Source: Bacteroidota bacterium (GTDB lineage: Bacteria; Bacteroidota; Bacteroidia; Bacteroidales; VadinHA17). From it: a DNA stretch of 64,000 bases. The position numbers and the translations under genes are program-made. Within the stretch, counting starts at the first letter, position 1, and every line of letters begins with the position of its first letter. Positions 1-64,000 of this stretch are shown in pieces. The stretch is taken from assembly GCA_022561875.1 (NCBI GenBank), contig JADFQJ010000013.1, forward strand, positions 1 through 64,000, written 5' to 3'. The notes under the pieces are model-generated. The model did not search any database. It saw nothing but the letters and a program-made list of their open reading frames with translations, and was not told the DNA's origin.

Positions 1-2495
1 ACGATTTGTTATATATAAATCAAGGTGATGGTACCTTTAAAAATGAGATTGACACATATCTTTCTTATCAGACTAAATCTTCAATGGGCAATGATATGGC
101 TGATATTAATAATGATGGAAATCCGGATATGTTCACACTCGATATGATGCCAGAGTATTATTATAAGAAAAATCAAACCATCAGTGGGTTTGGTTATATT
201 TATTTTATAAATGATGCGAAATATGGATATGAGCATCAATTTCTAAGAAATATGCTGCATTTGCATAACGGTTTTTTGAATGGTGAGATGATACCCTACA
301 GTGAAGTGGGTCAAATGATGGGTGTTTACCAGACCGAATGGAGCTGGTCCCCTTTATTCGCCGATTTCGATAATGATGGTGACAAAGATCTTCTGATCAC
401 AAATGGTTATCCAAGGGATATGACAGATAAGGATTGGACAAAATATAAAGTCGAGGTATTTGGTTCTATTGCATCTGCTCAACATGTGATCAATAAAGCG
501 CCTGCAGTTAAAGCCCCGAATCATGCTTATGAAAATAAAGGAGATTATACATTTATCAAAAATACCCAATGGTTTGACGAAATACCATCATACTCTTATG
601 GTGCTGCTTTTGTTGACCTTGATAATGATGGAGATTTGGACTACGTGGTGAATAATCTGAATGACGAAGCTTTTATTTACAGAAACAAAACCATTGAAAG
701 AGCTAAAGGAAAAAGCAATTTCATCAGGATAAAACTTAAGGGAAAAAAGAATAACACTTTTGCTTTTGGCGCAAAAGTAGAATTGTGGAGTGGTGCCAAT
801 TATCAATTTTATGAGCATTTTCTATCAAGAGGGTATATCTCATCTGTTGATCCCATTGTTCATTTTGGTCTTTCAGATCATTTGCTGGTCGATTCAATTA
901 AAGTCACCTGGCCGGCAAGTAGTCATATTTCGTGCATTAAAAATATCCAGGCTAATCAACTTGTTGAAATTGATGAAAAAAACTCAATTTCACCTTTTGA
1001 GGACCCACAAGAACCAAAAAATCCTGATTTACTTTTTTCAAGGGTCGATAACGTGATAGAATATTTTCATCAGCAGGTTGATTTTATAGATTTCTATTAT
1101 TCTCAAAACATAATTCCTCACAAGTTCTCACAAATTGGGCCACGTATGCAAAAGGGAGATCTCAATAATGATGGTCTTGAAGATATTATTATAGGTGCAA
1201 CAAACACATTGCCCACCAAAGTTTTTTTACGCGATGGAAATAAGTTTATAGAAACAGAAATTGAAGGCTTAACTGATCTAAAAGAATTCTCTGAATCAGA
1301 CTTCGCAATAATAGATGTAGATAACGACGGGGACAATGATATCATTGCTTTAGCAGGTGGTTATGAGAACAGGGATGAAAAAGAGTATATCCACTATCTT
1401 TATGAAAACATCAATGGTTCATTTACAAGAACAGAGCTTCCCATACCTCCATTTCCAGCCTCTGTAGTGAGGCCTTTTGATTTTGATCATGACGGAGATA
1501 TTGACCTTTTTATCGGAGCAAGAATAAAAATGGAAATGTTCCCGTTCGCGGCTGATTCATGGATACTCATCAATGATAATGGTGAGTTCAAACCGGAGAG
1601 TTCGATGAATTTTAATTTAGGAATGGTAACCGATGCTATCTGGAGCGACTATGATGGAGACGGATGGGAAGACCTTCTCATTGCCCGGGAGTGGAATTCT
1701 ATTGCTATTTTAAAGAATTTGAAGGGAGAAAGACTTAAAAGTCAAAATTTACCTGAAATTGAATCCATGCATGGAATCTGGTATTCGATCACAGCCGGAG
1801 ATTTTGACCAGGATGGAGATAATGATTATATCCTTGGCAACCTTGGAGAAAATCACCGCTTTACCGTCAGCGATAAATACCCTTTGAGAATTTATGCTTT
1901 CGATCTGGATTTGAATGGTACATTAGATCCCATATCAACCGGTTACTGGAAAGATCAACATGACGTGATGAGAGAATATCCTATTAATTATTTCGATGAA
2001 CTTTGCGGTCAGTCCTCTTTCTTTTTAAAAAAGTTCAATAGTTACGCATCCTTCAGTTACGCATCTATTGAAGATATATTGGACTCTGCCATGATGAACA
2101 GAATTGATTATACTTTCCATGTAAATACAACATCCAGTTATATATTGTGGAACATGGGAGATAAATTCGAGTGGGAGAAATTACCTGAATCCGCTCAGTT
2201 ATCACCAATTAAAAAAATGATTGTACGTGATTTTAACAATGACACCTATCCGGATGTCCTGTTAGCCGGAAATGACCATACATATGATATTAGTACCGGT
2301 TATTATGATGCAAATAAGGGGATAATTTTACTGAGTAAAGATGACCGGCCATTGAGTGATTTAAAGACTCCTTCACAAAGCGGATTAATGCTCCATGGAA
2401 TGGTAGAGTCATTACTTTATTTCGATGGTGATACATCACTTATAATAGTAGGATTTAACAGGGACAAGGTAGAGGCATTTTCCTTTATCAAGTAA
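1..2495 (+). CDS. VCBS/FG-GAP repeat protein with ASPIC/UnbV domain (5' partial)
   Basis: The gene runs in from the left edge: the frame is open from base 3 and the first in-window start-like codon (TTG at 6) lies inside a repeat, so the N-terminus and any signal peptide are missing. At least nine Asp/Asn-rich calcium-loop repeats are visible (for example ADFDNDGDKD, VDLDNDGDLD, GDLNNDGLED, FDFDHDGDID, SDYDGDGWED, GDFDQDGDND), typical of FG-GAP/VCBS beta-propeller blades. Between visible residues of about 254 and 325 lies an ASPIC/UnbV-type segment (GAKVELWSG ... HFGLSD ... VTWPAS). Proteins of this CRTAC1-like family in Bacteroidota are extracellular and often sit near polysaccharide-use genes, which fits the GH127 gene downstream. 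Role in binding is inference; no catalytic residues are recognised. Confidence 0.85.
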   Translation, partial: DLLYINQGDGTFKNEIDTYLSYQTKSSMGNDMADINNDGNPDMFTLDMMPEYYYKKNQTISGFGYIYFINDAKYGYEHQFLRNMLHLHNGFLNGEMIPYSEVGQMMGVYQTEWSWSPLFADFDNDGDKDLLITNGYPRDMTDKDWTKYKVEVFGSIASAQHVINKAPAVKAPNHAYENKGDYTFIKNTQWFDEIPSYSYGAAFVDLDNDGDLDYVVNNLNDEAFIYRNKTIERAKGKSNFIRIKLKGKKNNTFAFGAKVELWSGANYQFYEHFLSRGYISSVDPIVHFGLSDHLLVDSIKVTWPASSHISCIKNIQANQLVEIDEKNSISPFEDPQEPKNPDLLFSRVDNVIEYFHQQVDFIDFYYSQNIIPHKFSQIGPRMQKGDLNNDGLEDIIIGATNTLPTKVFLRDGNKFIETEIEGLTDLKEFSESDFAIIDVDNDGDNDIIALAGGYENRDEKEYIHYLYENINGSFTRTELPIPPFPASVVRPFDFDHDGDIDLFIGARIKMEMFPFAADSWILINDNGEFKPESSMNFNLGMVTDAIWSDYDGDGWEDLLIAREWNSIAILKNLKGERLKSQNLPEIESMHGIWYSITAGDFDQDGDNDYILGNLGENHRFTVSDKYPLRIYAFDLDLNGTLDPISTGYWKDQHDVMREYPINYFDELCGQSSFFLKKFNSYASFSYASIEDILDSAMMNRIDYTFHVNTTSSYILWNMGDKFEWEKLPESAQLSPIKKMIVRDFNNDTYPDVLLAGNDHTYDISTGYYDANKGIILLSKDDRPLSDLKTPSQSGLMLHGMVESLLYFDGDTSLIIVGFNRDKVEAFSFIK

Positions 2496-2657
2496 ATTAT
2501 TATTAGACAAAAACAGTGCAACAATATTCCCGTCTGTTTTTCCGTATTTAAATTTTCTGGTTTTGTAAAAGTTTGTATTTCTGTATTATGCGATTTTACT
2601 TTGGGGGACAACTAGCTCATATTTCTTTATTTACAATAAGGTACGGAACAATGATAT

Positions 2658-2673
2658 CTCCCCCTTGGGGGAG
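2658..2673. terminator. GC-rich inverted repeat downstream of the VCBS gene
   Basis: CTCCCCC and GGGGGAG face each other with two bases between them, so a stem of six pairs and a four-base loop can form. It lies about 160 bp past the upstream stop codon and has no clear T-run after it, so terminator function is only a guess. Confidence 0.3.
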
Positions 2674-2754
2674 ACTAAGAGGGGGGAAACTTACTAAGAT
2701 TCACTAAAATAACTAATATATTTCTTCCCTTATCAATACCTGCTCAAAAACTTT

Positions 2755-2762
2755 TAACTTTG
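2755..2762 (+). promoter_or_regulatory. Candidate Bacteroidota -7 box for the GH127 gene
   Basis: TAACTTTG matches the TAnnTTTG -7 consensus known for Bacteroidota sigma factors and lies 49 bp before the GH127 start. No clear TTTG -33 box is seen at the expected distance. Confidence 0.3.
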
Positions 2763-2811
2763 AAAGATGAGTTCACTTCGAAAAGTTTTGAAATCATAAA
2801 TCATTAAAGGT

Positions 2812-4761
2812 ATGAAGACTACTAATAATTTGCTTTTTTCGCTGATTGGGTTTTTTTTCATGATATCACTTCCGGGATGTAATGATCAGCCTGTAAATGC
2901 CGGCGATTATACAATTCAACCTGTACCGTTCACAAGTGTAAAAGTAACCGATGATTTCTGGGCTCCCAGGATTAAACGAAACCATGAAGTGACAATTCCA
3001 ATTGCATTTGAGCAATCGGAAAAAACCGGACGTATTAAAAACTTCAAGATTGCCGGTGGCATGGAAAAGGGGAAATTTCAATCAAATTATCCTTTTGATG
3101 ATTCTGATGTTTTTAAGATCATCGAAGGTGCTAGCTATTCGCTTCAAACCTTTCCCGATCCCGAACTGGAAACATACCTCGACACCCTGATCAGTTATAT
3201 CGAACTTGCCCAGGAAAATGATGGTTATATTTATACATACCGTACAATCATGGGAGACGATTCCCATCCATGGATCGGTACAAAACGCTGGGAGAAAACA
3301 CATATTCTCAGTCATGAACTGTATAACATCGGTCATATGTACGAAGCTGCAGTAGCTCACTACCAGGCTACCGGTAAAAGCAGGTTCCTTGATATTGCCA
3401 TTAAATCAGCCGATCTTGTTGCCCGTGATTTCGGATGGGGGAAAATCGAAACCTACCCGGGGCACCAGGAGATAGAGATAGGACTGGTGAAATTGTATCG
3501 TGTAACCGGTAACCGGAAATACCTCGAGCTGGCTAAATTTTTTCTTGATGTACGCGGTGACGGAGAAGAGTATAACCAGGCACATAAAAAGGTTACCGAA
3601 CAAACAGTTGCTGTAGGACATGCGGTTAGAGCTGCATATATGTATACAGGAATGGCTGATGTAGCTGCCCTGACCAATGATCCGGGTTATGTGAACGCCA
3701 TTGATAAAATATGGCAGGACATTGTTTATAAACAGCTATACCTGACCGGTGGAATTGGAGCCACGGGCGGCAACGAGGGTTTTGGGGAACCTTTTAATTT
3801 GCCGAACATGTCAGCTTATTGCGAAACATGTGCCTCCATTGCTAACGTTTTCTGGAATTACCGCATGTTCCTTCTTCATGGGAATGCCAAATATTATGAT
3901 ATCCTTGAAAGAACGTTGTATAACGGTCTGCTTTCGGGAGTTTCCCTTACCGGAGACCGTTTTTTCTATCCTAACCCTCTTGAATCGTATGGTCAGCACC
4001 AGAGACAGGAATGGTTCGGTTGCGCCTGCTGCCCATCCAATGTGTGTCGTTTCATCCCTTCGGTACCGGGATATGTTTATGCCAAAACCCGTGACCGGCT
4101 GTATGTAAACCTGTATATGGATAATACAGCTAAAATTGAACTGGATGGCCAGATTGTGGAGGTTACGCAGCAAACGAAATATCCATGGGATGGCAAAGTG
4201 GTGCTGACAATAACTCCCGATCAACCCTCGAAATTTAAACTCTGTCTCAGAGTTCCCGGATGGGCGCAGGATGAAGCAGTACCCGGAGATCTATATCACT
4301 ATTTAAATAATAATGAAAACGAGATTGTCCTGAAAATCAATGGTAAAGCAAAAAAATACTCTCTTGATGACGGATATATAGTCATCAGCAGAAAATGGGG
4401 AAAAGGTGATATTGTAGAATTAGATATGCCTATGCCTGTGCGAAAAGTTAAAGCTCACAGGAACATTGAAGCTGATAGAGATAAAGTTGCAATTCAAAAA
4501 GGACCAATTGTTTTTTGTGCAGAAGGGATTGATCATAAAAACAACCGGGTGCTAAACCTTGTTTATGATCCTGAAACCACCCTGGAATCGGAATACCGGT
4601 CAGAGCTGCTTAATGGAGTACAGGTAATAACCGGAGAAGCAAAAAGTACAAAACGCCTGCCGCTTACCCTGATTCCCTACCATGTATGGGCTAACCGGGG
4701 TTCGGGTGAAATGATGGTATGGCTTCCAACCACTAAAGAGGTAAGCCGGCCTCTGCCTTAA
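2812..4761 (+). CDS. Glycoside hydrolase family 127 (beta-L-arabinofuranosidase-like) lipoprotein
   Basis: This 649-residue protein begins with a lipoprotein signal (LPGC, Cys23), so it is likely anchored in the envelope. The body is DUF1680/GH127. Known catalytic features of the family are visible: Glu322 (expected acid/base), Glu338 and Cys340 (in CETCAS), and the CACC motif with Cys404, Cys406 and Cys407, which supply the zinc ligands and the cysteine nucleophile. These positions almost match the numbering I recall for Bifidobacterium HypBA1 at the first three sites. The reaction would be release of L-arabinofuranose or a related sugar from plant or glycoprotein glycans. An AAAGG stretch precedes the ATG. 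The gene follows the VCBS/UnbV gene and faces a GH16 remnant, suggesting an old carbohydrate-use locus. Exact substrate is unknown. Confidence 0.9.
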   Translation: MKTTNNLLFSLIGFFFMISLPGCNDQPVNAGDYTIQPVPFTSVKVTDDFWAPRIKRNHEVTIPIAFEQSEKTGRIKNFKIAGGMEKGKFQSNYPFDDSDVFKIIEGASYSLQTFPDPELETYLDTLISYIELAQENDGYIYTYRTIMGDDSHPWIGTKRWEKTHILSHELYNIGHMYEAAVAHYQATGKSRFLDIAIKSADLVARDFGWGKIETYPGHQEIEIGLVKLYRVTGNRKYLELAKFFLDVRGDGEEYNQAHKKVTEQTVAVGHAVRAAYMYTGMADVAALTNDPGYVNAIDKIWQDIVYKQLYLTGGIGATGGNEGFGEPFNLPNMSAYCETCASIANVFWNYRMFLLHGNAKYYDILERTLYNGLLSGVSLTGDRFFYPNPLESYGQHQRQEWFGCACCPSNVCRFIPSVPGYVYAKTRDRLYVNLYMDNTAKIELDGQIVEVTQQTKYPWDGKVVLTITPDQPSKFKLCLRVPGWAQDEAVPGDLYHYLNNNENEIVLKINGKAKKYSLDDGYIVISRKWGKGDIVELDMPMPVRKVKAHRNIEADRDKVAIQKGPIVFCAEGIDHKNNRVLNLVYDPETTLESEYRSELLNGVQVITGEAKSTKRLPLTLIPYHVWANRGSGEMMVWLPTTKEVSRPLP

Positions 4762-4800
4762 GAATAAATGGCACTAAAATTACAGTTGAATAAAGAATCT

Positions 4801-5175
4801 TCAGGCGGGATATAGGAATGGGGCATTGAATAAGCTTTTTGATAATTCTTCATCACAATCAGCCAAAGCAATTCCGGTTGTTTTCTGAGTCCCCTTTCTA
4901 TGATTATAAGTTTCGGTATGAACTGACACAAACACAGAATCGGGATTATATCCTACATTCTCCATTATATCAACCTCCCCGCTTTCAGGCCATCCCCCAT
5001 ACTCCCAATCGGTAGAAAGCATCCATATTGCAGGCCATGTTCCCCGCCCGGCAGGAAGCTTTGCCCTTACCTCTACCCTTCCATATAACCAATCGTTTTT
5101 ATTTTTCTCAAAATTACATGAAACTATTGCTGCAAGAATTAACACAGCAACTACCTTTAATGTTGTATTCTTCAT
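4801..5175 (-). pseudogene. GH16 beta-glucanase remnant, internally deleted and 3' truncated
   Basis: Starting at the ATG ending at 5175, the product is 124 residues: a lipoprotein signal (IVSC, Cys20) joined after a few residues to the core of a GH16 domain (DWLYGRVEVRAKLP, TWPAIWML). The catalytic motif GEVDIME is intact (Glu67, Asp69, Glu72). A normal GH16 catalytic domain is about 250 residues. Here the N-terminal strand region is missing between the signal and residue 27, and the C-terminal half is replaced by about 14 unrelated residues after ADCDEE. Both ends of the domain are therefore lost, so an active beta-glucanase is very unlikely. An upstream ATG at 5232 is in frame but lies in repeat DNA before the signal peptide, so the later start was chosen. 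Confidence 0.75.
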
Positions 5176-5282
5176 AATAATCATTAGCTCACTTCGTTTC
5201 GCTGTCATTAGTACGCCTACGGCATACGTCATTTGCTTCGCTGTAATGACTACCTAATGACAACTTAATGACTTCTTACTCC
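5176..5282. repeat. Short repeats: 11-bp TAATGAC units and a hairpin
   Basis: Three units begin with TAATGAC at exact 11-bp spacing (from about 5241 to 5273). Beside them are two near copies of TTCGCTGT and an imperfect inverted repeat (GTACGCC/GGCATAC, near 5212-5228). The patch lies between the GH16 remnant and glpF and has no gene of its own. Confidence 0.55.
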
Positions 5283-6029
5283 TTACGACATCCACATAAT
5301 GAAATAATAAAGTAAAGCTGCGATAGCTGCTCCTACAATGGGACCCGATACGGGTATCCATGAATAACCCCAGTCACTATCTCTTTTCCCTTTCATTGGG
5401 ATTAACGCATGAACAATGCGTGGTCCGAGATCACGTGCCGGGTTAATAGCATAACCGGTTGTTCCTCCCAGGCTCATACCAATGGCAAAAACTACCAGAG
5501 CAACTGGTAATGCTTCCAATGAACCCAACCCAACTTTTACATTGTCTATCCCCTCAATTTCCAAACTGGGCAAATTAACAAACAGAACAGCGAATACAAG
5601 AACAAAGGTTCCGACCATCTCGGATATAAAATTGTTTTTGTAATTCCTTATATTCGGGATCGTACAGAAACAGCACATTTTACATTCCGGACTATCGGTT
5701 ATTTTAAAATGGTCGTGGTAAAACAGGTACACAAGATAGCCACCAGCTATCGCACCAAGCATTTGTGCAATAATAAATGGTGCTACCTGCGACCATGCAA
5801 ACAGCCCCGAAAAAGCCAGACCCAGCGTTACTGCAGGATTAATATGAGCCCCGCTAATAGGACCGATAGTGAATACGGCAATGAACACAGCCATTCCCCA
5901 TCCTGCTGATATTAAAAACCATCCCCCGTTTTCTCCCTTAGTATTTTTTAAAACAACATTTGCTACTACTCCGTTGCCTAAAAGGATAAGAATAAAAGTT
6001 CCTATAAATTCTGCTACATATTCAATCAT
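5283..6029 (-). CDS. glpF: Glycerol uptake facilitator (aquaglyceroporin)
   Basis: This 248-residue membrane channel of the MIP family moves glycerol passively across the inner membrane. Both half-helix signatures are present: NPA at residues 64-66 in AHINPAVT and NPA at 196-198 in YAINPARD. The Asp200 after the second NPA is the aquaglyceroporin form rather than the water-only form. Six membrane segments can be traced. It is the last functional gene of the minus-strand glycerol operon, 28 bp after the G3P dehydrogenase gene, so uptake is coupled to phosphorylation and oxidation. An oddity is a Cys-rich loop near residues 115-122 (ECKMCCFC) between the two halves, which I do not associate with GlpF. 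Confidence 0.95.
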   Translation of the reverse strand: MIEYVAEFIGTFILILLGNGVVANVVLKNTKGENGGWFLISAGWGMAVFIAVFTIGPISGAHINPAVTLGLAFSGLFAWSQVAPFIIAQMLGAIAGGYLVYLFYHDHFKITDSPECKMCCFCTIPNIRNYKNNFISEMVGTFVLVFAVLFVNLPSLEIEGIDNVKVGLGSLEALPVALVVFAIGMSLGGTTGYAINPARDLGPRIVHALIPMKGKRDSDWGYSWIPVSGPIVGAAIAALLYYFIMWMS

Positions 6030-6057
6030 GATTTTTATTTTATCGGTTTACTTACTA

Positions 6058-7638
6058 CTAATGTGTTACGGGTGAAGCAAAGTATCCTTTTGCAAGCTTA
6101 TTGTATTCAGACAATTGATCTTCTATCCAGTTACTGTCATAGCCAAACTCTTTGGCCATTAACTGTGCTGTTTCCGGTGCAATACGCAAGCTTTCTTTTA
6201 CATCCAGGAAAAGAGCTCTAGTTCTTCTTGCCAGAACATCTTCCACCGATCTTGCCATCTCCTCTCTAACGGCCCATATTACCTGTGTTTTTCTTATTTG
6301 AAGAGACTCACTTAAATATCCTTTGAATTTATCCGATTCCTCTTTAATACTCTGAACTTTATTCTGGTCAAGCCCATATGCAGTCATCGGATCGTTGTGG
6401 TCTTTATTATTTACATTATAGCCATGGAGGAATAAATGGTGAGTGATACATTTTCTCTCGGGCAACTCCGCAATCATAATTGCTTTATCAATAACATCTT
6501 CGGCCATTTTTCGGTATGTGGTCCATTTACCTCCGATAATAGTAATAAGTCCTGAAATGGAAATAAGCACTTTATGATGTCTCGATATCTCCTTTGTGGC
6601 TTTTCCTTCAGTTTCTTCCGTTGCAGCCAGGGGTCGTAATCCGGCAAACATGCTTAAAATATCTTTTCTCTGGGGTTGTTTTACCAGATATTGTCCTGCA
6701 TTATTCAGGATAAAGTCAATATCTTCATCTGACGGCCGGGGTTCTAAGGAGGGTTTATCAACAAGAGAATCAGTAGTACCCAGTATTACCTTGTTGTACC
6801 ATGGTACAGCAAATAACACTCTGCCATCACTTGTATGAGGTACCATAACTGCATGATCGGAAGGCAGGAAGGATTTATCAATAACCAAATGAATTCCCAC
6901 ACTTGGGCTGATCATATTTTTTACCGCCGGTTCATCCATTTTTCTTACTTCATCGGCAAAAACCCCTGTTGCATTGATCACAACCTTTGATTTTATTGTG
7001 TAATCAACATTGCTCTCCATATCTTTTACAATCACACCGGTTACAAGGTTTTTTTCCTTACAGATTTTTATCACTTTCATGTAATTTATTACCTCGCCGC
7101 CATAATCCACACATGTTTGTGCAAGACTTATCGCCATACGCGCATCATCAAACTGACCATCATGATATATCAGACCCCCTTTCAAACCGTTTCTTTCGAC
7201 AGTAGGCAGGGTTTTAATTGTTTCTTCTTTTGAAATATGTCTTGAAGGACCTAATCCCAGTTTCCCGGCCATAAAATCATATACTTTTAATCCTACAGTA
7301 TAAAACGGGCCTCCCCACCAGTCATAAATTGGTATCACGAATGATTGGTTTCTAACAAGATGCGGGGCGTTTTGGAACATTAATCCCCTCTCTTTCAGTG
7401 CTTCAAAAACCAGTGAAACATCACCCTGCTGCAAATACCTCACTCCTCCATGAACCAGTTTGGTGCTTCTGCCCGAGGTTCCTTTTGCAAAATCATGTTG
7501 CTCCAGTAACAGTGTCTTAAATCCCCGTGATGCTGCATCCAGAGCTGTCCCAAGTCCGGTTGCACCACCGCCAATTACCAAAATATCCCATTTTGTTTTG
7601 GTTTCTTTTATATTTTTAAGAACCGATTCTCTATTCAT
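6058..7638 (-). CDS. glpD: FAD-dependent glycerol-3-phosphate dehydrogenase
   Basis: This 526-residue flavoprotein oxidises sn-glycerol-3-phosphate to dihydroxyacetone phosphate and passes electrons to the quinone pool at the inner membrane. The N-terminal Rossmann motif [12 protein letters not shown] (about residues 21-32) binds FAD, followed by the family signature [17 protein letters not shown]-terminal helical domain ([18 protein letters not shown]) is typical of GlpD/GlpA DAO-type enzymes. Its ATG overlaps the TGA of glpK by four bases (ATGA), so the two are translationally coupled. The length fits single-subunit GlpD better than the iron-sulfur-linked GlpA, and no glpB/glpC follows, so the glpD name is preferred; many databases would call it GlpA/GlpD family. 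Confidence 0.92.
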
Positions 7639-9125
7639 TTATACCATTTTTTACTACGTTCAAGCGCTTTATTCCAGTTTTCGATCATTTCATTAATGCC
7701 TGCTGATTTTGCCTCCGGTTCAAACACCTTATCTTCCGTCCATTGATGTTTTATTTCCTCAATACCGTTCCAGAAACCTACTGCCAATCCGGCGAGGTAT
7801 GCAGCACCAAGTGCGGTAGTTTCTGTAATTACCGGGCGTATAACTTTTTTATTTATTACATTGGCCTGTATTTGCATAAGTAAATTATTCACAGCTGCAC
7901 CGCCATCAACCCTGAGTTCGGAAAGATCAACGCCTGAATCTTTTGCCATTGTATTGATCACATCCATTGATTGCAGTGCAATGGATTCGAGTCCTGCCCT
8001 GGCAATATGAGCATCAGATGTTCCACGTGAGATCCCTATGATCATACCTGTTGCATATTGATCCCAGTGAGGAGCGCCAAGCCCGACAAAAGCAGGCACA
8101 AAATATACCCCTCCGTTATCCCTGACACTTCCTGCTAATTTTTCAATTTCCGATGATGATTTAATAATATGTAATTGGTCTCTTAACCATTGAACAACTG
8201 CACCACCCACAAAAATACTCCCTTCCAGTGCATATGTAACTTCCCCGTTAATTTGCCATGCAATAGTGGATAGTAAATTATATTTCGATGAAATTGCTTC
8301 ATTACCGGTATTCATCATTACAAAACAGCCTGTTCCGTAGGTATTCTTAACCATCCCCGGTTCAACACACATCTGCCCGAACAGAGCTGCCTGCTGATCA
8401 CCCGCGATGGCTGATATTGGAATTTCTCCGCCAAAATGCTCTTTTACAGTATTACCATACAGTTCGCTGCTTTGTTTTGGCTCAGGTAACATACTTGCAG
8501 GGATATCAAAAATCTCAAGTAGTTCTTTATCCCAGATCAAATTGTGAATATTAAAAAGCATTGTTCTGCTGGCATTTGTAACATCCGTAACATGTATTTT
8601 TCCATGTGTAAGCCGCCAGATCAACCAGGTATCTACAGTACCAAAAGCAAGTTTACCTTTTTCCGCTTTTTCTCTTGCCCCGGGAATATTATCAAGGATC
8701 CATTTTATTTTCGATCCGGAAAAATAGGCATCAATTATGAGTCCGGTTTTTTCTTTTATCAGCCTGTCAATGCCCTCCTTTTTCAGCTGGTCGCAATAAC
8801 CTGCTGTTCTCCTGTCCTGCCAGACAATAGCATTGTATACCGGTTTTCCGGTTTCCTTATCCCACACCAGGGTTGTTTCCCGCTGGTTTGTTATGCCGAT
8901 TGCCGCGATATCAGCAGCTGTGACACCTTGTTTCTCAAGGACATCACGCACCACAAATTTCTGTGTTGACCAGATCTCTTCGGGATTATGTTCAACCCAT
9001 CCGGGTTTCGGAAAAATTTGCTCAAATTCACGTTGCGAAGTATTTACTTTCCGGCCGGAATGGTCAAAAAGGATGGCTCTGTTACTGGTCGTTCCCGAAT
9101 CGAGAGCTAAAATGTATTTTTTCAT
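7635..9125 (-). CDS. glpK: Glycerol kinase
   Basis: This 496-residue FGGY-family kinase phosphorylates glycerol with ATP to glycerol-3-phosphate, trapping it in the cytoplasm. The phosphate-binding start [13 protein letters not shown] (about residues 6-18), the substrate loop [10 protein letters not shown] and the C-terminal ATP-site [11 protein letters not shown] are as expected, and length matches the family. The gene begins five bases after the stop of a secreted-protein gene and ends in a four-base overlap with glpD, so the order is secreted protein, glpK, glpD, glpF in one unit. No separate glpR regulator is seen nearby. Confidence 0.96.
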
Positions 9126-9129
9126 CTAT

Positions 9130-9825
9130 TTACTTCTTAAATTCTGTTAATACGCTATAACCCATAAGTTTCCCCTTTCTGTTATATGATTCTGACCGAA
9201 TCACACCAATATTTTTAGCATACCATTCAACAGCACTTGCTTTTATTGTAATTACCATTTTTGTTGATATATCGTATGATATTTTATAACACTCAAATGT
9301 TCCTGCCGGTGTGGTAATTTCTTCTTTTGCTTCAACTTTTCTGTTTGAAATATTCACGGAAATGGTTATAATTTTTATACCATTATTGCTAATAGTAAAC
9401 GCAACTTTCCCATTATCAAGAGTTTCCCCGACTTTCAGTTCAGCAGGAATAGTCATGTTTTCTACCTCAAAAGCAGTTTCCATATTTGAATATTGGGTCA
9501 GCATACTTTCTCCGATAAAACTTTCCATATCCAAATAATATTTCCCATTCTTGCATTTCATTTCAAATTCCCTCACAAAGGCGGAATCCATTTCCACGCT
9601 CTGATATTCATTTCTCAATTTAATAACCTGTGTTCCTTCCTCAACGTAGTTATCAATTACTGTTTGAGTGGTAGTTCCCGTTAGTTTGCCTTTTTTATCA
9701 TAATCACTATACTTTAAAACTGTTCCTTTTTCAACAGGTGAATAAAACACACACTCCTGTGAAAACAGGTTGGAATTACCCAGTATAAAGAAGGCTGTCA
9801 ATAAAATAAAAATAAATTTTTTCAT
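9130..9825 (-). CDS. Secreted protein heading the glycerol operon (TapB/DUF3108-like)
   Basis: The ATG ending at 9825 opens a clear signal peptide (MKKFIFILLTAFFILGN, cleavage likely after LFSQ), so this start is preferred to an in-frame ATG at 9945. The mature part, about 210 residues, starts CVFYSPVEKGTVLKYSDYD and is rich in beta strands with repeated Lys-Gly turns. It resembles small periplasmic proteins annotated as TapB family or DUF3108 in Bacteroidota, but the resemblance is recalled, not tested. Only four bases separate its stop from the glpK start, so it is very probably cotranscribed with the glycerol genes. No enzyme motif was found, and a role in glycerol use is an inference from position alone. 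Confidence 0.75.
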   Translation of the reverse strand: MKKFIFILLTAFFILGNSNLFSQECVFYSPVEKGTVLKYSDYDKKGKLTGTTTQTVIDNYVEEGTQVIKLRNEYQSVEMDSAFVREFEMKCKNGKYYLDMESFIGESMLTQYSNMETAFEVENMTIPAELKVGETLDNGKVAFTISNNGIKIITISVNISNRKVEAKEEITTPAGTFECYKISYDISTKMVITIKASAVEWYAKNIGVIRSESYNRKGKLMGYSVLTEFKK

Positions 9826-9954
9826 GATTATTTTTTTAGAAGTTATAAAACTATAATTGTTTAAAGGCATCAAATAATCTTTTTCGCTAATACACTTTAT
9901 CTTTTCCCCCTTGTTTCCCTGGTATGGTACCATAAAAAAACCCATACATTTTTT

Positions 9955-10217
9955 TTATTTATAAAATTTATCATTGTCCCGGTTTTTAGGATTATCAATA
10001 ATATAATTCCGTATGCGCTGGTGCGATTTATAATCACGGATGATATGGTCGTTAAATCGTGATTGCCAGGCGAAATAAAATCCCAGGCGGTGTGCATATT
10101 TGGTTACAGCCGATTTATACGATCCAATAATTGATGACAGGGTATTTTTTCCCTGGTTTTGAAATCTTTTTTTCCCAATGGTTTGTTGTTGTTGTTGTTG
10201 TTTTGAAATTTATCCAT
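9955..10217 (-). pseudogene. REP-associated (Y1/RAYT) transposase remnant
   Basis: Reading the minus strand, an ATG ending at 10217 gives MDKFQN, the usual start of these transposases, followed by a run of CAA/AAC repeats. After a frame change, the C-terminal part of a Y1 transposase is readable down to a TAA at 9955-9957: GKNTLSSIIGSYKSAVTKYA, then HRLGFYFAWQSRFNDHIIRD, then QRIRNYIIDNPKNRDNDKFY. This covers the catalytic-tyrosine helix and the conserved W-x-x-R-F-x-D-H-I-I motif. The central part with the HUH metal-binding motif is gone, so the protein cannot be active. It lies between the glycerol operon leader and the ABC transporter gene. Confidence 0.8.
10185..10202. repeat. Trinucleotide repeat (GTT)6
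   Basis: Six perfect GTT units sit exactly where the RAYT remnant changes frame, so slippage or deletion at this run may have joined the transposase start to its C-terminal part. Confidence 0.8.
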
Positions 10218-10255
10218 TTTGCACGGTAATGTTTAATTCGTTCAAAACATCATTT

Positions 10256-13200
10256 TTATCGTTTTCGCCTGAGCTTAACATTCTCAAAATAGTTCATAAG
10301 CTTCCGGAGTAAATCTGCCAGCAACGCAAAATAGAGCATCGTGGAAGTGAGCCAGATAAATATGATATTAAACCAGATTGTTTCTACCATTTGGTTATTT
10401 ATAATTTTCACGGGGGAATAAAAGTGTGCTCTGCCGATATTTGATTCCGGTATCATAAAGACAGGGTCTTTTTTTCTTACCAGTTCACCTTCTATCTCTA
10501 TTATTTTTTCAATCTCATTTTTATTCATTACCACATCGGCAACCTGGTAATTATAATATTTCTGTTTTAATGTTACCATAGCATCTCTTCCCAAAGAATC
10601 AACCAGATCCTGGTATTTATTCTCTTTCCTTTCAACAGCCTGGTTAGCCAGGTCAATAAAATGCATCCTTACAAAATACAGATACCCGTTTATTTCCTCA
10701 GCCAGTTCGGGGGTAAAACTTTCCTTTTCAATCAAATCAATCTGGTCAAATGGCGGAAGTTCAAAGTTGACCGGAAGTTTTTCCAACTCATTTTTGATTA
10801 TTTTCAATTTTCCTGTCAGATTTGTGTTTTCCCGGTTTTCTTCAGTCATTCTTACACATTCATTTATTCTTGATACAACATCGGGTAACCAGAAGGAGGT
10901 ATAATATGAAGCCGTATGATTTATCTGTTCCTGGTCAAAAAAATGTTTCTCAAACTTATTATTTTTAAATTGTGTAACCATAAGCGCTTCATATGCCCAC
11001 CGGGTTGTCATGATATCACCAATAACAGGAGTGACTTTCCTGTTTGTCAGACTTGTATGAAGATCATCGAATGGGATCATAGCGCCCCCAAGTATAATTT
11101 GCGGTACCAGAATTAACGGGATCAAAATATAAATCGTAACTACTGAATTCAGTCCTGAAGAGATGTTCAATCCTATCATGTTTCCAAAACAGGAGGTGGT
11201 AAACAGTACCATCCAAAAATTCAATGTCATTCCTTTTATTTCAAGAATTGCATTTCCAACGATAACAAACAAAAGGGTTTGGATTGCAGAAAGAACAAAC
11301 AGGTAGAAGATTTTCGAATTCACATAACTTACCCAGCTGAGATTAAGGAAAGATTCGCGTTTCAATATTTTCCTGTCTCTGATAATTTCCTCTGCACTAA
11401 CGGTTATACCCATAAAAAATGCTACAATTACCGACATGAAGAGGAATACCGGAAAGTTCTTATTGTCAGCAAATGTATATGCAGAGTCTTTCATGTACTT
11501 AGAGAAATATCCAAGGATAAAAGCCAGCAAGGGCGCTTCAAGTAAGTTTAGAACGAGATACTGAATATTCGTAAGTTTTGCCAGAACATTTCTTATAAGA
11601 AAAGTTCTGAATTGTTCAACTGCTCCGGGGATTTTAAAATTAGATTCAGGAAGGTTCTCTTGCTTTTTCTCTACTAAAACTTTAGTTTCTATTTTTTCTT
11701 TATATTTCCTGTACCATGATTCGGGAGAAATTACTCTTTCTCCCGTAGGTTGCCCGAATTTATCTATTCCTCTTGTTTCAACAATTTTAAGTATTTCATT
11801 TGGGTTAACATTGCCACACACAGGGCACTCGCTTTCGGCTGCATTTACCTGCGCAATAATTTTCTTAAAATATACAATGGCATCAATCGGATTTCCTGCA
11901 TAGATTGGATATCCTCCACGATCAAGGATCCATATCTTATCAAACTGTTTGAAGATATCTGAAGAGGGTTGATGGATATTGGCAATTACCAGTCTTCCCA
12001 TTTCAGTTTGCTTTTTCAACAGGGATATTATTTTTTCAGAATCGCTCGAGGATAATCCGGAAGTAGGTTCGTCAATAAAAAGCACATATGGTTCACGCAT
12101 TAATTCAAGCCCGATGTTCAATCTTTTTCGTTGACCCCCGCTAATTAATTTCTTCAATGGATTGCCAACCTGCAAATCCCGGATATCTTCAAGATCCAGA
12201 TCCTGTAAAATTTTTAACACCTTTTGAATAATTTCTTTTTTATCCGAATCGCTAAAACATAGCCGTGCATTATAGTATAAGTTTTGAAACACCGTGAGTT
12301 CTTCGAATAACAGATCATCCTGGGGAATGTATCCGATAAGCCCCTTGAACATATGCCCGTAACGATAAATATCATGCCCGTTTATCAGTACTTGTCCGCT
12401 ATTGGGTTGTTGAGTTCCGTTCAAAATATTGAGGAGGGTGGTTTTTCCCACGCCGCTACCACCCATTATTCCGATAAGCTGTCCCGACTCTTCAGAAAAA
12501 CTAAACTCTCTTATCCCGTTCTCACTTCTCTTGAATCTGAATTCAATATTTTCACCTGTAAAGATGATCCTTGATTTCCCGGTAAGAAATTGGGAAGCAA
12601 TGTCATGGTAATAAACCGGATCTATATTTGGACCCTTTATTATCGATCCCGGCTTGAAAAAATATAACCGCTCAGAAATTATTTTGTGGCCCTCCATAAA
12701 CAAATTAAGTTCCCCAAAATATTTTAACACATACGAATTAATACTTTGGATAAACAACACTACAATCTTTCCATACAGGTTTTCTCTGAATAAATGTTTT
12801 TCTTCCGATTGCGGTTGTTTCTTTTTTGTCATCACCCAGGCGATGGTCTCCGACCATTCCGTAACATGATTATCAATAGTCAAAACGTTTTCACTGTTGA
12901 TTTTTTCTATATCTTCTCCAAGAATAAAAGCCTGAATGTCTGTGAATTCGAAACTGGAAATGTTAAATGTCCGTGCAACAATATTAATAAAGTCTTCTTC
13001 CTGTTTAGTTATTATATTGTCTTCATTAACAAATTCAATTAATTGCAGCAAAACAATTATCCGTTCATTACGACGCAATTCTTTACTTATCTGCCGGCAA
13101 ACATTTGTTGTCTGGAATGATATAAGAGACTGGTTGTGTTGTTGGTCTTTTCGGCTTTCCTGTGTTACTTCACGTTTATAAAAATCCTGATAATTATCAA

Positions 13201-13354
13201 AAAGCTTTAGGTATTCTAGTGTAAGTTGCTCGTTCAGGTAGCGTTTCAGATATGCTTTTACTATAGTTTTACCCTTCTGTGTAACCTCTTTCCTGTCCAC
13301 CATAGCAACAATGGCGAACAGGTGCATTAAAGCATTAAGAATAGACTCGCTCAT
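10256..13354 (-). CDS. ABCG-type ABC transporter with N-terminal TerB-like domain
   Basis: This 1032-residue fusion has three visible parts. Residues 1 to about 155 are helical and acidic and look like a TerB-like domain (MHLFAIVAMVDRKE, FVNEDNIITKQEEDFI). Residues of about 265-500 form an ABC nucleotide-binding domain: Walker A GGSGVGKTTLL near 300, signature ISGGQRKRLNIG near 406 and Walker B VLFIDEPTSGLSS near 426. A CPVCG motif follows at about 520. Membrane segments at about 600-800 and near the C-terminus match an ABC-2/ABCG permease, interrupted by a long helical soluble insert. The architecture resembles eukaryotic ABCG half-transporters and is known in Bacteroidota. It is the last gene after two paralogous lipoproteins, which may be partners. 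The substrate is unknown. Confidence 0.85.
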   Translation of the reverse strand: MSESILNALMHLFAIVAMVDRKEVTQKGKTIVKAYLKRYLNEQLTLEYLKLFDNYQDFYKREVTQESRKDQQHNQSLISFQTTNVCRQISKELRRNERIIVLLQLIEFVNEDNIITKQEEDFINIVARTFNISSFEFTDIQAFILGEDIEKINSENVLTIDNHVTEWSETIAWVMTKKKQPQSEEKHLFRENLYGKIVVLFIQSINSYVLKYFGELNLFMEGHKIISERLYFFKPGSIIKGPNIDPVYYHDIASQFLTGKSRIIFTGENIEFRFKRSENGIREFSFSEESGQLIGIMGGSGVGKTTLLNILNGTQQPNSGQVLINGHDIYRYGHMFKGLIGYIPQDDLLFEELTVFQNLYYNARLCFSDSDKKEIIQKVLKILQDLDLEDIRDLQVGNPLKKLISGGQRKRLNIGLELMREPYVLFIDEPTSGLSSSDSEKIISLLKKQTEMGRLVIANIHQPSSDIFKQFDKIWILDRGGYPIYAGNPIDAIVYFKKIIAQVNAAESECPVCGNVNPNEILKIVETRGIDKFGQPTGERVISPESWYRKYKEKIETKVLVEKKQENLPESNFKIPGAVEQFRTFLIRNVLAKLTNIQYLVLNLLEAPLLAFILGYFSKYMKDSAYTFADNKNFPVFLFMSVIVAFFMGITVSAEEIIRDRKILKRESFLNLSWVSYVNSKIFYLFVLSAIQTLLFVIVGNAILEIKGMTLNFWMVLFTTSCFGNMIGLNISSGLNSVVTIYILIPLILVPQIILGGAMIPFDDLHTSLTNRKVTPVIGDIMTTRWAYEALMVTQFKNNKFEKHFFDQEQINHTASYYTSFWLPDVVSRINECVRMTEENRENTNLTGKLKIIKNELEKLPVNFELPPFDQIDLIEKESFTPELAEEINGYLYFVRMHFIDLANQAVERKENKYQDLVDSLGRDAMVTLKQKYYNYQVADVVMNKNEIEKIIEIEGELVRKKDPVFMIPESNIGRAHFYSPVKIINNQMVETIWFNIIFIWLTSTMLYFALLADLLRKLMNYFENVKLRRKR

Positions 13355-13454
13355 AGTATTAACATCTCGCTGTGTGAGACTAAAAAATCAGGCTGTATTG
13401 ATATTTCATCATACATTTGCTGAAGTTCTGATTTTTTAACAGAACGAAGGTGGA

Positions 13455-14297
13455 TTAAAATGAAACGAGTTGTTCTCTTAATTTTTCAACTTCCAGTATA
13501 ATAGAATTTACCTGTTTTTCACTAAGGCTCTCATCTATGTTTTCATAGATATTGTTCAGGGGTTTCAATTCCTTAATCATTTCATCAATATTCCCATCTC
13601 CTTTACCATTATTTAAAATAACCATAAGCTTTGCCAGGGAGACTTTTTGTTTATGAATAATCTTCACAAGGCCAATATTATGGTACACATTAGACGAAAC
13701 CCGGGTTGTAATAAACAAAGACTCCACCCAGCTTCCGGCTACACCAAGCAATGCAAGATTTGCTTTTCCATTTTGGTTTAACTGCGAATATGTATCATAG
13801 AACGAATTGGTGATAATATCAATCAGCTTGTCCTTGTTATCAATATTGTTTTCAACTTCCCTGATAAGCTCTTCATTATAAATGTTTGCAATTCCCAGAT
13901 CGTCGGCCAGCTTCCCGGAGGTTTCAAGAAACAGCATTACTTCCTGTTTCATCTGGTAGGTGCTTGCATAGCTAAGATCAGCTCCATAAATACCAAGATT
14001 AATAGCTTTGCTTTTCTCGGTGAAATATTGATCAGCATTTTCCGTCAGATTTGATACCCCGATGTCATAACCTATTTCCAGATCATTTATCATTTCGATT
14101 ACTTCAAATGATGTTGGCAACGGATAAACAAATTCTTTCAGGTCGTTTTTAATCGCCTCTTTTGCTATCGTTTTAATAAGAATCTTTTTTTCTTCTTTTT
14201 CTTTACCCGACCGTGGTTTACATGAATAATTTGTAAAAAGAAGACCACCTATAAGCATAGATAAGGTAATGGTCCGGATAATTATAGTGCTTTTCAT
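13455..14297 (-). CDS. Putative lipoprotein, paralogue of the next upstream gene
   Basis: This 280-residue protein has a lipoprotein-like signal (Cys26 after TNYS) and a mostly helical body. It shares with the upstream neighbour (14384-15292) the motif NLGIYGADLSY, preceded in both by a stretch like ENADQYFTEKSKAI, and a later hydrophobic Gly-rich helix (LALLGVAGSWVESLFITT here). The two are therefore tandem duplicates that have diverged. The gene lies 100 bp before the ABC transporter on the same strand. No enzyme motif is recognised. It is likely periplasmic and helical, possibly a partner of the transporter; this is inferred from order only. Confidence 0.75.
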   Translation of the reverse strand: MKSTIIIRTITLSMLIGGLLFTNYSCKPRSGKEKEEKKILIKTIAKEAIKNDLKEFVYPLPTSFEVIEMINDLEIGYDIGVSNLTENADQYFTEKSKAINLGIYGADLSYASTYQMKQEVMLFLETSGKLADDLGIANIYNEELIREVENNIDNKDKLIDIITNSFYDTYSQLNQNGKANLALLGVAGSWVESLFITTRVSSNVYHNIGLVKIIHKQKVSLAKLMVILNNGKGDGNIDEMIKELKPLNNIYENIDESLSEKQVNSIILEVEKLREQLVSF

Positions 14298-14383
14298 CTG
14301 TTTCTTCTTTTTAAATGTTGAAAATTATTTAAATATACAATATTAATTCAAAAGAATTAATCTATTACAACAGGTAATACAGA

Positions 14384-15292
14384 TCAGTTAATGATCTCAT
14401 CTCTCGTTTTCTCAATAAGGCTTTTTATTTTCAGAATATTCTCTTTAGTTATATCAATCTCGCTTTCTGAGGTGATGATAATCTTTCTTACAGTATCAAT
14501 CCTGAGATCATTTTTTTTGTAATAAATGTTAAACTCTTTGAAGTAGTTTTGCAGCAATCTTAATTTCCTGTAATAATGTGCCACCTCTGTGTCGTCGTGA
14601 TAGTTTTTAGCAAAACTAATCAGAGAATTCAGAGAGTATTTTTGTTCAGCGATAGCAGAAACAACTTCAGGATCAGGATTTTCTTCATCGTATAACGCCT
14701 CGGTTGTAATATATAATGCTTCAATCCATCCTCCTATTATTATCAATGCAGCTGCACTTTCCCTGTTTTGTTCCTTCAGGTAGTTTTTCGCAATATTAAA
14801 AGCTGCGGTTGCAATTTGTATCAGGGAATCCGGATTATCAATGTTTTCTTCCAGTGATTCCAGGGGAGCATTGATCACTTCATCTGGTATTCCTAACTGA
14901 TTTGTCAGTTTTTCAATCACAGCCCAATAATTTATTGATTCCTGTGGCAGATTGAACATTCGGATATAGCTCAGATCAACACCATAGATCCCGAGGTTAA
15001 GGGCGGTTTTTGAGCTGGTTACATAATTTGCTGCATTCTCCGTAGAGTTAAGAATAGCCGGGGTGTATTCTGCCCCGACATTTTCAAAAAAACCTTTAAT
15101 TTCTGCCGGAGAATATAAACCGTAAAAAATGGATCTTTCATTCTTCACCATTTTTTCAATGTTCCGGGATATCTCTCCAATATCCCGGATATCTTCCTCC
15201 AGATTCACTTTTTGTTCCTTTCCGGTTTGACAACTGAAAAATATTGGGGTAAGAATAATGATATTAATGAGCGGTTTGAAAATTTTTCTCAT
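14384..15292 (-). CDS. Putative lipoprotein, paralogue of the next downstream gene
   Basis: This 302-residue protein has a signal ending PIFFSC (Cys21), so it should be a lipoprotein. It carries NLGIYGVDLSY and the later helix AALIIIGGWIEALYITTEAL, both matching the gene at 13455-14297, with which it forms a tandem pair. The rest is charged and helical with little similarity between the copies. It is the first gene of a three-gene run with the second lipoprotein and the TerB/ABC transporter, while dnaG lies 235 bp further upstream on the same strand. Function is unknown. Confidence 0.75.
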   Translation of the reverse strand: MRKIFKPLINIIILTPIFFSCQTGKEQKVNLEEDIRDIGEISRNIEKMVKNERSIFYGLYSPAEIKGFFENVGAEYTPAILNSTENAANYVTSSKTALNLGIYGVDLSYIRMFNLPQESINYWAVIEKLTNQLGIPDEVINAPLESLEENIDNPDSLIQIATAAFNIAKNYLKEQNRESAAALIIIGGWIEALYITTEALYDEENPDPEVVSAIAEQKYSLNSLISFAKNYHDDTEVAHYYRKLRLLQNYFKEFNIYYKKNDLRIDTVRKIIITSESEIDITKENILKIKSLIEKTRDEIIN

Positions 15293-15423
15293 TGGACAAT
15301 TTGTTAAAATTTAAAAATCAAGCTGTCCTTATAAGGCATTTTACAGCAATTTATCTGAGTTAAAAGTAACAAATATTGTTAAAACATCAAAGGGACTAAT
15401 TAACTCAAGTTGCTAATTGCTCT

Positions 15424-15460
15424 TTACTGGTTACTGGTCGCTGGTTTGCTGGTTTGCTGG
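15424..15460. repeat. Period 7 then 8 tandem repeat (TTACTGG / TTTGCTGG)
   Basis: Units in order are TTACTGG twice, TCGCTGG once and TTTGCTGG twice. The period steps from seven to eight bases inside one patch. It lies between dnaG and the lipoprotein pair. Confidence 0.75.
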
Positions 15461-15527
15461 TTTGACTTAGGTTAATAAGTGTTATCTATAAACTGTTTAA
15501 GTTTCATTATCACGATAAAATCTTACG

Positions 15528-17474
15528 TTACAAAATTATCCTTTCGCCCAGGTCTTTTGACAGTTTCTTTTTAAGATCATTCAGCATAATATACCGGGTC
15601 TGTAAATTTTCAATCTCTTCAATGTTATTTTGTTCCTGTGCTTTTTTTAATTCCTCCTGAATCTTTCGAATTGTTATCATTATCTTCTTATTCTTAAATG
15701 CAATAAGAATTTCCGGTATTATCTCTTTAAGCTTCATGTCTTCGGTTTCAATAAAACTCTCGTGTTTTGACCATATTTTGCTCATTTCCGGGACCGGACT
15801 CAACAGGTCGGTTGCCATATCACTAATAGCCTGATCCTGATGGTTAATAAAATACTTTTCTTCAATTTCACTATCCTGATCTTGTATGTATTGAATTTCT
15901 TCGAAAAATTGCCGGTAAACCGGATGATCAAACTCCAGTTCATCATCAGTTATTTCATTGATGACAAATTCTGTCACGGTTAATGTTTTAGATTCTTCTT
16001 CATCATCAGAATAAATTTCTAACAGATCCATATTACCATACATTAACAGCAAACGAATAATCTCTCTTTCCTGTACATCTGTTGTTTCCTGAAAAAGGGG
16101 TTGGTGTTTTTGTTGAGGTTTTTCCCGTATTTCATCTTCCTCTCCTTTTATACGGCGGTATCTTTGTTCAGCCCTTTTCGTGCGTATCTTATTTGCCTCT
16201 GAATACAATATACCTTCATCAACCTTCAATAAAGTACTGCATTCTTTCATATAAACCGACCTGTTAATACTTTCAGGAATAGCAGCAATTGATTTTACTA
16301 CTTCCCGTATAAGGTTTGATCTTTTCACCGGATCGTTTCCTGCATCTTTCAACAAAAGATTTGTTTTAAAGCGGATAAAATCAATTGCTTCTTTTGACAG
16401 AAATTCTTTAAATTCCGTGTTGCTAAGTTTCCTGGAACAGGAATCAGGGTCTTCTCCCTGAGGTAATAATATCACCTTAATGTTCAGGCCCTCTTCAAGA
16501 ATAAGGTCAATTCCACGGAGTGAAGCTTTAATGCCGGCTTCATCTCCATCAAACAAAATTGTTATGTTTGGTGTAAATCTTTTGATAAAACGTATTTGTT
16601 CTTCTGTAAGTGAAGTGCCCGAAGAGGCAACAACATTGTGAATTCCGGCCTGGTGCAATGCAAGCACATCGGTATATCCCTCTACCAGAAAACAGTTTTC
16701 TTCAGAAACAATTCTTTTTTTTGCCTGAAAAATTCCATACAATACCCGTCTTTTTTGATAAATATCCGATTCCGGGGAATTGACATATTTAGCTGCCTGT
16801 GTATCCTTTTTCAGTGTTCTGGCTCCAAACCCAATCACCTGTCCTGACAAACTGTGAATAGGGAAAATCACCCTGCCACTAAAGCGGTCGAATGTGAAGT
16901 TTTCCTTCTTTATAGTAAGACCGGTTTGAACCAGGTAGTCCAGTTTATACCCCGATTGCAAAGCAGCTTTTGTTAATGAATCTTTTTGTTCAAGACAATA
17001 TCCAACATCGAACTCTTTCAATATTTCATGTCGAAAGCCTCTTTCCTTAAAATAACTCAGCCCGACAGATATCCCTTCCTGATGTTTAAATAAATTCTCA
17101 TGAAATTTATTAGCAGCAAATTTTGTCAGTACCAGCATGCTTTCGCGTTGGTTCTTCTGCTCAACCTCTTCTGCTGTAAGCTCTTTTTCAACAATTTCGA
17201 TACTATACTTCCCTGCCAGGAATTTTAATGCTTCCGGATAACTTAAATGTTCGTGCTCCTTTATGAAGTTTACTACATTCCCTCCATTGCCGCAACCAAA
17301 ACATTTATATATACCTTTCGACGGTGAAACAGTAAAAGAGGGCGTTTTCTCATTATGGAACGGACAGAGTCCAACATAATTCACTCCTCTTTTTTTCAGG
17401 GTAACAAAATCCTGTATCAAATCAACAATTTCAGCAGCATCCATTATTCTTTCTATCGTCACCCTGTCAATCAT
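15528..17474 (-). CDS. dnaG: DNA primase
   Basis: This 648-residue primase makes RNA primers at the replication fork. The N-terminal CHC2 zinc finger has Cys37, His40, Cys58 and Cys61 (CPFHNEKTPSF, YKCFGCG). The catalytic core follows with FSGRVIFPIHSL, and the Toprim motif LVEGYTDVLALHQAG (about residue 265) plus LFDGDEAGIKAS carry the acidic metal-binding residues. The C-terminal DnaB-interaction region, from about residue 470, is long and rich in Glu as in other Bacteroidota. The start is the ATG directly before the usual DRVTIERI sequence. No rpsU or rpoD is beside it. Confidence 0.96.
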   Translation of the reverse strand: MIDRVTIERIMDAAEIVDLIQDFVTLKKRGVNYVGLCPFHNEKTPSFTVSPSKGIYKCFGCGNGGNVVNFIKEHEHLSYPEALKFLAGKYSIEIVEKELTAEEVEQKNQRESMLVLTKFAANKFHENLFKHQEGISVGLSYFKERGFRHEILKEFDVGYCLEQKDSLTKAALQSGYKLDYLVQTGLTIKKENFTFDRFSGRVIFPIHSLSGQVIGFGARTLKKDTQAAKYVNSPESDIYQKRRVLYGIFQAKKRIVSEENCFLVEGYTDVLALHQAGIHNVVASSGTSLTEEQIRFIKRFTPNITILFDGDEAGIKASLRGIDLILEEGLNIKVILLPQGEDPDSCSRKLSNTEFKEFLSKEAIDFIRFKTNLLLKDAGNDPVKRSNLIREVVKSIAAIPESINRSVYMKECSTLLKVDEGILYSEANKIRTKRAEQRYRRIKGEEDEIREKPQQKHQPLFQETTDVQEREIIRLLLMYGNMDLLEIYSDDEEESKTLTVTEFVINEITDDELEFDHPVYRQFFEEIQYIQDQDSEIEEKYFINHQDQAISDMATDLLSPVPEMSKIWSKHESFIETEDMKLKEIIPEILIAFKNKKIMITIRKIQEELKKAQEQNNIEEIENLQTRYIMLNDLKKKLSKDLGERIIL

Positions 17475-17612
17475 CTGTTTTGCTATTAATCATACTTTTC
17501 CTGTAATAAATAATGAAGAAATAATTCTATGCTAATTTAAGTAATAATTCATCAGTAAATAATAAGTGTCATAAATATGTTCCGGTTTGAGAGAATAGTT
17601 AAAAACTGAAAA

Positions 17613-17640
17613 GTTACGAGTTGCGGGTTACGGGTTAAAT
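17613..17640. repeat. Heptamer tandem repeat (RGTTRCG)
   Basis: Four consecutive heptamers read AGTTACG, AGTTGCG, GGTTACG and GGTTAAA. They lie just before the sirtuin gene, between the two divergent genes dnaG and sirtuin. Confidence 0.65.
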
Positions 17641-17691
17641 TTGCTTATATTTATCTGTTATCTTTTGTTTTTATCTTTAAACAAAAACCAA

Positions 17692-18378
17692 TTGAAGAAA
17701 TTAGTTGTTCTGTCGGGTGCAGGAATGAGCGCTGAAAGCGGTCTGGAAACATTCCGTGATATGGGAGGTATCTGGGAACAATATGACGTTACGGAAGTAG
17801 CCACTCCACAAGCCTGGAATGCCGATAAAGAACTTGTTCTGAGATTCTATAATGAACGAAGAAAAAAGCTTATTGAATCTGAACCAAATGAGGGTCATAA
17901 AGGATTAGTTGAACTTGAGAATTTTTTTAATGTGGAAATCATTACACAAAATGTTGATGATTTGCATGAAAGATCGGGAAGCAGCAAGGTGTTGCATTTA
18001 CATGGAGAAATAAGAAAATCAAGAAGCACGGTGGATCCAACGCTCGTTTATGAAATTGACGGATGGGAACTTAAACCTGGAGACATTTGTGAAAAAGGAT
18101 CACAACTAAGACCACATATTGTCTGGTTTGGCGAAGCGGTACCTGCAATAGAAGATGCAGCCGGAATAGTTCATACGGCTGATATTGTTGTAGTGATAGG
18201 AACATCCCTTAATGTTTATCCCGCAGCCGGATTAATCAATTATGTTCCGCAAAACTGTGAGATTTATCTCATTGACCCAAATGATATTCCTGTTCCACCT
18301 GACCTGGATGTTGTTTTTTTTAAAGAAACTGCTGTAAATGGTGTTCGTAAACTGATAAACAAACTCACTGCCTGTTAA
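17692..18378 (+). CDS. cobB: Sir2-family NAD-dependent protein deacylase (class III)
   Basis: With a TTG start at 17692 the protein is 228 residues and begins directly at the NAD-binding fold (LVVLSGAGMSAESGL); an in-frame TTG at 17641 would only add a hydrophobic, non-conserved tail. Catalytic features are the QNVDDLHERSG motif and the general-base His in LHLHGE. The class III pair Tyr-x-x-Arg is present (FYNERRKK), which in CobB/SIRT5 favours succinyl and malonyl groups. Of the four cysteines that normally bind structural zinc, only one is visible (GDICEKGS), so the zinc site appears lost, a pattern I recall from other Bacteroidota. It may act on acylated metabolic enzymes. The ubiX gene follows by 18 bp. 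Confidence 0.88.
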   Translation: MKKLVVLSGAGMSAESGLETFRDMGGIWEQYDVTEVATPQAWNADKELVLRFYNERRKKLIESEPNEGHKGLVELENFFNVEIITQNVDDLHERSGSSKVLHLHGEIRKSRSTVDPTLVYEIDGWELKPGDICEKGSQLRPHIVWFGEAVPAIEDAAGIVHTADIVVVIGTSLNVYPAAGLINYVPQNCEIYLIDPNDIPVPPDLDVVFFKETAVNGVRKLINKLTAC

Positions 18379-18396
18379 GATTAATTTATCTTTGTT

Positions 18397-18978
18397 ATGG
18401 AAATGAGAAAAAATCATAAAATTATTATTGGAGTTACCGGGGCCAGTGGTGCTGTATATGCAAAAACCCTTCTGGAAAAACTTGCAACATTGAAAAACCA
18501 GGTTGAAAAGATTGATGTTGTTTTTTCAGATAACGCTAAAGAGATATGGAAATACGAACTGGACACGGACCCGGAACAAACGATCCCATTTAAAATCTAC
18601 AGTAAAAATGATTTCTTTGCCCCTTTTGCTTCCGGATCTGCCGGTTATGATACAATGATAATTTGTCCCTGCTCTATGGGAACCCTTGGCCGTATTGCAA
18701 ACGGCACCTCAGACGATCTTATAACACGGGCATCCGATGTTTTACTTAAAGAGAGAAAGAAGCTGATCCTTGTCCCCAGGGAAACGCCATTCAGTCTTAT
18801 CCACATCAATAACATGAAAATTATTACCGAGGCAGGAGGGATCATTTGTCCCGCCATACCTTCATTTTATAACAAACCGGGAAGTATTGAAGATCTTGTT
18901 GATAATGTAGTAAATCGTATATTACAACTGGCAGATATAATGACTAATTCTTTTAAATGGGGCGACCCTGATAATTAA
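18397..18978 (+). CDS. ubiX: Flavin prenyltransferase
   Basis: This 193-residue enzyme joins dimethylallyl phosphate to FMN to make prenylated FMN, the cofactor of UbiD-type decarboxylases. It starts with IGVTGASGAVYAKTLLEKL and carries CPCSMGTLGRIANGTSDDLI, RASDVLLKERKKLILVPRE and TPFSLIHINNM, the family's FMN and isoprenyl-phosphate contacts. The gene follows the sirtuin by 18 bp, so the two are probably cotranscribed. No ubiD is in the window. Confidence 0.95.
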   Translation: MEMRKNHKIIIGVTGASGAVYAKTLLEKLATLKNQVEKIDVVFSDNAKEIWKYELDTDPEQTIPFKIYSKNDFFAPFASGSAGYDTMIICPCSMGTLGRIANGTSDDLITRASDVLLKERKKLILVPRETPFSLIHINNMKIITEAGGIICPAIPSFYNKPGSIEDLVDNVVNRILQLADIMTNSFKWGDPDN

Positions 18979-19023
18979 TGTTGTATATCATGCTATTGTT
19001 TGTGTAGTTACACTATCCTTCGT

Positions 19024-19070
19024 AATATTTTCCTTCTGTTTCCCGCACTTTAATTTTCGGGTTTTGTAAA
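19024..19070 (+). repeat. Dispersed intergenic segment, copy 2
   Basis: The segment has the same length as, and resembles, 2523-2569; both end in TTTTGTAAA. The core TAATTTTCGGGTT recurs at 52451. All three lie shortly downstream of plus-strand stop codons. Confidence 0.45.
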
Positions 19071-19128
19071 CTCTTAACAATGTGAGAGTTTACTTGTTGA
19101 TAAGTTTATTTGTAAAGAAAAATAAAAT

Positions 19129-19152
19129 AATAACGTTATTAATCACGTGATT
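19129..19152. promoter_or_regulatory. Two abutting perfect 12-bp palindromes
   Basis: AATAACGTTATT is followed without a gap by AATCACGTGATT. Each equals its own reverse complement. They may be protein-binding sites or a weak stem; no regulator can be named. Confidence 0.45.
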
Positions 19153-19216
19153 ATTTTTATATATTTTCTAATAACTGCCTGCAACACAATTTTTAACTTA
19201 TAAACTCATCGAATCT

Positions 19217-19288
19217 TCAAACTTCTCAACTTATAAACTTCTACACTTATAAACTTTTCATCACCTCATTATTTCATCACCTCATAAC
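19217..19288. repeat. Octamer-period repeat (nnnaACTT and TTCATCAC families)
   Basis: Nine consecutive octamers read TCAAACTT, CTCAACTT, ATAAACTT, CTACACTT, ATAAACTT, TTCATCAC, CTCATTAT, TTCATCAC and CTCATAAC. The period holds at eight while the word changes midway. Confidence 0.7.
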
Positions 19289-19331
19289 TTCTCAGCAATA
19301 CTGTTTCACTGCATCATTGCAAAACCGTATA

Positions 19332-20024
19332 TCAAGCAATTGCCAGGGTAGCCACACTAACTTTCGTATTATTTTCCTTTAACAATGTTGTTGCACAGGA
19401 TTCAAGAGTGGACCCGGTTGTAATTACATCATCTACAAGAAGGATGTGTTTCCCTGTGATTTTATCTGCAGATCTTACCCTGAAAATGTTCTCTACATTT
19501 TTCCATCGTTTATACCGTGATTTCCGGGTTTGTGTTTCGGTTTCTACAGCTCTGTACAATATATTAGTAACTATTGGCTTACCCATACTTTCGGCTATTC
19601 CCGATGCGATAAGCTCACTCTGGTTATATCCTCTTTTCTTCTGCTTTTTCCAATGCAATGGAACAGGAATTATTAAATCCACCTCATTGAAGCGGGATGT
19701 TTCTTTTAGTTCCGCTCCAAATATCCTGCCCATTTCAATCCCTATTTCTTTCATTCCACGGTATTTCAGCTGGTGAATTATTTTCGCGAACCGGGTATCT
19801 TTCTCAAAGAAAAAATATGCTGTTGCAGCAGCTATCTTTGCTCTTCCCCAGAAAACCTGTTCCACAGGATTTTCTTCAATACGATGATAATTCGTTTTTG
19901 GCAAATTATATAAACATTGTGTGCAAACGAGTTCCTCCTGTTGTAACAAATGAGCACCGCAAGCTGCGCATAGTTTTGGATAAAACAAACTAAAAAAATC
20001 CTCTATAATGCGCACCATTTGCAT
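19332..20024 (-). CDS. comF: ComF-family phosphoribosyltransferase-like protein
   Basis: The ATG ending at 20024 gives 230 residues; another in-frame ATG ends at 20018 and the longer open frame to 20180 runs through a broken gene on the other strand, so it was not used. The N-terminal zinc ribbon has Cys pairs in LCAACGAHLL and LVCTQCLYNLP. The C-terminal PRTase motif HILLVDDVITTGSTL lies near the end, with a conserved PVPLHWKKQKKRGYNQSE segment. ComF proteins are tied to DNA uptake or to DNA handling after uptake; the enzyme reaction is not established. The gene is convergent with ubiX and has no competence genes beside it. Confidence 0.9.
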   Translation of the reverse strand: MQMVRIIEDFFSLFYPKLCAACGAHLLQQEELVCTQCLYNLPKTNYHRIEENPVEQVFWGRAKIAAATAYFFFEKDTRFAKIIHQLKYRGMKEIGIEMGRIFGAELKETSRFNEVDLIIPVPLHWKKQKKRGYNQSELIASGIAESMGKPIVTNILYRAVETETQTRKSRYKRWKNVENIFRVRSADKITGKHILLVDDVITTGSTLESCATTLLKENNTKVSVATLAIA

Positions 20025-20077
20025 AATATAAGAAATAAAGCGGTTCAACAAAGATAAATAATTGTAAAACAATTTGC

Positions 20078-20248
20078 ATGGAAAGCAAGCAAAAGACACA
20101 GGCTGCGAGGAAGAACAAGAACTGCCTTTTGTATATGTCCGGCCTGTGGAACTAAAATCCCCATGAATACAGGAAACCATGTAACCGGCATATTTGTCAG
20201 AATTGCAAATATAATTTAAATAAACCCAACATCTACCTGAAAGTATAA
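20078..20248 (+). pseudogene. Frameshifted small zinc-ribbon protein remnant
   Basis: A short plus-strand coding trace can be read only with two frame changes. An ATG at 20078 opens MESKQKTQAARKNKN. A shift gives FCICPACGTKIPMNTGNHVT and a second shift gives HICQNCKYNLNKPNIYLKV before a TAA at 20246. The two CxxC pairs about 20 residues apart form a plausible zinc ribbon of the small CICPxCG type. With no single open frame it is either a dead gene or a region with sequence errors. It lies upstream of and divergent from comF. Confidence 0.4.
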
Positions 20249-20273
20249 GAGTTAGTAATAAATTCTTATGTGC

Positions 20274-23200
20274 TTATTTAAAAAAATGTGTTATTCTTTT
20301 CTGAACAGATATTGTAATCCTGTACATTACAGGAACAATTACAAGGGTAAGGAAAGTTGCAAAAGTTAACCCGAAAATCACAGTCCATGCTATCGGGCCC
20401 CAGAATTTAACCATATCACCACCAAAATAGAGTTGGGGATTAAAGTCACTTAGCATTGTATTAAAGTTTATGTTCATACCTGTTGCCAGCGGTAACAACC
20501 CTAAAATTGTGGTGATAGCAGTAAGCAGTACAGGGCGCAGACGGGTTTTCCCTCCCTGAATCACACATTGAGTAGCTTCGGCAACAGGAAGAAATTCGTT
20601 TTCTTCCATGCCCAGTTCTTTTCTTTTTCTAGCTTTAAGAAGCTCGATATAGTCGATAAGAACAATTGCATTATTAACAACTATCCCTGCCAGGGAAATG
20701 ATCCCGATTCCTGTCATCACAACAATAAAATCCATTTTGAAAGCTGACAGCCCCCCGAAAACCCCGATAGTACTAAAAACCACACTTGCCATGATGATAA
20801 TCGGTCTTATAAGGGAATTAAACTGTGTTACCAGAATAAGTAATATTAATGCCAGTGCAATTAGCATAGCTCTGCCCAAAAAATCCGTAGCTTCCTGTTG
20901 CTCTTCCTGTTCCCCGGTAAATTTATAATTGTATCCTTCAGGCATATCAAAATTATCTAAAAGCAGTTCTAACTGATTATTGATCTTTGTGGCATTGTAG
21001 CCTTCAACCACGTTGGAATACAACGTTATTACCCGGTCCATGTTTTTCCTGTTCACGGCACCGTACGTTGTACTGTATTTAATGTCAGCAACAGCAGAAA
21101 TTGGAATTTGTGTCATTTTTCCATTATCCTTAAAAGATATCTTCTGATTCATTAAAGACGCGACACTGTACCGATACTTGTCCTGAAGCCGGAGTTGGAT
21201 AGGATATTCATCTTCACCTACTTTAAAATCCGAAATTTCTTTACCGAATAATGCAGTTCTGATTGTAACGGCAATTTGCATTGTTGAAACGCCGAATCTT
21301 CTTGCTTTTTCTCTGTTTATTTGAATCAATAGCTGGGGCTTATCCACTTCAATATCTATTTTCAGTCCCTCAATTCCTTCAATATCGGATTGTTCAATGA
21401 ATGCCCGAAGAGAATCCGTCAGATATATTAACTGATCATAATTTCTCCCTGTTATTTCAATATTAACAGCTTTGCCGGTAGGGGGGCCCATGTCGTCTTT
21501 TTCAATGGATATTTGTACTCCGGGATAATACCCAATCAGGTGATTGGATAATTTTTTCATTATATCCGATGTATTTATTCCTACCCTTTCCTGGTAATCC
21601 ACAAAAGTGATTGTAATAAGTCCTTTATTCGGTTCGTCTCCTGTCTGAAAAGCGTTTGAAGATCCGGTCCCAACGGTTGTAAGTATTGATTCCACAATTT
21701 TTCGCCCTTCGCCCAGAAACCTGTCTATATCTTTTTCAACCATTCTCATTACTGAATCGGTTACCATTATATCGGTACCCACAGGAAGTTTAGCAATAAT
21801 ATTGATATAATTCGGATCATTTTCGGGGAAAAAATTAATATCCGGGGTTCTGACCTGAAAAAGAATCAGGGTAAAGAATAATAGTAGAATTGTCCCGGCA
21901 AAGAACTTTATTGGGTTTTTCCCTTTTAAAGCAAAAGTTAACACTTTGATATAAGCGTTCTCAAGTTTTACCAGAAAAATTATCCTGAACCAACGTTGAA
22001 TTTTATTAAAGAACAGATTATTGAATATAATAACCAAAACAATTATGCTCAACAGATTAGCCATAAAAAACATTTTGGCTACATACAATATTATTGCAAT
22101 TCCTGCCAGGATAGCTGCATTGCGGTACGATTTTTTCTTTTGGGTTTTACGATTCCTTTTATGCTGACTAATTATGAATGTGGCTGAGAAAACAGGAATA
22201 ATTACAAGGGCTACAAACAGAGAAGATGTCAAAACAATAATCAGGGTAATAGGCAGACTTTTCATAAATTCACCAATCATTCCTCCCCAGAAAGCCAAAG
22301 GCAAAAATGCAGCCAGAGTGGTTATAGTTGAAACTATAATAGGGACAGCTATTTCTCCAACAGCCTGTCTGGCTGCTTCAAGTGGTTCATACCCCCTGTC
22401 AACAAACCTGTATATGTTTTCAACCACCACGATAGCATTGTCAACCAGCATTCCTAATGCCAGAATCAGTGAAAACAGAACGATCATATTTATCTTGAAA
22501 CCTATCAGACTTAAAATCACAAAAGAAAGGAACATTGACATGGGGATTGCAAGTCCGACAAACATGGCATTTCTAGTCCCCAGAAAATAGAAAAGCACCA
22601 AAACCACAAGAATTATCCCCATTATCATACTGTTTTCCAGATTTTTAAGTTGCATTCTGATCATATCAGACTGATCATTGGTAAAGGAAATGCTCATTGT
22701 AGCAGGAATATTCCCGCTATTACGGGCTTCATTAACCATGTTGAATATTTGATCGGTGGCTGATAACAGGTTCATACCACTCTTTTTCACAACCTGGAGA
22801 GATACGACCGGGTTTTTATCAAGCCGTGCAAAATTGGTGGGTTCTTCATAACCCTCCGTCACTTCGGCAACATCTTTCAGAAACACGATATTGTTGTTTT
22901 CATGTTTAACTATAACATTCCCTATCTGTTCAATATTCTCAAATTCGCCGGTTATACGAACTGACCGGCGGGTGTTCCCTAATTTTATTTCACCCCCCGA
23001 CATAGAGATATTTTCAGATGCTATAGCACTCTCAATATCGTAAAATGTTAATTCCAGCGCTTCCAGCTTATGAATATCGATGCTTATTTTTATCTCTTTT
23101 TCATTGATCCCTTTGATCTCAACCTTTGAAATTTCATCAATTGTCTCAAACCTGTCTTCAAGGTATTCGGCATATTTTTTTAGCTCTTCAAGACTAAAAT

Positions 23201-23678
23201 CGCCTGACAGATTAATATTGATTATAGGAAATTCCGATAAGTCAATATCTGTAACAGCCGGATCGATCAACAAGTCGTTAGGTAATTCACTTTTAGCTTT
23301 ATCCACTGCATCTTTAACATCCAATACGGCATCTTCAATGTTTACATTAGTGTTGAATTCAATAATTATAAGTGAAGCATCCTGAATGGAGTTTGAACTT
23401 AAATCTTTAATGCCATTAATGGTCTCAATTTCCTTTTCGAGTGGTCGTGTTATAAGGTTTTCAATATCCAATGGAGAATTACCGGGATAGGGTGTTTGTA
23501 CCAGGACTGTTGGAATATCAACTTCAGGGAATAATTCCTTTGGCAGATTAACATATGAGAACAGTCCAAAAGTTATTATTACAACAGTCAAAAGGAATAC
23601 AGTATTCCTGTTTTTTAACGCAGCCGTGGTTAATTTAAAATCCCTTATGATACTATCTTTCTTAGGCTTGATGCTCAT
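20274..23678 (-). CDS. RND efflux pump, inner-membrane permease (HAE1/AcrB-like)
   Basis: This 1134-residue permease has the RND layout: one N-terminal helix, a large periplasmic domain (VDIPTVLVQTPYPGNSPLD), six helices with the proton-relay segment LALGMLVDNAIVVVEN (near residue 405), then a second periplasmic domain and helices ending in FATFLTLVIVPVMYRI. Asp in MLVDNAIV fits a proton-driven pump. It exports hydrophobic or amphiphilic compounds with a periplasmic adaptor and TolC-type channel encoded directly upstream. The start is 15 bp from the adaptor stop. A linker between helices 6 and 7 is unusually long and basic (SQHKRNRKTQKKKSYRN). Substrates cannot be predicted. Confidence 0.94.
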   Translation of the reverse strand: MSIKPKKDSIIRDFKLTTAALKNRNTVFLLTVVIITFGLFSYVNLPKELFPEVDIPTVLVQTPYPGNSPLDIENLITRPLEKEIETINGIKDLSSNSIQDASLIIIEFNTNVNIEDAVLDVKDAVDKAKSELPNDLLIDPAVTDIDLSEFPIININLSGDFSLEELKKYAEYLEDRFETIDEISKVEIKGINEKEIKISIDIHKLEALELTFYDIESAIASENISMSGGEIKLGNTRRSVRITGEFENIEQIGNVIVKHENNNIVFLKDVAEVTEGYEEPTNFARLDKNPVVSLQVVKKSGMNLLSATDQIFNMVNEARNSGNIPATMSISFTNDQSDMIRMQLKNLENSMIMGIILVVLVLFYFLGTRNAMFVGLAIPMSMFLSFVILSLIGFKINMIVLFSLILALGMLVDNAIVVVENIYRFVDRGYEPLEAARQAVGEIAVPIIVSTITTLAAFLPLAFWGGMIGEFMKSLPITLIIVLTSSLFVALVIIPVFSATFIISQHKRNRKTQKKKSYRNAAILAGIAIILYVAKMFFMANLLSIIVLVIIFNNLFFNKIQRWFRIIFLVKLENAYIKVLTFALKGKNPIKFFAGTILLLFFTLILFQVRTPDINFFPENDPNYINIIAKLPVGTDIMVTDSVMRMVEKDIDRFLGEGRKIVESILTTVGTGSSNAFQTGDEPNKGLITITFVDYQERVGINTSDIMKKLSNHLIGYYPGVQISIEKDDMGPPTGKAVNIEITGRNYDQLIYLTDSLRAFIEQSDIEGIEGLKIDIEVDKPQLLIQINREKARRFGVSTMQIAVTIRTALFGKEISDFKVGEDEYPIQLRLQDKYRYSVASLMNQKISFKDNGKMTQIPISAVADIKYSTTYGAVNRKNMDRVITLYSNVVEGYNATKINNQLELLLDNFDMPEGYNYKFTGEQEEQQEATDFLGRAMLIALALILLILVTQFNSLIRPIIIMASVVFSTIGVFGGLSAFKMDFIVVMTGIGIISLAGIVVNNAIVLIDYIELLKARKRKELGMEENEFLPVAEATQCVIQGGKTRLRPVLLTAITTILGLLPLATGMNINFNTMLSDFNPQLYFGGDMVKFWGPIAWTVIFGLTFATFLTLVIVPVMYRITISVQKRITHFFK

Positions 23679-23693
23679 TTCGCTATTGGTTTA

Positions 23694-24827
23694 TCAGTCT
23701 GTTTTCTTAACATTAATTTTCACTCCGTCGGATACCTCGGTGTATCCCGCTATGATTACTTTATCGCCATTTTTTACGCCCCCGGTTATCATTGTCTTGT
23801 CTTTATAACTCAGCCCTGTATCAATATATATTTTTTGTGCTATTATGCTTTCCCCGGTATTTACAGCTAAATAAATATACTCCCCCTGCATATCCTTTTT
23901 TATAATATCAGAGGGAACCACCAGGGTAGAATCTTTCGAAAAATCATTAAGCATTACCGTAGCCATAAGATTTGGTTTAAGCTGATTATCCGGGTTATCT
24001 ATTTTCAATTCAATAGTAAAAGTCCTGCTGTTCCGGTTAATTACATTTCCTGTCCGGTAAACCGGAGTCTCCTTTTCAACATCCGGTAACGAAGCGAAAT
24101 GCACGGTAGCCATGTCTCCTTCCTTCACCATTGTCAGGTATTTTTCAGACACATCAGCATAAATTTTCATATTAGAAAGGTTAACCATTTCAAGTATTGG
24201 TTTCCCCGGTGAAGCCATTTCTCCTTCTTTACCTGAAATTCTTTCAATAAATCCGGTGAAGGGAGCCCGTATCCTGGCCATTTCAACTTGTGTTTTCAGA
24301 GTTTTTAACCTGTTTTCAGCCAACTCTTTTGCGTTTTTCGCATCCAGGTATTGCATTTCGGAACCAATATTTTGTTCCCATAATTTTTTTTGTTTTTCAA
24401 ACACTTTCCGGGCAAGTTCAAGGCCGGTTTTTATCTCTTCAATACTGCTCTCGATAACTCTTGTATTTAATGAGACCAGCAGCTTCCCCTTTTCTACTTG
24501 TTCTCCCTCCGACACATATATTTTCTCAATCTGACCATTCACTTCAGGGCTGACTAAAGCGTGTTTTTCGGCTTCAACATTACCACTTACAAGTATGAAA
24601 TGATTGAATTCTTCAAAGTCCAGAGTCTTAACTTTTACAGGAATTGTGTTTTCTGGTTTTGTTTTTGTTGAATCCTGTTTAAGCTCACGTTCAAGCATGG
24701 CAATTTCATTGTTGATCACCATTCGCTTCTCCTTAAGCTTTATAAGCTTGTTTTTTATTGCTTCGGGGTTGTCCGGATTACAACTTGCTATTGCAATGAT
24801 CAATATTAAAGAAAATATTCTTTTCAT
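23694..24827 (-). CDS. RND efflux periplasmic adaptor lipoprotein
   Basis: This 377-residue membrane-fusion protein links the inner-membrane pump to the outer-membrane channel. It has a lipobox (AIASC, Cys16), an early coiled-coil stretch, a biotinyl-lipoyl-like half motif (VSPEVNGQIEKIYVSEGEQV), a helical hairpin, and the matching second half (MARIRAPFTGFIERISGKEG). A beta-barrel and membrane-proximal domain follow (TGNVINRNSRTFTIELKIDN, NLMATVMLND). It is preceded by a 30-unit heptamer array that separates it from the TolC-like gene. Confidence 0.94.
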   Translation of the reverse strand: MKRIFSLILIIAIASCNPDNPEAIKNKLIKLKEKRMVINNEIAMLERELKQDSTKTKPENTIPVKVKTLDFEEFNHFILVSGNVEAEKHALVSPEVNGQIEKIYVSEGEQVEKGKLLVSLNTRVIESSIEEIKTGLELARKVFEKQKKLWEQNIGSEMQYLDAKNAKELAENRLKTLKTQVEMARIRAPFTGFIERISGKEGEMASPGKPILEMVNLSNMKIYADVSEKYLTMVKEGDMATVHFASLPDVEKETPVYRTGNVINRNSRTFTIELKIDNPDNQLKPNLMATVMLNDFSKDSTLVVPSDIIKKDMQGEYIYLAVNTGESIIAQKIYIDTGLSYKDKTMITGGVKNGDKVIIAGYTEVSDGVKINVKKTD

Positions 24828-24874
24828 TATTTTTATTTTTTCCCTTTTTGTAAAAAATTAACAATCGTAATATA

Positions 24875-25084
24875 CATCTTGTATCTTATATCTTGCATCC
24901 TGTATCTTGCATCCTGCATCTTGTATCTTGCATCTTGTATCTTGCATCCTGCATCTTGTATCTTGCATCCTGCATCTTGTATCCTGCATCTTGTATCTTG
25001 CATCTTGTATCTTGTATCTTGTATCTTGCATCCTGCATCTTGTATCTTGCATCTTGTATCTTGTATCTTGTATCTTGTATCTTA
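24875..25084. repeat. Heptanucleotide tandem array, 30 units (YATCYTG)
   Basis: The 210 bases divide exactly into 30 heptamers, mostly TATCTTG, CATCTTG and CATCCTG, with TATCTTA at unit 2 and at the last unit. No unit has an insertion or deletion; variation is confined to positions 1 and 5 and the last base. The array fills the space between the TolC-like gene (stop at 25095) and the adaptor gene (start at 24827), all on the minus strand, so it is transcribed within the efflux operon. All frames of the array stay largely open, which creates spurious reading frames of the form RYKIQDT. It is not a protein gene. Confidence 0.95.
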
Positions 25085-25094
25085 TACCCCTCTC

Positions 25095-26441
25095 CTACAG
25101 CCTGTTTGTTATTTTATCAAGGCGGATTTTTACATTCAATATTTCTACTATAGCTGATGTTATATTTGACTCTGTTTGTAAATATTGGTTATTCGCCTGT
25201 ATTAATTCAAAACTGGAAGCCATACCATTTTTATATTTGATCCTTGTTTTTTCAAGAATTCTTTTTGCCAGTTTTACATTTTCTTTTTCGCTCAAATATT
25301 TTTCAAGTGCAGTATTATAATCAAACTTCACTTGCTGACTTTCCATTTCCAGGGTTTGCCTGATAAGTTTTTTTGTATGTATTGCTTTTTCAAACGCCAG
25401 TTGTTTTTGGCTTATTTTGGATATTTTTGAACCGCTGCTGAAAACCGGTATGTCCAGTGTGAATCCGATCAATTCCGTTTCATACCATTTCTTATCCGAA
25501 TCAAAAAAATTAAACTCTGTCCTCTGGGCATCCCAATTATTCATATACATTATAGAAAGGGTTGGCAGATATTCTGATTTTTGCCTTTTAAGGTCAAGGG
25601 ATGCTAATTCAACCTGGGTTTCCATAATATTGTATTCAATATTTTTATCAATATTGAAATCATTCTCTCCTGGTAATTGGAGATTTATTTTTCCCAAAAT
25701 TCCGTTCAATGAATCTGTAAGTGATACAGGCACTTCCAGGTCAAGGCCCATCTGGAATTTCAGCATATTCTTTGACGCTTTTACCTGTCTTTCCATTGAA
25801 TTAACAGAATTATCAAGTGTTGTAAGGGTAACTTTAAGCTGATCAACATCTGTCTCTTCAACAAAACCCTGCTTAAACATTGCTTTTGTTTCCTTATAAG
25901 TTTTCAGGGTGTTATTATAATTTTGCAAAAGTGTCTTCCTGATCTCTTCTGAAAGCAGAATCAGATAATAATTCCGGGTTACCATTTCTTTTACATCAAT
26001 TTCTGTTTTTTCAAGATTTTGTTCTGACAGTTGTCTGTAAACCTTTGCTGCCATTAATCCTACGATATAGGGTCCGCTGAAAATTTGTTGGGTCGCTGTA
26101 ATGGAAGCCAAAGCATTATGCTGGGTACCAAACTGTACTTCAATCATCTCATCCGGATTCCCTCCAAAAAAATCAGGAATAAGAACTGTTGTAAGACTCA
26201 AATTATCTGTATAATTAATCGTCACATTCACCTGGGGTAATCCAATTGCTGTTGTTTCCCAGATCTTTTTTCTGGCAATTTTCACATCTGCTTCTGCGTT
26301 TTTTATGTTCAAATTATGCTCTATTGCAAAGCTCTGTGCCTCTTCCAGGGAGAAAGTTTTCTTCCCGTCACCTTCTGCAAAGCTGAATAAATTACAGCAA
26401 TGAAACAGAAAAACTATAAGGGTGATTTTTACTATATTCAT
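25095..26441 (-). CDS. TolC-family outer-membrane efflux channel
   Basis: From the ATG ending at 26441 the product is 448 residues with a signal peptide (MNIVKITLIVFLFHCCNLFS). An in-frame ATG nine codons earlier would put charged residues before the signal, so the later one is preferred. Two OEP repeats are visible: SLEEAQSFAIEHNLNIKNAE ... VNVTINYTD near the N-terminus, and coiled-coil hairpin regions such as TYKETKAMFKQGFVEETDVD and KYKNGMASSFELIQANNQYL, both standard for TolC-type trimeric channels. It is the first structural gene of the pump operon after the TetR regulator. Confidence 0.93.
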   Translation of the reverse strand: MNIVKITLIVFLFHCCNLFSFAEGDGKKTFSLEEAQSFAIEHNLNIKNAEADVKIARKKIWETTAIGLPQVNVTINYTDNLSLTTVLIPDFFGGNPDEMIEVQFGTQHNALASITATQQIFSGPYIVGLMAAKVYRQLSEQNLEKTEIDVKEMVTRNYYLILLSEEIRKTLLQNYNNTLKTYKETKAMFKQGFVEETDVDQLKVTLTTLDNSVNSMERQVKASKNMLKFQMGLDLEVPVSLTDSLNGILGKINLQLPGENDFNIDKNIEYNIMETQVELASLDLKRQKSEYLPTLSIMYMNNWDAQRTEFNFFDSDKKWYETELIGFTLDIPVFSSGSKISKISQKQLAFEKAIHTKKLIRQTLEMESQQVKFDYNTALEKYLSEKENVKLAKRILEKTRIKYKNGMASSFELIQANNQYLQTESNITSAIVEILNVKIRLDKITNRL

Positions 26442-26522
26442 ATTTTGAATTTTTTTGTACCTATTCAATGTCTTAAGTTTGGAATGCTAAAATGGCTAAT
26501 CTCATTATACTTTGCATTTTAA

Positions 26523-26557
26523 AGTCTGCAATCTACAGTCTGCAGTCGACAATCTGA
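26523..26557. repeat. Heptamer tandem repeat (RRTCTRC)
   Basis: Five heptamers read AGTCTGC, AATCTAC, AGTCTGC, AGTCGAC and AATCTGA. They lie in the gap between the TetR and TolC-like genes. Confidence 0.7.
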
Positions 26558-26582
26558 AGGCTGGTTTATTTATACTTTTCAG

Positions 26583-26598
26583 TCCCGATTTATCGGGA
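26583..26598. terminator. Stem-loop between tetR-type gene and TolC-like gene
   Basis: TCCCGAT and ATCGGGA flank TT, giving a six- to seven-pair stem. It follows the TetR gene on the minus strand but lacks a clear U-run. Confidence 0.3.
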
Positions 26599-26600
26599 AT

Positions 26601-26671
26601 GTGATTAAGTGATTATGTGTTATAATTATTTGATTGTTATTTATTTTCTTGCCGACTGCCGACTGATTAGT
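26601..26671. repeat. Two short tandem patches of period 8 and 7
   Basis: GTGATTAA and GTGATTAT are adjacent octamers at 26601-26616. GCCGACT occurs twice in tandem at 26651-26664, followed by GATTAGT. Together with 26523-26557 they fill most of this intergenic gap. Confidence 0.6.
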
Positions 26672-26673
26672 CG

Positions 26674-27294
26674 CTATTCTTTTATTTTTAACTTATCAAT
26701 ATTATCCTCAAGGAATCTGATCCCTTTACTATTTGCTATACCTCTGATATGGTAGATAAACAGTTCGGAGAAGAACTTCCTGGAGGTGTAATCCCGGATG
26801 GAGACATACGAGCTTTCATCCACATTTTCAGCCCTGGCCACCTGTATCCTTGCAATGATTTCATTGTCAATTTCCTTCCTGTAAAGTCCTTCTTTTTTCC
26901 CTTTTGCAAGGTTAAAAATTATAGATTTGAACATTCCTTCCCGTTTACTTACCTGTAACCGTTTAAAAATATCAGGATAATACTTCCTTAGATCATAGTG
27001 CATTGAAGGGTTATGTTTCTCAAGCATATAATTAATCTGCCTTTTTACCTCAAACAATTCCTCAATGGCATTTAATTTACTTTTATTCAGTTCTTTAAAT
27101 TCCCCGGTTCTTTTTCGAATTTCAAAGTCAACAACCTTTTTTACCAGGTCGGTTTTGTTTTTTACAAATTGATATAATGTTTTCTTTGAAATCCCTAACT
27201 CCCGGGCTACATCATCCATGGTAATGCTTTTTATCCCGTATTGGTAATACAGCTCCCCGGCTTTTTCTATTATCGTTTTGTTTTCATGAACCAT
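26674..27294 (-). CDS. TetR-family transcriptional regulator
   Basis: This 206-residue regulator has an N-terminal helix-turn-helix typical of TetR (KSITMDDVARELGISKKTLY, residues of about 22-41) and a helical ligand-binding domain ending in LDNIDKLKIKE-like charged residues. It lies upstream of and in the same direction as the TolC, adaptor and RND genes, so it most likely controls that efflux operon, probably as a repressor relieved by a pump substrate. No convincing operator palindrome was found in the gap of 232 bp before the TolC-like gene or upstream of its own start. Confidence 0.9.
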   Translation of the reverse strand: MVHENKTIIEKAGELYYQYGIKSITMDDVARELGISKKTLYQFVKNKTDLVKKVVDFEIRKRTGEFKELNKSKLNAIEELFEVKRQINYMLEKHNPSMHYDLRKYYPDIFKRLQVSKREGMFKSIIFNLAKGKKEGLYRKEIDNEIIARIQVARAENVDESSYVSIRDYTSRKFFSELFIYHIRGIANSKGIRFLEDNIDKLKIKE

Positions 27295-27630
27295 AATGCA
27301 AACGTAAGCAAAAAACTTTAAAAACTAAAATAAAAATAAATGTTTCTTTGGTTTCCAATAAAATTGATGCTGATTTTATTTGAATAGTATTAATCTTTTC
27401 AATTCCCCCTGTGAAATAAATCGAAAATTTATTGCATAGCAATATTTCATTAGTATAAAATCAGGTTAAAATATTTGTGTTTTAATTCGTTGAAAGATGT
27501 ATTCAATCATCCATGGAATTCGCATGTTTTATGCATTTTTTTATTGTGAACGATAATGCATGAGGGGTTCACAGGGGGGATAAAGATATTGCCACCTGAA
27601 CCTGAATTTAAAAAACAAAAGAATTTATAA
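27295..27630. other. Divergent intergenic gap upstream of the TetR gene
   Basis: No gene is seen. Next to the TetR start is one promoter-like box; the rest is AT-rich without repeats I can define. Confidence 0.5.
27299..27306 (-). promoter_or_regulatory. Candidate -7 box almost touching the TetR start codon
   Basis: On the minus strand this reads TACGTTTG, matching TAnnTTTG, and ends four bases before the TetR ATG. If used, the transcript would be leaderless. A -33 box is not evident. Confidence 0.3.
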
Positions 27631-28440
27631 ATGATAAAATACCTGACCAACCTGATAGAAGACATCCAACAAGCGGTAAAAACCCTGCCTGCAAAACCAT
27701 ATCTGGAATTATCTGAGGATGAAGAATGTTTACGAGATGTAATAGAATATGAAAGCATCGAGCCAAAACCTATGCAGGAATGGTTTGGAATTGACAAAGC
27801 CAATTTTCCGCCTGCCGGAAAACTGAGCAATAATGAGTTGAAGCTTATGGTAAAAGAAATCATTAAGTTTTGGAACGCCTATAATTTCGATCCGGTTTTG
27901 CCCAAAAACCTTCCTGCCCGTATCGCATACCAAACACTTGTCAATTACTTTGACAAACCCGTAACCTGGGTTAGTGAAGGAATTATTGGCGTTGAGTTTT
28001 GCGAATACGATCCCGAAAATTGCCCCTTCCCGGCCGAATATTGTATGTGCAAAGATTTTGAAAATGATATTAATTCTGATGCAGATGATTTTGAACCGGA
28101 TTTATGTGCTGATAATTCACACGAAATTGCGATTCTTGATCAGGAACTCCGTGAGATTGCTGAAAATCAATTACCGGGAGCACCTATTGTGAACAAAATA
28201 GAGAAGTATGTAAATCAACTTATCAAAGATTTGAATTTTGTTGCAGAAAAAAGAATAAACCAACCCAATATTCCTGACAATATTGAAATAAGGAGCGCAA
28301 ACAGCCTTATCGACTTAATAAAAAAGCCCTTTAAAACATTGGAAGACCTGACCGGTATCTCTCATGAGACTTTTCCTGAACATATAGACATGGATGGAAT
28401 TCAAATAAGGGAAGTGTTAAAAGCTATGCTCAAATTGTAA
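27631..28440 (+). CDS. Hypothetical acidic cytoplasmic protein
   Basis: This 269-residue protein has no signal peptide or membrane segment and I do not recognise a named family. Two similar segments suggest an internal repeat: residues of about 46-70 (PMQEWFGIDKANFPPAGKLS, then ELKLMVKEIIKFW) and about 240-269 (LEDLTGISHETFPEHIDMDG, then QIREVLKAML). Each pairs an aromatic/hydrophobic start, a Phe-Pro and a helix. Between them lies a Cys- and acid-rich stretch (CEYDPENCPFPAEYCMCKDF) that could hold metal or simply be a loop. It stands alone, divergent from the TetR gene. Function unknown. Confidence 0.75.
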   Translation: MIKYLTNLIEDIQQAVKTLPAKPYLELSEDEECLRDVIEYESIEPKPMQEWFGIDKANFPPAGKLSNNELKLMVKEIIKFWNAYNFDPVLPKNLPARIAYQTLVNYFDKPVTWVSEGIIGVEFCEYDPENCPFPAEYCMCKDFENDINSDADDFEPDLCADNSHEIAILDQELREIAENQLPGAPIVNKIEKYVNQLIKDLNFVAEKRINQPNIPDNIEIRSANSLIDLIKKPFKTLEDLTGISHETFPEHIDMDGIQIREVLKAMLKL

Positions 28441-28775
28441 TTTACATTTTGTATATTAAGAAATGATTTATTCCGGCCATAACAATGACGGAGAAAAATA
28501 TTACAGTGTTTACATGTCCTTTTTCATCGATGGATTGACTAACTTATAATCGTACCATTGTGGAATTGAAATAACTAAAGTTGAGAATGAAGTGAAGCAA
28601 TCTTTCCCGGCTTTTCGAAAATCTCATGAATGTCTGGTTATTTTTGGGAGTTTCTACATGAATTTTAAATACCGGAAGTGTTGTTGCTACTTTTTTTCTA
28701 TTATTTTTGCACTTCAATCAGGGGTAGTATTAAAAATAGTATTAGTATTAAAATAGTATTAAAATAGTATTAAAA
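28441..28775. other. Intergenic gap before the TonB-dependent receptor
   Basis: No gene of credible length and no B12-box-like riboswitch motif is seen. The last 51 bases are an 11-bp tandem repeat ending at the receptor start codon. Confidence 0.55.
28725..28775 (+). repeat. 11-bp tandem repeat (TAGTATTAAAA) abutting a start codon
   Basis: Units are TAGTATTAAAAA, a short TAGTAT, then three exact TAGTATTAAAA copies; the last ends at 28775 and the ATG of the receptor gene is 28776-28778. The repeat therefore forms the whole translation-initiation region. Unit-number change would alter spacing between promoter and start. Confidence 0.9.
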
Positions 28776-30704
28776 ATGATCAGGTATATCAAAATAATTA
28801 TTCTTTTTGGCTTTTTTTTTCACTCCATGTGGATCAGCGGACAAATTGATACGGTTGAAATAAAGGAGATAGCGGTTAGTGGACAACGGAGTCCTTCTAT
28901 CTATTCTGAATTGAACCGTGTGGTAACCGTTATCAGGAAAGAGCAAATCAGGAATGCTCCTGTTCAAAGCTTACAGGAAATTCTGGAGTATGCAGTTAAC
29001 GTTGATGTTCGACAAAGGGGTGATTTTGGTGTACAGGCTGATATAAGTATCAGGGGGGGAAGCTTTGAACAAACCCTAATACTTTTAAATGGAATAAAAA
29101 TAAATGATCCGCAAACCGGGCATCATAATTTAAACATTCCCATTGATATAAACAGTATTGAAAGAATTGAAATACTGCAAGGGCCAGGCTCAAGGGTATT
29201 TGGTCCGAACGCATTTAGCGGAGCTATAAACATAATAACAAAACCAAAGGAATCAAACAATGTGAATTTAGTTCTGACAGGGGGTGAGCATGGATATTAT
29301 AAAACCAACCTGTCAGGATCGCTCCGGCTGGGGAAAGCGGATAACTTCATTTCAATTGGAAGGTCCGGATCAAACGGATATATTGAAAACACGGATTTCG
29401 GAATTTCAAATTTTTTCTACCACGGATCTGTCACTTTTGCTCATGCAAATCTGGATGTACAGGCTGGTTATCAGGATAAAGCTTTTGGTGCAAACAGTTT
29501 TTATACACCAAAGTATCCGAACCAGTATGAACATACAAAAACAACCCTGGCCAGCATAAAGCTGACAACCGGTAATAAAATTAAGATAAGCCCTTTGATA
29601 TACTGGAGAAGGCATCAGGACCGTTTTGAACTGTTCAGGGATAACCCGGCTGTATGGTATACGGGGCATAATTATCATTTAACCGATATATACGGTGCGG
29701 AAGTAAATTTTATTTTTAATACCAACTTGGGCAAAACTGCAGTGGGTTTGGATTTCCGGTCTGAAAACATCCTGAGTAATGTTCTGGGGGAATCCACCGG
29801 CGATACATTGGATGTACCCGGTGAACCGGCAGGTTTTTTTACAAGGCGAAAATCAAGGGAAAACATATCATTGTTTCTGGAACAAAATATTATTGTTAAA
29901 AAATTTTCAGCATCAGCCGGGATTTTAACGAACTGGAATACTGATTTTGACTGGAATATTTATACCGGGATCGACATGAGCTATAAAATTACCAGGGATG
30001 CCAAGATTTATGCTTCTATAAACCAGTCACTCAGGATTCCTACCTTCACGGATTTATATTATGTAGGTCCAACTAATGTGGGAAACCCACATCTAAAACC
30101 TGAAGAAGCAATTACATACGAACTGGGGACCAAGTATCAGAAACAATTTTTCCATGGACATTTATCCTTTTTCAGAAGAAATGGGAAAAATATGATTGAT
30201 TGGGTCAGACTGCCGGATTCATTGAAATGGGAAAGCAAAAACATTACCCAAATCATAACCCGGGGTTTCGAAATCGCAGGTTCCCTTGGTGTAAACAGAT
30301 TGTTCAATAAATCATTCCCAATAAAATATATAAAATTAAGTTATTCTTTTCTTGAAACCGAAAAACAAAGCGGCGAATACATATCGGTTTATATTCTGGA
30401 TTACCTGAAACATAAGTTAAATCTTGAAATAGAACACAGCTTGTATAAAAATTTAGGAGCTAGCTGGAAAATCACATTTCAGGATAGGGCAGGCACCTAT
30501 ACCGATTTTACTACCGGGCAGGAAAAGTCCTATGAACCTTTCCTGCTGATAAACAGTAGGCTTTTTTGGAATAAAGAGACATATACAATCTTTGTCGAAG
30601 CCTCGAACCTTTTAAACACCCAATATTTTGATCTGAGTAATGTCGGGATGCCAGGTAGGTGGATCCGTTTCGGCGGATCGGTAAATCTGAATTTAGGGAA
30701 ATAA
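28776..30704 (+). CDS. TonB-dependent outer-membrane receptor
   Basis: This 642-residue receptor begins with a signal peptide (IILFGFFFHSMWISGQ), then a TonB-box-like segment and a plug domain: VVTVIRKEQIRNAPVQSLQE, DISIRGGSFEQTLILLNGIK and ERIEILQGPGSRVFGPNAFS. The remainder is a 22-strand barrel with alternating aromatic residues, ending in the typical LSNVGMPGRWIRFGGSVNLN. It has no N-terminal carboxypeptidase-like domain, so it is a BtuB/FepA-like rather than SusC-like receptor. The ligand (cobalamin, siderophore or metal complex) cannot be told; there is no substrate-specific neighbour and no cobalamin riboswitch. Expression may depend on the 11-bp repeat touching its start. Confidence 0.9.
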   Translation: MIRYIKIIILFGFFFHSMWISGQIDTVEIKEIAVSGQRSPSIYSELNRVVTVIRKEQIRNAPVQSLQEILEYAVNVDVRQRGDFGVQADISIRGGSFEQTLILLNGIKINDPQTGHHNLNIPIDINSIERIEILQGPGSRVFGPNAFSGAINIITKPKESNNVNLVLTGGEHGYYKTNLSGSLRLGKADNFISIGRSGSNGYIENTDFGISNFFYHGSVTFAHANLDVQAGYQDKAFGANSFYTPKYPNQYEHTKTTLASIKLTTGNKIKISPLIYWRRHQDRFELFRDNPAVWYTGHNYHLTDIYGAEVNFIFNTNLGKTAVGLDFRSENILSNVLGESTGDTLDVPGEPAGFFTRRKSRENISLFLEQNIIVKKFSASAGILTNWNTDFDWNIYTGIDMSYKITRDAKIYASINQSLRIPTFTDLYYVGPTNVGNPHLKPEEAITYELGTKYQKQFFHGHLSFFRRNGKNMIDWVRLPDSLKWESKNITQIITRGFEIAGSLGVNRLFNKSFPIKYIKLSYSFLETEKQSGEYISVYILDYLKHKLNLEIEHSLYKNLGASWKITFQDRAGTYTDFTTGQEKSYEPFLLINSRLFWNKETYTIFVEASNLLNTQYFDLSNVGMPGRWIRFGGSVNLNLGK

Positions 30705-30768
30705 ATAGATTGCCGGACTTGAAAGTCAGCTGAAGATGACTAATATATTATCTTAACGTGCTTATTTA

Positions 30769-30788
30769 CACCATACTGAAGCATGGTG
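30769..30788 (+). terminator. Stem-loop after the TonB-dependent receptor
   Basis: CACCAT and ATGGTG flank an eight-base loop 64 bp past the receptor stop. The stem is short and no strong T-run follows. Confidence 0.3.
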
Positions 30789-30990
30789 CTGATTTTACAA
30801 ACAACTGTTATTATGACCTTGAATTTCCCAAAATTCTTACCTATGACTGATACTCTTTCATTTATAATGATTTCCTTCACAAAAATATTATTAAAATAGC
30901 GGGGCACCCAAAATTATCAAAACAAGAATGCTAAAATCCTGTTTATGAACATTTAGTGTTGTAAAAAATCGCTAAAAACTTTTTAAGGGG

Positions 30991-31689
30991 TTATTCTTTC
31001 CTCTTGCGTTGCTTCAGCACTATTCCGGCAAATTCCATATCAACAGGTGTGGTTAGTTTAATATTGAGAAGATCACCCGGAACAATGTTAATTTTTCCAC
31101 CACTTGCCTCAAACACGGTTGCATCATCGGTAAAATCCGGTCTCTGTTTTTGCGCATATGCTTTTTTTATCCTTGCTACGGAAAATACCTGCGGGGTTTG
31201 TACCAGAAAAACATTTTGCCTGTCAATAGGCTTGTTCCCTCCGGCAATGGTTATTCTTACTGATTCGTTTGGAGAAATGGCAGGCAGTGCATTTCCGTAT
31301 CTCATGGCATTGTCAAAACATCTTTTAATGGTCTGTTTGTTCACCAGTGGTCTTACTGCATCATGTATAGCAACCAGCCCATCATCATTGTCAATGGCCT
31401 CCAGTCCGTTTTTAACGGAACAAAATCTTGATTCGCCTCCCTTAATAACCCTGTGAGGAACAGAACATGAGTATTCTTCACAAATAGATTCCCACAGATC
31501 AAAATAATCTGCATGGAGAACAATGATGATTTTTATTTCCCTGTCAAATTCATGAAAAACATAAAGAGTGTGTAATAATACCGGCCGGCCTGTTAGTTTT
31601 ATAAATTGTTTTGGCAATTCTGATTTCATCCGTTTGCCTGATCCTCCGGCAACGATAACAGCAAATCTGTTTGTCCGGCTTTGTTGCAT
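30991..31689 (-). CDS. ispD: 2-C-methyl-D-erythritol 4-phosphate cytidylyltransferase
   Basis: This 232-residue enzyme of the non-mevalonate isoprenoid pathway transfers CMP from CTP to methylerythritol phosphate. The CTP-binding start FAVIVAGGSGKRMKSELPKQ (residues of about 9-28), the IHDAVRPLV motif and the TDDATVFEASGGKI segment with the conserved Asp are all present, and length matches the family. It stands alone here, with a small membrane-protein gene further downstream on the same strand; ispF is not adjacent. Confidence 0.95.
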   Translation of the reverse strand: MQQSRTNRFAVIVAGGSGKRMKSELPKQFIKLTGRPVLLHTLYVFHEFDREIKIIIVLHADYFDLWESICEEYSCSVPHRVIKGGESRFCSVKNGLEAIDNDDGLVAIHDAVRPLVNKQTIKRCFDNAMRYGNALPAISPNESVRITIAGGNKPIDRQNVFLVQTPQVFSVARIKKAYAQKQRPDFTDDATVFEASGGKINIVPGDLLNIKLTTPVDMEFAGIVLKQRKRKE

Positions 31690-31845
31690 GTTTAGATTAT
31701 ATTATTATGTTAAATTGAACGGAGGTTCCGGATTATTATGTCAAAGTTTTATTTTTAACCGGCGAAGACCAAATATTATTGTTGTTTTTTATATTAATCG
31801 CAACAAAGATTATTACAGGTATTAACTATGGATTGTTAATATCAT

Positions 31846-32241
31846 TTATATCATTAAATGTATCCGGTAAAACATATTCCATAAAAACATAATTACTATC
31901 AGATTAATTCCTGAAGAAACATAGTTGTACACAACCCTGTATTCCTTAAAATTTCGTCGCAACAGTATTCCCGTATTTGGCATAAAAAGAGACAGAATTA
32001 TAAGAATATAATTAAACTCGCTTATTTTCTCTTTAATTTCAATCTCCAGAAACAACAGGTAGTAAAAGAAGGACAATATAACCAGCAGAAAAGCCAGGTA
32101 ACTGAATTTTAGCAGGTATGTGGAATTCTTACGTTTCATATTTACCCTGAATGGGCGCAAAAAAACCGTAGCCAGCATAAAAATCATGGAAAAACCGGTT
32201 ATAACAAGTACCCGGGAAATTATCTGTCCGAATTGATTCAT
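31846..32241 (-). CDS. Hypothetical four-helix membrane protein
   Basis: This 131-residue protein shows four hydrophobic stretches: residues of about 8-28, 43-65, 75-93 and 108-128. Basic residues between helices 1 and 2 (FRVNMKRKN) and after helix 3 (LLRRNFKEYR) suggest an inside position for those loops. No family is recognised. It lies between ispD and the amino-sugar gene cluster, on the same strand as both but with gaps, so it may be independent. Confidence 0.65.
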   Translation of the reverse strand: MNQFGQIISRVLVITGFSMIFMLATVFLRPFRVNMKRKNSTYLLKFSYLAFLLVILSFFYYLLFLEIEIKEKISEFNYILIILSLFMPNTGILLRRNFKEYRVVYNYVSSGINLIVIMFLWNMFYRIHLMI

Positions 32242-32334
32242 TTTACAGGTGATTCAAAGACGAAAAACCTTTTGATCCAGGTTAACAAATTTATTATTTT
32301 TCTGATAATTATCAGGGAACTATCAGGATAATTT

Positions 32335-33327
32335 TCAAGTTGAAGATTTCACTGCATTGCCGTTTTCAACGTTATTCCAAACCAGGGCACTTGCTCCGAG
32401 AACAGCAGCATTCTGAGAGTTGAGTTTTGACGGAAGCAATTTCACTTTCCCTTTATAAATATATAACAGATTCTCTTCCATATACCTGCGGGTCGGCTCA
32501 AATATCAGGTCTTTTGCCAGGGCAAGCCCACCAAAAAGGAAAATGGCTTCAGGATTAGTATGTGCTACCACATCAGCAAGTTTGAAGCCGAGCATTCTGC
32601 CCGTATGTTCAAATGCCCTGATTGCAATTTTATCTCCTTTCTTGGCTGCATCACTGATCATTGCTGCTGTCAGATCATCAAAGCTGATGCTCCTCAGAGA
32701 ACTATCATCAATCATATCTCCCATCAGTTTAAACAGGGTTCTTTTAATCCCTGTGGCAGAAACATAAGTTTCCAGGCATCCTTTCCTACCGCATCCACAT
32801 TGCCTGTTACTCTCTCCGGGTCTTATCGATGTATGTCCCAGCTCGCCGGCGAAACCGTCATGTCCATATACCAGCTCGCCGTTCACAACAAATCCGCTTC
32901 CCAGGCCCGTACCGAGCGTAATAACCACAAAGTTTCTCATCCCTTTGGCGCCGCCATATATCATCTCACCAATAGCCGCAGCATTTGCATCGTTGGTCAC
33001 TATTACCGGCAGTTTAGTAAATTCTTTGAAAAGATCAGCAAGGGGTATAATTCCTTTCCATGGCAGATTGGCTGCATATTCTATTGTCCCTTTATTTATA
33101 TTGCCCATGGAAGTGCCTATACCAATTCCTTCAACTATTACTCTATTGTTGAGATTTCGCAGGCTAAGTCTTATTTTTTCATTCAGGGCTGCAAGAAAAA
33201 CTTCTATTTCCTGATGGTCTTTTGTGGAAATTTGTCCCTGCGCCAGGAATTTTCCCTCTCTGTTTAAGATACCATAAACAGTATTTGTTCCTCCTATGTC
33301 TATGCCAATAGATACTTTCTTTTTCAC
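32335..33327 (-). CDS. ROK-family sugar kinase, copy 1
   Basis: This 330-residue kinase has the ATP loop DIGGTNTVYG (residues 10-19), sugar-site VTNDANAAAIGE, and the ROK zinc motif CGCGRKGCLE (near residue 175). ROK kinases phosphorylate glucose, N-acetylglucosamine or N-acetylmannosamine. It is the last gene of the cluster and 150 bp from the SIS gene. The second ROK gene at 37599-38561 is a close relative (both have PLADLFK, TNDANAAA, GEMIYGGA), so the pair arose by duplication. Within this cluster an amino sugar such as GlcNAc is the likeliest substrate; glucose remains possible. Confidence 0.9.
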   Translation of the reverse strand: MKKKVSIGIDIGGTNTVYGILNREGKFLAQGQISTKDHQEIEVFLAALNEKIRLSLRNLNNRVIVEGIGIGTSMGNINKGTIEYAANLPWKGIIPLADLFKEFTKLPVIVTNDANAAAIGEMIYGGAKGMRNFVVITLGTGLGSGFVVNGELVYGHDGFAGELGHTSIRPGESNRQCGCGRKGCLETYVSATGIKRTLFKLMGDMIDDSSLRSISFDDLTAAMISDAAKKGDKIAIRAFEHTGRMLGFKLADVVAHTNPEAIFLFGGLALAKDLIFEPTRRYMEENLLYIYKGKVKLLPSKLNSQNAAVLGASALVWNNVENGNAVKSST

Positions 33328-33424
33328 TGGATATCAGATATTGTATCGGTTCAGGAAACGTTTTTTATCTCTCGTAAACAAGTTTTTTAATGAACTGCCT
33401 TGCAGCAAGTGTGGCATTAGAAAG

Positions 33425-33446
33425 TTTCAGGATATTAAACCTGAAA
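33425..33446. other. Stem-loop between the SIS and ROK genes
   Basis: TTTCAGG and CCTGAAA form a perfect seven-pair stem around eight bases in the gap upstream of ROK copy 1. It could be an operator or an RNA element. Confidence 0.35.
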
Positions 33447-33464
33447 TAAAAAATAAATCGGATG

Positions 33465-33472
33465 CAAATCTA
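33465..33472 (-). promoter_or_regulatory. Candidate -7 box upstream of ROK copy 1
   Basis: The minus strand reads TAGATTTG, matching TAnnTTTG, just after the SIS stop codon. The 150-bp gap and this box suggest that ROK copy 1 may have its own promoter. Confidence 0.3.
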
Positions 33473-33477
33473 CAAAA

Positions 33478-34494
33478 TTACCCGACAATGTACTCATTCC
33501 CAACTTTTCTTGCCCTTACCGGTTTATCAAGATCAATCCCCATTGCTATTCCAATCTCGACTAAAATATTCCAGCCGGCTGCCAATTCAACATAATTATG
33601 GTATTTCTCACCATCCGGTATCCGTATGGTTGGAAAAGATGTTTCCCTGGAGGCAATTGCAATGACTTTCATTCCAACACCTTCCACCAAACATTCACTA
33701 ATTTTTTCTTCTTCACTCTCAAATGGCTCAATCACCAGTATGACCTCGTTTTTATTCATAATTTCTTCAATTCCATGAAGCAAATATGTTCCTTCAAGAA
33801 AATCTGATCTTTTTCTGGTTATCTCGTTGGTTTTTAATGCCAGCTCTTCAGCAACACCTGTATTTCGTCCGGCAAAATAAATAATATCTGCATTTTTCAG
33901 TTGCTCAACCAGTGTTGGCTCAATATTTTGTTTCATAGCTTCATCAACTTTATCTGCCAGTTCATGTAATCCTTCCATTTTTTCATCAGCCAAATGATGT
34001 ATAAGACTGTCATAAAACAACGCCTGCTCTACAACCGATTTTGTGGCAGCGATTGCATTTTCTTTACCACAATTCAATACATGTATGTCTTGAGCCATGC
34101 TTTCAAGCGGTGTGTCGGTATTTGCCGTTAGTCCAAAAATGGCATTATGTCCTGAATCTTTTAACTTTTTAAACAGTCTGACTATTTCTTTTGTCTTACC
34201 GGAATTTGAGGCGCCAAAAACAGCATAGTTTGTTAAATCATATTCAAGAGCCTGCGTTGCTCCTTCTGTTGCTATTGGAAAGAGGCTCCCTCTTTTCAAT
34301 GTCTCGCAGACAGCTCTTTTTGCAGGGAATATCCTGCTGCTTCCTTCGCCGGTAAAAAACAAGTTTCTTTTTTCACGAACCTGAGGAACAAATTTGCCTG
34401 ACACTGCCGGGTCAAAGTTTCTTATGACCCCGGGGGTTTCCAGCATATCTTTTACAAGAGCATATTTCGAATACTTTTTATTATTCTGTTCCAT
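33478..34494 (-). CDS. SIS-domain sugar isomerase/deaminase (GlmD/AgaS-like)
   Basis: This 338-residue protein has two sugar-isomerase (SIS) domains, as in GlmS and AgaS but without a glutamine amidotransferase domain. Motifs include FTGEGSSRIFPAKRA (about residue 47), VFGASNSGKTKEIV (about 92) with the Ser/Thr phosphate loop, NAIAATKSVVEQALF, and FAGRNTGVAEELALKTNEI in the second domain. Such stand-alone forms deaminate or isomerise aminosugar phosphates; the archaeal GlmD converts glucosamine-6-phosphate to fructose-6-phosphate. The gene sits 22 bp after a PIG-L deacetylase gene, which supports a deaminase acting on the deacetylated product. Substrate is not proven. Confidence 0.85.
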   Translation of the reverse strand: MEQNNKKYSKYALVKDMLETPGVIRNFDPAVSGKFVPQVREKRNLFFTGEGSSRIFPAKRAVCETLKRGSLFPIATEGATQALEYDLTNYAVFGASNSGKTKEIVRLFKKLKDSGHNAIFGLTANTDTPLESMAQDIHVLNCGKENAIAATKSVVEQALFYDSLIHHLADEKMEGLHELADKVDEAMKQNIEPTLVEQLKNADIIYFAGRNTGVAEELALKTNEITRKRSDFLEGTYLLHGIEEIMNKNEVILVIEPFESEEEKISECLVEGVGMKVIAIASRETSFPTIRIPDGEKYHNYVELAAGWNILVEIGIAMGIDLDKPVRARKVGNEYIVG

Positions 34495-34516
34495 AGTATA
34501 TTTAAAATTATCGGGT

Positions 34517-35287
34517 TTAACTGTTTTCTATAATAAATTCTTTTATGTCGTTCTGTATTTGCGGTTCTTTTTGAAATCCTCCGCCAAGATGTTGCCAGAA
34601 AATCTCTGCATATTCAATTCCTGCCATTTTACCGTAATCCACGTTTGCTTTTTTCATCTGACCAAAAAAATCATCTATTTTATGCATATGCCTCATAAGC
34701 TTAATTTGGGATTTATGATAAGTAAGCATTTCCATTTTGGTGTCGATCACAGATGTAATATCCACAAAAAAATGCGGAGGGCGTATTTCAGAGCCCAATG
34801 GATCTGATAATGTAAGTGGCGCTGTATGATATAGTAATGGTGTTACTTCAAGCGGCGCTTCGTTGCAAGGAACATTAGGCAGTGATGATATTATTGCTGC
34901 TGTTTCAATAATATTGCAGGTGGTTCTGTGGTCACTATGATAATCCATTGGCAGATGTGTGAAAACGATCCCTGCTTTTACCTTCCTCATCAGTTCAATG
35001 GCAATAATTCTTAATTCTTCAGTATCAAACAGGAAGCCATCCCTTCCATTGAAGCAATAATAATCAGCACCGAGAACATCAGCTGCTTTGCGCGCCTCGA
35101 TTTTTCTTGTTTCAATAGTTTCTTGCTCTGTTGAATTTATTTCTCCCATTCCACCTGCAGTCATAGTGGCAATAACAATTTTGTATCCTTTGTCCTTCAG
35201 AAGCTTCAGGGTTCCTGATGCAAATGCTTCCGTATCATCCGGATGTGCATGAAAAGCCAGTACAACTTTATTAAATCTTCGTTTCAT
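34517..35287 (-). CDS. PIG-L/LmbE-family N-deacetylase
   Basis: This 256-residue enzyme shows the zinc-binding HPDD motif (His15, Asp17, Asp18) and the second ligand motif DYHSDH (His117, His120). PIG-L enzymes remove the N-acetyl group from GlcNAc-containing substrates. It begins one base after the stop of the phosphofructokinase gene (TAAaATG), so translation is coupled. I recall Bacteroidota proteins in which a glucosamine-6-phosphate deaminase is fused to an LmbE domain, which points to GlcNAc or GlcNAc-6-phosphate as substrate. Bacillithiol synthesis (BshB) is an alternative, but bshA and bshC are not here. Confidence 0.88.
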   Translation of the reverse strand: MKRRFNKVVLAFHAHPDDTEAFASGTLKLLKDKGYKIVIATMTAGGMGEINSTEQETIETRKIEARKAADVLGADYYCFNGRDGFLFDTEELRIIAIELMRKVKAGIVFTHLPMDYHSDHRTTCNIIETAAIISSLPNVPCNEAPLEVTPLLYHTAPLTLSDPLGSEIRPPHFFVDITSVIDTKMEMLTYHKSQIKLMRHMHKIDDFFGQMKKANVDYGKMAGIEYAEIFWQHLGGGFQKEPQIQNDIKEFIIENS

Positions 35288-35288
35288 T

Positions 35289-36494
35289 TTATCCTCGTTT
35301 TATTACTTTGTTTTCCAATTCAACAAACTCAGGCAATTTTCCAATTAACGGTTTGATATACTCGATGAACTTTTCATTTACGAAATTGCCTTTTTTAGTA
35401 AAATATTCCCCGGGCATTGGTTTTGCCTTGACGGCTACATCGCTGAGCAATACTTTAACATATTTAATCTCATAGGGGCGGTCTGACTTTCTTTCTAAAG
35501 CAATCATATATCCCGATTCACCTTTTTCAGCTAATTTAACTGCTTCAACCCCGCAAAGGAAAGCCTCTCTGCGGTCAAGATTCACAGTTCTGTCGGCAGC
35601 ACTCATAATAAGCGATTCGGTAATTTGAAATTCACCCCTGTATCCGTATTTATCTGTAATCATTCTATGAAGGTTCATTCCAACACTTGATCCCCCCATT
35701 GCTCCAAACTCAACATTATCAAATTTGTCCTTTGTTCTTGATGCGCTCACAGGTGTACCATCTTTAAATTTCAATCCTTCTCCGCAAACAACAGAAACCC
35801 AGCCATATTTATTAATGCACGACCCTGCATCTTCCAGGAACTCTTCTTTATTGAAAGAAAATTCGGGCGTATATATTAAATGTGGCGCATCGTCTTCTTT
35901 TCTTTTTGCCAATGATGTTGCTGCAGCCAGCCATCCTGCATCTCTTCCGATTGTCTGATAAATTATAAATTTATCGACCATTTGCATATCCCTTGCAAGA
36001 ATTCCTGCCTGCATAACATTCAATATGTTTGTGCGTGCAGCAGAGGGAAAACCCGGTGTATGGTCAGTACCATACAGATCGTTATCAACTGTTTTGGGAA
36101 TGCCTGTTCCAATAAGTTCATAACCATTACCATTACAGTATGATTCGATCCTGTTTATTGTATCCATGGTATCATTTCCGCCAATCATAAAAAAGTACCT
36201 GATATTAAACTTTTTGAGCAGTTTCATGATTTTGGGGAAATCCTGCTCCTGCAGTTTGTGTCTTGAAGAACCCAGAGCAGAAGATGGAGTTGTCCTCAAG
36301 CCTGACAGTACCTTTTCTGATTGAGTTCCAAGATCAATGATCTTTTCCTGCATAAAACCCTCAATGCCGAATCTCATGCCATATATATTCTTAATTTCCT
36401 TTGATTTGATTGCTTTTTCTATAACTCCTGCAAGACTTGCATTTATTACCGAGGTCGGTCCGCCGGATTGTCCTATGATAGCATTACTTTTCAT
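35289..36494 (-). CDS. 6-phosphofructokinase, probably pyrophosphate-type
   Basis: This 401-residue PFK-A family enzyme phosphorylates fructose-6-phosphate. The Gly-rich start IGQSGGPTSVINAS, GGNDT (residues 105-109) and PKTVDND (133-139) are visible. ATP enzymes have GGDG and PGTIDND; the Asp after GGN and the Lys134 in PKT are the forms associated with PPi-dependent PFK. The protein also has TPGFPSAARTN and QTIGRDAGWLAA. It is the first gene of a tight set (PFK, PIG-L, SIS), and could receive fructose-6-phosphate made by the SIS enzyme. Phosphate donor is inferred from motifs only. Confidence 0.9.
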   Translation of the reverse strand: MKSNAIIGQSGGPTSVINASLAGVIEKAIKSKEIKNIYGMRFGIEGFMQEKIIDLGTQSEKVLSGLRTTPSSALGSSRHKLQEQDFPKIMKLLKKFNIRYFFMIGGNDTMDTINRIESYCNGNGYELIGTGIPKTVDNDLYGTDHTPGFPSAARTNILNVMQAGILARDMQMVDKFIIYQTIGRDAGWLAAATSLAKRKEDDAPHLIYTPEFSFNKEEFLEDAGSCINKYGWVSVVCGEGLKFKDGTPVSASRTKDKFDNVEFGAMGGSSVGMNLHRMITDKYGYRGEFQITESLIMSAADRTVNLDRREAFLCGVEAVKLAEKGESGYMIALERKSDRPYEIKYVKVLLSDVAVKAKPMPGEYFTKKGNFVNEKFIEYIKPLIGKLPEFVELENKVIKRG

Positions 36495-36859
36495 ATGTCT
36501 GGAATTTTTCGCGCATTAATCATAATCATAAAACTAATAAGGTGTTCCTGTAAAAATTCATAACGACTCAGTGCCTAAAGTTAAAATGCCTAAAGTTTTA
36601 AATTAATAATGCTAATTGCGAATTTCTTTGTCCTGCTTTCAAATTGCTTACTAAATTACTCGTGTTGTTAAAATTATTTATATGGTATTCCCCGAAAAAA
36701 ACGGGGCAGGCTGTGAGATCGCTACGCTTAGTTCTTTATTATCCATCTTTAATATCTTTAGGCACTCTTAACTTTAGTTCACTTTAAGTACTTATTAGTA
36801 ACAAATTTTCATTTCTTCTAACAACTTTTAAAAATAATTTATTTTTTGGAGAAAAAAAA
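36495..36859. other. Intergenic gap bounded by inverted repeats
   Basis: No gene is seen. The gap has a 22-bp inverted repeat pair (36574-36595 and 36756-36777) around a GC hairpin, splitting the sugar cluster into two parts. Confidence 0.6.
36574..36777. repeat. Inverted-repeat-bounded intergenic element
   Basis: The left end CCTAAAGTTAAAATGCCTAA and the reverse complement of the right end (CTAAAGTTAAGAGTGCCTAA) differ at only a few positions over 22 bases. Between them are about 160 bases that include the hairpin CCCCG-(A)7-CGGGG at 36690-36706. Size and ends are like a miniature inverted-repeat element; no target duplication was established. Confidence 0.5.
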
Positions 36860-37513
36860 TTAACAGAATTCCAGCTCACCAAAAAAAGCAGGTTGGTGGA
36901 AATCAGGGTCGTTAGTTCCGACTCTGTTCCATGTCAAATAATGCATTTCGGAAAGTTTGTCACCACATTTATAAAAATTAGCCCTGAATTTTTTTTCTTT
37001 CAATTCTGATATTTTATGATCAATAAAAGACTCCAGGGGAATTATGATTGTCAGTTCCCAGTGGAATTCACCTGATCTTTCCGCAAATGGACGGTTCCCA
37101 AGGGTTGAAACCCTGCGGATACCTTTTATCACACCTGTATCCAAAATCTTGCTGTCATTACGTGATCTGCCTTTGCCCAGCAAACATGTGCCAATACAAT
37201 TGAATTCAAAATTGTAATAAACTCCATCGGTTGAGGGGGAAACAAAAAATTCAACACAACTGTCTTCATAAACCTTCTGATTTGATTTATAATGTTTCGC
37301 CCGTATGTGTTTTTCGTTTACATAGTATTTCAGGTACAACTCATTCTCTCCATAGGCTATATTAAATCTTACATCCGGTTGATATGAAAAATCTTTCCAG
37401 GGCAATTGGTCAATTTTATTACCCTGTCCCAGCTTATCCAACAGCTTTGATATTTTTTCCGGAGCAGGTTTTTCATCGTCGATGTCTAATCGTTTAACTT
37501 TCAGGCTTTTCAT
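36860..37513 (-). CDS. CBM9-like carbohydrate-binding family protein
   Basis: From the ATG ending at 37513 the protein has 217 residues; an in-frame ATG five codons upstream is possible. It has no signal peptide. It matches the CBM9-like (DOMON-type) family known from Bacteroidota: the segments YEDSCVEFFVSPSTDGVYYN, FEFNCIGTCLLGKGRSRN and the C-terminal HYLTWNRVGTNDPDFHQPAF are typical, with a beta-sandwich pattern throughout. The family usually binds sugars, but a cytoplasmic member next to kinases may have another role. It lies between ROK copy 2 (70 bp upstream) and the PFK gene. Confidence 0.8.
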   Translation of the reverse strand: MKSLKVKRLDIDDEKPAPEKISKLLDKLGQGNKIDQLPWKDFSYQPDVRFNIAYGENELYLKYYVNEKHIRAKHYKSNQKVYEDSCVEFFVSPSTDGVYYNFEFNCIGTCLLGKGRSRNDSKILDTGVIKGIRRVSTLGNRPFAERSGEFHWELTIIIPLESFIDHKISELKEKKFRANFYKCGDKLSEMHYLTWNRVGTNDPDFHQPAFFGELEFC

Positions 37514-37598
37514 ACATCTGTCAACCATTTAGAGTCCGTATATAAAGTTCGAAAATTTAAATAAATATTCAAAATTTGTTTGACTTTATGGACTGACA

Positions 37599-38561
37599 TT
37601 ATTTATTCAATATTTCATTCCATGCCAGTGCGCTCGCTCCCATAACCGCTCCTTTGCTTTCGGGTATTTCGGAGGGTAATAATTTCACTGTTCCTTTAAA
37701 CATGATCTGAATGCTCTCTTCCATATATTTCCGGGTAGGTTTGAAAATCAGGTCGCCGGCATTTGCCAGACCACCAAAAAGAAAAACAGCTTCCGGACTT
37801 GAAAAAGCTACTGCATTGACAATAGACAAAGCCAGTATGCGGGCGGTATCGTCAAAAGCCTCAAGAGCGATCCTGTCGCCTGCCTCCGCAGCTTCGGCAA
37901 TTTGTTTTGAATTCAAATCTTCGGGAATTATTTTTCGCAATTTACTTTCATCTCTTCTTCTACCAATAAGCTCTTGCACCGTTCTAACCAATCCGGTTGC
38001 TGACGCATAATTTTCCAAACAACCTTGTCGTCCGCAGCCACAATCTCTTCCTCCGGGCTTCATGATGATATGTCCGATTTCCCCTGCAAATCCTGCATGT
38101 CCGTACAGGATTTCGCCATTAATTACAATTCCGCTTCCAATGCCTGTTCCAAGCGTATAAACTATAAAATGCTTCATTTCCCGGGCGCCGCCATAGATCA
38201 TCTCACCCATAGCTGCTGCATTAGCGTCATTGGTAAGCACGACAGGGACATCAAAATGTTTTTTAAACAGATCGGCCAGGGGTATTATCCCTTCCCAGAC
38301 AAGATTTGGAGGATGTTCTATTGTTCCGTTATAGTAATTCGCGTTTGGCGCTCCAATCCCAACTCCCATGATTTTTATTTCTTCACCTAAAGATTCTTCC
38401 AGCTTTTGCATGGTAAAATAGCATGCTTCAACAAAATTTTTGACAACAGGATATTTTCTTGTTGACACTATCTCTTCGGCAAGTATATTACCTTCTCTGT
38501 CAACAATTCCAATAACACTATTTGTTCCTCCGATATCGAGTCCGAATGTTACTTCTTTCAT
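37599..38561 (-). CDS. ROK-family sugar kinase, copy 2
   Basis: This 320-residue kinase has the ATP loop DIGGTNSVIG, VVLTNDANAAAMGE and the zinc motif CGCGRQGCLEN (near residue 177). It is a paralogue of the ROK gene at 32335-33327. It heads the sugar cluster and begins 11 bp after the stop of a decayed sugar transporter, as if transporter and kinase were once cotranscribed. Two ROK kinases in one cluster suggest either two sugars (for example GlcNAc and glucose) or two steps (N-acetyl sugar and free amino sugar). Substrate is not proven. Confidence 0.9.
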   Translation of the reverse strand: MKEVTFGLDIGGTNSVIGIVDREGNILAEEIVSTRKYPVVKNFVEACYFTMQKLEESLGEEIKIMGVGIGAPNANYYNGTIEHPPNLVWEGIIPLADLFKKHFDVPVVLTNDANAAAMGEMIYGGAREMKHFIVYTLGTGIGSGIVINGEILYGHAGFAGEIGHIIMKPGGRDCGCGRQGCLENYASATGLVRTVQELIGRRRDESKLRKIIPEDLNSKQIAEAAEAGDRIALEAFDDTARILALSIVNAVAFSSPEAVFLFGGLANAGDLIFKPTRKYMEESIQIMFKGTVKLLPSEIPESKGAVMGASALAWNEILNK

Positions 38562-38572
38562 GTTTTATGGTT

Positions 38573-38755
38573 TTATTTTATAATTAAAAGGTTTCGTGAA
38601 TATTTTCCTTCAGGAGAGACATCTCTCATAACAGGATTGCCGGCAACCTGCAAAATTGCAGCACCACCTCCCAATAACATAACTGTAATAAGAAATACCG
38701 AATATTCTTTTAATCCCCCGAAAATTGGAATTACTATTCCGATAAAAGCCACCAG
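38573..38755 (-). pseudogene. Remnant of an FHS/FucP-type sugar MFS transporter
   Basis: On the minus strand a 60-codon open stretch without a proper start reads FIGIVIPIFGGLKEYSVFLI, then VMLLGGGAAILQVAGNPVMR, then DVSPEGKYSRNLLIIK and a TAA at 38573-38575. The ILQVAxNP motif is characteristic of the FHS sugar:proton symporter branch of the MFS (FucP/GluP-like). Full proteins have about 400 residues, so only one internal helix pair survives. It stands directly before ROK copy 2. Confidence 0.7.
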
Positions 38756-38785
38756 CTAATTTAATCCACAAATCTAAAATATTTT

Positions 38786-41719
38786 CTAGTATCCGAATAT
38801 CTCTTCGAGTTTTATTTCACGGATCGTACCCAGTTCTTTCAGCACGTTCATATCAACCGCATCCCTGTTGCCCAGTACCAGGAAGGTATAATTCTTACCT
38901 GCTATATGCTCCATAAAGAATTTATCCAACTCATCCAGGCTCATCGTTTTCATGGCTTCGTATATATCTTTTCTTGTATCATAATTCACCCCGCGATCAA
39001 AATTCCGAATATATGTATTATAAATATTTGTCTTGGTAATTCGTTCCGATTCTATTTTTTTCATTATTGATTCTTTGGCCAGGTCAAACTGTTTCCCGGC
39101 TTTGGGCATATCATTCATCAGGTCGAGCAGTACGTGTACTGCCATTTGTAGCTTATCTGCCTGGGTTCCAACAAATCCGTAAGTAAAATGCGACCGTTCC
39201 CGTTTAGCTGGAATATTGAAACTGGCAAATGCCGAATAAGCCAGCGCTCTTGACTCCCTGATCTCCTGAAACACTATGGATGACAATCCTTCACCAAAAT
39301 ATTCATTAAATAATGTTGCCTCGGGCAATAGCGACATGTTCAGTTTTTCATCCTTAGACATCATAATAATGTTGACCTGAACCATATCATAATCTACAAA
39401 ACAGACTTCGTTCTCATTGGTTTCCAGTTCAACAAACTTCACCGGCTCAGGGTAAGGTTTTAGTTCTTCAGGAACTTTATGATGCTTTTCAATAACCCGC
39501 ATAACTTTTTTTAACGGCATGCTTCCATAATAAAAAATTTTGTGTTTATACGAATACAGTTCCTTTAGCAACCCGGTCAGTTCTTCCGGATCCCGGGCTT
39601 TCAGATTGTCTTCGGAAATAAGGTGTGTATAGGGTGATCTCTCTCCGTACATACCATAATTAAACAACCCTCCCCACAGGATGGAAGATTTACTCAGCTT
39701 CCTGTCCTTCCGCTTTTTCAGAATTCCTTTAACATACTTATCATAGGCGCTCGTATCGGGCATAACATTTGCAAGAAGATGTTCAAGTAATTCCAATCCG
39801 GGCTCAAGGGACTTTTGCAGCCCGCTAATATATATATACGACCGGTCGTTCCCTGCATAGACACCCATGCTTATACCAAGCTTGAAAAATTCCTGTTGCA
39901 GCTCGGCAGCCGTGTATTTTTCAGTCCCCAGAAAAGGAAGATAATTTACTGCAAGCGGAAGTTTCAGATCATGGTTTTTTCCCATTTCCAGAATATACTG
40001 CAAAGTGAAAAGTTCATTTGTTTTATTCTCAATATACTCAATCTTTATCCCGTTATCCAGGTGATTTTGTGCAATTTCTTTTTCAAAATCCACAAATACC
40101 GGTTTTATTGGCTCGGGCTGATCTTTAATGAACTCTTTATAGAACTCCGATTGCTTATCACGGTTAATAGGAATAGGGGTTATTTCAGGTTTTTTCACTT
40201 TTACCAGCTCATCGTTTGCTCCTGTCCGTTTATATACTACCACATAATTATCATTGTAATGTATTTCCGCAAAATTCATTATTTCTTCTTTGGTAATGCT
40301 TTCGAGTTCATCCAGAAATTTTACTCTGTCAACGTAAGGAATATCTTTTACAAACGCATCGATATACCCCCAGCTCCGGCTGAAATTATTCTCATTCCGG
40401 CGTATTTCGGTAAGTTTCAAATCATTAATCACCGCCCCTATCATCCATTCTTCAAACTCGCCTTTTTTTATCTTTTCAATTTCATCTAGCAAAAGGTTCT
40501 TAACTTCTTCAAGTGTTTGCCCTTGCCTGGGCGTTCCATAAAACCTGTGAATACCGTAATCTCTCATAAAATTCGGGCTACATCCTGCATTTATTACTTT
40601 TTGTTGCTGAACAAGGTCAAGGTCAATCAGTCCTGCCTGACTATTGCTCAGTATCATATCTATCAGTGTTACATACCTGTAATCTTCACTGTTATCGGCA
40701 TCAAAGCGGTAAGCGAGCATCAGGTTGGCGGCTGATGGCCCGGTAACTTCACAAACAACGGGGTCTTTAAGCGGCTCCTCTTTGGATTGATCAATTTCCG
40801 GCAAATCGCCTGGTTCCAGTTTTCCGAAATATTTATCCAGCACCTTGATTGTCTTTTCATAATCCAGATCGCCGGATAATGCTACAGCCATATTATTGGG
40901 AACATAAAATGTTTCGGCGAATTTATAAATATTGACCATAGAAGGATTTTTAAGATGCTCAGGCAGCCCAATCACGTCTCTGCCATACGGATGATTAGGA
41001 AACAAGTTTTTCATCAGCATCTTGTTAGCCCGGTTGTTATCACTATCCTGGTACATGTTGAATTCTTCATACACGGTCTCCAACTCGGTATGAAAGATCC
41101 GCAGAACCATATCATTAAAACGTTCCGATTCAAGACGTGCCCATTTTTCCAATTCGTTAGATGGAATATTATTGATATATACCGTAAAATCGTATGAGGT
41201 GCCGGCATTGGTCCCTTTCGCACCAATGCTGGAAGCCATTTTATCATATTCGTTTGTGGCTACATATTTCGCCGCTTCGTACGATAAGCTGTCAATTTTG
41301 AAATACAGGATCTTCTTCATTTCCGGATCTTCAGTTTCCCGCCTTTTTTCAAACATGTCTGAGATTTCCTGCAGGAGTATTTTCTCTTTTTCCCAGTCGA
41401 GTGCTGCAATCTCATCCGTTCCTTTGAACATCATGTGTTCAAAATAGTGGGCTAAACCTGTGGTCTCGACAGGATCATATGTTGATCCGGCATGGACCCC
41501 GGTAAGGGTTTGTATCCTGGGCTCGTCTTTATTAACAGAAAGATAAACCTTTAACCCGTTTTCAAGAATGTAAATACGGGTTTCAAGAGGGTCGTTTGTA
41601 ATGGTTTCATACGAATACCCATTTTCATCAATGCTTTCTTTTACTTTATATTTTTCCCCTGCACACCGGGAAAACAAAATAAAGACAAGCAGCAGAATTA
41701 AAGATCGTAATGTTTTCAT
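38786..41719 (-). CDS. M16 (pitrilysin/insulinase) family metallopeptidase lipoprotein
   Basis: This 977-residue protein has a lipobox (LFSRC, Cys19), so it should be anchored in the envelope. The inverted zinc motif HxxEH is intact: His91, Glu94 and His95 in GLAHYFEHMMFKG, with the downstream glutamate region TELETVYEEFNMYQDSD. A second M16 half from about residue 530 lacks the motif and serves as the structural partner. Such enzymes degrade peptides in a closed chamber. It follows the Ig-like lipoprotein gene by 22 bp on the same strand, so the two may be cotranscribed. Confidence 0.93.
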   Translation of the reverse strand: MKTLRSLILLLVFILFSRCAGEKYKVKESIDENGYSYETITNDPLETRIYILENGLKVYLSVNKDEPRIQTLTGVHAGSTYDPVETTGLAHYFEHMMFKGTDEIAALDWEKEKILLQEISDMFEKRRETEDPEMKKILYFKIDSLSYEAAKYVATNEYDKMASSIGAKGTNAGTSYDFTVYINNIPSNELEKWARLESERFNDMVLRIFHTELETVYEEFNMYQDSDNNRANKMLMKNLFPNHPYGRDVIGLPEHLKNPSMVNIYKFAETFYVPNNMAVALSGDLDYEKTIKVLDKYFGKLEPGDLPEIDQSKEEPLKDPVVCEVTGPSAANLMLAYRFDADNSEDYRYVTLIDMILSNSQAGLIDLDLVQQQKVINAGCSPNFMRDYGIHRFYGTPRQGQTLEEVKNLLLDEIEKIKKGEFEEWMIGAVINDLKLTEIRRNENNFSRSWGYIDAFVKDIPYVDRVKFLDELESITKEEIMNFAEIHYNDNYVVVYKRTGANDELVKVKKPEITPIPINRDKQSEFYKEFIKDQPEPIKPVFVDFEKEIAQNHLDNGIKIEYIENKTNELFTLQYILEMGKNHDLKLPLAVNYLPFLGTEKYTAAELQQEFFKLGISMGVYAGNDRSYIYISGLQKSLEPGLELLEHLLANVMPDTSAYDKYVKGILKKRKDRKLSKSSILWGGLFNYGMYGERSPYTHLISEDNLKARDPEELTGLLKELYSYKHKIFYYGSMPLKKVMRVIEKHHKVPEELKPYPEPVKFVELETNENEVCFVDYDMVQVNIIMMSKDEKLNMSLLPEATLFNEYFGEGLSSIVFQEIRESRALAYSAFASFNIPAKRERSHFTYGFVGTQADKLQMAVHVLLDLMNDMPKAGKQFDLAKESIMKKIESERITKTNIYNTYIRNFDRGVNYDTRKDIYEAMKTMSLDELDKFFMEHIAGKNYTFLVLGNRDAVDMNVLKELGTIREIKLEEIFGY

Positions 41720-41741
41720 TGAATAAAATTTTAAGGATTAA

Positions 41742-43511
41742 TTATTTAGTTTCAAAATTCCACTTGATTTCCAAATCCCAGTTAGTTCTGACATCCAATT
41801 CTTTTTTATAAAAAATTACTTTTTCAGGTTGTCTTTTCTCCTCATAGTTTCCCGTATCCCATTTCCCGTTTTTATTCCTGTCATAAATTGCTTTTAGCCT
41901 GTATTTTCCCGGGGGTAAAAAAGTAAATTCAACCCGCCTGTTTTTCCAGCCGGTTTTTTCCCTTTTTACTTCGCCTTTATTATCAAGCAATTGAATAATC
42001 AGGTTATCCGGAATTTCTTTTAAAGTTACAATAATTTTACCATAGTAATCCAGCTTACGTGTATTGAAATCCAGTATAAGTGTGTCATTATTGTAATTAT
42101 ATATGCTGGTAAAAGCCCCGGGCAAAATAACCAATTGGTATTTGGCAGCTTCCTGCCATTCCGTACTAAATCTGAATTTCCTGATTTGCAGGGAATCTTT
42201 TTCCAGGATATATCCGGTATTGATTTTCAAAGAATCCTCAAAAAGAAACAGCTTGATTTTTGAGGTATCTATTATCTCTACAGGTGTTTTTGACTCAATA
42301 ACAATTTTCTGATTCGGGTCAATTTGCGAATTATTACGTATTGAAGGAGTTAACAACAGCGTTTTTTGTGTTTCAACAGAAATCTGTTTGCCTCGTCCTG
42401 TTTTCCCCGATAGGGATATGTATCTCAATGTGACGGTATCTGCAAATTGTATATAATTCCCCGTTGAATCTTTTTTCAGGTAATCCAGCTCAAGGGTAAT
42501 CAGATCGAGTCCGGAGACAGTTGTGTCTGTAAGCCAGAGATTAATTGTGTCACCAACAATGAATTCCTCTTTTATAAACCATTGATCTGTAATATCAAAA
42601 TTTATTGGAGTTATCTCAAGCTTTTTGCTTTTCAGGGGCTTATTAAAAACCATCTGGAGGTGTTCCCTTGTTTCCCTTGTGGAATTCTTCAGGTATTGGA
42701 TTGAGTGATCTTCCACAAAAAGAAATAATCTGACATCCGGTAATATTTCCTCTCCGTCAATTTCCGTGGTATCTGCAGTTAAAGTATCTTTTGCCGTGGT
42801 ATCTCTCAAAAATTCCTGTGATGCCTCAACAAGAAATGATGAATCCAGAAAAGCAAAGGTTTCGCCTGACTGGTCAAAATAGTGATTACGATTACCATCC
42901 TGCAATGCAAATATCCTGAATGTGTCTGATTTAATATTGTTTATCCGGAATCTTCCTTCCTCATCAGGTTTTCCTATATAAAGTGGCGGTGTTGTTTTGG
43001 GGACAGTATCATCTAAAAGGTCGTACAGCAATACCTCAATTCCTTCTTTTTCCGGCTCAAGATCAAAAGCCCTGAGAACAATACCATTTACAGATAATGA
43101 ATCCAGCCGGCTTCCGGTAGAAAAAACAAACTCATAATCTTTAATTGCATTTCCCTCGTTATTATCCACTATGGCATCATAAAAAGATAAAGTATAAGTT
43201 GTATTTTCCTTTAATTTCTGTTTACCTATATTGATAATAATGCTCTTGCCTTTAACAAAAATCTCCGGCTTTTCAGTGAGAGGCGGTGAAATAACCAGTT
43301 TTTGTTGCAGATTATCAAAACGAATAAATTCATTAAGCTGTATTTCTATTTTATCTGTTGAAAAATTTGTTGAATAATTATTCGGAATGCTTTCAATTAT
43401 TTCAGGAGCCAAAATATCTTTTTCGCCTCCGACCGGCGATCCGACACGGGCACAATTTATTATACTTAAAATAATAATTGAGATCAAAGTCAGATAAATC
43501 AGTTTTTGCAC
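41742..43511 (-). CDS. Ig-like (Big_5) domain lipoprotein
   Basis: This 589-residue lipoprotein (Cys20 in LSIINC) begins after the signal with ARVGSPVGGEKDILAPEIIE, the standard start of a widely conserved Bacteroidota surface lipoprotein. A Big_5/SbsA-type Ig-like domain follows (STDKIEIQLNEFIRFDNLQQ to about residue 130), then several beta-sandwich segments and a C-terminal cohesin- or SdrD-like part (PPGKYRLKAIYDRNKNGKWD). Role is not established; conservation suggests envelope or gliding-related function. It lies 22 bp upstream of the M16 protease gene. Confidence 0.85.
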   Translation of the reverse strand: MQKLIYLTLISIIILSIINCARVGSPVGGEKDILAPEIIESIPNNYSTNFSTDKIEIQLNEFIRFDNLQQKLVISPPLTEKPEIFVKGKSIIINIGKQKLKENTTYTLSFYDAIVDNNEGNAIKDYEFVFSTGSRLDSLSVNGIVLRAFDLEPEKEGIEVLLYDLLDDTVPKTTPPLYIGKPDEEGRFRINNIKSDTFRIFALQDGNRNHYFDQSGETFAFLDSSFLVEASQEFLRDTTAKDTLTADTTEIDGEEILPDVRLFLFVEDHSIQYLKNSTRETREHLQMVFNKPLKSKKLEITPINFDITDQWFIKEEFIVGDTINLWLTDTTVSGLDLITLELDYLKKDSTGNYIQFADTVTLRYISLSGKTGRGKQISVETQKTLLLTPSIRNNSQIDPNQKIVIESKTPVEIIDTSKIKLFLFEDSLKINTGYILEKDSLQIRKFRFSTEWQEAAKYQLVILPGAFTSIYNYNNDTLILDFNTRKLDYYGKIIVTLKEIPDNLIIQLLDNKGEVKREKTGWKNRRVEFTFLPPGKYRLKAIYDRNKNGKWDTGNYEEKRQPEKVIFYKKELDVRTNWDLEIKWNFETK

Positions 43512-43659
43512 GGATAATATTTATGTTGTTGTGTAAACGACAAACTTACAAACTTTACAAATATTTTTTATAATTATACAGGAGGAGATATTATTATTTT
43601 TTAGTTTTGACCATTAATTAAGAACATAGCCTTAGCCTAATATTTAATTAATCAACGAA

Positions 43660-43667
43660 TAATTTTG
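43660..43667 (+). promoter_or_regulatory. Candidate -7 box for lgt
   Basis: TAATTTTG matches TAnnTTTG and lies 24 bp before the lgt ATG. No -33 TTTG is seen. Confidence 0.3.
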
Positions 43668-43691
43668 AAATTCAGATACAAATAACTTATC

Positions 43692-44486
43692 ATGATGCTT
43701 TTAGATATACCATGGAATGTAAATCCTGAAATTTTTAACATTGGCAAATTTGCCATCCGCTGGTACGGTCTCCTGTATGCTTCCTCTTTTTTCTTTGGTT
43801 ACCTTATTATGGCGAGGTTTTTCAAAAAAGAAAAAATACCGGAAGCAATTCTTGACAGGCTAACTTTATATATGGTACTTGGTACTATAATCGGAGCCCG
43901 TTTAGGACATTGCCTGTTTTATGAACCGGGTTATTATCTCGCCAATCCTCTTGAAATACTCAAGATATGGCATGGTGGTCTCGCAAGTCACGGTGCCGCA
44001 ATAGGTATTTTTATCGCGTTATACCTGTTTGCTAAAAAATCAAAAAAATCTTATATGTGGATTCTCGACAGGGTGGCTGTTGTAGTGGCTCTTGCCGCTT
44101 TCTTTATCAGAACAGGAAATCTGATGAATTCCGAAATATACGGTGTTGAAACCAGTCTCCCCTGGGGGTTTGTTTTCCTAAGGAACGGAGAAACGGTGCC
44201 AAAACACCCTACACAAATATATGAGGCGCTTGCTTATCTTTTAGTCTTTATTCTCCTCTATTTCATTTACATAAAAAAACAAGGCGTTATTAAATCCGGA
44301 CTGCTTTTCAGCTTGTTCATGATATTTGTTTTCACTTTCAGGTTTTTTGTTGAATTTATAAAAAACGACCAGGTAACCTTTGAGTCGGGAATGATGTTAA
44401 ATATGGGTCAGTGGCTTAGTATTCCATTTGTTTTGTTTGGTATTATTCTGCTCTATTTTGTTCTGAAAAAACCGGCGCCTGAATGA
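43692..44486 (+). CDS. lgt: Prolipoprotein diacylglyceryl transferase
   Basis: This 264-residue inner-membrane enzyme transfers a diacylglyceryl group from phosphatidylglycerol to the lipobox cysteine of prolipoproteins. Seven hydrophobic helices are visible, with the signature GARLGHCLFYEPGYYLANPL, HGGLASHGAAIG, and GNLMNSEIYG (the form of the Lgt signature with Arg and Asn/Glu active-site residues). PKHPTQIYEA and FRFFVEFIKNDQ complete the pattern. The first of two consecutive ATG codons is used. It lies 175 bp before the pqqD-like gene and is probably a separate unit. The many lipoproteins in the window are its likely substrates. Confidence 0.96.
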   Translation: MMLLDIPWNVNPEIFNIGKFAIRWYGLLYASSFFFGYLIMARFFKKEKIPEAILDRLTLYMVLGTIIGARLGHCLFYEPGYYLANPLEILKIWHGGLASHGAAIGIFIALYLFAKKSKKSYMWILDRVAVVVALAAFFIRTGNLMNSEIYGVETSLPWGFVFLRNGETVPKHPTQIYEALAYLLVFILLYFIYIKKQGVIKSGLLFSLFMIFVFTFRFFVEFIKNDQVTFESGMMLNMGQWLSIPFVLFGIILLYFVLKKPAPE

Positions 44487-44562
44487 AGAAATATTCAGTT
44501 TAAAAATGTAATTAAACCGACACAAAAAATCGGAATTGCCCTGAGAAAAAGATTTATTAATT

Positions 44563-44587
44563 TTAATAACGTTGTTAATAACGTTAA
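44563..44587 (+). promoter_or_regulatory. Direct repeat of TTAATAACGTT upstream of the pqqD-like gene
   Basis: TTAATAACGTT occurs twice with one base between, at 75-100 bp before the pqqD-like ATG. The core TTAATAACGT is also upstream of the gene at 62910. It may be an operator. Confidence 0.4.
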
Positions 44588-44661
44588 GTTAAAGAAATAA
44601 GTCTAAATGAAGGCTAACAGGTTGATTTTTGTGCCGGTGATTAATCCCAAAAACATAAATT

Positions 44662-44910
44662 ATGAAACTGAAAAAAAATATCGCTGTAAGTGATTCGGGG
44701 TTTATATTTGATCCCAATTCGGGTGATTCATTTTCCATGAATCCTGTCGGTACTGAAATAGTAAATCTTTTAAAACAGGAAAAAGATTCTGACAAAATTC
44801 ATGATGCCATGACAAAAAAATATGATGTGCCTCCGGATGAATTTAATAAATATTATCTTGATTTTATACAAACCCTGAAGCAATTTAATCTTATGGAAAA
44901 TGATGATTAA
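44662..44910 (+). CDS. PqqD-like peptide-recognition protein (RRE fold)
   Basis: This 82-residue protein shows the PqqD pattern: an N-terminal beta hairpin (NIAVSDSGFIFDPNSGDSFS), MNPVGTEIVNLLKQEKD forming a first helix, then DAMTKKYDVPPDEFNKYYLD and a final helix FIQTLKQFNLM. In RiPP pathways such domains (RiPP recognition elements) bind the leader peptide and present it to an enzyme. Here the next gene, 12 bp on, is an ATP-grasp ligase, so this protein may recruit a substrate to it. No radical-SAM enzyme and no pqqA are present, so PQQ synthesis is unlikely. Confidence 0.85.
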   Translation: MKLKKNIAVSDSGFIFDPNSGDSFSMNPVGTEIVNLLKQEKDSDKIHDAMTKKYDVPPDEFNKYYLDFIQTLKQFNLMENDD

Positions 44911-44922
44911 GAATTTTATGTT

Positions 44923-45969
44923 ATGAATAAGCTCAAAGTAACAATTGCTGTCACGGGGCTGAATAATACCGATAATCCCGGTCCCGGGGTTCCAGTTATT
45001 CGTTCTCTCCGTGAATCCGAAGCTTTTGATCTGAGGATCATCGGACTGGCATACGAAACCCTGGAGCCAGGTATTTATATGCACAATATTGTTGACAAAG
45101 TTTACCAGGTACCGTATCCCTCAGAAGGCTCCGGCGATCTGATAAAACGCCTTAAATATATTCAGGAACGTGAAAAAATCGATGTTTTGATCCCAAATTT
45201 CGATGCTGAGCTTTATACTTTTATGAAATCTTCAGCCCGTCTGCATGAAATGGGAATCAAAACCTTCCTGCCAACCATTACACAGTTGGAAGAACGGCAT
45301 AAATCAGAATTGCCTGCTTTTGGCAAAAAGTACGGAGTTAACGTTCCGAAAAGCAAGCCTGTTCTAAAACATTCTGATATCGGGAAAATCCGGGATGATT
45401 TTGAATTCCCTGTTATGGTAAAAGGCAAATTTTATGATGCTTACTATGCTTTTAACGAAGAACAGATACATATGCATTTTAACAAAATTAGCGCAAAATG
45501 GGGTCTTCCTGTAATCATTCAGGAATTTATCAAAGGAACAGAGGTTAATGTGGTTGCTCTTGGCGATGGCAAGGGCAATACGATAGGGGCTGTTCCTATG
45601 AGGAAGCAATATATCACCGATAAGGGGAAAGCCTGGGGTGGCATAACTCTGGATAACAAGGAGATGCTAGACCTCACCCATAAAATTATCGGTTCTACAA
45701 ACTGGAGGGGCGGAATGGAGCTTGAGCTTATTAAAACCAGTAAAAACGAACTATATGTTATTGAGATTAATCCCCGAATTCCAGCCTGGGTATATCTTGC
45801 TGTCAGTGCAGGCCAAAATATCCCTGAGGCTCTGGTGAAACTAGCCCTTGGAGAAGAAGTAAAACCTTTTGATAAATATCAAATTGGCAGAATGTTTGTA
45901 AGGTATTCTTACGACCTGATGGTAGACCTGAAAGATTTTGAAAAACTATCCACAACAGGTGAACTATAA
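44923..45969 (+). CDS. ATP-grasp ligase, CarB-like
   Basis: This 348-residue ATP-grasp enzyme would activate a carboxylate with ATP and join it to an amine or other nucleophile. The N-terminal part (VTIAVTGLNNTDNPGPGVPV) is a Rossmann-like preATP-grasp domain. The ATP-grasp body has FEFPVMVKGKFYDAYYAF, VIIQEFIKGTEVNVVALGDG and the metal-binding end ELYVIEINPRIPAW, where Glu and Asn coordinate Mg. It resembles a single CarB half rather than D-Ala ligase. It is sandwiched between the pqqD-like gene and a DapDC-fold decarboxylase, all within one operon. The product is unknown. Confidence 0.88.
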   Translation: MNKLKVTIAVTGLNNTDNPGPGVPVIRSLRESEAFDLRIIGLAYETLEPGIYMHNIVDKVYQVPYPSEGSGDLIKRLKYIQEREKIDVLIPNFDAELYTFMKSSARLHEMGIKTFLPTITQLEERHKSELPAFGKKYGVNVPKSKPVLKHSDIGKIRDDFEFPVMVKGKFYDAYYAFNEEQIHMHFNKISAKWGLPVIIQEFIKGTEVNVVALGDGKGNTIGAVPMRKQYITDKGKAWGGITLDNKEMLDLTHKIIGSTNWRGGMELELIKTSKNELYVIEINPRIPAWVYLAVSAGQNIPEALVKLALGEEVKPFDKYQIGRMFVRYSYDLMVDLKDFEKLSTTGEL

Positions 45970-46009
45970 TCCGAATTTTATGAAAAATATATTCTAAATT
46001 TTAACAACA

Positions 46010-47368
46010 ATGGAAAAACAACCATTTGAACGACCATTTATTAAAAAATTACATTCAGGAATGCCAGGTAAGTTTGGCATGAAAATGGATTTCGATCCTA
46101 TCACGGAAATTGACGGCATTAATGTAAAAGATCTGATCGGTGAATATGGATCTCCTGTGTTTATATTATCTGAGAAAACAATCCGGAAAACTTTAAATAC
46201 TGCCAAAAGGGCTTTTACTACCAGGTATCCAAAAGTCCGGTTTTCCTGGTCATATAAAACCAATTATCTCGATGCTGTATGTAATATTTATCACCAGGAA
46301 GGTAGCTGGGCTGAAGTTGTATCCGGTTTTGAATATGATAAAGCTCTTTCAAACGGGGTTGACGGTAAGTATATTATTTTTAACGGACCGGATAAATCGG
46401 CTGAATATCTCGAAAAAGCTATTCAAAAAAACTCTCTCATCCATATTGATCATTTTGATGAAATGTACATGTTAAATGAATTGAGTGATAAACTGAACAA
46501 AAAACCAAAGGTTGCCATTCGTGTAAATATGGACACCGGCATTTATCCTAAATGGGACCGGTTTGGATTTAATTACGAAAACGGCGAAGCGTGGGATGCC
46601 ATTAACAGAATTATGATCGGTAAAAAGCTTGATCTGGTTGGGCTGCATACTCACATTGGTACATTTCTCCTTGCAGCTAATCCATATAAAATCGCTGCCG
46701 GTAAATTAGCTGATCTGGCAGTAAATATTGAAAACAAATACAATCACAACATTAAATACATTGATATGGGTGGCGGGTTCGCCTCGAGAAACACACTAAA
46801 GGGAGCATTCCTGCCCGGAACAGATACTGTGCCTGATTTTGACGACTATGCTGAAGCAATTACTTCCGGGCTTATCAATTCTCAAATAAAGCCGGACAAC
46901 CTTCCGCTTCTTATCCTTGAAACAGGTCGCGCCCTGATTGATGACGCAGGTTATCTTCTCGGAACGGTACTGGCAAACAAGCGGCTGGCCGACGGCAGAC
47001 GTTCAACCATTCTGGATATCGGGATCAACCTGCTATTTACCTCTTTCTGGTACGAACACATTATTACCCCGGCACAACCATTTTCACATCATACGGAAGA
47101 AACTGCTATTTACGGTCCGCTCTGCATGAATATTGATGTCCTTCGTGAAAATGTTGATTTTCCGTTATTGAAAAAGAATGATCATGTGGTTATTAAACGA
47201 ATTGGTGCATATAATATGACCCAGTGGTTACAGTTCATCACATTACGGCCACGGATAGTTTTGATTGACGAGAAAGGGAAATCACATCTTATCAGGAAAA
47301 ACGAAACACTGGAGGTTTTCAAATCACTTGAAAAAACGCCTGAGTATCTCAACAATTTTAAACTATAA
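46010..47368 (+). CDS. PLP-dependent fold-III decarboxylase (DapDC-like, altered motif)
   Basis: This 452-residue protein belongs to the alanine-racemase-fold decarboxylases (diaminopimelate, ornithine and carboxynorspermidine decarboxylases). The PLP lysine is in FSWSYKTNYLDAV (about residue 85), followed by IRVNMDTGIYPKWDRFGF, GLHTHIGTF and the phosphate-loop YIDMGGGFAS. The catalytic cysteine is present in YGPLCMNIDVL. In DapDC the residues after this Cys are usually ESGD; here they are MNID, so the distal group of the substrate probably differs from diaminopimelate. The gene lies 40 bp after the ATP-grasp gene and 21 bp before the urea-transporter fusion. It is probably not lysA. Confidence 0.85.
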   Translation: MEKQPFERPFIKKLHSGMPGKFGMKMDFDPITEIDGINVKDLIGEYGSPVFILSEKTIRKTLNTAKRAFTTRYPKVRFSWSYKTNYLDAVCNIYHQEGSWAEVVSGFEYDKALSNGVDGKYIIFNGPDKSAEYLEKAIQKNSLIHIDHFDEMYMLNELSDKLNKKPKVAIRVNMDTGIYPKWDRFGFNYENGEAWDAINRIMIGKKLDLVGLHTHIGTFLLAANPYKIAAGKLADLAVNIENKYNHNIKYIDMGGGFASRNTLKGAFLPGTDTVPDFDDYAEAITSGLINSQIKPDNLPLLILETGRALIDDAGYLLGTVLANKRLADGRRSTILDIGINLLFTSFWYEHIITPAQPFSHHTEETAIYGPLCMNIDVLRENVDFPLLKKNDHVVIKRIGAYNMTQWLQFITLRPRIVLIDEKGKSHLIRKNETLEVFKSLEKTPEYLNNFKL

Positions 47369-47389
47369 CCTAACGTAAAACAAAAAGGG

Positions 47390-49582
47390 TTGAATATAAA
47401 ACAAAATGTAAAACTTTTGTATGAGGGGTTACTAAATAGCTATTCACAGGTGTTTTTTTCGAAAAATAAGCTGTTTGGAATTATTCTTCTTATTATCACT
47501 TTTTTCGATCTTCTTGCAGGGCTCAGCGGGTTGCTTGCGGTTTTAATCACCTATTTTGCCGGGCGGGGTATTGGTTTTAGCAAAATAAAAGTTTCCGAAG
47601 GCATATATGGATTTAACAGTTTGCTTGTAGGGCTCGGTCTGGGTATTTATTTCGAACCGGGCATCCCCTTCTTTTTTGTACTGTTCCTTGCTTCCTTGTT
47701 TACCCTTTTCCTGTCGGTAAGCATGGAGGGTATTATTGGAAAGTATGCAATACCGTATTTAAGTCTACCTTTTATTATTTCCATCTGGCTTATTGCTCTG
47801 GCAACCTCGCAATTTGAGGCACTTGGTATCAGCCAGAGAGGCATTTATACCCTAAACGACCTTTATGTTATCGGAGACAAAACCCTGGTGAATGTTTATA
47901 CCTGGTGGAATGATGTTGAAATACCATCCTCTCTAAGAGTTTATTTCTTTTCTCTGGGCGCCATTTTTTTTCAATATAACCTTTTATCAGGAATAATCAT
48001 CGCTCTGGGATTATTGTATTACTCACGAATCGGATTTTCTCTTTCATTGCTTGGTTTTTATTCAGCGTATGTATTTTATATGATCATTGGGGCAAATATT
48101 TCAGAAGCAAATTACAGCTATATCGGTTTTAACTATATTCTTACTGCAATAGCACTTGGCGGGTTTTTTATCATTCCTTCAAAGTGGTCTTACTTATGGA
48201 CAATTATACTCATTCCTATGGTTGCCATAATCACTATTAGTTTGAGTATAATCTTTTCCACCTTTAACCTGCCCATTTATTCTCTCCCTTTCAATATAGT
48301 TGTTCTGCTGTTTCTTTATGTTCTGAAATTCAGAACTAAATCGACGAACCGGCTTACTGATATTTTCATACAACATCATTCTCCTGAAAGAAATCTTTAT
48401 GCTTACCAAACTAATTCCGTGAGATTCAAATACCTTCTGGATACCAGTATTCAGCTCCCGTTCTGGGGAGATTGGACTGTGTCTCAAGGACATAACGGAG
48501 AGCACACTCATAAAGAGGAATGGAAAAATGCCTGGGATTTTGTTATAACCGATGAGACAGGTGAACAGTTTAAAGGAAAAGGGGATTTTACAAATGAATA
48601 TTATTGCTATGAAAAAGATGTAATTGCACCTGCAGATGGTGAGATCGAACAAATTGTCGACGGGATAGAAGATAATATAATCGGAGATATAAACCTTGAA
48701 AATAACTGGGGAAACAGTGTGGTTATCCGGCATAACAATATGCTCTTTTCCCAGGTCAGTCATCTTAAAAAGGGCTCTGTTAAAGTGAAGCCCGGAGAGA
48801 GGGTAAAAAAAGGAACTTTAATTGCCAAAGTGGGAAACAGTGGCAGATCACCTTATCCTCATCTTCATTTTCAATTCCAGTCGGCCCCTTTTGTGGGATC
48901 AAAAACATTCAGTTACCCTATCAGCCATTTTATTCTTTCGAAAGAAAAAGGAGTAGAGCTAAAATCGTACCAAATACCGCAACTAAACGAAAAAGTTAAA
49001 AATATTGAACCAAATCCTATTCTTAAAAATTCGTTTCATTTTATTCCCGGTAAACGGTTTTCATTTAAAATAACACGTGGCGAAAATGTGACAGAAGAAA
49101 ACTGGGAAGTTATTACAGATGCATATAACAATTCATTCTTACAGGAAAAAACAACAGGCAGCAAGGCATATTTTGAAAACGATGGAAATCTTTTCTATTT
49201 CTCACGTTTTGACGGAGATAAGAAATTGCTATTGTATTATTTTTTCCTTGCTGCATATAAAATACAAATGGGTTTTTATAGTGGTCTCGAACTTCAGGAC
49301 AAATTCCCTGTAGACTTGTTATTTAATAAAAGATGGCTCTTTATTCATGATTTTTTTGCCCCTTTCTTCTTCTTTCTGAAAACTGATTTTCATTTACAAT
49401 ACACTAATATGGACAATCCTCTTAATCCGGAAAAAATTGAGCTTACTTCACGGGTTAAACTGAAATTATTCAGAAAAGAGGTTAAAAAGATTGATTTCAA
49501 ATTAATAATGAACACTAAAGGTCTAGAGGAATTAACGATTATGACAAAAAATAAAAAAATTACAGCAATATGCGAAAATTAA
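47390..49582 (+). CDS. Urea-transporter-like membrane domain fused to M23 peptidase
   Basis: This 730-residue protein seems to start at a TTG (47390) preceded by AAAGGG; no ATG occurs in frame near the start. Residues of about 25-320 form ten hydrophobic helices of the urea-transporter (UT) type, including FNSLLVGLGLGIYF and the duplicated half FNYILTAIALGGFF. Residues of about 365-510 are an M23 peptidase domain: HTHKEEWKNAWDFV with the metal-binding Asp, SQVSHLKKGSV, and PYPHLHFQFQ with the conserved H-x-H. About 220 residues of unknown type follow. The combination could move a small amide or export a product and cut peptidoglycan or peptides outside. Its end overlaps the next gene by 13 bp. 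Confidence 0.82.
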   Translation: MNIKQNVKLLYEGLLNSYSQVFFSKNKLFGIILLIITFFDLLAGLSGLLAVLITYFAGRGIGFSKIKVSEGIYGFNSLLVGLGLGIYFEPGIPFFFVLFLASLFTLFLSVSMEGIIGKYAIPYLSLPFIISIWLIALATSQFEALGISQRGIYTLNDLYVIGDKTLVNVYTWWNDVEIPSSLRVYFFSLGAIFFQYNLLSGIIIALGLLYYSRIGFSLSLLGFYSAYVFYMIIGANISEANYSYIGFNYILTAIALGGFFIIPSKWSYLWTIILIPMVAIITISLSIIFSTFNLPIYSLPFNIVVLLFLYVLKFRTKSTNRLTDIFIQHHSPERNLYAYQTNSVRFKYLLDTSIQLPFWGDWTVSQGHNGEHTHKEEWKNAWDFVITDETGEQFKGKGDFTNEYYCYEKDVIAPADGEIEQIVDGIEDNIIGDINLENNWGNSVVIRHNNMLFSQVSHLKKGSVKVKPGERVKKGTLIAKVGNSGRSPYPHLHFQFQSAPFVGSKTFSYPISHFILSKEKGVELKSYQIPQLNEKVKNIEPNPILKNSFHFIPGKRFSFKITRGENVTEENWEVITDAYNNSFLQEKTTGSKAYFENDGNLFYFSRFDGDKKLLLYYFFLAAYKIQMGFYSGLELQDKFPVDLLFNKRWLFIHDFFAPFFFFLKTDFHLQYTNMDNPLNPEKIELTSRVKLKLFRKEVKKIDFKLIMNTKGLEELTIMTKNKKITAICEN

Positions 49583-50922
49583 TTCTTGTCATATCCACAT
49601 GGTTTGTTTTACTTACCATTGCGCCAGGACAAGCGGTGATGAATTTTACAACTCTTGACAAACAGTCTTATGAGCTATATTTGGAAAAGAGGTGGCAAGA
49701 TCTCATATCTCTGGGCAAAAACGGACTTGATAACGGAATCGATTATTTTTACCTGAGGATGCGGATCGGGATAGCATATTATGAGCTGCGTAATTACCGC
49801 CGGGCTATTCCACATTTTCGCAAGGCACTGATATTTAATTCAAAAGATCAATTCACTAATGAATATTTATATTACTCATATCTTTTTTCGGGACGTAATG
49901 CAGATGCTATCAATCTTTCGGAAAAATTCACTGTTCTGCTCCAACAGAAGCTTGGAATAGGAAAAGTGACAGGGCTTAAAAGTTTTTCAGTTTATAATAC
50001 TTATTCATTAAATACAAACCAGGAAAAACTTGATGATTTTAACATCCCTGGTGATACATCTACAGATGGCTGGCAAAATGTAATGCGTAGTTATAATTTA
50101 ATACAATTGAATTTTGAACACGTGGTTTTACCCGGATTGCGGTTGTCTCACGGTTATGGTTATTTTATTAAACAGAGATTTCATTTCTTCCGGCAAGATG
50201 GAATTTCGGGGCTTTATCCGGAAGAGACATACAAACAAATTCAGATTTATGTTTCAGGTGATTTGCTTGTAAGTCATGGTTTTACAGCCGGTCTTACTTT
50301 ACACTATATTAACCTGCGACCTTTGGTCTATTATGAAACGGGAGGAGCAAGAGCATGGCAACCAGGATCAACATACGCTTCCACAAACCGCTCTGATAAT
50401 TTCGCAGGATATTTTTCACTCAATAAAGATCTGGGGACTTTTACTGTTGGGCTTGGATTAGGTGCTGCTAATCTTAATGACAATATACAATTTCAAAAAG
50501 ATTTGTTCCTTTCTGTTTTTCCTCTTGGAAATTTAAATTTCTACCTTTCGTCAAAAGCAACTCATCATTCCGATTTTCTGAATCTCGACAATCCTGTTAA
50601 CAAATGGATATTTGAGCAAAAGATCGGAATTAAGGTATTCAAACCTGTGTGGATTGAGCTTTACGGATCTTTTGGAGAAAAGTCTGATTTTATAGACTAT
50701 AGCGGTACAGTTATTTACAATGAATTTAACCCACTCACCAGCAATATGGGCTTCAACCTGATTTTCTCTCACGAAAAAACAGGAACACAATTATACTTGA
50801 ATTGGCGCAATCAGACAATCAGAAGCTCATTCAATTTTTATTCTGACAATACCATAAATACAATAAACGATAATGTTTTTAACATACAAACAATAACAGG
50901 AGGTGTAAAATGGAACTTTTAA
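49570..50922 (+). CDS. TPR-containing outer-membrane beta-barrel (YaiO-like)
   Basis: This 450-residue protein has a signal peptide (LILVISTWFVLLTIAPGQA). An N-terminal part with two to three TPR-like helices follows (SYELYLEKRWQDLISLGKN, YYELRNYRRAIPHFRKALIF). From about residue 150 the sequence is a strand-rich barrel with alternating aromatics (LRLSHGYGYFIKQRFHFF, FTVGLGLGAANLND, TQLYLNWRNQT), ending in aromatic VKWNF, as expected for outer-membrane insertion. It overlaps the upstream M23 fusion by 13 bp and the downstream TPR gene by 13 bp, so all are coupled. It may form the outer-membrane end of the system. Confidence 0.8.
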   Translation: MRKLILVISTWFVLLTIAPGQAVMNFTTLDKQSYELYLEKRWQDLISLGKNGLDNGIDYFYLRMRIGIAYYELRNYRRAIPHFRKALIFNSKDQFTNEYLYYSYLFSGRNADAINLSEKFTVLLQQKLGIGKVTGLKSFSVYNTYSLNTNQEKLDDFNIPGDTSTDGWQNVMRSYNLIQLNFEHVVLPGLRLSHGYGYFIKQRFHFFRQDGISGLYPEETYKQIQIYVSGDLLVSHGFTAGLTLHYINLRPLVYYETGGARAWQPGSTYASTNRSDNFAGYFSLNKDLGTFTVGLGLGAANLNDNIQFQKDLFLSVFPLGNLNFYLSSKATHHSDFLNLDNPVNKWIFEQKIGIKVFKPVWIELYGSFGEKSDFIDYSGTVIYNEFNPLTSNMGFNLIFSHEKTGTQLYLNWRNQTIRSSFNFYSDNTINTINDNVFNIQTITGGVKWNF

Positions 50923-51545
50923 ATCAATTCAAAATTTATTTCATCGGATTATTGATCTTGCTTATGCCCTTTGGAGCTCTGAGCCAGAAGAGTATATCCA
51001 ATATTATTGATGCTTTCCAGCAAAGTTATATTAATGAGGGTACCGGAAAATACGCAGATGCTATAAAAGTATTGAAAAATGTATATAACGAAGATTCTTA
51101 CGAAATTAATCTGCGTCTTGGATGGTTAACTTATCAGTCAGGTTTTTTTAGTGAGTCTCTCGCTTTTTACAACAAAGCCATTAATCTGATGCCTTATTCT
51201 ATTGAACCACGGTGGGGTGTTGTTTTACCCGCCAGCGCTTTAGGTAACTGGGAAATGGTTATTAATCAGTACCAAAAAATTTTGAATATCAATCCAAATA
51301 ACTCCGTTGCGCATCACCGTCTGGGTTTAATATATTATGGCAGGGATGAATTCCAGGAAGCTTATAAACATTTCGAAAAGGTTGTAAATCTCTATCCTTT
51401 TGATTACGATGGACTAACCATGCTTGCATGGACCAATTTTAAACTCGGCAAACAACGCGAAGCTATAGTGCTTTTCAGTAAAGCCCTTATGAATACACCA
51501 AGTGGTTCCTCGGCACTTGAGGGTTTGCAATTACTTGAGAAATAG
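50910..51545 (+). CDS. Secreted TPR protein
   Basis: This 211-residue protein starts with a signal (FIGLLILLMPFGALSQ) and then at least four TPR units: GKYADAIKVLKNVYNEDSYE, SGFFSESLAFYNKAINLMPY, LGNWEMVINQYQKILNINPN and YGRDEFQEAYKHFEKVVNLY, with a fifth near the end. It should be a periplasmic scaffold. Its start lies inside the end of the barrel gene (13 bp overlap), which indicates translational coupling, and a role as partner of the barrel is likely. Confidence 0.82.
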   Translation: MELLNQFKIYFIGLLILLMPFGALSQKSISNIIDAFQQSYINEGTGKYADAIKVLKNVYNEDSYEINLRLGWLTYQSGFFSESLAFYNKAINLMPYSIEPRWGVVLPASALGNWEMVINQYQKILNINPNNSVAHHRLGLIYYGRDEFQEAYKHFEKVVNLYPFDYDGLTMLAWTNFKLGKQREAIVLFSKALMNTPSGSSALEGLQLLEK

Positions 51546-51643
51546 TTACTGATATTTTTTTAAACCATCCGGCTGTAAACAGCGAACTGTTTTTCTGTCG
51601 TCTGCAGATCGCTGATTACTATGGATATAAAATTCTTAAACAT

Positions 51644-52450
51644 ATGAAAAACAAACAATTTCTTGCAAAAAGTTTCGTTCTGCTTTTTATTCTTTTATTA
51701 TGCAGCAGTCATGATCTTTTTATCCGTATGAGTTCATATTATTTGAAGCCACACAGCAAATCTACCCTTATGTTGTTTAACGGGACTTTCAGCCAAAGTG
51801 AAAATATAATTACACGCAACCGAATGGATGATGTAGTTATAACAGGTCCCTCTTTTTTGAACCATCCGGATACAACTCAATGGTATGATTCAGGAAATGA
51901 AACCATTTTAAACTTTAATACCGGAGAACCAGGAACATATGTTGCCGGTATTTCAACCAGACCAAGAACTATCTATCTTAATGCAGCCGATTTTAATGAA
52001 TATCTTGAACACGATGGCGTACTTGATATCCTTGAAAAACGTAAAGCTGAGAAACAAACGGATAAACCGGTAAATGAAAAGTATGCCAAGCATGTAAAAG
52101 CCATTTTCCAGGTGGGAGAATTACGCACAAATAATTATTTACACGAACTGGGATACCCTCTTGAATTTATTCCGCTCCGGAATCCGTATGAGTTGAAGCC
52201 GGGTGATTTTCTGGATGTAAAACTTTTATCTGAAGGAAAACCGCTGGCTGGTAAATATGTTTATGTACACTCATCTGTAAATGAGGAAACTGGTGAGCAG
52301 CAATTGATCACCAACAACGAGGGAATTATACGGGTCGAAATTAACTGTGCCGGAGAATGGTATCTGCGCACTATTCATATGACAAAAACCACAGAAGAAA
52401 ACACAGATTATCTTTCACACTGGAGTACGCTTACTTTCGGTATCCGATAA
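51644..52450 (+). CDS. DUF4198-like secreted protein
   Basis: This 268-residue protein has a signal peptide and then SHDLFIRMSSYYLKPHSKST, the His-Asp start of DUF4198 proteins, which are found near metal and other transport genes (the His-Asp pair is thought to bind metal in related NikK/CbtA-like proteins). The C-terminal half (YELKPGDFLDVKLLSEGKPL, TNNEGIIRVEINCAGEWYLR) is Ig-like. It follows the TPR gene by 98 bp and probably belongs to the same unit, although a separate promoter is possible. Confidence 0.78.
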   Translation: MKNKQFLAKSFVLLFILLLCSSHDLFIRMSSYYLKPHSKSTLMLFNGTFSQSENIITRNRMDDVVITGPSFLNHPDTTQWYDSGNETILNFNTGEPGTYVAGISTRPRTIYLNAADFNEYLEHDGVLDILEKRKAEKQTDKPVNEKYAKHVKAIFQVGELRTNNYLHELGYPLEFIPLRNPYELKPGDFLDVKLLSEGKPLAGKYVYVHSSVNEETGEQQLITNNEGIIRVEINCAGEWYLRTIHMTKTTEENTDYLSHWSTLTFGIR

Positions 52451-52550
52451 TAATTTTCGGGTTATTGTTTTTTTGTAGTTTTACACTAATGGTATAGTCC
52501 ATAAAAACAGTACCTCGCTATAAAGGCCGGTTTATTTAAGTTTAATTAAA

Positions 52551-52558
52551 TATATTTG
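52551..52558 (+). promoter_or_regulatory. Candidate -7 box for the coiled-coil membrane protein
   Basis: TATATTTG matches TAnnTTTG and lies 28 bp before the ATG at 52587. A TTTA at 52531 is a weak -33 candidate at about the right spacing. Confidence 0.4.
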
Positions 52559-52586
52559 CAGCGAACCGATTTTATATTAAGCAATA

Positions 52587-53501
52587 ATGGAAATAGAGAA
52601 CAAACAGCCTTTTGAAAAAAAGAAATCTGCAAAAGCCGGAATTATTATACTCACAGTTTTTGTTGTAATTCTTTCCCTCGGGCTTAGCGGGCTTATTTTC
52701 ATGTATTTCCACCAGAAGGAAGCAATGGTTGAAATGGAGGCTGTTCTTACAGCAGAAAAAGATTCACTTACAAATGAATTGCAGGATTTGATATTCGGCT
52801 ACGACACCCTGAAAACCTCCAATGATACTCTTAATATAAAACTTGAAGAGGAGCAGAATAAGATACAAAAGCTTCTCCAGATCCAGGCTTCGACTGCGCA
52901 GAAAATACTTTTGTATAAAAAAGAACTGAGCACTCTTCGTAAGGTTATGAAAAGCTATATAGTACAAATCGACTCACTTAACACTAAAAATAAAATGCTG
53001 ATAGCCAGGAATGCCGAATTCCAGATCAGGCTTGAAGTTGCGCAGAAAACCAATAAAGAGTTATCTGCAATAAAAGATGAGCTTTCATTTAAGGTTAAAA
53101 AAGCCTCTGTTATCGTAGCTAAAAATATTCATGCGGCTCCATTGAACAACAGGGGAAAAGAAAAAGACAGAATTGACAAGATCGAAAAAATCCGTGTTTG
53201 TTTTACTCTCAGGGAAAATCCGATTGTTAACGCCGGAAAGAAAGATGTGTACATGCGAATTATACGCCCCGATTCCCTGGTGCTGGCCCTTACACCTGAA
53301 AATATTTTCTCCTTTCAGGAAAAACAAATGATTTACTCAGCCATGAGAACAATTGAATATCTGAATAAAGATGTTGATATGTGCATTTATTTCAATCAAA
53401 ACGAACACTTTATTACTGGAAAATATACTATAGAACTTTTCCTTGAAAACAATCAAATAGGAACAACCTCATTTACTCTCAGGGAGTCGGGTTGGTTTTA
53501 A
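52587..53501 (+). CDS. Hypothetical coiled-coil membrane protein
   Basis: This 304-residue protein has one membrane helix near the N-terminus (residues of about 17-42, IIILTVFVVILSLGLSGLIF) after a basic cytoplasmic tail. Residues of about 48-165 are coiled coil (LEEEQNKIQKLLQ, LYKKELSTLRKVM, IAKNAEFQIR-like heptads). A C-terminal beta-rich domain follows (DKIEKIRVCFTLRENPIVNA ... GKYTIELFLENNQIGTTSFT). The layout is of a periplasmic or surface structural protein. I recall similar proteins as conserved but unnamed in Bacteroidota. It lies 43 bp before a glycosyltransferase gene. Confidence 0.75.
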   Translation: MEIENKQPFEKKKSAKAGIIILTVFVVILSLGLSGLIFMYFHQKEAMVEMEAVLTAEKDSLTNELQDLIFGYDTLKTSNDTLNIKLEEEQNKIQKLLQIQASTAQKILLYKKELSTLRKVMKSYIVQIDSLNTKNKMLIARNAEFQIRLEVAQKTNKELSAIKDELSFKVKKASVIVAKNIHAAPLNNRGKEKDRIDKIEKIRVCFTLRENPIVNAGKKDVYMRIIRPDSLVLALTPENIFSFQEKQMIYSAMRTIEYLNKDVDMCIYFNQNEHFITGKYTIELFLENNQIGTTSFTLRESGWF

Positions 53502-53544
53502 GCAAATTATTGATTTTCTTTGTTTTTCATGAATTATCAGCAAA

Positions 53545-54834
53545 ATGAAAATAGGATTTATTATAGGTAGAATTGGCGGCGTTGACGGAGTAGCGCTTGA
53601 AGCTGAAAAATGGATTCAGGTTCTTAAAAAGATGGGGCATGAAATATTCATTCTTTCCGGTCAGTATCAGGATTGGAAAATTGACCGTGAACATGATACA
53701 CTTGTTCCTGAAATGTCGTTTTTCTCACCTGAAAGTTATTGGGGTCAAAAAAAGGCTTTTTTTCATCCTGATACCAATACTACAGATTTGATTGAGCATG
53801 TTTCACTTTACTCCAGAATTATCTCTGAAAAGATAGTCAAGTGGGGAATTAGCAATAAGATTGATTTACTCATCTCGGAAAACGCTTCGTCGCTTCCCTC
53901 CCATCTTGAAATGGGATTGGGAATAAAGCTTGCTGTCGAGATCCTGGGACTTCCCACCATCACCCATGATCATGATTTTGCCTGGGAAAGGGGCGACAGA
54001 TATCATTCTCCGCATAAGGAAATTAACCGGTTTGTTGAGGAGGCTTTTCCCCTCCGTCTTCCCAATGCATATCATGCTGTTATAAATATACACGCGCAGA
54101 CAACCCTGAAGGAGAAATATAACAGAGATTCTGTGGTTGTTCCAAATGTTATGGACTTCAACATGAGCTTTGGGGTCAAATCTAAAAAGAATAAACACTT
54201 ACGTGCCGACCTTGGTCTTGATGAAGAAGATCTGTTATTATTCCAGATAACCCGTATCGTAGAGAGAAAAGGTATTGAGGTGGCGATAGAGCTTATCCAC
54301 AAGCTGGATAACAAAAATACCAAGCTTGTTATTACCGGAAGCTACAAAGACGATGAGGGGAGTTTGTACTATAATAAGCTTGTCAACCAGATCCACGAAT
54401 TGAAATTAAGCAAGCAAATTATTTTCGCTTCACATATTATACACAACAAGGGTCTTTCAGGAGATGGCAGTGAAACCAGTTATTCTTTATCCGATGCTTA
54501 TGCAAATGCATCCTCCTGTACCTATTTTAGTACTTATGAGGGTTTTGGCAATGCTTTTATTGAGGCGGTTCTTGCAAAACGACCTGTTTTTGTTAATAAT
54601 TACAAACCTGTATTCTGGCCTGATATTGGTAGTAAAGGATTTAAGATAGTTATGCTGAAAGATAATGAGCTTACTGATGATGCTGTTGAGCAAATAAGGG
54701 AAGTGATAACTAATAAAAAACTAAACCGTGAAATTTCGGAATTTAATTATACTCTTGGCAAGAAATATTTTTCATATGATACCCTTGAACAAAAACTGGT
54801 GGAATTGCTTGATATAGCGACCGGTAAGAAGTAA
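53545..54834 (+). CDS. Family 4-type glycosyltransferase
   Basis: This 429-residue GT-B enzyme would transfer a sugar from a nucleotide sugar. The N-terminal half has the GGVDGVALEAEKWIQVLK motif of GT4 acceptor domains and THDHDFAWERGDRY. The C-terminal half has FQITRIVERKGIEVAIELIH and the donor motif YEGFGNAFIEAVLAKRPVF, where the E-x(7)-E pair contacts the nucleotide sugar. Its start is preceded by a short gap. It shares layout and the HDFxWE motif with the N-terminal domain of the 1401-residue protein at 56198, so the two are paralogues near each other. The stop codon lies inside a heptamer-repeat patch. Confidence 0.88.
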   Translation: MKIGFIIGRIGGVDGVALEAEKWIQVLKKMGHEIFILSGQYQDWKIDREHDTLVPEMSFFSPESYWGQKKAFFHPDTNTTDLIEHVSLYSRIISEKIVKWGISNKIDLLISENASSLPSHLEMGLGIKLAVEILGLPTITHDHDFAWERGDRYHSPHKEINRFVEEAFPLRLPNAYHAVINIHAQTTLKEKYNRDSVVVPNVMDFNMSFGVKSKKNKHLRADLGLDEEDLLLFQITRIVERKGIEVAIELIHKLDNKNTKLVITGSYKDDEGSLYYNKLVNQIHELKLSKQIIFASHIIHNKGLSGDGSETSYSLSDAYANASSCTYFSTYEGFGNAFIEAVLAKRPVFVNNYKPVFWPDIGSKGFKIVMLKDNELTDDAVEQIREVITNKKLNREISEFNYTLGKKYFSYDTLEQKLVELLDIATGKK

Positions 54835-54961
54835 GAAGCAGGTAGTAAATAGCAGGTAGTAAGAGGTGAGCGAAGAGCGAAGAAACGGTAATGAGGTGAT
54901 GAGATGATGAGGCGAAACTCATAATTCATAACCCTCTGCCTTCTGCCTTCTGCCTTTTACC
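54823..54961. repeat. Composite heptamer and octamer tandem repeats filling the gap
   Basis: From 54823 nine heptamers read GGTAAGA, AGTAAGA, AGCAGGT, AGTAAAT, AGCAGGT, AGTAAGA, GGTGAGC, GAAGAGC and GAAGAAA. From 54889 the octamers TAATGAGG, TGATGAGA and TGATGAGG follow. From 54934 the heptamers CTCTGCC, TTCTGCC, TTCTGCC and TTTTACC follow. The array overlaps the last codons and stop of the glycosyltransferase gene. Confidence 0.8.
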
Positions 54962-54968
54962 TTTTTTC

Positions 54969-56093
54969 TTACATCATTAATTCAGATATGATGTTATCCG
55001 CTATTAATTTCCCCTGGTTGGTAAGTACGAGATTGTCTTCTTTTTTTTCAATCATTCCATAATCGAAAAACCGTTTTGAAAGACCCAGGCAATAATCCAT
55101 TGCTTCTTTACTGTAATTTTCTTCAAGAAACTTAAGATCAATCCCCCACATTGTACGTAGTGATGTTAATATGTATTCATTATATTTTTTCCTGTTATCC
55201 AGGTATTCTTTTTCAAATGGTATCTTATTTTTACTAATCGCATCAATATATATTTTATTATCCGATACATTCCACCGGCGTATATTCCCGTTATATGAGT
55301 GGGCAGATGGTCCTAATCCAAGATATTTTACCTGCTTCCAGTAATTAGTGTTATGCTTTGAAAAAAAATCATCAAGGCAAAAATTTGAAATTTCATAATG
55401 AAGAAATTTATTTTCACCGGCTTTTTTTATTAAAATTCTAAACTGTTCAATACTAATTTCCTCGTCCGGCATTTTCATATTGCCCTCTTTTATTCGACGG
55501 GAAAACACTGTATCCGGCTCTAATGTGAGATGGTATGCAGAAATATGCTGGATATCCATTTTAAAAGCAATATCAAGATTATTTTCCCATGTTTCCAGGC
55601 TCATTCCAGGAATTCCATATATCAGGTCTATGCTGATATTTCGAAAACCAGTATTTTGACTATTGTACACAGCTTTTAGCCCTGTTTTACTTTGGTGCCT
55701 TCTGTTCATTAACTTCAGGTCACGATCAGAGAAGGACTGCACCCCAATGCTTAACCTGTTTACTTTAGTTTTCCTGAGTTTTGCTAAGTATTTTACTGTC
55801 AGGTCATCAGGATTAGCTTCAATAGTAATTTCAGCATTTTTTGAAATTTTAAAATTCCTGTACAAACCTTCAAATAATATCTCTGTTTCTTCATAACTAA
55901 GAACAGACGGGGTTCCTCCACCAAAATAAATTGTGTCAACCTGTTCAGTACCAAGAAATTCATTTTGCATCTCCATCTCCTTCACTAAAGCATTTATCAT
56001 TAGTGATTTATCCTCCAGGGATAATGATTTATGGAAATCACAATAGTGACATAATTTTTTACAAAAAGGAATATGTATGTAAATACCGGCCAT
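54969..56093 (-). CDS. hemW: Radical SAM family heme chaperone HemW
   Basis: This 374-residue protein has the radical-SAM cluster motif near its N-terminus: Cys11, Cys15 and Cys18 in IPFCKKLCHYCDF. The TIYFGGGTPSVLS segment and RLSIGVQSFSDRDLKLMNR follow, with the C-terminal HemW domain (LGLGPSAHSYNGNIRRWN). HemW is related to oxygen-independent coproporphyrinogen III oxidase (HemN) but inserts heme rather than decarboxylating. HemN has an extra N-terminal region that is absent here, so HemW is the better call. It is convergent with the glycosyltransferase gene and shares strand with the 1401-residue fusion upstream (105 bp). Confidence 0.92.
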   Translation of the reverse strand: MAGIYIHIPFCKKLCHYCDFHKSLSLEDKSLMINALVKEMEMQNEFLGTEQVDTIYFGGGTPSVLSYEETEILFEGLYRNFKISKNAEITIEANPDDLTVKYLAKLRKTKVNRLSIGVQSFSDRDLKLMNRRHQSKTGLKAVYNSQNTGFRNISIDLIYGIPGMSLETWENNLDIAFKMDIQHISAYHLTLEPDTVFSRRIKEGNMKMPDEEISIEQFRILIKKAGENKFLHYEISNFCLDDFFSKHNTNYWKQVKYLGLGPSAHSYNGNIRRWNVSDNKIYIDAISKNKIPFEKEYLDNRKKYNEYILTSLRTMWGIDLKFLEENYSKEAMDYCLGLSKRFFDYGMIEKKEDNLVLTNQGKLIADNIISELMM

Positions 56094-56197
56094 TGATATA
56101 AGATTATATGTTGAAAGTTAATAGTATATTGAAACTAATAATTCTTTTGATTTTTGCCACGATATTATATCTTCAAATCTTTGTATTTTCATGACTT

Positions 56198-59100
56198 TCA
56201 ACTTTTCTTCTCTTCCCTTTTATTTTTACAAACTTCCAGTATAGCCAACACGGCATTTGATACTGCCCTTGGTTCGGGCGGTAATGAATAAACATTTTTT
56301 TCATACTTACTGTTATACGGAGAAATATTCAGAGGTTTTCCATCAACTACCAGTGTGCTGCTTCCTCCGGGGTCAAATCCCATAGCTTTCTCTATTCCTT
56401 GCTCAATTAAAATTTCAGCCATATCAAGATGTGTCGCCCCGACCGATTCCCTGATCCTGCCATTTACTGCAAGAATATACATATTTCCGTTTTTATCCAA
56501 TCCGGCAGCAATTTTCGGTCCTCGCATATCGATGTAATCAATTCTTGCGGCTTGCGTTTTAATTGAATTTTTTGTTTTCCATCCTTCTATTTTCATGTCG
56601 ATACATGGTTTGTTTTCGCTAATCAGCAATGGGCCGGCTTCCACACCATGCATATATTTTTCCAGTCCTTTTATTTTTATGTTCAATTCCCTCCCTTTTT
56701 CTTTCATTACCCCGGGAATTAATCCTGCCGGAAATGAAAGAGTAAGTCCTACCGGGATTATTTTTACTTTTTCTCCTTTCTTTGTGTGAACAACATCCTT
56801 AATAATATTTCCCGCAAGCCGTATTATAACCCGTCCGTTTCCTGGAATATATTCTCTGTCAAAATTCAGGTCATAGTAGCATACCTTATTTCCCGGTGTT
56901 GTCATATTATATTGTTTTTCTGTAAAATCAATTATTTTGTCTTTACAGTTTATTTCCAAACCCTCTGAGCAATTTACCCTTCGTATATCAAGTTTTCCAT
57001 CCTTCTTCACCAGAAAAGCCGGTTTATTAAATAGCGGCGGGCATTTTATTATCCCATTTTTAATCAGAAGGCCCAGGGGTGAACCTATGTATGATTCCGA
57101 TAATCCAAGTTTTCCAACCAGTTCAGCATTTAAAATATATCCTCCATTCCATCCAACCCGTACTTTTTTCTTTACATTCTTTTCAAATTCCTTAATAAAA
57201 TCTGTCACTTTTTTCGGATGGTTTTTAGTTAGAACTGCAATAAAAGACCATTTTTTTCCCTGTAGGTTTGTTGCGATTCTTGCCAGCACACCGTTCCATG
57301 GATGTCCGTCATTATAAACACCTGTTAGATATGAATATTTAACCGTCTGTAATAAATCCTGCTTTTCACTTTTCAAATTATTCAAAACAAACCTCACCGG
57401 TGATCCGTTTTGTTCTGCATCTTTTTTTAATTCCTCAAGCACTTTTTCTTTTCCTTTTTTCTTGCATAAACTCTTAAACAGGTCTCCTTTAAGTTCTCTG
57501 CTAAAATCGTTTGCGGTTTGAATTGGGGTTGGATAAGCCAGCGTGGTGCGCATTCCCGCGGGTACAAATTGTATATACCCTGTTTCTTTGGGTATACCCA
57601 TTATGTTTGCAGTTATATCATCTCTGACTCTTCCTATATGAAAGCAGTCAATATCAAGAATATCTGTCATTACTACCGCGTTTCTGCGATTAGAAATTAT
57701 AAACCCTTTACCATTTTTAATTTGCCCAAGAATTTTCAATGCTTTTTCTCCCAATTGTGAAAAATGAATGCCCACACATAATTGTTTTGTTCTTATAATC
57801 CGTAAAATTCTTTTTTCATAAAGCAGTTTCAGTTCTCTGTCACCACTATTTTTAATATATTTTATTATCTCGTCCGCGTCGGCCCACTGTCTTACTGTTT
57901 TTTCCTGTGCAAAAAGGAAAACCGGTTCAATTTCTGCTTTATGCCCATTCAGTTTCTCTTTTGTGAGTTCTTCTTCAATTCTTAAGCTAAGTCTTGACCT
58001 TACAGATTGAAGAGCGAAGAATTCAAGTTCGTACATGATATGTTTTCCGGAAAAAATTCCAATAGGTACATTTGCATGCATTTTTTCCAGAAGTTCTTCC
58101 CTGTCGTCAATTGCAAGATACTTGCTTGAGGTTAGTTGTGAAAGAGCCAGGTTCCAGTCGGTAAAAAAATGAGAGCCTGTATCAACCCGGTAGATTGTTG
58201 TTGGCCGGATAATTTCATGGTAAATAAGATTTATCAGACCTGTTATTTCCTGTATTGTAAATTCCCGGTATACATAATGGTATTTGCTCCTGTGCCGGTA
58301 TGACATTGAATGGTCATGTCTTATTTCTATTTCACCTTCGTGATAGCGAAAAATGTTATCAACAGAGTTATAAAATTTTACTATTTTCTCTTCTTCAATA
58401 AACGCGTGATCCGGATTATCACTAATCAGATCTCTTGCAAACTTAAAGGCCATACCTCTTGTTTCCTGTTCCTCCACTCTGAAATAGCTGGGGTCAATCA
58501 GCGATTTCAATTTAAGCATAAATAACAGTCTTCCATATCCCGGTAAATAATGTCTTTTTTCAGTATTAATAATCTTTTCAATGCCTTTGTTATTATTATT
58601 TATCAAATCCCGGTATTTATTGAAGCCATCCTTTACTATTTTCATGTATGGGGCATTTGCTTTCAACTGATTGTATAACCTGAAGTTAATGTCTTTAATA
58701 TTTTGGTAAAGAGTTTTCAGGCTGTATCTTTTATCAACCGCATTTATATTCTGTTCGTGTTCATCACTAAAATTGTGAGGAAAAAAGACTCTTTCAAAAA
58801 TATTTTTAACATGTTCCTGATTAATATTCTTCCCGTCAAACTCAATTACTTTTAGTCTGTCTTCCTCGGGCAGATCCTCTCCTATTACATCTGAATAAAC
58901 ATTTTCGGGGTAATACCTGCTGCAAAATATTGGAACACCACAGGCTGCTGCTTCAATAATAGGCAAACCCCTTCCTTCGGTTTCGCTTGGGAGAAGAACA
59001 AGTGACGCAATATTATACAATTCCGGTATTCCTACAGGGTTTTTAAACCGTTTTAGGAATTTTTCTTTATCCAGTTCACTAAATAAAAATGCCAGGTAAA

Positions 59101-60403
59101 TTTTCTCCTGCAAATCTTTTTCAATTGATCGTAGTAAGTCTGAAAATTTCTGTAATATTTTGTTAAAATAGCTAAACTGGCCATCTGCTATGGGACCGGT
59201 TACCAGTAAAGTAAGTTTAAGATGTCTTGTTTCACGGAATTTTTCAATTATGTCTTTATTGTTAAGCATTTTATTGATTAGCCGAAACCCGGTTTCAATC
59301 CTTTTTCTGGCTATTATCCTTGTAGGCTGCAGAAAAATAATGTTTTCAGCAAGAAAATTTGTTGCTGCCTTTGTTTTGTTTCCAATAAGTATTGGTCTGG
59401 GATTACTCTGAATAACCAGTCTGTTTTCAATAACATCTTTTACCGAATAACCTATCAGTGTATTTTCATACCTGCTTAATATCTTCTCAAATTGGTAATA
59501 AGTATTGATCTTTATTCGTTTGCTTGGGTTTTTATACTCTTCCGTATCAACCGCTGTTCCTATCAAATCTATATTTGCCGGATTATGTCCGTTTTTTTCA
59601 ATAAGATGATCGCTTTGTCTTTGGTTAATATTTACGGAAAGCCATGATCTTGATTCCCAGGGGAATAATATTTCAATAATGCTAAAAAATTCACCAATAT
59701 GTGAGTTAGTGAAGAAAAAATCTCTTGGCCCTTTTTCCAGACTTTTCTCTCTTATATCTATCTCTCTGTTACCTCCCTCCCAATAAAAATCATGATTATT
59801 ACAAATTACCGGGATACCCATAATTTCCGACACCAGCACGTTTGCCAGGGTAAAAGATACATTGCCCGGGTTTGAACATATATTAACAATAAACAGTAAT
59901 TTAATGTTGTTTTTTTCTATGTACTTCCCCAGTTTTTCGGAAATTACAAGAACTTCCTTCCAAAATTTCAATATAAGATTGTTATATTCCCTGCTTCCTC
60001 TTTCCAGTTTGGTATGAAAAAAATCATTATACAAGGGCCAGCTATCAAAGCTTTTCGCTTCCTTTATCACATATATACTTGTTTTCGGATCAATAATTTT
60101 TGCTGCTTCCGGCTTAAATCCACCTCCGATATAATGTATTGGTATACCAGCTAAATTTTTTCTGTATAGTTTTGCATATTTTTCTATTTCAATGGTCACA
60201 CCATCAATCGAATAACTAAATGTTACAAATCCTATTCCTCCCTTTTTTAATTCATTCCTGAAATCATTGAAATCTTTGTTGTATTCAATTGTTGGAACTG
60301 AATTGTTTTCTTTTAGTTTATCTAAATACAAACCTAAGTCAAACCAGGTTTTTATTTTTTCCTGCCTTAAAGAATTCATCATTTCTGCAGCTGTTTTTTT
60401 CAT
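56198..60403 (-). CDS. Giant glycosyltransferase/phosphodiester glycosidase fusion
   Basis: This 1401-residue protein has no signal peptide and no clear membrane segment. Residues 1 to about 570 look like a GT-B/GT4 glycosyltransferase: CNNHDFYWEGGNREIDIREK, FLQPTRIIARKRIETGFRLI and the donor motif SETEGRGLPIIEAAACGVPI (about residue 483). Residues of about 570-1000 are an unrecognised region with FHIGRVRDDITANIMGIPKE and FVPAGMRTTLAYPTPIQTAN. From about 1030 to 1395 there is a phosphodiester glycosidase (NAGPA-like) domain: GWNGGYILNAELVGKLGL, ALKIN-type strands, and GFDPGGSSTLVVDGKPLN near 1344. Its GT part resembles the gene at 53545. The fusion could build and trim a phosphodiester-linked sugar; the function is unknown. 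Confidence 0.85.
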   Translation of the reverse strand: MKKTAAEMMNSLRQEKIKTWFDLGLYLDKLKENNSVPTIEYNKDFNDFRNELKKGGIGFVTFSYSIDGVTIEIEKYAKLYRKNLAGIPIHYIGGGFKPEAAKIIDPKTSIYVIKEAKSFDSWPLYNDFFHTKLERGSREYNNLILKFWKEVLVISEKLGKYIEKNNIKLLFIVNICSNPGNVSFTLANVLVSEIMGIPVICNNHDFYWEGGNREIDIREKSLEKGPRDFFFTNSHIGEFFSIIEILFPWESRSWLSVNINQRQSDHLIEKNGHNPANIDLIGTAVDTEEYKNPSKRIKINTYYQFEKILSRYENTLIGYSVKDVIENRLVIQSNPRPILIGNKTKAATNFLAENIIFLQPTRIIARKRIETGFRLINKMLNNKDIIEKFRETRHLKLTLLVTGPIADGQFSYFNKILQKFSDLLRSIEKDLQEKIYLAFLFSELDKEKFLKRFKNPVGIPELYNIASLVLLPSETEGRGLPIIEAAACGVPIFCSRYYPENVYSDVIGEDLPEEDRLKVIEFDGKNINQEHVKNIFERVFFPHNFSDEHEQNINAVDKRYSLKTLYQNIKDINFRLYNQLKANAPYMKIVKDGFNKYRDLINNNNKGIEKIINTEKRHYLPGYGRLLFMLKLKSLIDPSYFRVEEQETRGMAFKFARDLISDNPDHAFIEEEKIVKFYNSVDNIFRYHEGEIEIRHDHSMSYRHRSKYHYVYREFTIQEITGLINLIYHEIIRPTTIYRVDTGSHFFTDWNLALSQLTSSKYLAIDDREELLEKMHANVPIGIFSGKHIMYELEFFALQSVRSRLSLRIEEELTKEKLNGHKAEIEPVFLFAQEKTVRQWADADEIIKYIKNSGDRELKLLYEKRILRIIRTKQLCVGIHFSQLGEKALKILGQIKNGKGFIISNRRNAVVMTDILDIDCFHIGRVRDDITANIMGIPKETGYIQFVPAGMRTTLAYPTPIQTANDFSRELKGDLFKSLCKKKGKEKVLEELKKDAEQNGSPVRFVLNNLKSEKQDLLQTVKYSYLTGVYNDGHPWNGVLARIATNLQGKKWSFIAVLTKNHPKKVTDFIKEFEKNVKKKVRVGWNGGYILNAELVGKLGLSESYIGSPLGLLIKNGIIKCPPLFNKPAFLVKKDGKLDIRRVNCSEGLEINCKDKIIDFTEKQYNMTTPGNKVCYYDLNFDREYIPGNGRVIIRLAGNIIKDVVHTKKGEKVKIIPVGLTLSFPAGLIPGVMKEKGRELNIKIKGLEKYMHGVEAGPLLISENKPCIDMKIEGWKTKNSIKTQAARIDYIDMRGPKIAAGLDKNGNMYILAVNGRIRESVGATHLDMAEILIEQGIEKAMGFDPGGSSTLVVDGKPLNISPYNSKYEKNVYSLPPEPRAVSNAVLAILEVCKNKREEKKS

Positions 60404-60521
60404 ATAATTATATATTTACATATTCCTTCTTTTCTAAATTCTAATGATAATTTATTAAGCAATATAATATGTTACTAAAAATAAGAAATTATTAGCTAAT
60501 AATTTCTTTTGTTTGTTTTTT

Positions 60522-60529
60522 TAGCTTTG
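60522..60529 (+). promoter_or_regulatory. Candidate -7 box for the VanZ-like gene
   Basis: TAGCTTTG matches TAnnTTTG, 34 bp before the ATG at 60564. A matching -33 box is not evident. Confidence 0.3.
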
Positions 60530-60563
60530 TATTGTTTTTTTATTCTTATAATTTTTCTGTTAA

Positions 60564-60959
60564 ATGTTCATAAAATACTTCTGGCCGCCTATTGTATGGG
60601 GAATTTTCATTTTCATTATGAGTTCATTCCCGGGAGATGATATTCCCAGAACATTTTTATTAAATATCCCGTTTTTTGATAAAATCATCCACTTTTTTTT
60701 CTATTTTTTGCTGGTCATACTTATTTTACATGCCAATTTGAAAAATAATAGATTTCTTGTCTTCCGAAGTAAACACGAAAGCGTATTAAACAGCAGACAT
60801 TTTCTTTCTGCTTTTTTTCTTTCTTTCTTCTATGGGGTTTTACTGGAGGTTTTGCAGTATTTTGTATTTGTAATGCGAAGTGCTGATTTTTTGGATATTT
60901 CAGCTAATGCCGCCGGTTCTTTTGTTGGATTGGTGGTCTTTTATGTTTTTTGTGATTGA
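60564..60959 (+). CDS. VanZ-family membrane protein
   Basis: This 131-residue protein has the VanZ pattern: a first helix with WPPIVWGIFIFIMSSFPGD, then PFFDKIIHFFFYFLLVILIL with the conserved Asp-Lys-x-x-H, then FFYGVLLEVLQYFVFVMRSA with the conserved Glu, and ADFLDISANAAGSFVGLVVF. Four membrane helices are predicted. VanZ proteins can raise teicoplanin resistance, but most chromosomal members have no known drug role. It is a single gene between the fusion (divergent) and rpiB (convergent). Confidence 0.88.
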   Translation: MFIKYFWPPIVWGIFIFIMSSFPGDDIPRTFLLNIPFFDKIIHFFFYFLLVILILHANLKNNRFLVFRSKHESVLNSRHFLSAFFLSFFYGVLLEVLQYFVFVMRSADFLDISANAAGSFVGLVVFYVFCD

Positions 60960-61021
60960 TAATATTCTTTCTTTATTATTTTCAGAAACAATTTTTTTAA
61001 ACATCTATAATTACTTCTTAA

Positions 61022-61468
61022 TTATATACTTTTTACAGGTATTTTTTTAATTCTCCTTTCATGTCTTCCTCCATCGAACCGAGTATTCAGAAATACTTTA
61101 ATTATGGCAATTGCCTGAGCATAATTAATAAATCTTCCCGGAAGAGCACAAATATTTGCATTGTTGTGTGATCTTACCAGTTTCGCTATTTCAATATTCC
61201 AACACAGAGCTGATCTTATTCCCGGGTATTTATTAGCAACCATATTTATTCCATTTCCGCTACCACAAATAGTTATTCCATAATCATATTTTTTATTTTC
61301 CACATGTCTTACCATAGGATGTGCATAATCGGGATAATCAACACTTTCATCAGAGTCAGTACCAAAGTCTTTTATCTTATATCCCTCTTTTATAAGATAT
61401 TTTACAAGGGTTTCTTTTATTGAATATCCTGCATGATCACAAACAATAGCTATACTTATATTTTTCAT
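61022..61468 (-). CDS. rpiB: Ribose 5-phosphate isomerase B
   Basis: This 148-residue enzyme interconverts ribose 5-phosphate and ribulose 5-phosphate in the pentose phosphate pathway. The DHAGYSIKETL start (residues of about 11-21), the active-site Cys in ICGSGNGINM, His in RSHNNANI and the closing TRFDGGRHERRIKKI match RpiB/LacAB proteins. Related LacA/B galactose-6-phosphate isomerases share these motifs, but the single subunit and full motif set favour RpiB. It stands alone and faces the VanZ gene. Confidence 0.94.
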   Translation of the reverse strand: MKNISIAIVCDHAGYSIKETLVKYLIKEGYKIKDFGTDSDESVDYPDYAHPMVRHVENKKYDYGITICGSGNGINMVANKYPGIRSALCWNIEIAKLVRSHNNANICALPGRFINYAQAIAIIKVFLNTRFDGGRHERRIKKIPVKSI

Positions 61469-61885
61469 TATCTTTCTACATTAATTGGTACTTTGATAAA
61501 GTTAACAATATTCTGTTCATCATTTGTTTAATAAACAAAATAAATTATTGATAACTAACTATAAATATTCTTAAAAAGTTTTTGCTTAAAAAAAATAATA
61601 TAGTATCAAAAATAAAATATAAAAAAATAACACCATAAAATGAACAAAATTTTTAAACTTTACAACAAATATTTTTCATCTGATAACTATATTTTTCCTT
61701 TTAACAATTGTTAATTTTTCTAATAAAGCATTGAATTTAAACCTTTGTTTTTTTGTAATATTGTTAAAATTTTGTTATTATATTCTTAATATCAAAAAAC
61801 ACAATTATTGTACATGTTTTTTTTAACATAATTAACAGAATATTATTAACATCATTTAATAATAAATTATATAAATAATAATAAT
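61469..61885. other. Extremely AT-rich gap upstream of nadA
   Basis: These 417 bases are nearly all A and T with long runs of each; no gene, hairpin or named repeat could be supported. It is the divergent promoter region of rpiB and nadA. No NiaR- or NadR-like operator was recognised. Confidence 0.6.
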
Positions 61886-62884
61886 ATGTATGTTTATAAA
61901 TATAGTATTGAAGAAAAAGGGTTTGTTGATGAAAAAATTGATAAATCTATTAATATCAGAGATGAAATTAAAAAAATAAAAAAAAATAAAAATGCAATTA
62001 TTCTCGCTCATTATTATCAAAATGGTGAAGTACAGGATATTGCAGATTTTGTTGGAGATAGTTTGGCTTTATCACAAAAAGCAGCAAAAACAGATGCGGA
62101 TATAATTGTCCTTGCAGGCGTACATTTTATGGCTGAAACAGCAAAAATATTATCGCCATATAAAAAGATATTATTACCTGATTTAAATGCAGGTTGTTCA
62201 TTGGCTGAATCTTGTCCTGCGGATGAATTTGCTGAGTTTATTAAAAAACATCCTGAGCATACAATTATATCGTATGTTAATACAACTACAGAAATTAAGG
62301 CTTTAACGGATATAGCATGTACTTCATCAAATATTTTTAAGATAATAGAGTCATTACCTCCTGAAGAAAAAATAATATTTGCACCTGACAAAAACCTTGG
62401 TAATTATATAAAAAGCAAAACGGGAAGGGAAATGGTTATATGGAACGGAGCTTGTCATGTACATGAAGAATTTTCTTTAGAAGGCATACTTGAATTAAAA
62501 AAAGAGCATACGAAAGCGAAAATAATTGCACATCCTGAATGTGAAAAACCAATATTATTGGTAGCTGATCATATAGGATCAACGTCATCCTTATTAAATT
62601 ATACTGTTGAAGATAATTCTAAAGAATATATTGTTGTTACTGAACCAGGAATTATACACCAGATGATTAAGAAAAACCCCGAAAAATTATTTTTAGTTGC
62701 TCCTCCAAAAGATTCAACTTGCGGATGTAATGATTGTAATTTTATGAAACTCATTACAGTGGAGAAAATTTATAATACTCTGAAGTATGAAATGCCGGAA
62801 ATAAAAATAGATGAAAAAATTAGAAAAAAAGCTGAGAAAAGTATAATAAGAATGATGGAAATAAGTGAAAAATTAGGATTATAA
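61886..62884 (+). CDS. nadA: Quinolinate synthase
   Basis: This 332-residue enzyme condenses iminoaspartate with dihydroxyacetone phosphate to quinolinate in NAD synthesis and carries a 4Fe-4S cluster. Visible motifs are AIILAHYYQNGEVQDIADFV, GVHFMAETAKIL, DLNAGCSLAESCPADEF, and the cluster cysteine regions GCSLAES and CGCNDCNFMKL near the C-terminus. Codon choice is strongly AT-biased (many AAA, AAT, ATA). The start is the first ATG after the AT-rich gap; about 25 residues precede the conserved core. nadB and nadC are not in the window, and the next gene (YwqK-like) is not obviously related. Confidence 0.94.
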   Translation: MYVYKYSIEEKGFVDEKIDKSINIRDEIKKIKKNKNAIILAHYYQNGEVQDIADFVGDSLALSQKAAKTDADIIVLAGVHFMAETAKILSPYKKILLPDLNAGCSLAESCPADEFAEFIKKHPEHTIISYVNTTTEIKALTDIACTSSNIFKIIESLPPEEKIIFAPDKNLGNYIKSKTGREMVIWNGACHVHEEFSLEGILELKKEHTKAKIIAHPECEKPILLVADHIGSTSSLLNYTVEDNSKEYIVVTEPGIIHQMIKKNPEKLFLVAPPKDSTCGCNDCNFMKLITVEKIYNTLKYEMPEIKIDEKIRKKAEKSIIRMMEISEKLGL

Positions 62885-62892
62885 CTGTTATT

Positions 62893-62902
62893 ATTAATAA
62901 CG
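62893..62902 (+). promoter_or_regulatory. TTAATAACGT motif before the YwqK-like gene
   Basis: This ten-base motif is the core of the direct repeat at 44563-44587 and lies eight bases before the ATG at 62910. It could be a shared operator or chance in AT-rich DNA. Confidence 0.25.
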
Positions 62903-62909
62903 TAAAAAG

Positions 62910-64000
62910 ATGAAAAAAGCGATTACTTTTTTCATATTATTTAATTTTATGATATCAGGATCTTTAAAAGGACAGGAAAATTATATTAATCCGGATGGTT
63001 TCAACAGGTTTTTTTATCCAAATGGTCAGATATCAAGCGAGGGATATATGAAAAAGGGGAAACCTGATGGGTATTGGAGAACATATTATGTTACAGGTGT
63101 TACAAAATCAGAAGGTAACAGAAAAAATCATTTTTTAGATAGTATTTGGGTGTTTTATAATCAGGCAGGTGATACTCTTCAGAAAATAAATTATTTGTAT
63201 GGAAACAAAAACGGTTTTTATTATACTTATAGTTACGAAAACAAAAATTATCCCGAAGGATATATTTATTCAAAAGAACTTTTTTTAAACGATAAAAAAG
63301 AGGGGAAAGCATATTATTATTATGGTAATAAAAAAGTTAAGATGAAAATTAATTATCTAAATGGAGAAAAGAGCGGAAGGGTATTTGAATATTCTGAAAA
63401 TGGTAAAATAATTACACTGCTGGAGTATCATAAAGACAGACTTATTAGCAGGGAGAGAATAAACAGAATAGATGAGAAAGACAATAAACACGGAGTTTGG
63501 AAAGAGTTTTATGAAAATGGTAAAGTTAGTATTGAGAAAGTATACGAGAGTAATTACCTGGAGGGATATTACAAAAAATATGATAGAAAGGGGAACTTAA
63601 TACTTACGTTACGATATAAAAAAGGAAAATTGGTTGAAAATGATGTTATTGATGAGCAAGAAAATATTGAATTAAGGAAAAAATATGATAAGGATGGAAA
63701 TCTGATATATAGCGGACCATATAAAAAAAACATTCCTATTGGTATTCACCGTGAATATTCCAGGAATGGTGAAGTTATTAATTCAAAAATATATGATAAT
63801 CTTGGGCGAGTAGTGTCAATAGGAATTGTAAATGAAAAAGGAGAAAAACAAGAAAACTGGAAAAATTATTACGGAAATGGAAACTTACGTTCGGAAGGAA
63901 AATATATGGATAATAAGAAATTCGGGAACTGGAAGTATTATTTTAAAAATAGAAATATCGAGCAGACAGGAAAATATAGAAATGATAAACCCGATGAATT
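62910..64000 (+). CDS. YwqK/MORN-like repeat protein (3' partial)
   Basis: The frame opens at ATG 62910 and is still open at the window end (363 codons). A signal peptide is visible (AITFFILFNFMISGSLKGQ). The mature part consists of repeated short units of the YwqK/MORN-like kind, with the pattern YxNGxxxxEGxYxxGKxxGxWxxYY: for example FYPNGQISSEGYMKKGKPDG, FYENGKVSIEKVYESNYLEG and YYGNGNLRSEGKYMDNKKFG. Such proteins are annotated as antitoxin-like YwqK family but many are envelope proteins. It is 25 bp after nadA. No conclusion on a toxin can be made because the gene is cut. Confidence 0.85.
   Translation, partial: MKKAITFFILFNFMISGSLKGQENYINPDGFNRFFYPNGQISSEGYMKKGKPDGYWRTYYVTGVTKSEGNRKNHFLDSIWVFYNQAGDTLQKINYLYGNKNGFYYTYSYENKNYPEGYIYSKELFLNDKKEGKAYYYYGNKKVKMKINYLNGEKSGRVFEYSENGKIITLLEYHKDRLISRERINRIDEKDNKHGVWKEFYENGKVSIEKVYESNYLEGYYKKYDRKGNLILTLRYKKGKLVENDVIDEQENIELRKKYDKDGNLIYSGPYKKNIPIGIHREYSRNGEVINSKIYDNLGRVVSIGIVNEKGEKQENWKNYYGNGNLRSEGKYMDNKKFGNWKYYFKNRNIEQTGKYRNDKPDE

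Follow-up and report, generated by a model that had tools for sequence, protein, structure and literature searches.

A conserved six-gene unit in Bacteroidota and neighbouring groups links an ATP-grasp ligase and a fold-III decarboxylase to a urea-transporter–M23 peptidase fusion

We analysed a 64,000-nucleotide stretch of DNA from a Bacteroidota bacterium (GCA_022561875.1, contig JADFQJ010000013.1, positions 1 to 64,000; hereafter, the window), part of which carries seven consecutive genes on the plus strand (Table 1). The original prediction listed these genes with gaps of 12, 40, 21 and 98 bp and two overlaps of 13 bp; the ORF coordinates agree with it exactly, and its domain assignments were borne out by Pfam. 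Its inclusion of the last gene, which encodes a DUF4198 protein, in the operon did not hold up. Only one relative, the same-genus genome G005, has DUF4198 at the same position, and in another genome of the genus (G001, locus L040) the gene is absent and the TPR gene directly adjoins the next gene. We therefore rejected DUF4198 as a seventh member and delimit the unit to six genes (44662–51545); the DUF4198 gene represents a recent insertion or a local loss.

Table 1 Features of the locus in the window.
Feature	Coordinates	Strand	Description	Evidence
Gene 1	44662..44910	+	PqqD-like (RRE-type) protein, 82 aa	Pfam PqqD 44.2 bits, cut-off 23.4; alignment
Gene 2	44923..45969	+	ATP-grasp ligase, PylC/CPSase-like N-terminal part, 348 aa	Pfam, NCBIfam, conserved Lys167 and E281-x-N283
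Gene 3	46010..47368	+	Decarboxylase of 452 aa, PLP fold III (alanine-racemase fold), closest to FslC/FigC; conserved N-terminal tail of 33 residues	
Gene 4	47390..49582	+	TTG start; UT domain (aa 14–312), M23 (about aa 370–497), C-terminal beta domain (about aa 510–730)	
Gene 5	49570..50922	+	Secreted TPR domain followed by outer-membrane beta-barrel, 450 aa	AF2 pLDDT 89, Foldseek OmpG/FadL E about 1e-8
Gene 6	50910..51545	+	Secreted TPR protein, 211 aa	Pfam TPRs, signal-peptide-like N-terminus read from sequence
Gene 7	51644..52450	+	DUF4198, outside the conserved unit	Pfam, 95 bits
Direct repeat TTAATAACGTT x2	44563..44585	+	Possible diverged operator (weak)	

Loci were defined by ORFs and profiles, independently of gene annotation. 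Across 28 loci in genomes related to that of the window, the genes follow one another as PqqD-like, ATP-grasp, decarboxylase, UT–M23, TPR-barrel and TPR wherever the contig is long enough. A wider scan, covering one genome per species, yielded over 580 relatives of the decarboxylase, and the 80 best were taken as named loci; some genomes belong to both this set and that of the relatives, and counts over all loci include a few duplicates. Among these best 80 of more than 580, all six genes occur together in 55 and the first three (RRE, ligase and decarboxylase) in 73, in line with the expectation that synteny would be conserved; 20 of the 25 incomplete loci reach a contig end and 5 do not. The best 80 loci carry the labels Bacteroidales, Cyclobacteriaceae, Rhodothermaceae, Balneolales, Ignavibacteriae, Chlorobi and Marinimicrobia, and cultured hosts include Cyclobacterium plantarum (L074), Cognataquiflexum aquatile (L050) and Algoriphagus sp. 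CAU 1675 (L088). The recurrence of the six-gene order in dozens of genomes is beyond chance.

A phylogenetic profile of 148 genomes from the phylum (completeness of at least 90%; decarboxylase threshold E up to 1e-100) placed the full fusion and the decarboxylase in the identical 15 genomes and in none of the rest. Chance alone would make two sets of 15 out of 148 genomes identical once in 1.3e20, a figure that ignores shared ancestry and is therefore an upper bound on the surprise, yet the 15 genomes come from many families. Of the 14 other profile genomes, 13 showed the operon on direct reading, and in the last (G183) the region was covered in part. Protein distances correlate between genes (0.58–0.85; 73 loci), as joint inheritance predicts, with part of the correlation attributable to common descent. 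In five named genomes the fusion is not beside the decarboxylase and lies elsewhere in the genome; in two of them (L153, with one gene inserted, and L157) the distant fusion sits with the TPR-barrel and TPR genes. In at least two genomes the unit is thus split into two three-gene halves, one for synthesis and one for the envelope, and both are kept. On this evidence, the six genes are inherited together as a single unit.

Upstream of the PqqD-like gene, five loci (L013, L015, L016, L054 and L111; 0.2 expected in shuffles) carry paired TTTTRTAACA-like boxes with a spacing of exactly 21 bp, which probably act as an operator. Close relatives have such pairs at the place where the window carries the unlike direct repeat of Table 1. 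An AraC-type regulator is often encoded just upstream of the PqqD-like gene (L013:11128–11721 and about 39 loci), and HTH_18/AraC matches occur in 26 of 147 immediate neighbours versus at most 1 of 145 distant genes. The N-terminal part of this regulator, in our own reading, resembles a heavy-metal-binding domain; Pfam matches the HTH alone. No such regulator adjoins the window's unit, and the nearest homologue in the same genome (43% identical) is on another contig. Other genes found at the unit are a DUF2202 (rubrerythrin-like) gene upstream (L025:10552–11187 and 16 other loci), a DUF4405 (cytochrome b561-like) gene between the PqqD-like and ATP-grasp genes (L019, L024, L026, L031 and L042) and an IF-2B-family gene (eIF2B/sugar-phosphate isomerase-like) between the decarboxylase and UT–M23 genes (L043, L048, L055, L064, L089 and L118). 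A protein family of about 264 aa is encoded right beside the unit in L032, L047, L049, L053 and L082, with a type IX sorting tail confirmed in L047, and sorted proteins of similar size lie upstream of the unit in L126, L127 and L129. A link to type IX secretion was rejected, as Por_Secre_tail cargo showed no enrichment (17 of 147 neighbours versus 12 of 145 more distant genes). In the window, the region at 52587–54834 encodes a coiled-coil protein and a glycosyltransferase that most resembles mannosylglucosylglycerate synthase (at 228 bits, below the cut-off of 640), a pair that lies 3′ of the unit in several relatives and not in the wider set. No gene of the unit matched a PADLOC model for anti-phage defence, and no structured RNA was found in the window.

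The first two genes encode a candidate docking protein and a ligase. The PqqD/RRE domain by which RRE-type RiPP clusters are recognized is present in gene 1 (Pfam; Table 1), which had no NCBIfam match above cut-off. Gene 2 matches ATPgrasp_Ter and ATP-grasp_3 and groups with PylC/CPSase-like ligases; Lys167 and the metal-binding signature formed by E281 and N283 are conserved in the alignment. Plasmid-borne relatives of the ATP-grasp enzyme and the decarboxylase were considered and rejected, being 22–30% identical with unlike neighbourhoods where these were examined.

The decarboxylase (Orn_Arg_deC_N and Orn_DAP_Arg_deC in Pfam) has the N-citrylornithine decarboxylase FigC (7kh2) as its nearest solved relative (198 bits in the PDB search, versus 77 bits for BtrK), and its NCBIfam scores fall below the cut-offs of both FslC (236 bits; cut-off 500) and lysA (214 bits; cut-off 297.9). 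A changed substrate motif had been predicted for this enzyme and is evident throughout the family: Thr344 replaces the DAP-binding Arg of the specificity helix (R-P-x-x-Y in LysA) and Met373 replaces the Glu that follows the catalytic Cys (CESSD in LysA) in 117 of 117 operon enzymes. The window's genome encodes its own LysA elsewhere (G000:C18; 379 bits, cut-off 298), which carries CESSD and IRPALY. The score, the two substitutions and this separate LysA rule out gene 3 as LysA. In FigC, M355, T327, Y331 and R290 contact the aliphatic chain and the amide, with Y331 and R290 close to the amide oxygen, and H357 and R387 contact citrate (PMC7857480). The first four correspond to M373, T344, Y348 and R307 of the operon enzyme (7kh2 alignment, numbering offset 19), and the two citrate contacts are replaced by I375 and Q405 in 117/117. 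The loss of both citrate-binding residues, together with the low FslC score, rules out identity with FslC/FigC. Judged from these aligned residues, the pocket is that of neither DapDC nor FigC; given that the amide and chain contacts are kept and the citrate contacts lost, the substrate is probably an amide-linked amino acid with an acyl part other than citrate. FigC, SbnH, AcsE, MccE and BtrK form one clade, whose non-DAPDC members act on derivatised substrates in specialised metabolism and have been predicted to include further such enzymes (PMC7857480). The N-terminal tail ahead of the catalytic domain has four invariant residues (E7, P9, K21 and G23; 117/117), and our guess is that it could serve in docking.

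The fourth gene encodes a fusion of a urea-transporter-type (UT) domain with an M23 peptidase domain (Pfam UT, 217 bits; Peptidase_M23, 58 bits), and its structural model (mean pLDDT 82) matches both urea transporters (3k3f, E 1e-12) and M23 peptidases. The paired pore motifs and slot phenylalanines are present, with Ser in place of Thr at both LPxxTxPF positions. The pore Gln of the first half (Q20) is kept in 96 of 104 fusions, and the position of dvUT E187, which is Gln in human UTs, is Ala (A191) in 96 of 104; the pore thus lacks the full pair of Gln/Glu residues that urea channels have at the symmetric positions. The zinc-binding and catalytic residues of the M23 domain (H374, D383, H458, H491 and H493) are invariant (104/104). 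Positive charge in the UT domain is concentrated at the N-terminus, in the loop at 61–70 and at the C-terminus after the last helix, and negative charge in the linker between the halves. Given this pattern and the cytoplasmic termini of UT-B, the M23 domain that follows would lie on the cytoplasmic side, in contrast to the earlier proposal of processing at the outer membrane. M23 relatives (36–39% identity) on haloarchaeal and Thermus plasmids have no obvious signal peptide, whereas several M23-only relatives in Bacteroidota have one, so that this placement stays provisional. A locus with UT and M23 in two ORFs (L131) was dropped as evidence for a cytoplasmic M23 domain: the two ORFs part at a T-rich run and their frames can be aligned as one, so that the split may be a frameshift, either real or from sequencing. 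The unit predicts a channel–peptidase that is not known from any other system.

Among the envelope genes, gene 5 begins with a TPR match in Pfam, and its AlphaFold2 model (Table 1) supports an outer-membrane barrel in the C-terminal part. The barrel is porin-like, and neither Pfam nor structure search found a TonB-dependent receptor domain in it.

We propose, with a probability of roughly 40%, that the six genes together make a small amine-bearing amide and export it, by way of ligation, decarboxylation and cleavage; the making and export of a small amide or amine, as originally put forward, stays the best reading. The ATP-grasp enzyme would form an amide bond between an ornithine-, lysine- or glutamate-like amino acid and either an acyl group or a carrier; the PqqD-like protein would act as a dock, for the substrate or between the enzymes. 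An amine would then arise when the decarboxylase takes the alpha-carboxylate off this amide-linked residue, a reaction that FigC/FslC and BtrK carry out on their own substrates. On the cytoplasmic side, the M23 domain would cut the product or its carrier, the fused urea-type channel would let a small neutral product pass the inner membrane, and the TPR-barrel and TPR proteins would carry it across the outer membrane or hold it there. The unit itself, its protein families and the intact catalytic residues are observed, and from them we infer the step order, substrate, carrier, cytoplasmic M23 domain and export direction. Two observations speak against this model: the UT fold passes urea-sized molecules, which are smaller than most acylated amines, and no carrier-protein or precursor gene is linked to the unit. 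A more speculative possibility, which we consider somewhat doubtful, is that the unit represents a new type of biosynthetic machine. In it, an inner-membrane channel would bear its own cytoplasmic metallopeptidase, and a product held on a tether would be cut loose in step with its transit of the urea-type pore; this product would be an amine or amide of many environmental Bacteroidota, Ignavibacteria and neighbouring groups.

Several other readings compete with biosynthesis and export. In a RiPP pathway, the PqqD-like protein would bring in a ribosomally made precursor from a gene outside the unit, the ATP-grasp enzyme and the decarboxylase would alter it and the M23 domain would take off the leader. 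RRE-dependent RiPP clusters are typically marked by a PqqD-like protein next to enzymes (PMC7470986), the unit's PqqD-like gene adjoins that of an ATP-grasp enzyme, ATP-grasp enzymes make graspetides (PMC8939145) and MccE, which belongs to the clade of the operon decarboxylase, has a peptide-nucleotide as its substrate (PMC7857480). We nevertheless regard this pathway as unlikely. No precursor peptide or carrier-protein gene is linked to the unit, as no conserved small ORF was found between the genes or in the 500 bp on either side of the unit, and the small ORFs that do recur nearby are fragments of the AraC, DUF2202, DUF4405 or IF-2B-like genes or antisense frames. The unit also lacks a peptide exporter, its ATP-grasp enzyme belongs to a different branch and is not recognized as a graspetide ligase, and the PLP decarboxylase and UT–M23 fusion further set it apart from such clusters. 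The missing precursor also upholds the earlier exclusion of PQQ synthesis.

Lower still we rate envelope remodelling, with a periplasmic M23 domain acting on murein and the enzymes making a diamine or amide that is attached to murein or another surface structure. The closest solved M23 structures are murein peptidases, some Bacteroidota relatives have signal peptides, as noted above, and barrel and TPR genes lie within the unit. The charge-based topology of the UT domain points the other way, as do the plasmid-borne M23 relatives without an obvious signal peptide, although secretion of murein hydrolases is reported for some archaea (PMC12352652).

We see little prospect for a metallophore pathway of the rhizoferrin or staphyloferrin type, with the ATP-grasp enzyme in place of an NIS synthetase and metal-linked control. 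The kinship of the decarboxylase to FslC/FigC and SbnH fits such a pathway, as do the upstream AraC-type regulator in many loci and the rubrerythrin-like DUF2202 neighbours. However, the citrate-binding residues are lost, the barrel is porin-like rather than a TonB-dependent receptor and the unit has no siderophore transporter.

Among the closest known systems is rhizoferrin synthesis in Francisella (FslA/FslC, FigC), where, as proposed for the unit, a ligase yields an N-acyl amino acid that goes to a fold-III decarboxylase of the same clade, but the ligase there is an NIS synthetase, the decarboxylase has the citrate-binding H357/R387 where the unit has I375/Q405, and the channel, M23, PqqD-like and barrel genes are missing. 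In the synthesis of the butirosin side chain (BtrI/BtrJ/BtrK), BtrJ is an ATP-grasp ligase. The decarboxylase BtrK, of the same clade as gene 3, acts there on a carrier-bound amino acid (PMC7857480); the unit differs in that no adjacent carrier protein was found, though one may be encoded elsewhere, and in its lower similarity to BtrK than to FigC. By analogy, the logic of the unit resembles rhizoferrin and butirosin side-chain synthesis in that ligation would be followed by decarboxylation.

Urea handling, in which a true urea channel serves nitrogen uptake or disposal of urea from arginase-family enzymes, is very improbable: the domain shares the fold, slot residues and most pore residues of dvUT and UT-B, and urea may exist in these cells because arginase-family matches occur in 24 of the 25 genomes with the unit, but urease was found in none of the 25 (which rules out urea catabolism, as predicted), Ala occupies the E187 position, and the strict linkage to a ligase and a decarboxylase is left unexplained. 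The fusion to M23 and beta domains further distinguishes the domain from dvUT and UT-B.

The unit thus lacks at least one defining feature of each named family, and we found no earlier description of it in the openly licensed literature. It is as strictly conserved as a known pathway, across many lineages, and predicts both a new small molecule and a new channel–peptidase. The annotations 'DAP decarboxylase' and 'urea transporter' in genomes that carry the unit may be wrong.
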